Positions 1 through 28,988 of a stretch of 28,988 nt of DNA are shown piece after piece. Numbering within the stretch: the first letter of the stretch is position 1; every line of letters starts with the position of its first letter. The stretch spans positions 1 through 28,988 of the IMG/VR virus record IMGVR_UViG_3300037264_003693. The stretch is one strand, 5' to 3'. The DNA is from a virus. The notes under the pieces were generated by a model. It made no database searches. It was not told where the DNA came from and saw only the letters and a program-made list of their open reading frames with translations. The position numbers and the translations under genes were made by a program.

Positions 1-473
1 CGCTGCTTCAACTCGTCCACCGCCATCGCAGTGACACCCGGCGTCCAGACAGGATGGGTGAAATGCGCTGCATAGGCTTGCATGGCCTCATCCATCGTGG
101 AGAAGCCAAGCATCACCTTGTCCTCGTCATAAGCACCCTCCACTTCATACTCAGTGCCGAAGTAGTTGCGCTGGTGAAGGACATAGGCCATTGGCGCGGA
201 CGGATTCTCGCCGATGTACACGTCAACCGGATCCCCGTCAGATCCGCTCGTACCCGGGATCTCACCATAAAAGTTCTTCATCTTCATGCGCCATGGGCGC
301 CCATTGCTATCACGTCCCTCACGCAATGAACCCGGCACATTCTCGATGTAACAGAGGATGCCTTGGAAGTTGATGGAGCCCTGGTAAGGGTACTCTTCTC
401 GATTAGGCTTCGGAGGCGGGCCCAAAACCGCCGTTCGCTCGGTAATAGGAATGCCGATGATGATTGCCGACAC
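1..473 (-). CDS. InPase-domain (inorganic pyrophosphatase-like) phage protein, partial
   Basis: The gene runs off the left edge of the window, so only the N-terminal 157 residues are visible. It begins with GTG one base after the stop of the MuF-like gene and has a GGAGG seven bases upstream. The visible protein carries MKMKNFYGEIPGTSG, then DGDPVDVYIGE, then a YVLHQ strand and DEDKVMLGFSTMDEA. I recognise this pattern from the InPase domain described in phage and conjugative-element polyvalent proteins, where it often sits beside or within head-morphogenesis genes. The family name suggests pyrophosphate hydrolysis, but activity in the phage is not established. Placement directly after MuF fits a virion-associated or co-injected protein. 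The true C-terminus and any fused domains lie outside the window. Confidence 0.7.
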   Translation of the reverse strand, partial: MSAIIIGIPITERTAVLGPPPKPNREEYPYQGSINFQGILCYIENVPGSLREGRDSNGRPWRMKMKNFYGEIPGTSGSDGDPVDVYIGENPSAPMAYVLHQRNYFGTEYEVEGAYDEDKVMLGFSTMDEAMQAYAAHFTHPVWTPGVTAMAVDELKQ

Positions 474-1487
474 CTAACGCCCTCCCATCACAACCTGGCC
501 GCCTGGACCTATCACGCTGGGCGCCGCCTCTCCAGACCGCCAGCTCTTGGGCATGTCGAGTATAGCTGGGACACGATGCAGACTACACCCGCAAAATGGA
601 TGAGTTGGGCCTTCAATGGGCATCCACGCCGCCCGTTTCTTGCCGACATTTGTCCCATTCCCAAGCAGCTCCTTCATCTTGAAAAGACGCGGCGCACCCC
701 CATCCAAATACAGCTCGATGCAATACCTACATGCATCACCTCGAGGCAGCCGGAACACCAAGATATCCCGAGCCTGACCAGTCGCTCGGAAATGCTCGTC
801 TTCCTGTTCCTCCCAGGATTCCGTTTGTGCCGAATGAGAAGCAGCCGTCATCTCCGTCTGAACCACCCGCTCCAGGTCCCGCGACCAGTCCCCGGTGAGG
901 TGCCCAATATCGCTGACCTGCCGGTTGATGGTCGAGCGGAATGCGTTGTCGAAGTACTCGGCGCTAAAGCCCCGGCTGACACCCTCCGCCTCAATGCGGG
1001 CAGCCGCCTCATCGTCACCGAAGCGGGCAGCAGTCACATCACGGATAAGCCCCCTCAGCTTCTGATCCAATGTTCGGTCGTGCTCGATCAGCACTTGTCC
1101 GATGTCTTGGTCCACGACGTTCCCAAGCCCCACGATAGCCGCAGCCCCATGCTGCGCCGCGTGCCTCGCCGCGTGGGCCTCCACGACCGTCTGGGGGACG
1201 GGGTTGCGCCGTATCTCGTCCTGTAGCTCCTCCAGCGTGTCACCGTAACGGCTCTGCGCTGATGCCTGGTCCAGATGGGCTAGCATCGCCCCGTAGGCGT
1301 TCATGGCCTCCACGAGCACCTGCGGCGAGTCCTCATCGGGGTCGACAATACCTAGCGCGATCGCCTTGGCCCAATCCTCCTGAGACACAGCCTCTCGCCC
1401 GTAGATGGCCGCGGCCATCGCACCATGATGCTCACGAATGATTTTCGTGATGTCACGAGCCACCGTGGGTGTGATGAGTACCGACAT
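474..1487 (-). CDS. MuF / SPP1 gp7-like head morphogenesis protein
   Basis: 337 aa. Proteins of this family are minor head components bound near the portal; some are injected with the DNA. The N-terminal two thirds are helical. The C-terminal domain has the family pattern: RVVQTEMTAASHSA around residues 208-221, then CRYC (C253, C256), then THPFCGCSLHRVP (H296, C299, C301). The paired cysteines and the H-P-x-C-x-C box are the usual metal-binding-like signature of the MuF fold. The start is supported by GAGGAG six bases upstream of ATG. It lies downstream of the portal with two small genes between them, the common order portal, MuF, then protease and capsid. No toxin domain follows the MuF domain here. 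Confidence 0.85.
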   Translation of the reverse strand: MSVLITPTVARDITKIIREHHGAMAAAIYGREAVSQEDWAKAIALGIVDPDEDSPQVLVEAMNAYGAMLAHLDQASAQSRYGDTLEELQDEIRRNPVPQTVVEAHAARHAAQHGAAAIVGLGNVVDQDIGQVLIEHDRTLDQKLRGLIRDVTAARFGDDEAAARIEAEGVSRGFSAEYFDNAFRSTINRQVSDIGHLTGDWSRDLERVVQTEMTAASHSAQTESWEEQEDEHFRATGQARDILVFRLPRGDACRYCIELYLDGGAPRLFKMKELLGNGTNVGKKRAAWMPIEGPTHPFCGCSLHRVPAILDMPKSWRSGEAAPSVIGPGGQVVMGGR

Positions 1488-1490
1488 CTC

Positions 1491-1817
1491 TCACTCCTCG
1501 GGGGTTAGGGCGATGTACCTCTCAATGTCTGCTTCGCGTGCCGCCCGATTCAGCCGCTCGATGATTGCCTGCTTCATGGACACCAAGACACGCCCGTGCA
1601 GGTCAGCTGCCTCGGCTACTGCATCCTTAACCACCCGGTAACGGGGCTCCCGCGCGACATGCACATGCCGCTGCGTAGCGCCGCCGACCTTGATGGCCTT
1701 CTCAAGCCATTCATCACGACAGGCCCCGTCAGCCTCAGCGATGTCCGCCAAGGCCGACAGGGCCTCCTCGGGATGGTCAGCCACCGCTCCATGCGGCGCT
1801 TGGACCCTAAGTTCCAC
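1491..1817 (-). CDS. Hypothetical small helical protein in the head gene cluster
   Basis: 108 aa, GTG start nine bases after the preceding gene, with AGGA upstream. I do not recognise a family. The sequence is mostly charged amphipathic helix, including VVKDAVAEAADLHGRVLVSMKQAIIERLNRAAREADIERYI near the C-terminus. There are no cysteines pairs, membrane segments or signal peptide. It ends three bases before the MuF-like gene, so it is almost certainly co-translated with it. A role as a small head or head-completion protein is possible from position only. Confidence 0.6.
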   Translation of the reverse strand: MELRVQAPHGAVADHPEEALSALADIAEADGACRDEWLEKAIKVGGATQRHVHVAREPRYRVVKDAVAEAADLHGRVLVSMKQAIIERLNRAAREADIERYIALTPEE

Positions 1818-1826
1818 CCGCTAGTC

Positions 1827-2438
1827 CTAGACGGACGGGGGTGGGTCCTGCACGATCGGGAATACCCGCGTGACCCCGCCATTGGCGAATTCGGACTCGG
1901 TGACCGCCAGATCGCCTTCGAAGCCATATTGGCTCGCGCGAACGGTGTGATCGATGCTGTCGAAAGTGATGGCAGTGTCAGCAGTCCGCTCGAGGCGGAA
2001 GGTGGCAATGCGCGACCAGTTGCTGTGACCCAGGAACGACGTGATCTCCGCATCAGTAGGAGCAACAGCATCGCCTACCGCAGCCACATCACCAAAGACC
2101 ACCTCGACAGCCGGCGTGTCATCGGCAACGCCGCGCGACAGAACCGCTGCACCGATGGCTTCCTTTCCGCTGGTGGCGCCCCAGTTGATCTGGTCACCAG
2201 CAGTAGGGTCAGCATCGACCTGTGCGGCCAGCTCGGTCGGGGTACCGGTGATGACAGCATCGACGATCTGACTGGTGTCAATGTCGACGTTGGGCGCAGT
2301 CGCTGCACCCGAAGCCTGGGTAGTGCCGCCGTTGGTCAGTACCCCACCGGTGACATGGTTGTTGAGCCACGCGGCGGTGGCATTCAGCTGGGCCAGAATC
2401 TGGTCAGCCTGGGCATCGATCAGAGCGGGTGATCCCAT
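1827..2438 (-). CDS. Hypothetical virion-region protein, 203 aa
   Basis: ATG with GGAG eight bases upstream, 21 bases after the portal stop. The family is not recognised. The N-terminus is a helix with NATAAWLNNHVTGG, followed by a Gly/Thr/Ala-rich stretch and a beta-rich C-terminal half with FLGHSNWSRIATFRLERT and VRASQYGFEGDLAVTESEF. It ends in a short PPPSV tail. The composition, low in Cys and Lys and rich in Ala, Thr and Asp, resembles phage structural proteins such as decoration or head-fibre components. Its position between portal and MuF supports a structural role, but this is inference. Confidence 0.6.
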   Translation of the reverse strand: MGSPALIDAQADQILAQLNATAAWLNNHVTGGVLTNGGTTQASGAATAPNVDIDTSQIVDAVITGTPTELAAQVDADPTAGDQINWGATSGKEAIGAAVLSRGVADDTPAVEVVFGDVAAVGDAVAPTDAEITSFLGHSNWSRIATFRLERTADTAITFDSIDHTVRASQYGFEGDLAVTESEFANGGVTRVFPIVQDPPPSV

Positions 2439-2459
2439 CGGGGGTACTCCAGTGGCGGG

Positions 2460-4175
2460 TCAGGGGTCTAAGTCTACCGTGTACTGAATCAGCACCCGGC
2501 TGTTTCGCTCAGACTTTATAGCCTCATCGTCCTTGATGTCAAACGGAGAAGCCCCGTCCTTGTCCGATACGGCAAAGCCTGTCTTGTCGTCATAGCCGTC
2601 CTGATCGGACGGCGCATTGGCAGATTCATCATCCTCATTCATAAACCCGCCGCCGTCATCCCCACCTCCCGCGTCCTGCTGAGCCGCAGCCTCCATGCCC
2701 TGCACGTACTGAAGCCAAGTGGGATCAAGAATAATCTCGCCCTTCTTATCTGGCAGGGGAGCCAGCTCCATCCGTTCTCGAGCCTCGTTGACGGTCAGCA
2801 CGAACTTGGTCTGCTTCATCAGCTGGTCGATCTCCCCCTCTAGTCCAGTCTCGTCCAATCCGTAGGGGTGGACCTCGAAATCAGGGTTCAAGCGCTGCAC
2901 GAAATGGGCATTGAGACACTGAAAGAACCACCGCACCAAGGGGCGCAGACCCAGATCCTTCGATGCCTTGAGCTTGTCCTCAATGGGCGCAGTACCCATG
3001 GCCTGTGACTGCCCGGTGTTCCCGTAGGAGAAGTTGACCTCCTCCGTAGCGATGTTGTACCGGGCACATACGATTTTGATCAGGAAATCCATCCACGACG
3101 AGTATTCCATGTCGCGGTTGGACATCTGCATGTTGATCCATTGCAGCTCTTCAGCGTTCGTGATGGGTGTCCGCCACGCATTCGTGACACCGCTGACCAT
3201 CGCGTACCACTGACGCCGGAACGCTTGCAGATGCTTGTCGGGGATCGCGCCCTTGAAGTTGAGAACGCCCTTCGTGGCGCTACCTTGGGAGAAGAATCTT
3301 CGATTGTAATCCATGCCCCATAGGAAGCCGGTGATCTCACGAACGAGCGTCTCGATCTCGGCTGTGCCGTAACCAAAGGAGCGAATGCCGGATCGTGGGT
3401 TCCGAATGCAAAATGCCAGCTCGGAATCGGTGAAGGACTCAGCGATGGCACCGTTGATAACCTGGACTGCAAATGGGTCTCCCTTGTCCCGCGTCCCCGG
3501 ATCAATCAGCCGGATAGTCGACGGGTCCACAATGCTGATGTAGCTAGGCTTACCGGCCCGGTTCGGAACCACCTCGAAGGTAGCTTGGTCGAAGATGAGT
3601 GAATCCGACATGAACTGATTGCAGAAGGTAAGCAGGGGAACGCTCTGATCCGGACGTTCCGGATCCCAATGCCCGGTGTGCAAGACTAGCTGCTCCAGCC
3701 GCTCAGCCTCCTTCTGCATCACCTTGGTCATCTTCTTGTTGCTGCGCCAGTCCCGGTTGCGCACACGGAACCCAGGGCTGTTCCGGTCCTCCGGCAGCTC
3801 GCAGAACATACCGACTTGCTTCACGCGGGTCTGCACCACATCAGCCACAACCGGCATCCCGCGTCCGACCATCTCCATCGCCGCAAATGTCAGGGCTGTT
3901 GGGCGCTCACGAAAGCCCATCGCCGCAACCAGATCGAAGGGGTCGAAATGGATGGCCTTGGGATCACGCGCGGGCGCCCCATCCTCGGATGGCTCGAGCG
4001 CATGGGTGCCATCCTTCCCGTTGCCCTTTGCCTTCGACGCCGCCTTGCTGATGCGGTCATCGATATCGTCCATGCGGGTCTGATTCTCTCGACCTTCAGC
4101 CCATTGATTCGCTGCCGCCAGCCCAGCTCGAGCCGCGGTGCCTGCGAAACCAAGAAGATCGTCTGCCAGTCCCAT
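2460..4175 (-). CDS. Phage portal protein
   Basis: 571 aa. The portal forms the dodecameric ring at one capsid vertex through which DNA is packaged and ejected. Supporting segments are the FDLVAAMGFRERPTAL N-terminal region, SLIFDQATFEVVPNR near residue 195, SIVDPSTIRLIDPGT, then FGYGTAEIETLVREITG followed by FLWGMDYNRRFFSQGS and KGVLNFKG, the conserved core of HK97/SPP1-type portals. SYGNTGQSQAMG and a long helix leading to LTVNEARERMELAPL complete the pattern. The C-terminal 80 residues are acidic and Gly-rich low complexity. It overlaps tightly with the upstream tag-bearing gene, with AAAGGG as ribosome binding site across the upstream stop. Confidence 0.9.
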   Translation of the reverse strand: MGLADDLLGFAGTAARAGLAAANQWAEGRENQTRMDDIDDRISKAASKAKGNGKDGTHALEPSEDGAPARDPKAIHFDPFDLVAAMGFRERPTALTFAAMEMVGRGMPVVADVVQTRVKQVGMFCELPEDRNSPGFRVRNRDWRSNKKMTKVMQKEAERLEQLVLHTGHWDPERPDQSVPLLTFCNQFMSDSLIFDQATFEVVPNRAGKPSYISIVDPSTIRLIDPGTRDKGDPFAVQVINGAIAESFTDSELAFCIRNPRSGIRSFGYGTAEIETLVREITGFLWGMDYNRRFFSQGSATKGVLNFKGAIPDKHLQAFRRQWYAMVSGVTNAWRTPITNAEELQWINMQMSNRDMEYSSWMDFLIKIVCARYNIATEEVNFSYGNTGQSQAMGTAPIEDKLKASKDLGLRPLVRWFFQCLNAHFVQRLNPDFEVHPYGLDETGLEGEIDQLMKQTKFVLTVNEARERMELAPLPDKKGEIILDPTWLQYVQGMEAAAQQDAGGGDDGGGFMNEDDESANAPSDQDGYDDKTGFAVSDKDGASPFDIKDDEAIKSERNSRVLIQYTVDLDP

Positions 4176-4177
4176 GG

Positions 4178-4504
4178 CTACCCTTTCTCAACTGGAAACA
4201 ACCCGCCCTGGTAGCCGGGAGCCAATGCACCTGGCTCGGAGAAGCGTATTGCACCCACCTGATGCGGAAACTCGGCAATCATCGTGTCAGCAGATCTGCC
4301 CTTAACGAGATCAAGGGGATTCTTGCTCAGACTTTTATCGACATCCGCATCCTTGGCGATCTTGCCCTGCCGCTCCATTGACAACGCAGCAGCCACCGCC
4401 CGGTCCTGCGGGTACCCCTTGTCTCGGACGAGATGACTGATTTCCTTGGAAACGGTCATGCCCTTACCCTTAACCAGATCAAGAGGATTCTTAGACATCG
4501 TCAT
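4178..4504 (-). CDS. Small protein with two NPLDLVKG tags
   Basis: 108 aa from ATG at 4504 (GGAGG four bases upstream); an ATG at 4498 would give MSKNPLDLVKG and cannot be excluded. Two copies of SKNPLDLVKG occur, one at the extreme N-terminus and one near the middle, separated by a helical segment with SHLVRDKGYPQDRAVAAALSM. That segment resembles short phage helices with a GYPxxQAxAiA-type pattern. The C-terminus is short and ends three residues before the portal gene. The tag recurs in the gene just upstream. I do not know a family for it. Position beside the portal suggests an internal or head-assembly protein. Confidence 0.6.
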   Translation of the reverse strand: MTMSKNPLDLVKGKGMTVSKEISHLVRDKGYPQDRAVAAALSMERQGKIAKDADVDKSLSKNPLDLVKGRSADTMIAEFPHQVGAIRFSEPGALAPGYQGGLFPVEKG

Positions 4505-5342
4505 CACGCCTCCGTACCCCTGTCGGGTGGGTCAGGGTGCCATTCCCATAGCGCACAAGGTCCATGGCACTGGTAGTGTCTCGCTCGGCCACCTCATACT
4601 CAGGGGCACTCGGGCGCCCCAAATCCGGGCGCGAGCCCATCGGCCCATCATTGTACGCGGGCGAGTTGGCATAGGTCACAGCACCCTGACGGAAAACTGG
4701 AGGCTCGGGGGCGGTAGCTTTGACCAAATCGAGAGGATTTGTAGATTGGCTCTTGCTCGTAGATCCCTTATGCACTTTCCACTCCTTGTCAGCAAATAGG
4801 ACTCCGCGCCCTAGTATATTCTCGTCAACACCACGCTGATTCAGGTGCTGAATCGCGTGTAAGTCAGATGCCTTCTTCGGGTAGTGCAGATCCCAATTAC
4901 CATTACTCCGCTTACGGGCTGCGATAGGTTTGCCCCGGTTACGCCCCTTCTTAGGCTTTGAGACCAACACAGTCCCCGCCGGATACGCATCCATGTCCGC
5001 TTCAGTGTGGACCTGATGCTCACTCGGGGGCTCTGCCTCTTTCGAGATAGCCGTGTAAACATAGGTATAGCCCCCGCCCGGCGCAGGCTTACGCGAGATG
5101 TACTTATGGCTCTGAGCCTTCTCAAGTACCTCGTCAGCCTTACTCAGCCCAGGCAGCTCGGACGGATGAATGTTTCCATTAATCAGATCAAGGGGGTTGA
5201 CGTTGCTCATGGACTTCCTCGTAGTAGCTGCATGTTTCGCGGCAGAAGCCATAGCTTCCTCCCTCGTGCCAATCGCTGTCAGCGCTCCCTTCAGCGGCCC
5301 ATGCTTCTTGCGATCATGATCAAGCGGATTGAAATCAGACAT
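4491..5342 (-). CDS. Hypothetical head-region protein with repeated NPLDL tags
   Basis: 283 aa. The start at 5342 is chosen over a longer reading from 5408 because GGAG lies six bases upstream and the N-terminus then reads MSDFNPLDHDRKKHG. Tag-like motifs occur four times: DFNPLDHDR at the N-terminus, NVNPLDLING, STNPLDLVKA and a degenerate TSAMDLVRYG near the C-terminus. Between the second and third lies HKYISRKPAPGGGYTYVYTAI, a motif I associate with phage virion or polyvalent proteins, and a basic segment KPKKGRNRGKPIAARKR. The gene starts inside the last codons of the 1068-aa gene and overlaps the next gene by 14 bases. Function unknown; a capsid-internal protein is a reasonable guess. 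Confidence 0.65.
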   Translation of the reverse strand: MSDFNPLDHDRKKHGPLKGALTAIGTREEAMASAAKHAATTRKSMSNVNPLDLINGNIHPSELPGLSKADEVLEKAQSHKYISRKPAPGGGYTYVYTAISKEAEPPSEHQVHTEADMDAYPAGTVLVSKPKKGRNRGKPIAARKRSNGNWDLHYPKKASDLHAIQHLNQRGVDENILGRGVLFADKEWKVHKGSTSKSQSTNPLDLVKATAPEPPVFRQGAVTYANSPAYNDGPMGSRPDLGRPSAPEYEVAERDTTSAMDLVRYGNGTLTHPTGVRRRDDDV

Positions 5343-8300
5343 CTCTGGCTCCAAGCAGACGGCACAGGTCGAAAGCCGCCTCACGATTGATGGTAGTAGA
5401 CAGCTCACCCGTCACCATCAAGTAATTCGGAATCCCTGCCTTTCGCAGGTCCCCAGTGAGATGGTACTCGTCCCCGGTCCGCTGGACAAGGATGCCATCA
5501 GCCTTGAGAAGCGTCCGTAGCTGCTCAGTTACATCAGCGCGCGCAATGGCTTGACGCTCGCCCCCCAGATTGAAGTACCGCCGCACGGTCATCCGATGGT
5601 TGGAAGTACCATACAATGATGTGAGCAGCGCATGCCCACCCTTCACAATGTCCGCGCCCACCTTGAACCGCCCGTCTGCCAACACCTCAATGGCTCCAGC
5701 ATCCTCGTGCCGATCCCGCGGGTGCAACAGCATCCCCGGCTCCAGGTCGTCACGGTGCCCATGCACATTAACAGAATGGGGCGCACGGGCCTTCCGAAGC
5801 CCGAAACGTAGCGGTGGGGAGGGTGGCACCTTGCGCGCCTTCGTCAGGCCCCCAGACGAGATAGCGCTAGGAGCAGGTACGCTTGGACTATTTAGATTTC
5901 CGAAGATGACAAAACCACGCATCTCGAGATCATCCTCTTCGGTGTCTTCCTCATCGTCAACAGACGTATCGATTACCGAACCTACAGCATCGGTAGCATC
6001 CCCGGCCTTATCAATGCCCCTGGTACCGCCCGCTGCTAGCGGCGAGGCTTGCAACATAGACTTCCTGTGGCTCACGGGCTCAGGCACATTGGGCCCAAAC
6101 CCCATGCGCACCCACTTTTCGTGACCTGTCATGTGATGCAGATGCTGACCAGCAACCGCACCGCCCTGGGCTCTCAGCTCTGGATCGCTGCTGGTGTGCA
6201 TGTCCTCAGCCGCATCCAACGCCCGTCGATGAGCATCCGCCGCATCCTGATGGTCTTGCCGCGTGAAGCCCCGGTAATCCTGTGGCTTCTTGCTCGCATA
6301 GATGGCCTTACCGCTAGCAGTGCGCCCTATGACATGACCACCACGACTCCCCGCACCACCAGCCTTCAGCAGCAAGCGCCCTGAACGCGGATCCATGAAG
6401 AGAGCCTTCTTCACCGGCTCAGGCTGGATGTCCTCCCCATTGTCATCAGTCCCACTGATGCCAGTCACGAGATGCGCAAAGGATTTGATCCGCTTCCCCA
6501 GCCATTCGATGGCTTGAGGTGATGGGTCTTTCACCACGGTCTTCGCTTGCTTCTTCAGCTCCTTGAACATCCCCTTCTGATGGGCACTGTCCAAGCGAGA
6601 CTCAATGGCATCGAGCGTAGAGATCAGGTCGTGAACCTCCTGCGTCTGTCGGTGCTGCTCGTGAGGTTGCTCGGGGCTGTCATGCCCCTTGGGGCGCGGG
6701 GGCTCCGCATCGTCATCCCCCGCGCCCTCCTGGTCGCCGTTCCCGTTGGGGCCCTTCTCACCATTGCCTTGTCCGTTCTTTACGCCCGGTCCCAAGGCAT
6801 ACGAATCATCGTCATTTCCGGGTGAGTCGTCGCCCTCTCCTCCCTCCGCAGCTTCGATTTCGTCAGGGGTCCACTCATGTCGCAGGATCTCCTGCATCTG
6901 CTTGATCATACCCTTGACCAGTTTCTTCAGCTCAGTCTCATTGGCGGGGTCAACTTTGGAGGCACCGTCAGGGGTGCCATCGTCCGTAAGCCACCCGGTA
7001 AAGTGCTCGTCAGCCTTGCCATCCTTGGCCTTAGCCTTAGGACCATCCTGCCGCTCATCCTTCCCAGACGAGACACTACCTTCAGACGCCTTTGAACTCT
7101 TCTCCTTTGCCTGGAATGGCGGCTTGCCTGCTGCCTTGTGCACAGCAGAATCAGCAGCATGATAAGCGTCACCTGCCACACCGCCATGCTTGTACCCCTC
7201 GGCAACATCAGCCATCTTGTGCACGAAGCCCAGCCCAGCGTAGGCGGTATAGGCGTTGTTGAGATGTGCATGCAACGCTGCCAACGCCACATGCGTCAGC
7301 AACTTGTTGCTTAGCGTAGCCTTCCCCGCCATCGCACCGTGCCCGCTGGCAACGACTGCAGTCGTACCTACCATCGCCCCGATCGCTACGATGGACTCCA
7401 TGTCGTGCTTGTCGAGAGGCTCCCCCTTCTTCAACTTACCGATGGCATCGGCAGCATCAGGGAATTCCTTGGCGTTGTTCTTCAACCCGTGCCACACCCG
7501 ATTTACGACAGGGGCGCCAGCCAGCTTCTTGTCCAGCTCCCGCATGGCCTCCTGGACCTTGGCATGACGATCTGCTGCCTCACGCATCCCACTGAAGGGG
7601 GGTCCGTTAAGTGCACCTTCTTGACCGGGAACCGGAGGCTGGGCCCCGGGCAGCTGGGCACCGAAGGGCGGCTTACCCCCAGGCTGCTCACCTTCAGGCG
7701 GTGCATCGGGCGTGGCCGATTGTGACAACCCGTTGGCGATGTGCTCCTTTAGCTGATTCTCCAAATGATCCATGTGGAGATGGCTGTGCTTCTCATCATC
7801 GAAATCGCCGTGAATACGCTTACCGGCAGCCTTCGCATTGTTGGTGATGTCTTTGAAGCGATCCTTTGCAGTCTTACCCCCACGCAACGTAGCCAGATCC
7901 GGCTTGCCTCCGTTCTTCGGTGGCGCGCCAGGCTTCTCGCCCGGCTTCCCGTTGGGGCCTTTCACGGGCTCCCACTTGCCATCAGCGACCTTGCGGTGGT
8001 CGAGCCCGCTCTCCCGGTGACGCTTGACGGTCCCAATAGGGGAGCCCTGTCCCACAGGCTCCGGCTTCCCCTTGGCCTTTCCCTTCTTGGGAGGAGGTGG
8101 CACTGGCGCCGCCTTTGCCAGGTAGCCCGCATCAATGTCGAGGCGCTCGCGCAGATCCATCCCGCGGCGGATCAGCTCAATGATCGCGGGCTTAGGGATA
8201 CCAGCCTCCCTTGCCGATTTCGACACTGACAGCAGATCACGCGCATCTTCAGCCACCTCACGGATGAGCTTTCCGGCGATGCGCCCTTTCTCAGCGGTCA

Positions 8301-8541
8301 GGCCGAGCGTGTTCGCCGCATCATCAATCGTCGCGAAGTTGTGTCGCCCCACCCCATTCTCCGGTCTGCCAACTCGCATTATCTCACCCAAATCCTTAGC
8401 TGGCTTCTGGTCGCGAGCGACCTTCTCTCGTGCCCATGTCAGGGTGATCTCGGGGTGTCTGCCTGTTTGCCGAATGCGGCTGTCTGGGTTGGGCATGCGA
8501 AGGGGAAACCTCGTCTCAACAGAGAGTAGCTGCGCGACCAT
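5335..8541 (-). CDS. Large multi-segment phage protein, 1068 aa
   Basis: It starts 13 bases after the large terminase, with only a weak GACGGG upstream. No single family covers it. Visible segments in order: a helical region at 60-130; VPPPPKKGKAKGK at 147-158 and a long Pro/Gly/Lys linker to about 320; a hydrophobic helical patch at 385-440 (GAMVGTTAVVASGHGAMAG, then ALHAHLNNAYTAYAGLGF); an acidic Gly/Asn-rich linker at 560-635; GGHVIGRTASGKAIYAS with DYRGFTRQDHQDAADAHRR at 734-772, a motif I know from phage head-region proteins; an acidic run at 860-873; RKVPPSPP at 903-910; and a compact mixed C-terminal domain. The architecture resembles phage polyvalent proteins whose domains are delivered with DNA. 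Function of the parts is unknown. Confidence 0.7.
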   Translation of the reverse strand: MVAQLLSVETRFPLRMPNPDSRIRQTGRHPEITLTWAREKVARDQKPAKDLGEIMRVGRPENGVGRHNFATIDDAANTLGLTAEKGRIAGKLIREVAEDARDLLSVSKSAREAGIPKPAIIELIRRGMDLRERLDIDAGYLAKAAPVPPPPKKGKAKGKPEPVGQGSPIGTVKRHRESGLDHRKVADGKWEPVKGPNGKPGEKPGAPPKNGGKPDLATLRGGKTAKDRFKDITNNAKAAGKRIHGDFDDEKHSHLHMDHLENQLKEHIANGLSQSATPDAPPEGEQPGGKPPFGAQLPGAQPPVPGQEGALNGPPFSGMREAADRHAKVQEAMRELDKKLAGAPVVNRVWHGLKNNAKEFPDAADAIGKLKKGEPLDKHDMESIVAIGAMVGTTAVVASGHGAMAGKATLSNKLLTHVALAALHAHLNNAYTAYAGLGFVHKMADVAEGYKHGGVAGDAYHAADSAVHKAAGKPPFQAKEKSSKASEGSVSSGKDERQDGPKAKAKDGKADEHFTGWLTDDGTPDGASKVDPANETELKKLVKGMIKQMQEILRHEWTPDEIEAAEGGEGDDSPGNDDDSYALGPGVKNGQGNGEKGPNGNGDQEGAGDDDAEPPRPKGHDSPEQPHEQHRQTQEVHDLISTLDAIESRLDSAHQKGMFKELKKQAKTVVKDPSPQAIEWLGKRIKSFAHLVTGISGTDDNGEDIQPEPVKKALFMDPRSGRLLLKAGGAGSRGGHVIGRTASGKAIYASKKPQDYRGFTRQDHQDAADAHRRALDAAEDMHTSSDPELRAQGGAVAGQHLHHMTGHEKWVRMGFGPNVPEPVSHRKSMLQASPLAAGGTRGIDKAGDATDAVGSVIDTSVDDEEDTEEDDLEMRGFVIFGNLNSPSVPAPSAISSGGLTKARKVPPSPPLRFGLRKARAPHSVNVHGHRDDLEPGMLLHPRDRHEDAGAIEVLADGRFKVGADIVKGGHALLTSLYGTSNHRMTVRRYFNLGGERQAIARADVTEQLRTLLKADGILVQRTGDEYHLTGDLRKAGIPNYLMVTGELSTTINREAAFDLCRLLGARDV

Positions 8542-8554
8542 TAACCCGTCAAGG

Positions 8555-10282
8555 TCACCACGTCGGACCAGTGATACCTACCCCCTCGCGGGGGCGCCAG
8601 TCATCATCCTCTCCGAAAAAGTTGGGCGCACCATCATCTCCCACATCGCTGAAGTAGTCAGCTGTATCAATCTCATCCTCCGCAGAAACGGACTCGCTGC
8701 GACTGAAATCAAATGATGCCCCTCCAACCGTCGCTGCCCTATCAGCGATCCAGAGGGCCATTACACAGTCATCGTGTGCTCCGACACCCTGCATCCGACC
8801 CTCAGCCCAGCCAAATGACTGCATCTCACCAATGAGCACTTTGATTTGTTCACGCGACTCTATTGCCCATGGCAGCTTCAGCTTGGCATTCTCCAGCAAC
8901 ATCCGAAGGGTAGGAATGCCCTGGTCGAGAGCATTCTTATTGGCGGTGTAGGTCTGGTTCATTCCCCGCCGCTGAGACGTGACCTGCCTATGTCCGCCTC
9001 TGCCAGTCGTGTAGAATGCTTTGATCGGCACGTCGCTGGTGCGCACCACCATGTCGGTCACGACCCGTTGGAATTGATTGGCTTCCACGAAGACCATGCC
9101 GGCGTCGTAGCGCTTGGCAGTGTCCACCACCAAATCAACCTGGTCCTGGTACCCCAGCCCCTTCTTACGTATAAGGTCGGCCAAGTATCGGTCCCCGTTG
9201 CGATCCAGCGCCAATACGACGAGCACAAAGTAGTCGCCCTTGGCAGTGGCAGACAAAGCCAGGTCGACGCCTATGTAGCACTCAAAGCCCCGCTCCTTCC
9301 AAAACCGCGGCTGCCCCATGGTGAATGGCTGCTTGATCCCAGGCTGCTCAAATAGGCTGCCAGGGAACAGCGAGGCATCGTCGCTAATGGGTCGGCACAG
9401 GTACTCACGCGACCATCGCAAGCTGCTGTTGAGTGTCTTCTTCTTGCGATCCAGCGCCTCCATGTTGTACCGCGCTGGCCACAAGGGCTTACCCACCTCA
9501 TCCCCGTCCACGTTGATAGCTGGATGCTTGGTCGTCTTGAAGACCCCGCCATCCTCCAGATGGTTGTACAAATCCAGAGCATGGAACGGTGTACTCACAA
9601 CGATCAGCTGCCCGCCAGGAACCACCATCGGCTCAATGGCTGACAGGAAGTAATCGATAGCCTTGGTGCGGACAGTCTCTGACCAGATCCAGTCGTCATT
9701 GCCTACGTCATCACAAATGATCCAGAACGGATGGCCTCCGCGTACCCGCGTTCCAAAGCCTCGAGCACGAATCTCAGAGCCATTAGCGAATCGCAACCGC
9801 TTAGCGCTGGCCTTAACCGGTAAGAGATGCTTCAGCTTAGGGTTACCATCGGAGCCGTACTCACCTCCACCCTCCACCTCATCACGGATCTTCTGGAGAT
9901 GCTCAATAGCCTGCTGCTCGGTCGCGGAGAAGATGTAGCCAACCTTACCGGGTGCCCTGCGATCCGCCATCCAGAGCGGATACGCAAAGCAAAAGAAGTG
10001 GCTTTTTCCGTGATCACGGGCCGCCAGGGCTAGGATACGATTCTCTAAGTTACAGACCTTGCCCCATTCAATGTGATGAGGCCCCAACAGAAAGCCACCA
10101 CCATACTCCTCGGGGCCTCGAAGAATCTCACTGGCGTATGTGGGCAAGAACGCCCTGAGCATTCGTGCATGGGTAGCCCTGAACACAGGATCCCGCGCCC
10201 GGTCTAACCGGCTCATGGGAATGCTGGCCTCAGGCGTAGGAGGTAAACGCCGCGGAGGCGGAGGCGGGACCTTCCGGAGCAC
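8555..10282 (-). CDS. terL: Terminase large subunit (DNA-packaging ATPase/nuclease)
   Basis: 575 aa. It drives ATP-dependent DNA translocation into the prohead and cuts the concatemer. ATPase motifs: Walker A-like AARDHGKS at 87-94 (Arg-Asp-His before GKS is a common terminase variant), Walker B IICDD at 188-192, and coupling motif VVSTP at 228-232. The RNase H-fold nuclease has YIGVDLA (D340), VFVEAN (E400) and GAHDDCVMAL (D504/D505). The start is GTG sharing one base with the upstream TAG. It gives an unusual MLRKVPPPPPRRLPPTP tail; an alternative ATG at 10216 would remove it, but neither start has a strong ribosome binding site. The C-terminus is acidic. The small subunit is not identified with certainty. 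Confidence 0.93.
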   Translation of the reverse strand: MLRKVPPPPPRRLPPTPEASIPMSRLDRARDPVFRATHARMLRAFLPTYASEILRGPEEYGGGFLLGPHHIEWGKVCNLENRILALAARDHGKSHFFCFAYPLWMADRRAPGKVGYIFSATEQQAIEHLQKIRDEVEGGGEYGSDGNPKLKHLLPVKASAKRLRFANGSEIRARGFGTRVRGGHPFWIICDDVGNDDWIWSETVRTKAIDYFLSAIEPMVVPGGQLIVVSTPFHALDLYNHLEDGGVFKTTKHPAINVDGDEVGKPLWPARYNMEALDRKKKTLNSSLRWSREYLCRPISDDASLFPGSLFEQPGIKQPFTMGQPRFWKERGFECYIGVDLALSATAKGDYFVLVVLALDRNGDRYLADLIRKKGLGYQDQVDLVVDTAKRYDAGMVFVEANQFQRVVTDMVVRTSDVPIKAFYTTGRGGHRQVTSQRRGMNQTYTANKNALDQGIPTLRMLLENAKLKLPWAIESREQIKVLIGEMQSFGWAEGRMQGVGAHDDCVMALWIADRAATVGGASFDFSRSESVSAEDEIDTADYFSDVGDDGAPNFFGEDDDWRPREGVGITGPTW

Positions 10283-10566
10283 TATTCGCCATCCACCGGA
10301 GCCGCCGGGGTCTCCTTCCCGCTACCGACAGTAACACCGTCCTTCGTAATCGAAAGATAGCGCCCCAAGACCATCGCGGTAAGTGCGGCGTTCGCAGCCA
10401 TCGACAAGGCAAGCAGGACATACAACATTCGCGTAGAGCTTTTGGCCGCGTCCACCGCAGCCTGCCACGCAGTATCAGTGCGCGCGTCCTGCCGTTCGTC
10501 CCGTTTCTCGAGGCGCTCGAATACTGCAGTACCAGGCCCCTTCACGCGCTGCTCTTCTTCGCTCAT
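10282..10566 (-). CDS. Small single-pass membrane protein
   Basis: 94 aa from ATG at 10566, which has GGAG six bases upstream; a GTG at 10593 has no usable site. The first 45 residues are charged (FERLEKRDERQDARTD) and probably helical or coiled. One clear membrane segment follows, MLYVLLALSMAANAALTAMVLG, then a short polar tail. It sits immediately before terL and overlaps its start by one base. Such proteins next to terminase can be holins or membrane anchors, but there is no motif to decide. A holin is possible; the lysis cassette at 16.5-18 kb has another candidate. Confidence 0.6.
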   Translation of the reverse strand: MSEEEQRVKGPGTAVFERLEKRDERQDARTDTAWQAAVDAAKSSTRMLYVLLALSMAANAALTAMVLGRYLSITKDGVTVGSGKETPAAPVDGE

Positions 10567-10622
10567 CGGTTGCTCCGCTGGGACGTAGCTCACATCCTAG
10601 CTGGCATTTGCACAACGAGCAA

Positions 10623-10651
10623 CGCCCCCGCCTAATGAGAAGGCGGGGGCG
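10623..10651 (-). terminator. GC-rich hairpin at the end of the 88-aa gene
   Basis: CGCCCCCGCCT at 10623-10633 is the perfect complement of AGGCGGGGGCG at 10641-10651, with a 7-base loop. The stem spans the last proline codons and the TAG stop of the 88-aa gene. On the minus transcript it is followed by TTGCTCGTTG, not a run of T, so a simple intrinsic terminator is doubtful. It may be a partial terminator, an attenuator that lowers transcription into terL, or an mRNA-stabilising stem. Confidence 0.5.
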
Positions 10652-10898
10652 GAGGCGGCCTGAGCCCAGGTGCAGGGGGTGGGGCGGCGGGTACCTTTGG
10701 TTCGCGCGATGCCAGCACATCTACAGCGTGGTTCATGCGGGCCTCTTGGAGCTTGATAATGTCATTGCAGGCTTTGGTATACGCACCCTTGTCGTCCTTC
10801 ACTGCCTTGCGCTTACGAACGGCGGATTCCACAACAACCCGCAGCTCGTCTGTAGTCATGGCTGCCATCTCCTCTCGTTCTTCTTCAGTCAACTTCAT
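10632..10898 (-). CDS. Hypothetical 88-aa helical protein with polyproline tail
   Basis: ATG with GGAG six bases upstream, four bases after the clamp gene. The N-terminal 65 residues are a charged helix pair (EEEREEMAAMTTDELRVVVESAVRKRKAVKDDK and YTKACNDIIKLQEARMNHAVDVL). The C-terminus is EPKVPAAPPPAPGLRPPPPPPSH, a proline tail related to those on TerL and on the 23.2-kb CxxCPFR protein. Placement before terL raises the possibility of a small terminase subunit or terminase-associated factor, but there is no helix-turn-helix signature that would establish it. Confidence 0.6.
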   Translation of the reverse strand: MKLTEEEREEMAAMTTDELRVVVESAVRKRKAVKDDKGAYTKACNDIIKLQEARMNHAVDVLASREPKVPAAPPPAPGLRPPPPPPSH

Positions 10899-10901
10899 GG
10901 G

Positions 10902-11963
10902 TCACTCCAGCCGCATAGGCATAGTCAATGTTTCGATAATCACAGGGGCATCATGATTCCAGATCATCACGGGTGAGGTAGGCCCGGCCACAGCAATGAA
11001 CATATCGCCACCAGCCGAGGCGACGACGCCGCTAAGCAGCTCCAACCGCGAAGCGTCAATGCCCACAACACCATCCACCCCTTCAGCTTCGGACGTGCCC
11101 TCAACAGGCACCTGTCCCAGAAAATCGGCTACACCTTGCTTGCCCTCCATGACCAGCTGTTTGCTCTCCATCGTCAGCTTGAAGGACTGCGCCTTGTTAT
11201 CAGCCACGACAGCAGCCTGCTTGCACAGTAAAGCCAAATCCGTAAGCCGCACCTGAGCCACAATACGCTCTTTCCCGCGAGCGTCCGTCAATACGGTCGA
11301 AATACTTTCGTCAGGGAAGGACGCATCCAATCCAAGGCTCCATCGAATCTCTCCGGTCTTCTCGCCACGCAAGAACAACCGCTGCGGGTCCAGACACAGC
11401 TCAGCCGCCGCATTGATGTCCTCGAACACTGCCGGGGGGCATGTAAAGCTCTTCTCGACCAGCCCAGCGATCCAGGCGAAAGCTACCGTGCTTGTAGTCG
11501 CAGCCCCGCACCAGTGCTCGGTAAGACGCACCCCATGGAATGGAACATGTGTCGATTTCTCATCCACCACGGTTGCAATCTGCGACAGCGCAGACATCTG
11601 CTCCTTGGTCACACCGATCCATCCCCCCTCGGGTGCTTTGGGAAACTTTGGCTCACTCGCCTGTGGGACGGCCTGCAGGGTGTACTTCACCCCTGCGCCC
11701 TCCAGTACCAGCTTCCGCCCCTTGCCCGTTGACAGCTTCACCCCATCGCCAATGGCACCCACCATCCGACGTAGCGCGGCACAGTCCACCGCCAAATCAA
11801 TCCCCACCACAGCTGGACAGGGAATCTCACAGCCCGTGATGTGGGTAGTCGCCCTTACTACACCATCACGCAACACAACCACATGGAGGCTGCGCTCCGT
11901 ATCCTTCGGATTTGTGTACCGTGCCGCAATCGCCAACGCATCCTTCAAATCAACGCCGTCCAT
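10902..11963 (-). CDS. Sliding clamp (DnaN / beta-clamp-like)
   Basis: 353 aa, the usual length of a bacterial beta clamp. The evidence is pattern-level: LAVDCAALRRMVGAIGDGVKL followed by GRKLVLEGAGVKYTLQAV, then KFPKAP, VTKEQMSALSQIATVV and HVPFHGVRLTEHW with an ATTSTVAFAWI strand, matching the repeat layout of the clamp domains. The C-terminus, SPVMIWNHDAPVIIETLTMPMRL, closely matches the PVLI...VVMPMRL ending of DnaN. It would tether a polymerase to DNA. The gene has GGAGGA four bases upstream of ATG and its own leader downstream of the 12021-12045 terminator, with a GATATAG -10-like element about 25 bases upstream. Clamp genes placed next to terminase are not the usual phage order. A divergent clamp-fold protein with another role is possible. 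Confidence 0.75.
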   Translation of the reverse strand: MDGVDLKDALAIAARYTNPKDTERSLHVVVLRDGVVRATTHITGCEIPCPAVVGIDLAVDCAALRRMVGAIGDGVKLSTGKGRKLVLEGAGVKYTLQAVPQASEPKFPKAPEGGWIGVTKEQMSALSQIATVVDEKSTHVPFHGVRLTEHWCGAATTSTVAFAWIAGLVEKSFTCPPAVFEDINAAAELCLDPQRLFLRGEKTGEIRWSLGLDASFPDESISTVLTDARGKERIVAQVRLTDLALLCKQAAVVADNKAQSFKLTMESKQLVMEGKQGVADFLGQVPVEGTSEAEGVDGVVGIDASRLELLSGVVASAGGDMFIAVAGPTSPVMIWNHDAPVIIETLTMPMRLE

Positions 11964-12020
11964 TCGATCCTCCGCTCACTGCCTATATCACACCTCGAGC
12001 GCCGACTGCCTAAGCAAGAA

Positions 12021-12045
12021 AAGCCGCCCCAAAATGGGGCGGCTT
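12021..12045 (-). terminator. Rho-independent terminator
   Basis: AAGCCGCCCC at 12021-12030 is perfectly complementary to GGGGCGGCTT at 12036-12045, with a 5-base loop. On the minus transcript the stem is followed by TTCTTGCTTA, giving TTTTCTTG after the GC stem. This is a classical intrinsic terminator for the operon ending with the YqaJ fragment, and it separates it from the clamp/terminase transcript. The sequence is almost symmetric, so weak termination on the plus strand is possible but has no gene to serve. Confidence 0.85.
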
Positions 12046-12065
12046 CGAGCCGCTGCTACGGGCCC

Positions 12066-12260
12066 TTAGGATCGTAAGCTAGTAGACTTTCCACGGTCCC
12101 GCTGGAACTCGGCGGAGTCGCGCTCGGGGACGACGTCCGGAGCCACCTTGGAGGCCCAGACGTCGAACTCCGTTCGCCACGGACTCACCCCGAGGATCGC
12201 GGCCACGTCGGATCCGCCGATTCCGCCGCGGCGCCATTCGAGCCAGTCGGCGCGGTTCAC
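12066..12260 (-). pseudogene. Truncated YqaJ-family recombinase/exonuclease N-terminus
   Basis: Only 64 aa. GTG at 12260 overlaps the upstream TGA by four bases (GTGA) with GGGGG upstream. The protein reads RADWLEWRRGGIGGSDVAAI followed by LGVSPWRTEFDVWASKV, the conserved N-terminal block of YqaJ-type viral recombinases (lambda-exonuclease fold). Intact members are about 200-340 aa, and the catalytic Asp, Glu-x-Lys residues that come later are missing. The reading frame ends after DRGKSTSLRS at a sharp fall in GC content (about 12088), suggesting deletion or recombination. It may be a remnant, an assembly chimera, or less likely a short functional peptide. Confidence 0.7.
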
Positions 12261-12565
12261 CTGATCCCCCACGGATCAGGCCAGGTCGGATCGGTCAGGC
12301 CGAGGATCCGACGAAGGCCGGCGAGGGCTGCGGGGAGGAGGCGCGAGTGGGCATCGGATACGCACGCGCCGGCCTCGTCGGCACTGACCGAGGCCACATC
12401 GCCGCAGCCGACGCACGCCACGTGATCGCCGTCGTAGGCCCAGATAGGGCCAGCCCACTCGGTGCCGCACTCGCACAGGCCCCACTCTGAGAGTAACCAC
12501 GCGCGGGCAGGCCTCGGCCAGAGGTCGCAGAGGTGCAGGTCGGTGAGGGGGAGGTCAGCGGTCAT
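12257..12565 (-). CDS. Small zinc-ribbon-like hypothetical protein, 102 aa
   Basis: ATG at 12565 is preferred over a longer reading because GGGGAG lies five bases upstream and the start overlaps the previous stop as ATGA. The protein has CECG and VACVGCGD, a CxC...CxxC pattern that could bind zinc, then a helical C-terminus ending WPDPWGIR. Tryptophan content is high. The coding DNA is very GC-rich: one 60-base line at 12361 contains 46 G or C by hand count. It is coupled to the YqaJ fragment and probably travelled with it. Family not recognised. Confidence 0.6.
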   Translation of the reverse strand: MTADLPLTDLHLCDLWPRPARAWLLSEWGLCECGTEWAGPIWAYDGDHVACVGCGDVASVSADEAGACVSDAHSRLLPAALAGLRRILGLTDPTWPDPWGIR

Positions 12566-12771
12566 GAGCGCTCCCCACCCCGCAACCGAGCCGCCAGGGT
12601 CAGGGCAAGCGCGTGCCGAACCACAGCCGCTCCCGTGACTCTTGCGTCCTCGGACACGCCCCACATCGTACAAACCGGGCAATTCGATTTGACGATCACG
12701 AATTCTGCGTTCGTATAGGGCAACCGCACAACCAATTTTCGCCCGTCACCAGGCAACCATTCGATTTTCAT
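12562..12771 (-). CDS. Hypothetical 69-aa protein
   Basis: It sits between two ATGA overlaps, at 12768-12771 upstream and 12562-12565 downstream, which is good support for such a short gene. The sequence starts MKIEWLPGDGRKLVVRLPY, has a single CPVC pair and ends in a basic helix. The DNA shifts from AT-richer to GC-rich inside or near this gene. I do not recognise a family. Confidence 0.55.
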   Translation of the reverse strand: MKIEWLPGDGRKLVVRLPYTNAEFVIVKSNCPVCTMWGVSEDARVTGAAVVRHALALTLAARLRGGERS

Positions 12772-13154
12772 TTTGTGCCTCCTTGCTCAGAATCGACTAC
12801 GTCAACGCGTTGTTGGTGCATTGCAAGCACGGCTTCCCAGCTCGCTAGCTCGAAATCGGTAGAACGATCCAAATCTGTCTCTGGATTGAAGATCCCCATA
12901 CCCTTGGCAAAATCGAGCATCCTATTAGGTATCTCATTGTCAGTGCAGAACCGAGCGAAACCGGCACACACCTTCGGATGGCGTGCCTCGTTGGTTCCGT
13001 GGCAGTTGTGGGCATACCCGCTCCGCAGGTTGGCACCGATAGTATTTTCAAGAAGCTCTGGGGGTAAGCCTACCTCGGTGTTTCGTCGGAAAGGACAGGA
13101 CCTGCAAGCACGTCGGTTGACGATGGTCCTACGCAGTTCATTGTTGCTCGACAT
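12768..13154 (-). CDS. DUF6283-like CxxCPFR protein (copy 1)
   Basis: 128 aa from ATG at 13154, which has GAGAGAGG six bases upstream; longer readings have no such site. The motif order CRSCPFRRNTEVG, then NCHGTNEARHPKVCAGFA matches small phage and actinobacterial proteins of the DUF6283 type (CxxCPFR...CH...CxG). Four cysteines and a histidine could hold a metal or an iron-sulphur cluster, but the biochemical role of the family is not known to me. The C-terminal half contains FARFCTDNEIPNRMLDFAKG and an acidic helix. It overlaps the upstream 160-aa gene by 17 bases. A second, divergent member is at 23233-23670. Confidence 0.65.
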   Translation of the reverse strand: MSSNNELRRTIVNRRACRSCPFRRNTEVGLPPELLENTIGANLRSGYAHNCHGTNEARHPKVCAGFARFCTDNEIPNRMLDFAKGMGIFNPETDLDRSTDFELASWEAVLAMHQQRVDVVDSEQGGTK

Positions 13155-13620
13155 CGCCCACCTCTCTCGCAAAATACTGCTCGGCAATCCCGGGGAAGTC
13201 CTCCAGCATCTCAGCCAAGGCAAAGGACGCTTCCCAGCTGATGATCATCCCATCCCAACGCTCAGAGGCGGCCAGCCCTAATCCTCTGATCCGCAAGAGC
13301 AGCTGCTCCTTAACGTGGGCTCGCTGCTCACTTTCACGCTGCTCCAGCTTCTGAGCCAAGGTGATAGCCCGATAGCTTTTATGTCCATGTCCACTCACTT
13401 GAATCTTCTGGTCAACAGCCAAACTAACGAGACAGCGCCGAATCTGGGGATCCGTCACAGGATCGTTTTCACCTAGTCGTGTCTTCTCCGCATTGATAAA
13501 TGCGACCCAAGCAGCCACCGAATAGTAATGATCATTACGCTCATGCTCACGCTGTCGCAGCATGACCTCCAACAAGCGCCGCTTAAGCGACTCAACCTTA
13601 TGCGATACGCGGGTGGTCAT
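13138..13620 (-). CDS. Hypothetical protein with winged-helix-like segment
   Basis: 160 aa, ATG with GGAGG seven bases upstream. The middle reads YYSVAAWVAFINAEK, then VTDPQIRRCLVSLAVDQKIQVSG, then HKSYRAITL, which looks like a helix-helix-wing arrangement as in winged-helix DNA-binding proteins: a recognition-type helix followed by a beta hairpin. The rest is charged helix, including QKLEQRESEQRAHVKEQLLLRI. It could be a phage regulator. It opens a coupled set of four genes that ends at the terminator near 12.0 kb and has a likely promoter leader upstream. Confidence 0.6.
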   Translation of the reverse strand: MTTRVSHKVESLKRRLLEVMLRQREHERNDHYYSVAAWVAFINAEKTRLGENDPVTDPQIRRCLVSLAVDQKIQVSGHGHKSYRAITLAQKLEQRESEQRAHVKEQLLLRIRGLGLAASERWDGMIISWEASFALAEMLEDFPGIAEQYFAREVGDVEQQ

Positions 13621-13655
13621 AATATCGCCTCCATGCGATTGTAGTGTTGTTTAGG

Positions 13656-13675
13656 GCGCCTTTAGTTATAGGCGC
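13656..13675. promoter_or_regulatory. Small inverted repeat in an intergenic leader
   Basis: GCGCCT at 13656-13661 pairs with AGGCGC at 13670-13675 around an 8-base AT-rich loop that contains TATAAC on the minus strand. It lies in the 79-base gap between the 175-aa gene end and the 160-aa gene start. It could be an operator over a -10 element or a weak hairpin. There is no clear -35 at the right distance. Confidence 0.35.
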
Positions 13676-13699
13676 TTGGGTTGACTTCGCTACGCGGGT

Positions 13700-14227
13700 C
13701 TATGGCGCTGACATCGCCTTCAGAACGGCCTCACGAATTTCCTTAAGGTCGGCACCGGGATTGAGGTTTCCCAGCCGAACCCAGACATAGCCATAAGCCC
13801 CCTGAAGCCATTTCGATACCTCGTCCTGAGTCAACCCGAGCCGACGCGCGTGTCGCCCTACGGTAGATGCTAGAAGTAGAGCACGTTCGCGGCTGTCCTC
13901 CCCAGCCATTTCGCGACTGTTCTCGTACTGGCGACAAGCGTACGAGGTGAGTTCGTCTGAGGCGGATTGGGTAGTCCTACGGCTAGTCCGCATCGACAGG
14001 CCCCATAAGGCCTTTTTCGCCACTCGTTCGCACTTTCGAAGTGCGCGCGATCCGCGCATTTCGTCCGCCATCCATTGCAGGGTCTCGGGTGCGATGCCTG
14101 CGCCTCGCAGTGCGGCAAGGGCTCGCCCGGCCTCGGGGCTCTCGTCGGGGGCGCGCAACCACTCGACCGCCACCGCCATCGCTTGTCCGCTTGTTTCGAT
14201 TCCGTTCATTGTCGTGTCCTCGGACAT
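13700..14227 (-). CDS. Hypothetical helical protein, 175 aa
   Basis: ATG with GGAG six bases upstream. The protein is mostly helical with many Arg and Ala residues; the middle has KCERVAKKALWGLSMRTSRRTTQ and the end has LGLTQDEVSKWLQGAYGYVWVRLGNL. LTQDEVSKWLQ resembles a helix-turn-helix-like turn but is not convincing. The N-terminal third is encoded by very GC-rich DNA (48 of 60 bases in the line at 14101, hand count), in contrast with the gene to its left. Family not recognised. It is separated from the CsrA-like gene by a 69-base gap with a hairpin. Confidence 0.6.
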   Translation of the reverse strand: MSEDTTMNGIETSGQAMAVAVEWLRAPDESPEAGRALAALRGAGIAPETLQWMADEMRGSRALRKCERVAKKALWGLSMRTSRRTTQSASDELTSYACRQYENSREMAGEDSRERALLLASTVGRHARRLGLTQDEVSKWLQGAYGYVWVRLGNLNPGADLKEIREAVLKAMSAP

Positions 14228-14238
14228 TTTGTGCTCCA

Positions 14239-14266
14239 GGTGAAGGAGCTGGAATGCCCCTTCACC
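14239..14266 (-). promoter_or_regulatory. Hairpin just upstream of a ribosome binding site
   Basis: GGTGAAGG at 14239-14246 and CCTTCACC at 14259-14266 form a perfect 8-bp stem with a 12-base loop. On the minus transcript it ends a few bases before the GGAG of the 175-aa gene and comes right after the CsrA-like gene. No T-run follows, so it is not a standard terminator. It may modulate translation of the 175-aa gene or stabilise the CsrA-like mRNA 3' end. Confidence 0.45.
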
Positions 14267-14296
14267 TATTCAACGAAGACAACATCCAAAAGGCGA

Positions 14297-14485
14297 TCAT
14301 TTCCGTTTAATGTCGAAATTCCGGGGAGCGATGACCTGAATGGACAGCCCTGTGTTCTTGGAGCCGTTGACCCTGACACACTTGATCGTCACGTCCCCAT
14401 CAGGGGTACGCACGATCGCACTTTCGCCTAGCCGCAGACTGATGGTCAGCTTACCTAGATCATCCGCTACCTGATCCATGGGCAT
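14297..14485 (-). CDS. CsrA/RsmA-like RNA-binding regulator
   Basis: 62 aa, close to the family length of 55-70. ATG at 14485 has a perfect AAGGAGG five bases upstream. After ten extra residues the protein reads LTISLRLGESAIV, GDVTIKCVRV, LSIQVIAPRNFDIKR. This follows the CsrA layout: L-x-R-x-GES/T, G-x-V-x-V, I-x-I-x-AP-x-x-x-x-x-x-R, with the final Arg in the place of the RNA-binding Arg44 of E. coli CsrA and the first strand Arg also kept. CsrA dimers bind GGA motifs in mRNA leaders and control translation. A phage copy could reprogramme host carbon-storage or virulence mRNAs, or time phage genes. It overlaps the 144-aa gene by 26 bases. Confidence 0.65.
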   Translation of the reverse strand: MPMDQVADDLGKLTISLRLGESAIVRTPDGDVTIKCVRVNGSKNTGLSIQVIAPRNFDIKRK

Positions 14486-14894
14486 GGGAGCCTCCTTTCG
14501 CTGCTACCTGCAACAACGCGTTGCTCGATGCATTGCTGATGGCCTGAATTGCTTCCAGCACCCCCTGTCGCCGCATAGACTCAGAGGCAATGCGCTGCAC
14601 TCCATCCATGTGAAACCGCTCCATGGTGGCACGCACAGCTCCCGCCACTGATGGATGCACCGCTAGGATGATGGCGCCATCAGGCTGCACCAGCGCGTAC
14701 CAATGTCCGACAGTCAGATCGCTAACCGCCCAGCATTCGATGATGGCGACTCCCTTACCGCCATCGTCACCACCATCAATGACACCACCCCCCAACACCT
14801 GGTCCGCTCCAATGACCAGGACCGCTCGCTCCGAACCCCCCTCGATTTGCTTTACCGGCACCTTCACCGGCATCAGATCCTTTGTGCCTAGCAT
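14460..14894 (-). CDS. Hypothetical 144-aa protein with beta-rich core
   Basis: ATG at 14894, two bases after the upstream stop, with only GGTG upstream. The central part has alternating hydrophobic strands (RAVLVIGADQVLGGGVIDGG, VAIIECWAVSDLTVGHWYALV, AIILAVHPSVAGAV), then a helix, and a C-terminal GGSHAHGSGSG tail. No family recognised, no catalytic motif and no signal peptide. It is translationally coupled to its neighbours, with the CsrA-like start inside its last codons. Confidence 0.6.
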   Translation of the reverse strand: MLGTKDLMPVKVPVKQIEGGSERAVLVIGADQVLGGGVIDGGDDGGKGVAIIECWAVSDLTVGHWYALVQPDGAIILAVHPSVAGAVRATMERFHMDGVQRIASESMRRQGVLEAIQAISNASSNALLQVAAKGGSHAHGSGSG

Positions 14895-14896
14895 GA

Positions 14897-15310
14897 CTAC
14901 ACCAATGCCATGAGGAATGCACGTCCGGCATACCTTCCAAGGTTTCCGAGTACGCTACCCAGGCGCTGCATTGATTGCTGCGTCCGTTTGATGGCATGGG
15001 CTTCAGCTGACTGGTACCTGTCAGCCAGCTCGGTAAGCTGTTCGGCGGTCAGGTTATCCGCCAAAGAGGTAATGTCACCATCCAAAGCGCCAGCCAGTTT
15101 CTCGGTGAGCTTCACACCCTCCTCCAGCCCATGAGTAGCGACCCACTCGCCCACGATATCAAGCGCAGTTAAATCCAGCTTGCTCGACGTCGTGTCCTCC
15201 TTGGCCGCAAGCTTCAGCGCTTCCATGGCGATGTTGCCCAATTGAGGCAACTGAGCCTTCAGGTACTTAGCCATGGCCTGAGTCATGGTGTTGTTCACAT
15301 CGATGCGCAT
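14897..15310 (-). CDS. Hypothetical helical protein, 137 aa
   Basis: ATG with AGGAG five bases upstream. It is almost entirely helical and carries LTALDIVGEWVATHGLEEGVKLTEKL and NLTAEQLTELADRYQSAEAHAIKRTQ. The C-terminal GNLGRYAGRAFLMALV is hydrophobic but short for a membrane helix. No known domain is evident. It is followed after two bases by the 144-aa gene, so the two are probably expressed together. Confidence 0.6.
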   Translation of the reverse strand: MRIDVNNTMTQAMAKYLKAQLPQLGNIAMEALKLAAKEDTTSSKLDLTALDIVGEWVATHGLEEGVKLTEKLAGALDGDITSLADNLTAEQLTELADRYQSAEAHAIKRTQQSMQRLGSVLGNLGRYAGRAFLMALV

Positions 15311-15318
15311 CGGATCTC

Positions 15319-15672
15319 CTAATCACAAAGGGTGCTAGTGGGCGCTGGCTCAGTGGACGGACCTGGATCAGGCTGCTCTGTCCCTCGAGGCGGTGTAATG
15401 CCATCCACCGGATACGGAAGGCCCGCAAGCCACAAAGCCCTATGAGCCTGCGCCCGCGCGGACGCATCGATAAGCAGGGCAGGCTTGGCATACTGCTCAC
15501 ACGCATCTCGGTCACCCCGAACCTTAGCCGCTACTGCCGCATGCCGCAAGGCGTCTGCCGCCTCCTCCTGACGTGCAAGGGCAGCAAGTGTCTCAGCGTA
15601 GAACGATGACGCGTTCCGCACAACGCTCTTCTTAGGGCAACCGACGAGTAACAGTAGGATGACATAGTGCAT
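15319..15672 (-). CDS. Small lipoprotein with helical repeats and proline tail
   Basis: 117 aa. MHYVILLLLVGC is a short signal peptide with lipobox LVGC, Cys12 being the lipidation site, followed by PKKS. The next 65 residues look like two or three helical hairpins of the TPR kind (FYAETLAALARQEEAADALRHAAVAAK, then ACEQYAKPALLIDASARAQAHRALW). The C-terminus is proline-rich (TPPRGTEQPDPGPSTEPAPTS). Small proline-rich lipoproteins near lysis genes can be outer-membrane spanins, but this one is longer than most and is four genes from the endolysin. A superinfection-exclusion lipoprotein is an alternative. ATG lies one base past the upstream TAA, with GGAGAG upstream. Confidence 0.6.
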   Translation of the reverse strand: MHYVILLLLVGCPKKSVVRNASSFYAETLAALARQEEAADALRHAAVAAKVRGDRDACEQYAKPALLIDASARAQAHRALWLAGLPYPVDGITPPRGTEQPDPGPSTEPAPTSTLCD

Positions 15673-16245
15673 TTAGCTCTCCAGTAGAGCGAGCAAGTGA
15701 CCGCACAAATCATCGGCCGCCTCGATGTACCCACAATCGCAATCGTCGTAGTCGTTCCACGAGGCGCACTCCGCCAGGCAGCTCTCTTTGGGGTCGTTTG
15801 CCCGACGGACTGCATCTATGCCGGCACGAAGTCTGGCATTTTCTGCCTTGGCCGCATCCAGCGCATCGGCGCGGAGACGCTCACGTTCACTGGGGACATA
15901 GCTGTCTCTCCCTGGATTAAGGGTGAGGGCATGCCCCGCAATACGTTGCAAGGCAGTCTCAATGGTCATCGTGCCGTCGTGCACCTCACGCGCGAGCACT
16001 CCAGTCCAGATAGCAATCCTATAGCTGATGTCGGCCACCCTTGGCTCAGACAATCCATCGATGCGATCCGCCCACCCCGTCAACTCCGCTGCCAAAATGA
16101 CATCCGGGGTCTTACGGGCGTAAGCTCGAATAGCATCCACGGCAGCGGGATCCCGGCTGGGTACAAGGACGAAGCACTCATCCGGCGGAACCTTCCCGCG
16201 TGCGTAATGCTGCACGGAGAACTTATCGCGACGGAGCCCTGTCAT
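15673..16245 (-). CDS. Hypothetical 190-aa phage accessory protein
   Basis: The start at 16245 makes an ATGA overlap with the upstream gene; an ATG at 16266 is a close alternative with a weak GGAAG. The N-terminal YARGKVPPDECFVLVPSRDPAAVDAIRAYARKT resembles a block found in accessory proteins of Gram-negative phages (DxFVLxxxDPxAxxxIRxYA). The rest contains a helix with RLRADALDAAKAENARLRAGI and a cysteine-rich end: CLAECASWNDYDDCDCGYIEAADDLCG. The cysteine cluster could bind metal. Function unknown. Confidence 0.6.
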   Translation of the reverse strand: MTGLRRDKFSVQHYARGKVPPDECFVLVPSRDPAAVDAIRAYARKTPDVILAAELTGWADRIDGLSEPRVADISYRIAIWTGVLAREVHDGTMTIETALQRIAGHALTLNPGRDSYVPSERERLRADALDAAKAENARLRAGIDAVRRANDPKESCLAECASWNDYDDCDCGYIEAADDLCGHLLALLES

Positions 16246-16445
16246 TTCGGAGGTTCCCGCCACCATGTAAGGTAAGACTTCCCATCCACACGCACCATCT
16301 TGCGTCGGTAACCCAGAGCGCGATACACAAATCGCGGACGAACACCCAGCTCCTTTGGTGCATCCTTCGCCAGCTGAGAAGCTGGAACACCGGATTGATG
16401 CAACGCAATGATCGTCTTGCGCAGCTGTTGCTCATTCTGCTTCAT
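16242..16445 (-). CDS. Small helix-turn-helix protein
   Basis: 67 aa from ATG at 16445, with GGGGAGGGG upstream and a conserved promoter-like element 15-30 bases upstream. The core reads LRKTIIALHQSGVPASQLAKDAPKELGVRPRFVYRALGYRR, which fits helix, turn with conserved Gly, helix, and a recognition helix (SQLAKDAP...VRPRFVYRAL), like the HTH of resolvases and Xre/Trp-type repressors. A short basic tail with KSYLTWWREPPK follows. It is likely a DNA-binding regulator and may control the promoter next to it. Confidence 0.6.
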   Translation of the reverse strand: MKQNEQQLRKTIIALHQSGVPASQLAKDAPKELGVRPRFVYRALGYRRKMVRVDGKSYLTWWREPPK

Positions 16446-16459
16446 GGGGGCCCCTCCCC

Positions 16460-16474
16460 CTCTGTATAGCGCCC
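16460..16474 (-). promoter_or_regulatory. Promoter-like element GGGCGCTATACAGAG
   Basis: The minus strand carries GGGCGCTATACAGAG 15 bases upstream of the HTH gene start. The identical 15-mer precedes the 52-aa gene near 27.9 kb. TATACA is a good -10 hexamer, and the preceding GC suggests an extended -10. No TTGACA-like -35 is seen 16-18 bases upstream. Confidence 0.55.
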
Positions 16475-16496
16475 AGGGCACGTTTGCCCGATTGCG

Positions 16497-16919
16497 TCAA
16501 GGCAAAGGGCGCGGATCCGGCAGGGCTTTGTGTTGTTCCATCCGCACACGAGCCGCGATCAGATGCTTAAGCCATTCTGCATCCGGGTGTTGCCTTATTT
16601 CTACCGGATACAAATCACGCAGATGTGCCAGCACCGCGGCATCTTTCATGTTCCTGATCTTGTGATCGGCTGTCATCTCCCAACAAGCCTGAAAGTGCAC
16701 ATCCGCGCCCTTGCAATCCGGACACACTACCGCAGCCCGGCATGCTGCCTCATTCCGCTCGTGCGCAATCTCAGCAGCAGCTTCAGGCAACCCAGCCTTC
16801 ACCCGCGCGAGCAACAGCGCATAAATCTCGCCGCGCCGATTTTCAATAGGCTCCTGTTCTGCCGCGGAATCATCATCAGTGTCGCCACCGAAAGCAAAGC
16901 CAATGAGGAGGATAAGCAT
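16497..16919 (-). CDS. Probable exported 140-aa protein in the lysis cassette
   Basis: ATG overlaps the upstream TAA as TAATG, with GGAG six bases upstream. The N-terminus MLILLIGFAFGGDTDDDS looks like a very short signal sequence without a lipobox, then an acidic stretch. The rest is helical with cysteines (CRAAVVCPDCKG, QACWEM) and ends in PDPRPLP. It directly follows the coiled-coil membrane protein. Position would allow a spanin component, yet the missing lipobox argues against an o-spanin. Function unresolved. Confidence 0.55.
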   Translation of the reverse strand: MLILLIGFAFGGDTDDDSAAEQEPIENRRGEIYALLLARVKAGLPEAAAEIAHERNEAACRAAVVCPDCKGADVHFQACWEMTADHKIRNMKDAAVLAHLRDLYPVEIRQHPDAEWLKHLIAARVRMEQHKALPDPRPLP

Positions 16920-17263
16920 TACGGACTCCTTGGATGTGCGCGGTCCATGATCTTGTAGGTCTCGACCGCAATTTTTTCGATGTCATCAAGGCGCCGTGTC
17001 GTATCCCGCTCATAAGCGTCAATGCGATCTTCAAGCTCCTCGACCCTGTTTTCCAATTCCTGATCTGGGGCTCGAATCCACTGAACGAGGCCCCCACCAC
17101 CAGTACCCAGTAAGCCGCCAAGCAGCGCAAGCAGCGTTCCTGTTTTTACCGAGATCGTAACGGTATCACCGCCACTTTTGACATCAGCTAATGGAGTTGT
17201 CGGTGCCACAGTCGGTTGTGTTCCAGGTCCAGTGCTTGGCGGAGTATAAACAGGCGCAGCCAT
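16919..17263 (-). CDS. Membrane coiled-coil protein (holin or i-spanin candidate)
   Basis: 114 aa. ATG at 17263 shares a base with the endolysin stop (TAATG), which is why a longer reading from 17374 is rejected. Layout: proline/threonine-rich N-terminus to residue 30, one Gly/Leu membrane segment (TGTLLALLGGLLGTGGGGLVQWI) at about 44-66, then a heptad-rich coil ENRVEELEDRIDAYERDTTRRLDDIEKI. Single-pass protein with a coil right after the endolysin fits an inner-membrane spanin or a class III holin. Topology cannot be fixed from sequence alone. Confidence 0.6.
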   Translation of the reverse strand: MAAPVYTPPSTGPGTQPTVAPTTPLADVKSGGDTVTISVKTGTLLALLGGLLGTGGGGLVQWIRAPDQELENRVEELEDRIDAYERDTTRRLDDIEKIAVETYKIMDRAHPRSP

Positions 17264-18063
17264 TATGCCAGCCTCGAATACGCCTTCGCGAGAGCGCCAG
17301 CGTAATACGCCACTTGACCGGAGCCATTGTATTCCTTCGCGAAAACTTCCCAGTTCTGATCGCGTGCGGCCCACACCAAATCGGCGCCCGTCACCAGGAA
17401 TCTACCGAATGCGCGGATTTGCTCTGGCTCGCTCTTGAATGCAATGGCCATCGCCGTAGCCGTTGCGTATCCGAGCCGTGCATGATGAGAACCAAGGATC
17501 TGAGCCGCACCCCATGACGAGGAGGCAGCCGGCGCCTCGGTGCCCGCCCCTACAGTGACTGCCAGCTGGTAGGCATCCCATTCGCGGCTCTGACCTCCCT
17601 CATGGATCCGGAGCCATCCACCAGGGAACAGGGCGCTATGGCCCTCCCATGGTTTAGGACCGTCGATACGGAATGAGCAATGAATACCTGCCTCGAAAGG
17701 CTTAGGGATTCGCCTCTTAAGCAGATGCAGCTCCAGCCGGATCACTGGCTTTCCATCCGTTCCCAAGCCGCGTCCCGATGACTCCACCGCCATCACCGCC
17801 CGAAGCGACCGCTCTGACACTCCGATCGAATCAGCAACCTCAGCAATGGCCACATCGAGATTGTTCTTCACTGTCGGGATAACAGCTTCAATAGCCGTCA
17901 ACGTAGCAGGACCAGCAATTCCATCATCTGGCAGCCCAGCGGCTCGCTGGAATGCCGCTACCGCTCGAGATGTGGCAGGTCCAGGGATCCCATCAAGCTT
18001 CAATGGCCCGAAGCCAAGGGCTACAAGACGAGACTGCAGGTCGATGATTTCATCGCGGGTCAT
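17263..18063 (-). CDS. Endolysin: peptidoglycan-binding domain plus muramidase
   Basis: 266 aa. Residues 5-60 form a PG_binding_1 domain (LQSRLVALGFGPLKLDGIPGPATSRAVAAFQ). From about 70 on it matches the N-acetylmuramidase family DUF3380: AVMAVESSGRGL with presumed catalytic E94, PVIRLELHLLKRR, SWGAAQILGSHHARLGY, and FAKEYNGSGQVAYYAGALAKAY at the end. It cleaves peptidoglycan glycan strands at host lysis. No signal peptide, so it needs a holin for release. The N-terminal binding-domain arrangement is typical for Gram-negative phages. The gene starts 17 bases after the ribonucleotide reductase stop and leads the TAATG-coupled lysis set. Confidence 0.9.
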   Translation of the reverse strand: MTRDEIIDLQSRLVALGFGPLKLDGIPGPATSRAVAAFQRAAGLPDDGIAGPATLTAIEAVIPTVKNNLDVAIAEVADSIGVSERSLRAVMAVESSGRGLGTDGKPVIRLELHLLKRRIPKPFEAGIHCSFRIDGPKPWEGHSALFPGGWLRIHEGGQSREWDAYQLAVTVGAGTEAPAASSSWGAAQILGSHHARLGYATATAMAIAFKSEPEQIRAFGRFLVTGADLVWAARDQNWEVFAKEYNGSGQVAYYAGALAKAYSRLA

Positions 18064-18080
18064 CAGACACCTCCTGATCC

Positions 18081-20300
18081 TCAGGTGTAGATAACCTCAC
18101 AGGTACCACCAGCGCAGCCGCTCTCACCCCCAAAATCGACGTTGTCTTCTGCTTCATGCATCCAGCGGTAGTCCACCGGCTTCATGTTATCCATCAAGAA
18201 GCGCCAATGATCATACAACCACACATCCTTTACGCAATTGGATGCCATGGCTGTGTCACGGCTAAAGTACTCGTCAGCCAGCCCCAGCAAACCACCCAGC
18301 CAGATGGCTTCATCACGTTGAGTAGTCAATAGCAATGTGGTCTGGGGCGCCGGGAACAAAAGCGCACGGCATGCGGCCCACAGGCCCCCGAAGGACTCGG
18401 GCACCGTCACCGCCAGCGACCGAGCCACGGAAACCGCCTCGACACCATACAGGGCCTCCTGCTCCTCCGGTATGAGCACGCCCACAAAGGGGGCCCGCTC
18501 AACCGCCTTGTCCCCATACACACCCAGCAAAGCGATGCCAGCGAAGTGTTCCCGGTTGTCGTAGATGTACTGCGCCACTTCATCCCATTCGCAGTCCTGT
18601 ACATGCACGGTGTTACTTACGCTATGGCGAAGCCACGATTGTGTACACAGCTCCTCGCGTGTCCCCATCGCGACCCAATGACGTTGGACCAAGATCACTC
18701 GCTCGAGCATATCCATTGCACTCACGTCAGCCTTGGTCAGCGCATGTGCTGGCACCTCGAATGGGAAGGCAATCAGCTCGGTGTTCCCCATTGCATCCCG
18801 GTCGCATGGAAACACCGCATGCTCATTGTGCTTGCGGAAATACTGAAACGGAACCTCCAGCGTGTTGGCTTCGACATGCCGAATCCCACGACGACTGTGA
18901 TGCGCATGAATACCGCTGGCTGTGTCAAGCATGCAGCTCGATGTGCCTTCCGGCTTGAGGCAAGTTGACCTGGCCGCTGGGTTTATTCCGATGGCGGCAG
19001 CCACCTCCGCGTTGATCGTCTTGACGATGGCAGCCCCATGCTCCAACACATCCGGATCAAACAGCACACCAGGCTGATCCATCATCCCTGTGATGCTGAC
19101 CCCAATAAGCGCTTCGCGACGGACGATATTCTCGCTGATCTCCCCCAAGTAGGGGAATGAAGTGTACCCAGCCTGCAACGTGCCCATGGTGGCCGCTGCC
19201 CGGCAGGCGCTGAAGAAATCGGCGGGCTCCTCGCACTTGGCTCCATTGGTGGTGCTGACATTGCACATCTGCCATCCGCTCTCGTGGGCGCCATCCTCGT
19301 GCACCCATACCGGCCACATGCCGGTTTCGACACACGGATTAGGCATCTGTTCTGTGGAATCGGTCCAGTAGAACCCAGGATCACCCCATTGTCTGGTGTG
19401 CTCGATCAGATCACGGAATGGCTGGTAAGGTGTCTCATCACGCAACAACACCGCACTATTGTTCGATCGCTGCCGTTGACGGTTGGTGGAATACCAATCA
19501 CCGGTCTTAGCGGTAGCCATCTCCATGTCGTCAGGGCTGAACAACGCAATAGAGGCTGACCGGCGCACGCCACCAGACAACACAGCATCGGACGAATGCA
19601 TCACAATGTCGTAAACATCAATGGGGCGCAATGCTCGCAAGCCCCTGTCCCAAGCGTTCTGCATCACCTGCTGAACCCGCTCCAACGCCAAAAGCAAAGG
19701 CCCCGGTCCTGGGGCCTTTGATCCTGACGAGATCGGCGCACCTTTCGGGCGCACCTGTGATGCATCGAAATTAACCAGGTAGCCCTGGTACTCAGGAAAC
19801 GGAACATCCCCATCCATGAAACTGGACACAAGGACCCCAAGCGCATCCGCCCAACCCTCTATGCTGTCAGGGATCGTGAATGTCCTGACACCACGACCAC
19901 CATGACGCTGCAACAGCCTCGGCATTCGTGCGACGTGATGCCGTTGCACGCTGAAACCTGTTCCGCAACCACACAGCAGGAGATGGAAGCACTCCTGAAA
20001 GAAACGCGGGCGATCCGCGAACGACACCGTGCAATTGTAAACCTTCGCGTTGTGCTTGATGACCGGCTTTCCACCAAACTGAAGTACGCGCTGCGAACCC
20101 AGTGCTCGCTTCTCCAGCATCATCTCCCGTGCATCATCCACGCGCTCACGCACGGGAGCCAGTTTCTCACCGTAGAAATCATCATGCATCCCGAAAACCC
20201 GCTCGACCATCTCAGGCCACAACTCCCGCCGTCCTAAATGCTCCAGGTAGTTCGCGTACTTGGAGATCTCGATGTAGGCAGGAAGTTCAGGAGTGGCCAT
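18081..20300 (-). CDS. Class II (B12-dependent) ribonucleoside-triphosphate reductase
   Basis: 739 aa, monomeric RTPR type without an ATP cone. It makes dNTPs from NTPs using adenosylcobalamin. Cysteine pattern: C90 in KVYNCTVSF and C346 in GWQMCNVSTT as the active-site redox pair; thiyl C323 with E325 in MPNPCVE; C729 and C734 in SGCAGGTCEVIY as the C-terminal shuttle pair. GCGTGFSVQ, SGGVRRSASI and KPEGTSSCMLDTASGIHAHHSRRGIRHV are family landmarks. C323 and C346 are 23 residues apart, wider than in the Lactobacillus enzyme (11), so there is a small insertion. Start ATG has AGGA seven bases upstream. A structured leader and a TATAGA box precede it. Confidence 0.93.
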   Translation of the reverse strand: MATPELPAYIEISKYANYLEHLGRRELWPEMVERVFGMHDDFYGEKLAPVRERVDDAREMMLEKRALGSQRVLQFGGKPVIKHNAKVYNCTVSFADRPRFFQECFHLLLCGCGTGFSVQRHHVARMPRLLQRHGGRGVRTFTIPDSIEGWADALGVLVSSFMDGDVPFPEYQGYLVNFDASQVRPKGAPISSGSKAPGPGPLLLALERVQQVMQNAWDRGLRALRPIDVYDIVMHSSDAVLSGGVRRSASIALFSPDDMEMATAKTGDWYSTNRQRQRSNNSAVLLRDETPYQPFRDLIEHTRQWGDPGFYWTDSTEQMPNPCVETGMWPVWVHEDGAHESGWQMCNVSTTNGAKCEEPADFFSACRAAATMGTLQAGYTSFPYLGEISENIVRREALIGVSITGMMDQPGVLFDPDVLEHGAAIVKTINAEVAAAIGINPAARSTCLKPEGTSSCMLDTASGIHAHHSRRGIRHVEANTLEVPFQYFRKHNEHAVFPCDRDAMGNTELIAFPFEVPAHALTKADVSAMDMLERVILVQRHWVAMGTREELCTQSWLRHSVSNTVHVQDCEWDEVAQYIYDNREHFAGIALLGVYGDKAVERAPFVGVLIPEEQEALYGVEAVSVARSLAVTVPESFGGLWAACRALLFPAPQTTLLLTTQRDEAIWLGGLLGLADEYFSRDTAMASNCVKDVWLYDHWRFLMDNMKPVDYRWMHEAEDNVDFGGESGCAGGTCEVIYT

Positions 20301-20346
20301 TGATGAATCCTAGAATGAGAGCGGTTACTCGTGGCGTATCGTCAAA

Positions 20347-20352
20347 TCTATA
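20347..20352 (-). promoter_or_regulatory. Candidate -10 box for the ribonucleotide reductase gene
   Basis: The minus strand reads TTGCCT, 15 bases, TATAGA, placing transcription start about 40 bases before the reductase ATG. Four of six -35 positions and five of six -10 positions match the sigma70 consensus; the spacer is one or two bases short. Confidence 0.4.
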
Positions 20353-20361
20353 CATGCCCTC

Positions 20362-20415
20362 ACGGGAAGGCAAACGACACCTGAGAGAGGGCGATTGCCC
20401 CGCCCCTCTTCCCGT
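20362..20415 (-). promoter_or_regulatory. Nested inverted repeat between operons
   Basis: ACGGGAAG at 20362-20369 pairs with CTTCCCGT at 20408-20415, and within it GAGGGCG at 20387-20393 pairs imperfectly with CGCCCCTC at 20401-20408. The structure lies in the 139-base gap before the reductase, upstream of its putative -10 box, so it may end the upstream operon rather than act as a leader. No T-run follows. Confidence 0.4.
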
Positions 20416-20439
20416 CATCCCACCCGCTGCAAGACGGTG

Positions 20440-20703
20440 CTAGGCAACCCCTGACCTTGGGCACCAGTTCATGACATACACCAGCCGCGAGACTACACAA
20501 TCGTAATGAACAGCCTCGCATACGTTCCTGAAAGGTAGCCCCTGAGCAGCCTTCAAAGCTTCCACAGCATCTCTGGGTCCTATGGGAAGCGCGGCCCAAA
20601 AATGCCCGCATTCGAATTGGCATCCACACATGGAACAGCGTACCCGCATCGCAATGAGCATGTCTTGCTGAGCGATCGGACCTTGAACCGGTAATGATGA
20701 CAT
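20440..20703 (-). CDS. Small cysteine-rich (zinc-finger-like) protein, 87 aa
   Basis: ATG at 20703 is used because the upstream reading overlaps the DUF4031 gene in another frame; the ribosome binding site is weak (GGTG). The sequence has RCSMCGCQFECGHFW, a CxxCxC...CGH cluster that could hold zinc, and further cysteines in FRNVCEAVHYDCVVSRLVYVMNWCPRSG. Family not recognised. It ends the operon that starts near 23.7 kb. Confidence 0.5.
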   Translation of the reverse strand: MSSLPVQGPIAQQDMLIAMRVRCSMCGCQFECGHFWAALPIGPRDAVEALKAAQGLPFRNVCEAVHYDCVVSRLVYVMNWCPRSGVA

Positions 20704-20723
20704 CTGATGGAGCACCAAAAGAG

Positions 20724-21008
20724 TCACCTCTGCAGCTCCCGCTTGGGTAACACGACCCGTGCAACAAACTCGCGGGGTGTCACCTGCACGGCGCCTGCGG
20801 CGATGGCGCGCTCGATCGCCGCGTCGAACAGGTCGAAGTGCTCCCGTGGCGTACCGCGATGTTGCAGCCAATCCTCTCGCAGGCCAACTCGCAGCGCGAA
20901 TGCCAGTAGCTCACGGGTGCCCTCGTCGCCCTTCAAGGTGCTGGCACAGTGGGCGGTCCGCTGAAAACGGCGGAAGCGGACCGGACGCGGAGTGTCAATG
21001 ACAATCAT
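20724..21008 (-). CDS. DUF4031 domain protein
   Basis: 94 aa; ATG overlaps the dCTP deaminase stop as ATGA. The sequence matches the DUF4031 pattern: MIVIDTPRP, RRFQRTAHCAS, ELLAFALRVGLREDWLQHRG, HFDLFDAAIERAIAAGAVQVTPREFV. These small proteins are common in actinobacteria, proteobacteria and phages and their role is unknown; the conserved H, D and R residues suggest a nucleotide or nucleic-acid ligand but this is inference. The coding DNA is GC-rich compared with its neighbours (43 of 60 bases in the line at 20761, hand count), suggesting separate origin. Confidence 0.75.
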   Translation of the reverse strand: MIVIDTPRPVRFRRFQRTAHCASTLKGDEGTRELLAFALRVGLREDWLQHRGTPREHFDLFDAAIERAIAAGAVQVTPREFVARVVLPKRELQR

Positions 21009-21592
21009 GGCTCATCCACCTCGCGCAAGGGGAGCAGCTTAATCCCCTGTGGCGTTTTGTCGTCCTGGTACCGCCCAGTGTACAAAGTCTGATCGCCCTC
21101 AATCGAATGGTACGTCAGCTGCGCAATGCGCTGTCCAGGGTAGACAACAAGCGGCTCAACAGTCACCAGCTCAAGGGTCCAGTTACCCCGGAATCCATTG
21201 TCACCACGACCGGCTGTCACATGACAAAACAACCCTAACCGACCCATGGAAGACCGCCCGTCAACATAGGGCACAAAGCCTCGCGTCTCGGTGTACTCCT
21301 TGGTGGCTGCCAGATACAGCCTTCCGGGCACAAGGATCCATCCCTTATACAAGGAATGCAGCGGTACCTCCTCTGTCGGAGGCGGGCTTTTGCTATTGAT
21401 GACCCATACCCGTTTAGGGTCACATGGATCGATGACCGGGATCCGGTATCCCAGACGCTTGTACGTCAGCATCGTATTGCCTAAATGCAAGTCGATGCTA
21501 TTGGGCCCCACCATCGATGAATCCCACGGCTCCACCATGATATTACCCATTGACTGCTGATGTCGGATCTCTGGTCCTGTAAGGATACCCAT
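21005..21592 (-). CDS. dcd: dCTP deaminase / dUTPase-fold protein
   Basis: 195 aa from the third of three consecutive ATG codons at 21592, where GGAG is six bases upstream; this matches the family length (about 190). Motifs: GPNSIDLHLGN, PGRLYLAATKEYTE, the catalytic block DGRSSMGRLGLFCHVTAGRGDNGFRGNWTLEL and PGQRIAQLTY, then TGRYQDDKTPQG. The enzyme deaminates dCTP to dUTP for thymidylate synthesis. GDNGF keeps the Asp/Gly arrangement of the nucleotide site; the catalytic Glu lies in TLELV. With the reductase it forms the nucleotide-metabolism block. Bifunctional dCTP deaminase/dUTPase activity is possible but not decidable here. Confidence 0.9.
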   Translation of the reverse strand: MGILTGPEIRHQQSMGNIMVEPWDSSMVGPNSIDLHLGNTMLTYKRLGYRIPVIDPCDPKRVWVINSKSPPPTEEVPLHSLYKGWILVPGRLYLAATKEYTETRGFVPYVDGRSSMGRLGLFCHVTAGRGDNGFRGNWTLELVTVEPLVVYPGQRIAQLTYHSIEGDQTLYTGRYQDDKTPQGIKLLPLREVDEP

Positions 21593-21594
21593 CA

Positions 21595-22185
21595 TCATCT
21601 CCGTGTGTATTGTTTCCAGATTGCACCAGCGGTCATCTCGTGCTGAGCGGCACCACATTCGGGACACCGCAAATTAGCGAGCCGCCCCGATGGCGTCGGA
21701 TCATCATCGCCCTCGTAATGACGGGATGCAGGCAGTACCCGAAGGCATGACCCACATGAAAATGGAGCACCGCATGTCGGACAACCAGAACCCCCATCCT
21801 TCGCTTCTGTGGAAACAGCCGTACCCCGTCCGCAGGTCGGACACTTCCGCTTGGCCGCCCCAGCTAAGTTCGCCACAGTCGGAGGCGCACGGGGGCGTGG
21901 GGGCTGAGGCTCGAGGGCCTCGGCCTTAGTAGGGGACGGCGCCACCATCGGCGGCTTCTTGCCCTTGGGCCATGTGCCAGGAACGCGCTCTGCTACCAGG
22001 TAGTCTCGCTCGTAGCGGGAATCCTCTGCACCATCGGCCATGAGAACCATCGCTAATGTCCCCCGAGACTCCCACCAAGACACAGAAAGCTCACCGGCCT
22101 GCGCAGAAGTAAGATCGGTCAGCTGTTCGATGACATAGGGCTGCGTCCCCGGAGCATTCTTCAAGCGCATCACAGTGACCTTCAT
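21595..22185 (-). CDS. Zinc-ribbon-rich hypothetical protein, 196 aa
   Basis: ATG overlaps the upstream stop as ATGA. The N-terminal half is a small mixed domain (YVIEQLTDLTSAQAGELSVSWW), followed by a proline-rich linker (EPQPPRPRAPP). The C-terminal half has four CxxC-type knuckles: KCPTCGRG, GCPTCGAPFSCGSC, RCPECGAAQ. This is enough for two zinc ribbons. Such proteins often bind nucleic acid or protein partners. Family not recognised. Confidence 0.6.
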   Translation of the reverse strand: MKVTVMRLKNAPGTQPYVIEQLTDLTSAQAGELSVSWWESRGTLAMVLMADGAEDSRYERDYLVAERVPGTWPKGKKPPMVAPSPTKAEALEPQPPRPRAPPTVANLAGAAKRKCPTCGRGTAVSTEAKDGGSGCPTCGAPFSCGSCLRVLPASRHYEGDDDPTPSGRLANLRCPECGAAQHEMTAGAIWKQYTRR

Positions 22186-22721
22186 TTCAGTTTCAAAGCG
22201 TCTAATTTTTGGGCTTCCAGCCCCCTAGCAACCTCTAGCCAATCGTCATCAATCCCTGGTGATGTTGGTGCCGCCGGGACAGCAACATGACGAACGACCT
22301 GAACATGCTGCCCAGCTTCAAAACCAATCGCCTGCCCCGCTACACGCCCCCGTTCAAAACCAATCGCCTCTATCTGTCGCACGGTATAGATGGAGACGCC
22401 CCCGATAACCATTGTCTGCAAAAAGCTACGATCAGTGTTTTCGTAACGCGAGAACGATAGCTGCATAGCAAGCCGCGAATAAACAGCCTCTGACACGATG
22501 ATGCCTTCTACCCCATCCATCACCCCATCCATCATCGTGTACGTATCAAACACGTCCCTCAACTGAACGATGCTTATGGCAATGTTGTCCACGCTTGAAG
22601 CCCCTGAATCAATGCCCCCCAGCACTTCGATCAACGGTCTCCCAACTGGCTTCTCCGCAGCCGGTTCCCCGATCAGACTCGCTTTATACTCTTCATCTGA
22701 TTTATCGAAGCGGTCTTTCAC
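22182..22721 (-). CDS. Hypothetical 179-aa protein
   Basis: ATG overlaps the next gene's stop as ATGA. It contains NIAISIVQLRDVFDTYTMMDGVMDGVEGIIVSEAVYSRL and a short internal repeat, EAIGFERGRVAGQ then QAIGFEAGQHVQ. No catalytic motif, signal peptide or membrane segment is seen. I cannot assign a family. It belongs to the coupled operon with its two neighbours. Confidence 0.6.
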   Translation of the reverse strand: MKDRFDKSDEEYKASLIGEPAAEKPVGRPLIEVLGGIDSGASSVDNIAISIVQLRDVFDTYTMMDGVMDGVEGIIVSEAVYSRLAMQLSFSRYENTDRSFLQTMVIGGVSIYTVRQIEAIGFERGRVAGQAIGFEAGQHVQVVRHVAVPAAPTSPGIDDDWLEVARGLEAQKLDALKLK

Positions 22722-23236
22722 TTCAGCACCTTCGCCCGGAGACGACTAGCGAAGTCGTCATCGTTTTCCGTGAAGCGCTCAGGTGGAGGCGCGGGCTTCA
22801 CGTCGGATACCAAATCGTCTACCAAATCCGGATCCGCTTCATACTCGAGCGATCCGAGCGGTGGTATGGTCTTGGCGGCAGTACGCTTGCCGTGGAGTCG
22901 CTGGTTCACCAGCAGCTCACGCTCCTTACCTCTGCCTATCGTCGGCGAAAAATGGAATACAGATGCGCCAAGCTTACATGCCTCAACAGCCGCCCGAATC
23001 AGATCGATTGTCTCCTCCTGACCCCCCACCAACATCAGATCACTGTCAGCGATGTCAATAGTTCTAATGATGTTGAAGCCACCGGTTGGTGTCTCCTGGA
23101 GCAAGATCGCACCACCCACCTTGGCTGGGGGATGGTTGTCGTCACCCACCTTCACGCGTACCCGAACGGCATTCACCAGCCTTTCAACGCCCACGATCTC
23201 CGGGGCAATGACCCGCAAATCATCCAGGGAGATCAT
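22718..23236 (-). CDS. Hypothetical 172-aa protein
   Basis: ATG overlaps the upstream stop as ATGA. The N-terminal half looks beta-rich (RVRVKVGDDNHPPAKVGGAILL), followed by EETIDLIRAAVEACKLGASVFHF. A lysine/arginine patch (QRLHGKRTAAK) precedes an acidic tail with VKPAPPPERF. No known domain is evident. The gene is flanked by overlapping genes on both sides. Confidence 0.6.
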   Translation of the reverse strand: MISLDDLRVIAPEIVGVERLVNAVRVRVKVGDDNHPPAKVGGAILLQETPTGGFNIIRTIDIADSDLMLVGGQEETIDLIRAAVEACKLGASVFHFSPTIGRGKERELLVNQRLHGKRTAAKTIPPLGSLEYEADPDLVDDLVSDVKPAPPPERFTENDDDFASRLRAKVLK

Positions 23237-23670
23237 CGCTTCCTCGGAGGCGGAGGCGGAACCCGACGCCGGGCTGGTGGCGGTGGAGGAGGTACCTTAC
23301 GCTTCACACAAATGCACTGATCCATCCAGTTGTCGCACTTGGCACAGATCTCCTCAGTCTTCAATGGTGCCTCAGCTTCTTCCATGTGCTCGCGCATGTC
23401 CTCCCACGAGTCAAATACAGGTGCGTCCAGGTCCAGCTTGGTTGGGTCGTACATCCACATCATCTGATGAGGCTGCTCCAACTTCTCCATCAAAATAAGC
23501 GCTCCACCACAATGCTGATCCGACTCCACCCCAGCCTCGTCGTGGCAGGCTAACTCACCCATCATCAGCTGCGCTTCCAGCTCGTCCACCCGCTCAGGGG
23601 TGAGTGTCGCCCCATGACCATCGCACCGAAAGGGGCAGTTCTCACAGGGCCGGACCATCTCGTATTCCAC
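23233..23670 (-). CDS. CxxCPFR protein with double polyproline tail (copy 2)
   Basis: 145 aa; GTG start with GAGG five bases upstream, ATG at 23658 is an alternative. N-terminal CENCPFRCDGHGATLTPERVDEL, then LACHDEAG and HCGGALI repeat the CxxCPFR...CH...C-G layout of the 12.8-kb protein. A second cysteine set, CAKCDNWMDQCICVKRK, follows. The C-terminus is RKVPPPPPPARRR then VPPPPPRKR: two polyproline blocks flanked by Arg. The same RKVPPPPP string starts the terminase reading. Biochemical role unknown. It heads a coupled operon with a CTATAT-containing promoter-like element 25 bases upstream. Confidence 0.65.
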   Translation of the reverse strand: MEYEMVRPCENCPFRCDGHGATLTPERVDELEAQLMMGELACHDEAGVESDQHCGGALILMEKLEQPHQMMWMYDPTKLDLDAPVFDSWEDMREHMEEAEAPLKTEEICAKCDNWMDQCICVKRKVPPPPPPARRRVPPPPPRKR

Positions 23671-23689
23671 GGCAGCCTCGCTCTCCTTG

Positions 23690-23703
23690 CCATATAGCGT
23701 CGA
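23690..23703 (-). promoter_or_regulatory. Promoter-like element with GCTATA
   Basis: The minus strand reads GTCGACGCTATATGGCAAGGAG upstream of the CxxCPFR gene. It shares the GCTATA core with the elements at 16460, 24214 and 27923. TATATG is a fair -10. No clear -35. Confidence 0.35.
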
Positions 23704-23712
23704 CCCGTGATC

Positions 23713-24192
23713 TCACCCATTGTCAGCCCAGATCACACCACCATCAATGTGCTTACCTTGATGCCGGGCGGGAAGACGACATTTAGAATTAGGGTCGACA
23801 CCAGCAGGCGGGTCAATGTGCATCGGCCCGATGGCCCCACAAATCGGCTTCCATGTCACCCGATCATTATCATGGAGATTACGAACACCGCCATCCTTCT
23901 TACGGCGGTCACGGTCCTTGCGATGGCCCTTGCGATGGCCCAACTCAGCATAGGCTGACCCGGCATGGGGCACCCCATCATGCTTACTGGCAGTCCCGGC
24001 CAAGCCGCTATGATCCTGCATGTGCCCCGCAAGCTGGTCGCAACGTACGCCACCAGGTCCCGTTGCACGGCAGATGGGCAACACCGTATCACGGCCCTCG
24101 TCACCGCGTTCCACCGCATCCTCATGATCCTCGGCCGCCTTCTTCTCCAGGCGGCCAAGCCAATCACTGTCGGATCGGGTAAAGCGACTCAC
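23713..24192 (-). CDS. Hypothetical protein with two C..C-x-L..H-x3-H motifs
   Basis: 159 aa, GTG start with GGAGG about eight bases upstream. It has two related motifs: CRATGPGGVRCDQLAGHMQDH around residues 41-61 and CGAIGP...SKCRLPARHQGKH near the C-terminus. Each has C, about 10-25 residues, C, L, H, three residues, H, a layout able to bind zinc. A basic segment HRKGHRKDRDRRKKDGG separates them. The adjacent 190-aa protein has one more copy. Similar motifs occur in small phage proteins but I know no function. Confidence 0.6.
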   Translation of the reverse strand: MSRFTRSDSDWLGRLEKKAAEDHEDAVERGDEGRDTVLPICRATGPGGVRCDQLAGHMQDHSGLAGTASKHDGVPHAGSAYAELGHRKGHRKDRDRRKKDGGVRNLHDNDRVTWKPICGAIGPMHIDPPAGVDPNSKCRLPARHQGKHIDGGVIWADNG

Positions 24193-24213
24193 CGAGATCT
24201 CCTCCCATTACTC

Positions 24214-24234
24214 TATAGCTAGAATGGGCCTGGC
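24214..24234 (-). promoter_or_regulatory. TATAGA box with adjoining repeated 17-mer
   Basis: The minus strand has CTATAG as a -10-like box at 24214-24219, immediately preceded by GCCAGGCCCATTCTAGC (24218-24234). A copy differing at one base is at 28488-28504 in the long noncoding region. The element is in the 49-base gap before the 159-aa gene. Confidence 0.4.
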
Positions 24235-24241
24235 TGCCTAA

Positions 24242-24814
24242 TCACAGCACATTGCTGTAATAGTCAGCCCACTCCGCGGCCCATTCCCCTTGGAGTATTT
24301 CGAAGCACGCATCACACATGTGGGACGTGAAGTTACTCACGTCATCCTCATAGCCACTGTTCTGACGCCGCGAGTAAATCAGTCCCCGACACAACACGGT
24401 AGCTTCACGCCCATAACAGCGTATCTCGCCTCGCTTAAGCACCCGGCTTGTGGTTCCGTCATCGGCAAACACCCAGAGCATAACGGCATTAAGCTCGCTA
24501 GACCGATACTGATGCGGCGTAACGTGACCCACAGGAAGCTGGCACTGCAGCCCATGCATCTGTGCCAGGCATGGCATAGATGCCATCCAGCCCGACTCCA
24601 CTATCGCCATATTTTGTTGTGCCTTCCGCTTCAATCGCATGATGTAGCTAACATCGGATTCCACGAACCGTTCAGGCTCCGGCTGGCTCGCCTGACGACG
24701 AACGTATGAGAACGCAGGCTTAAAGTAAGTGCCGCCCGCTGCCGGAAGCAATTTGTTATTAAGCCACTGGCACACCTCGATGCTATTACCCCCAACGGCC
24801 TCAATGGTAACCAC
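24242..24814 (-). CDS. Hypothetical 190-aa protein with C-x-LPxGH-x3-H motif
   Basis: GTG start, with GGAGG ten bases upstream. The middle has CLAQMHGLQCQLPVGHVTPH, the same putative metal-binding motif that occurs twice in the downstream gene. The N-terminus (VTIEAVGGNSIEVCQWLNNKLL) is a short mixed segment, and the C-terminus has FTSHMCDACFEILQGEWAAEWADYY. Family not recognised. The shared motif and adjacency suggest the two genes act on the same target or arose by module exchange. Confidence 0.6.
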   Translation of the reverse strand: MVTIEAVGGNSIEVCQWLNNKLLPAAGGTYFKPAFSYVRRQASQPEPERFVESDVSYIMRLKRKAQQNMAIVESGWMASMPCLAQMHGLQCQLPVGHVTPHQYRSSELNAVMLWVFADDGTTSRVLKRGEIRCYGREATVLCRGLIYSRRQNSGYEDDVSNFTSHMCDACFEILQGEWAAEWADYYSNVL

Positions 24815-24882
24815 ACCCCGAATGCCTCCGAGGTGGTACCAACATTAACTTTTGTCACCTCAGAAGCACAAGCCCACGGCAT

Positions 24883-25155
24883 TCAGATGGGGTCATGGCT
24901 CCGCCCCTTCCGCGTAGGCCAGATGCGATAGGGTATCCGGCCAGACCCCACCCCCTGTCCATGCAGCTCGTACGCACATGGGCCACCAGGGAACCGGCGC
25001 ACCAGCCCCAGCTTACGCAGCCGATTTGTGGATTCATACACCCCTGTTGGATTTACACCCATACGCTCGATCAGCTCCTTGATGGTCGGACCATCCCCCA
25101 CGTTCACCATGCGCAGAATGATCTCCATCAAGTACCCGACATCAGATTGGGGCAT
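24883..25155 (-). CDS. Winged-helix transcription-regulator-like protein
   Basis: 90 aa from ATG at 25155, which overlaps the upstream 40-aa reading's TAA as TAATG; GTG at 25167 is less likely. LMEIILRMVNVGDGPTIKELIERMGVNPTGVYESTNRLRKLGLVRRFPGG is a typical winged-helix pattern: a first helix, helix-turn-helix with TIKELIERMGVNPTGVYESTNRL, and a wing with LVRRF. MarR and ArsR-type regulators share it. No metal or ligand motif is visible. It may control early phage genes. Confidence 0.65.
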   Translation of the reverse strand: MPQSDVGYLMEIILRMVNVGDGPTIKELIERMGVNPTGVYESTNRLRKLGLVRRFPGGPCAYELHGQGVGSGRIPYRIWPTRKGRSHDPI

Positions 25156-25277
25156 TACTGCGCCCACCAGTCCCGGCTTGGTGGCCCGTGCTGAGGCAAG
25201 GAGTCATCCCTAATCGCACGGACAGGCCAAGGCCGCTCGTTAATGCCAGGGCCACATAACTCCCGTTGCAACCACAT
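25155..25277 (-). CDS. Possible 40-aa small protein
   Basis: A short frame from ATG at 25277 reads MWLQRELCGPGINERPWPVR and then AIRDDSLPQHGPPSRDWWAQ. It ends TAATG, sharing bases with the winged-helix start. The peptide composition looks gene-like, and the coupling is good, but there is no strong ribosome binding site. It overlaps the competing 54-aa frame by 38 bases. Confidence 0.4.
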   Translation of the reverse strand: MWLQRELCGPGINERPWPVRAIRDDSLPQHGPPSRDWWAQ

Positions 25278-25404
25278 ACGCCCATTCGCTTTTTGTGTTT
25301 AACGGAATCGGAGGCAACAGCGTGCGCCCCAGGAGACGACTGCTAAATGAGCTATCGCTATTTGCAAAGCGGTTGAAAAGCAATGGTTCCAAAGTGTTAC
25401 TCAC
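25240..25404 (-). CDS. Possible 54-aa small protein after the methyltransferase
   Basis: GTG starts one base after the methyltransferase TGA. The reading is MSNTLEPLLFNRFANSDSSF, then SSRLLGRTLLPPIPLNTKSE and WAYVVATGVMWPWH. No family is known, and it has no clear ribosome binding site of its own beyond coupling. It is one of two competing readings of the 235-base gap; the 40-aa frame looks equally or more likely. Confidence 0.3.
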   Translation of the reverse strand: MSNTLEPLLFNRFANSDSSFSSRLLGRTLLPPIPLNTKSEWAYVVATGVMWPWH

Positions 25405-25405
25405 G

Positions 25406-27730
25406 TCAATCGCAGCATCCTTCCATGCCCGGTCTCGTCTCCGGGTAGGATGAGACTAATTGGACGATGAGCGGGATCTGGCCGATGCCATCAACCTTCA
25501 TCCGCTTCTTGTCGTAGGTGTCTACCTGGCCAGGCAGGAACCACATTCCGTCGCGCGGCGTCGGGAGACGCTCCGCCAAGCCAGCCGTGAACTCCGCCTT
25601 GGAGAGCGGGACTGGAACGTGACGCTGGACGCACAGCGCGACGAGCCGGTCGAAGAGCGAGTCGGTGGTGCGCTCGGCGACCACCTCCATGCCTCCTGCA
25701 GACTCCATCGTGACGACGATCTTGCCCAGGTGCTCGCGGACAAACTCCCACGCCAGATCAGGGCTGCCGGCCTCCCCGAGACGGCGCTCCAGTCGCTCCG
25801 ACGGCTTGTAGCACGACACCACCAGGTCTTCCTTCACGGCGGTGCTCGTTACTTGTCGGTACGACCCCTGTTTCTTGTCGAGCATCCGCACATCGGCCAC
25901 GATGAACCCAGACTCGCCGATGGCCTCTTGAATCGCGTTCCACACCGAGTTGTGAGAATTGCTGAATACCATCGTCATCCACCGGTTGGGCTTCAGGACG
26001 CGGTGGTACTCGCTGAACGCGGCACGCATCAGCTTGCCGTAGTCGTCTACACCTTTGTGTTTGGCGCGATCGACGATGGCTTCTGGGGTCGCCGCCGTGA
26101 GGATACGGTGCCACGATTCAACCAAGTAATTGAGGTCGGCGTAGTAGATATTCTCGCCGAACGGCGGGTCCGTGAACACGTAGTCGATGCTGTCGTCCGG
26201 CAGCGGAAGCCGTGTGGCGGTGCCCGTTGACAGCATGACCGCCCCTGACTTGGCGAAACGGTGCTGGAAGGCGGATACCAGCCGGTCCGCTCGACCCCCC
26301 AACATGTATTCGGGCGAGCACTCGGAGTGCTGCGACGGAACGTAGTAGACGCCGTTCAAAGCACGGTTCACCTGAGAGAAGTGAGTCGGGCTGTACCGAT
26401 TCAGCACGGCCGATCCCCAGATCGACTGCTCCACGAACCAGAGGAGCGCGTTCCTCAGCCTGTCGTCAGGCTCGGACGACGCCCGGCGCCAGAGGGCACC
26501 CAGGGCCTGGGCCGCGCGTGGGAGGAAGAAATGGTGAACGTGCGTGATGCCGTACTTCTCCATCCGGGCGCGTTCGTGGGTCATGTGCATGTACGGAATC
26601 AGGGTGGTGGGAACTTCCTTCGGTAGAGGGAGAACCGACACTTTTTGTAGAAGCGCGAGGTCCGCAGCGTCCGGCTTCTTGGTGTACCGCTTGTCCCCGA
26701 TGCTGTACCGGATCAACACCGGCCGGCGGAGCGGTCGCTGAACAACGGTTCCAAGAACTTGATCGAGGTAGCCCTCGGTCACCCGGTCCATCCCCGACTT
26801 CCCAACCTCCGCCCCGCAATGCGGACAGGGGAACTTAGATTTCACCTTCCCGTCGGCCAACGCTTCCTCAAGAAAGACGATTTCGCCGGTACATTCACTA
26901 CAGGCAAAAACGTCGCTCCACACGGTGAAGTCAATCTTCCCCGGACGCCCATCGGTCCCCATCGTCCGGTACATCCAACCGACGTCGTTCTCAACGGCAT
27001 CGAGGAGTGCCCGAGCCGCCTTGTCAAACCGTTGCACGTCGAATGGCACGTTGAAGCCGTGGCCGATGAACGTAGCGGCGGGGCCGAGGTCGTTGAGAAC
27101 CGCCCGTCGCGCCCCCCATTTCGGCTTTCCAGAGCCCTGTTGTTTCCATTCTTCCTCGATCTTTCCCCGGTAGGCGGGTGGCGCGCTTCCACACCATTGG
27201 GCTGCTACCCCCATAAGCCCCGAGCCGGAGAATCCGTCGAGGACGATGTCGCCGGGATCGGTGTAGTGCAGGATGGAGGGGACGATTGCCAGGTGTGGCA
27301 CCTTGGTATGGTACCCGTGCGCCTTGTACAGCGAGTCGGTCTTCCCCACCTCGGTGTCAACCGCGAAGGGTTCGCGCGAGTACCCATCATCGGGCCGGTA
27401 GGAACGACCAGCCCACTTCACGAATTCACCGAGGAAGGGGTTAGTGCAAGCGGTGTACCACGGGGGATCGGAGAGGCGAAGAATGTCCTCGTCGGACCCC
27501 TGAGGGAATCCCGCCTGGTCCCGGAACCCCGGCTCCTTCAGCTTTTCGGCGAGAAGCCCCTTGAAGTGCTCCCGTCGCTCATTTTCGTCCTTGAAGCGCA
27601 ACCCGAAGACCTCGACGCCGTCGCTGGGTGCGGGCGGCTTTCCGCCCCCCGTCTGTTCAGGTACCTCCAGGAAGGACGTCTGCGCTGACTTGGTACGGGT
27701 GTCTTTCGATGGCATGGGCTCAGGTCTCAT
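25406..27730 (-). CDS. Large DNA methyltransferase (amino-MTase fold) with zinc ribbon
   Basis: 774 aa from ATG at 27730, overlapping the 52-aa gene by 11 bases; an ATG at 27715 is nearly as good. A longer TTG reading is rejected because it covers the 52-aa gene. SAM-binding motif I is LDGFSGSGLMG near residue 164, and catalytic TDPPFGENIYY near 519. The long insert between them contains CSECTG...CPHCG, a zinc ribbon. The order, motif I then insert then DPPF, is that of alpha-class N6-adenine or N4-cytosine methyltransferases. The N-terminal WYTACTNPFLGEF...YHTKVPHLAIV is a block I recall from large bacterial methylases. No restriction enzyme is adjacent, so self-protection from host restriction is the likely role. 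Confidence 0.85.
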   Translation of the reverse strand: MRPEPMPSKDTRTKSAQTSFLEVPEQTGGGKPPAPSDGVEVFGLRFKDENERREHFKGLLAEKLKEPGFRDQAGFPQGSDEDILRLSDPPWYTACTNPFLGEFVKWAGRSYRPDDGYSREPFAVDTEVGKTDSLYKAHGYHTKVPHLAIVPSILHYTDPGDIVLDGFSGSGLMGVAAQWCGSAPPAYRGKIEEEWKQQGSGKPKWGARRAVLNDLGPAATFIGHGFNVPFDVQRFDKAARALLDAVENDVGWMYRTMGTDGRPGKIDFTVWSDVFACSECTGEIVFLEEALADGKVKSKFPCPHCGAEVGKSGMDRVTEGYLDQVLGTVVQRPLRRPVLIRYSIGDKRYTKKPDAADLALLQKVSVLPLPKEVPTTLIPYMHMTHERARMEKYGITHVHHFFLPRAAQALGALWRRASSEPDDRLRNALLWFVEQSIWGSAVLNRYSPTHFSQVNRALNGVYYVPSQHSECSPEYMLGGRADRLVSAFQHRFAKSGAVMLSTGTATRLPLPDDSIDYVFTDPPFGENIYYADLNYLVESWHRILTAATPEAIVDRAKHKGVDDYGKLMRAAFSEYHRVLKPNRWMTMVFSNSHNSVWNAIQEAIGESGFIVADVRMLDKKQGSYRQVTSTAVKEDLVVSCYKPSERLERRLGEAGSPDLAWEFVREHLGKIVVTMESAGGMEVVAERTTDSLFDRLVALCVQRHVPVPLSKAEFTAGLAERLPTPRDGMWFLPGQVDTYDKKRMKVDGIGQIPLIVQLVSSYPETRPGMEGCCD

Positions 27731-27878
27731 GGTCAGAAGGAACAGGCTCGGGCTTGGCCGCCCGGAGGATGAGGATCTCGTCGCAGCAGCTACTCCAGCA
27801 CGCACCCGAGTTGTCAACGGCCTTCGAGCACGCCGTCTGCCTCGGGTGAGAGGCCAAATCCACCATGACAATTTCCAT
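27720..27878 (-). CDS. Cysteine-rich 52-aa protein
   Basis: ATG at 27878 is preferred: AAGAGG lies six bases upstream, and it fits a transcript starting near 27915 from the promoter-like element at 27923-27937. The protein reads MEIVMVDLASHPRQTACSKA, then VDNSGACWSSCCDEILILRAA and ends KPEPVPSDHET. Four cysteines in twelve-odd residues (CSK...CWSSCC) suggest metal binding or a small disulphide fold. It overlaps the methyltransferase start. Family not recognised. Confidence 0.5.
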   Translation of the reverse strand: MEIVMVDLASHPRQTACSKAVDNSGACWSSCCDEILILRAAKPEPVPSDHET

Positions 27879-27922
27879 ACCAGGCCTCTTCACCAAAAGT
27901 TTCCCTGGACTCACCATTCCTT

Positions 27923-27937
27923 CTCTGTATAGCGCCC
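27923..27937 (-). promoter_or_regulatory. Promoter-like element GGGCGCTATACAGAG
   Basis: Identical in all 15 bases to the element before the HTH gene at 16460-16474. Here it is followed by AAGGAATGG. The -10-like TATACA lies at 27926-27931, about 50 bases before the 52-aa start, giving a plausible 37-base leader. No convincing -35 is visible. Confidence 0.55.
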
Positions 27938-28214
27938 GGTTCGCCACTGGCCCACAGCTCTTTCGCCATCCCTTTCTGTGGGGGATTTTGCATCACATTT
28001 AATACAGGGTCATTTCCCTTTTCGCGATTCGTTTCATGGGCTGTTGATAGGGGGCCCGGGGTGCGTGGACATTGGATGACGCAGGCATTGGATTTGCGGG
28101 TAGGGCGAACATGGGGAAAGGGATCATTGGCTTACATGGGGAAAAGGATGGGACACGCATTTGCGGGGCCCTACAAACGAAAGCTGTAGGGGAACCCATT
28201 CGGGCATTTCAGAC

Positions 28215-28247
28215 CCGGTGCCCCCTCCGGTGCCCCCTCCGGTACCT
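28215..28247. repeat. 12-bp tandem repeat CCGGTGCCCCCT
   Basis: CCGGTGCCCCCT occurs at 28215-28226 and again at 28227-28238, and a third, broken copy CCGGTACCT begins at 28239. The unit is 12 bases. No gene overlaps it. Confidence 0.8.
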
Positions 28248-28304
28248 ATACACGACCCCTAATGCACCCCTTCTACCATGCAATGCTTGGACCGTTTATC
28301 ATTC

Positions 28305-28401
28305 GCTTACGCGATGCATGAGCGTTAGCTTACGCGTACATAAAGCATTGGCTTACGCGTTACATGAGCGTTAGCTTAGTGGGGGCTACGCCCCTTGCTT
28401 A
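28305..28401. repeat. 23-bp iteron-like direct repeat array
   Basis: GCTTACGCG starts at 28305, 28328 and 28351, exactly 23 bases apart. GCTTA starts again at 28374 and 28397, still on the 23-base register, giving five in-phase starts. Alternate units also share CATGAGCGTTAGCTTA (28317-28332 and 28363-28378, 46 apart). A further GCTTACGTG lies out of register at 28432. A 22-23 bp period, close to two helical turns, is typical of replication-initiator iterons. Confidence 0.8.
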
Positions 28402-28504
28402 GCATTGTCTTAACGTGTACTTTCCGCATGCGCTTACGTGTGCAATTTCGCCATGCAAGTTGCCATCGTTCGGTACATGCGATTAGTGCTAGGATGGGCC
28501 TGGC

Positions 28505-28526
28505 GGGGGCGCATGGTCATGCCCCC
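28505..28526. repeat. Inverted repeat GGGGGC/GCCCCC
   Basis: GGGGGC at 28505-28510 and GCCCCC at 28521-28526 flank GCATGGTCAT, which is itself nearly palindromic. A 6-bp GC stem, within the noncoding region just after the second copy of the 17-mer at 28488-28504. Confidence 0.5.
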
Positions 28527-28666
28527 TCCCGCAACCCGTCTTTCCGTAGCTACGCCCCAGCATCCCATGGTACCCACTCATCCCTACCGTGGTTCCCACA
28601 TCCCAATGGTCCCCCTACCCTCACTACTCCTCACTACTCCCGCTCTCTCCTCCCCTGCCCTCCTTT

Positions 28667-28695
28667 GGGGCTACTGGGCTACTGGGGGCATGGGG
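28667..28695 (+). other. G-quadruplex motif
   Basis: Four G-runs, GGGG, GGG, GGGGG and GGGG, at 28667, 28676, 28684 and 28692 are separated by CTACT, CTACT and CAT. This meets the G3+ N1-7 rule, with two identical loops. It lies at the switch from C-rich to G-rich plus strand. Confidence 0.6.
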
Positions 28696-28781
28696 CAGAC
28701 CACTGCTGCTTTGGATTAGGAGGCAAGGGGCGGGGGAGGATGAGCGGATGGATTAATGGTGGCGGTTCTAGTCCACATCTA

Positions 28782-28802
28782 GGGGGTGGATTTCATACCC
28801 CC
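28782..28802. repeat. Inverted repeat GGGGGT/ACCCCC
   Basis: GGGGGT at 28782-28787 pairs with ACCCCC at 28797-28802 around a 9-base loop. CTAG occurs on both sides of CCACAT just before it (28769-28782). Confidence 0.45.
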
Positions 28803-28936
28803 GGCTGATTGGCTATGCCTTCCCGCCGCGATAGGCCCTGACTGCGTGTCCTTCGGGGGTAAATCCTCCCCGTCGTGGATTCGCCACTCGTCCCACCATA
28901 AATGTTGACGGGATCTCGCCCCATAATCTACTCGTC

Positions 28937-28988
28937 ATGCAATCAAACACGATTGATAAGGAACGCGATCGCGAGGTTCTTACCCTCT
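28937..28988 (+). CDS. Possible start of a divergent plus-strand gene, partial
   Basis: ATG at 28937 opens a frame MQSNTIDKERDREVLTL that runs off the right edge without a stop. There is no ribosome binding site upstream; instead TAATCT ends seven bases before the ATG and TTGACG lies further upstream, so a leaderless transcript is conceivable. Only 17 residues are visible, so this is weakly supported. The frame contains the palindrome CGCGATCGCG. Confidence 0.35.
   Translation, partial: MQSNTIDKERDREVLTL

Follow-up and report, generated by a model that had tools for sequence, protein, structure and literature searches.

In bacteriophage T4, gp21 processes the scaffold and the internal proteins at [L/I]-x-E. 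The sites described here resemble those of T4 in their order of a hydrophobic residue, any residue and a charged residue with a small residue next, in the short N-terminal propeptide and in the many scaffold sites, but differ in carrying Lys where T4 has Glu; by analogy, they may be lysine counterparts of the [L/I]-x-E sites. In SPN3US and phiKZ, many head proteins are trimmed at x-x-E, and the gp245 protease also trims away its C-terminal propeptide (PMC10052503). The processing of many head proteins and the protease's C-terminal propeptide are again likenesses, whereas Glu at P1 and a placement mostly at N-terminal propeptides, not at module junctions, are differences. The HK97 capsid is cut between K103 and S104, that is, Lys then Ser (PMC10275583), and the likeness to this S78-type maturation lies in Lys then Ser at the capsid cut and in the S78 Pfam family found for the SPO1 and G001 proteases. 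In contrast to HK97, the sites of the SPO1 group are also repeated in separate scaffold, portal and multi-module internal proteins. P1 Dar and the 'polyvalent proteins' offer a further parallel in their modular proteins, InPase domain and head gene cluster; the excerpts of that account that we draw on report no repeated short cut site at module junctions (PMC5512222).

The window, the whole stretch of 28,988 bases that was analysed, is a complete virus record and itself a genome fragment. Its minus strand carries, in order, the terminase, a 1068-aa protein, a 283-aa ORF, a small ORF of 106 aa (from the ATG at 4498) or 108 aa (from the ATG at 4504), the portal, and then other head genes and an InPase domain (Table 1); the protease, scaffold and major capsid protein (MCP) genes fall outside the fragment. 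The portal is about 37% identical to gp3.1 of Bacillus phage SPO1 and 54-62% identical to the portals of three environmental contigs. The small, 283-aa and 1068-aa ORFs contain no Pfam domain, and Pfam and PHROG scans placed the 283-aa and 1068-aa proteins in no family; the YPQ module of the small ORF gave a weak match to phrog_2423 in the PHROG scan. Close relatives of the small and 283-aa ORFs were not found in the viral_contigs search, nor did tblastn against cultured phages return a match for the 1068-aa and 283-aa proteins. The InPase domain (PF18823) lies in an ORF at 3-473 (-) that is cut by the window end, and was also found in the related locus L001. It is preceded by an ORF at 474-1487 (-), termed MuF-like for its position and without a family match. 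Related contigs run on past the InPase region into ORFs of more than 2,500 aa; by eye, one of these has a stretch that resembles a helicase.

Table 1. Features of the window and putative protease-site peptides (a slash marks a putative cut).
Feature	Coordinates	Strand	Remarks
Terminase	8555-10282	-	holds no site of the broad class
1068-aa modular protein	5335..8541	-	13 [LIVMF]xK[AGS] matches vs 4.9 expected
283-aa ORF	4491..5342	-	contains HKYISRKPAPGGGYTYVY module
Tag copy E, NPLDHDR	5310..5330	-	283-aa ORF N-terminus; degenerate, without Lys site
Tag copy D, NPLDLING	5175..5198	-	283-aa ORF; Asn where Lys expected
Lys75, VLEK/AQS-HKYISRK	5118..5120	-	283-aa ORF; directly ahead of HKY module
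Lys192, KVHK/GS	4767..4769	-	283-aa ORF; possible site behind HKY module
Tag copy C, NPLDLVK/A	4716..4739	-	283-aa ORF; Lys208
AMDLVRYG, doubtful copy	4545..4568	-	283-aa ORF; compared by eye with L001, L003
106/108-aa ORF	4178..4504	-	N-terminal NPLDLVK/G, helical 'YPQ' module, second NPLDLVK/G, C-terminal tail
Tag copy A, NPLDLVK/G	4466..4489	-	small-ORF N-terminus
Tag copy B, NPLDLVK/G	4298..4321	-	behind YPQ module of small ORF
SPO1-like portal protein	2460..4175	-	putative N-terminal site DDRISK44/AAS, codon 4044-4046
Putative S78-protease site peptides of the virus group			MSKNPLDLVKGKG; SFMKSFLTG; EDVVKSFQT

An earlier note on this DNA had described a short tag repeated upstream of the portal, and this description holds: the small ORF contains NPLDLVKG twice, and the 283-aa ORF contains NPLDLVKA, NPLDLING and NPLDHDR once each. 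Its further proposal of AMDLVRYG as a degenerate copy is doubtful; this stretch is probably no copy, because its surroundings, compared by eye, resemble a different element, the C-terminal tail of the portal-adjacent small protein in loci L001 and L003. The DNA of copies A and B is identical at 24 of 27 nucleotides, and the three codons that differ are all synonymous. Thus, the near-identity from which recent copying had been deduced is confirmed, but recency is not its sole reading, since exclusively synonymous differences are compatible both with recent duplication and with selection acting on the peptide.

The tag extends well beyond the window. A profile scan identified 80 related loci, and the motif, whose absence from homologous phages had been named as the outcome that would count against it, is widespread at equivalent positions among them. 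Portal-side proteins of the relatives begin with MSNELLDLVKG, MTTPLLDLIKG, MSSLLDLVKG or MKGTLLDLIKG, in the same place as copy A, and tags also stand ahead of modules, as in SVDDTPDLVKG-GKEGSRGG, DTPDLVKG-GGPYIGKRGG and SDLIKA-AQHKYIKR. The window and the related loci together yield 1,050 distinct ORF products, in which D[LIM][VIL]K[AGS] has 75 matches where shuffling predicts 7.9, about 9.5-fold (shuffle maximum 14 in 60); with E, R, Q, N or D at the Lys position of this narrow pattern, the counts are near chance (6-10 observed, 4-9 expected). Among 66 distinct tag contexts, 16 are no more than 25 aa from the start of an ORF, where 4.3 are expected, and most of the 66 are internal or N-terminal; with only 5 of the 66 at C-termini, an encapsulin-type cargo peptide, a single C-terminal tag, was rejected. 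As judged from sequence statistics, the tag is real and beyond chance. It could in principle be functionless, the product of recent neutral duplication, as the near-identical pair of copies might suggest, or of generic linker composition, the linkers being rich in K, A and G. We consider this very improbable: copies A and B differ only at synonymous codons, the motif is kept in relatives whose portals are 54-62% identical, and the excess is Lys-specific and exceeds composition-preserving shuffles.

In this virus group the broader site class consists of [L/I/V/M]-x-K with A, G or S as the next residue; D-L-[V/I]-K-[A/G] is a common form. The modular proteins and portal of the window together hold 22 such sites against 8.3 expected, an excess confined to Lys, and the terminase holds none. 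Total broad-motif counts in the modular proteins of loci L058 and L015 were not significant. In the 1068-aa protein, K108 and K967 are pattern matches inside conserved regions where the relatives lack the motif, so some matches are not true sites.

We propose that the Lys-bearing tags are cleavage sites of the phage's S78-type prohead protease, of the form [L/I/V/M]-x-K/[A/G/S] and frequently D-L-[V/I]-K/[G/A], and assign this reading a probability of roughly 0.78, because the Lys-type site recurs at termini, modules, portals and scaffolds and at the end of the MCP propeptide. Protease cleavage was one of the functions that the earlier note had entertained, next to capsid targeting and scaffold binding and with reference to T4 internal proteins, and the comparative evidence from MCP, protease, scaffold, portal, module boundaries and Lys specificity supports it well. 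The proposal that this is an undescribed packaging-tag system with no named family was too strong, because the core of the tag is a prohead-protease-type site that matches the form of HK97 K103/S104 and of the phage 812 capsid site. Most probably, the tags put a known kind of site to a new, polyprotein-like use, and an unknown tag system is the less likely account.

In PDB entries 9ROW, 9ROX and 9ROZ, the MCP of Staphylococcus phage 812 comprises residues 25-463 and starts right after EDVVK24/SFQTGYG, whereas entry 5LII gives the full 463 aa; residue 25 is probably the mature N-terminus, the chain start being the depositors' choice of sequence. The P4-P1 residues of this site, DVVK, are close to the DLVK of the tag. 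Aligned MCPs have a common N-terminal segment with Leu two residues ahead of the cut position, which reads LNK/AL in SPO1 and most metagenomic relatives and LRK, LSK or LNE in the others. A copy of this MCP segment lies in the C-terminal region of the protease (LDKSLEAGYEV...RKESLD in SPO1; SFMKSFLTGHGTSPDTQVDAGALRKE in 812), and phmmer and PHROG profiles give protease/MCP cross-matches at the common segment. The segment, K[AS]xxxGxxxxP...ALRxESL, is the one common to protease and MCP in L089 at 7526-8296 and 9060-10466 (SPO1 gp3.2 and gp6.1), and also in L008, L006 and L091. Protease, scaffold and MCP are encoded in the downstream contig stretches of two relatives. The protease is Peptidase_S78 (PF04586) in SPO1 and G001, and the L029 protease has no Pfam hit; 15 of 15 conserve a His-containing motif, GxxNx[DNE]H, together with a Ser-containing one, G[FY]S[VI]EG. 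The relatives were also checked for a Peptidase_S78_2 (XkdF) protease, and none was found.

Scaffolds carry the site in numbers: 11-14 against 1.1-1.5 expected in SPO1, EalM-132 and the metagenomic relatives G001 and G003, and 6-8 against 1.0-1.4 in 812, BSTP3, Sw5 and Yen8, with other P1 residues near chance. Two of the ten scaffolds, those of LP064 and Lb338, show no enrichment. When every Lys of eight scaffolds was considered independently of the motif, I, M, L or V was enriched at -2 (1.7- to 2.5-fold) and S at +1 (3.4-fold), and controls lacked both. In 51 of 57 distinct portals, the window's included, a site falls within the N-terminal 75 aa, compared with 24% of shuffled segments and 7.6% of other portal windows. 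In the BSTP3 record (L095, MW354667.1; 1884-5776) the product names seem to be one gene off: a portal-length CDS bears the name capsid maturation protease, and major capsid protein is the name given to the scaffold.

Not every copy fits a simple cut site. Copy D is probably not cut, and the copies NPLDHDR and NPLDLING, together with the doubtful AMDLVRYG, lack the Lys, and the NPLD part may thus serve some other purpose. In loci L004 and L058, the sites in SDIVKAFKP-stop and LTDLVKSFKR-stop lie 3-5 residues from the C-terminus; a cut there would remove almost nothing, which fits a terminal tag better. Within the L004 cluster, the ORFs ending at 2360, 3020 and 11853 stop 3-5 residues past a DIVKA, DLVKA or DLVKS tag. 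Given the Lys-less copies and the extreme C-terminal tags, the NPLD/DLV part could have docking as a second function, and a separate capsid-targeting role for NPLD is possible.

Taken further, these features could indicate a capsid-targeting or scaffold-binding tag that is never cut, one per module, docking each cargo module to scaffold, portal or capsid and being retained. Its presence at N-termini and some C-termini, a hydrophobic-Asp-hydrophobic core (D-L-[V/I]) that exceeds a minimal cut site, the persistence of Lys-less copies in the window, and the N-terminal signal that P1 DarB needs for packaging, according to the excerpted report (PMC9024508), are in keeping with such a tag. We nevertheless regard it as unlikely, given that Lys and the small residue are strict, that E, R, Q, N and D versions are near chance, and that the MCP, the protease, the portal and the majority of scaffolds carry the same site at positions where cuts are expected. 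A refinement of the protease-site reading, to which we give not quite even odds, combines both functions in one element in the style of T4 internal proteins: NPLDL[V/I] would dock and K/G would be cut later. The roughly 10-aa length of the N-terminal copies agrees with this, and T4 and SPN3US provide precedents of cleaved propeptides with targeting roles (PMC10052503). The N-terminal placement of the tags would, by the same analogy, also fit a T4-like targeting propeptide.

With the tags read as prohead-protease sites, their positions suggest how the modular proteins might be handled. Sites stand within 22 residues upstream of SRGG, GPFIG and HKY modules in 36 of 40 cases against about 8 expected from random windows of the same proteins (17-25%), a test that accepted Lys or Arg and used modules that were chosen by eye after the sequences had been read and that, being paralogous in part, are not independent. 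The HKY module of the 283-aa protein is flanked by VLEK75/AQS ahead and KVHK192/GS behind, followed by NPLDLVK208/A; in the 1068-aa protein LLLK726/AGGAGSRGGHVIG stands ahead of an SRGG module. The GPFIG module as a tblastn query on its own gave no match. For the two tagged proteins, AlphaFold models built from single sequences have low confidence (mean pLDDT 55 and 46); in the small ORF, pLDDT is about 70-76 at residues 21-40 and about 50-55 at the tags, a faint hint that the tags may lie outside the helical module.

In the mechanism that we suggest, the N-terminal copy would end a short propeptide of about 10 residues, which would probably help import into the prohead, like that of T4 internal proteins, before the prohead protease trims it. 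The internal copies lie at module junctions, so the protease would separate fused modules, splitting internal head proteins inside the prohead, and the same enzyme would also trim capsid protein, portal and scaffold. We infer that the window proteins are packaged and cut and that the N-terminal peptide targets them. The sequences themselves establish that the motif is the same, that its enrichment is specific to Lys, that sites stand at termini and at the boundaries of modules, and that protease and capsid have a segment in common; structure records of phage 812 add a capsid chain that starts behind VVK24. More tentatively, and with the balance slightly against it, the arrangement may be a cassette-like polyprotein, in which interchangeable internal-head modules, each with a Lys site ahead of it, are fused, co-packaged and cut apart in the prohead by the capsid's protease, with the NPLD-type N-terminal peptide as the entry signal.

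If this is correct, the proteins that enter the head of SPO1-related phages, and the points at which they are cut, can be predicted from a single short motif, and unannotated modular portal-side proteins become testable internal or injected proteins. It would also supply a cleavage consensus for proteases of the SPO1/Herelleviridae type, scaffold and portal sites included, and possibly a handle for loading foreign proteins into SPO1-type heads.

The portal itself contains a tag-like stretch, DPFDLVAAMG (residues ~78-88), which was rejected as a copy in that it lacks the Lys and belongs to conserved portal sequence. In the form DPFDLVxxMG, this feature is kept in the four closest portals.
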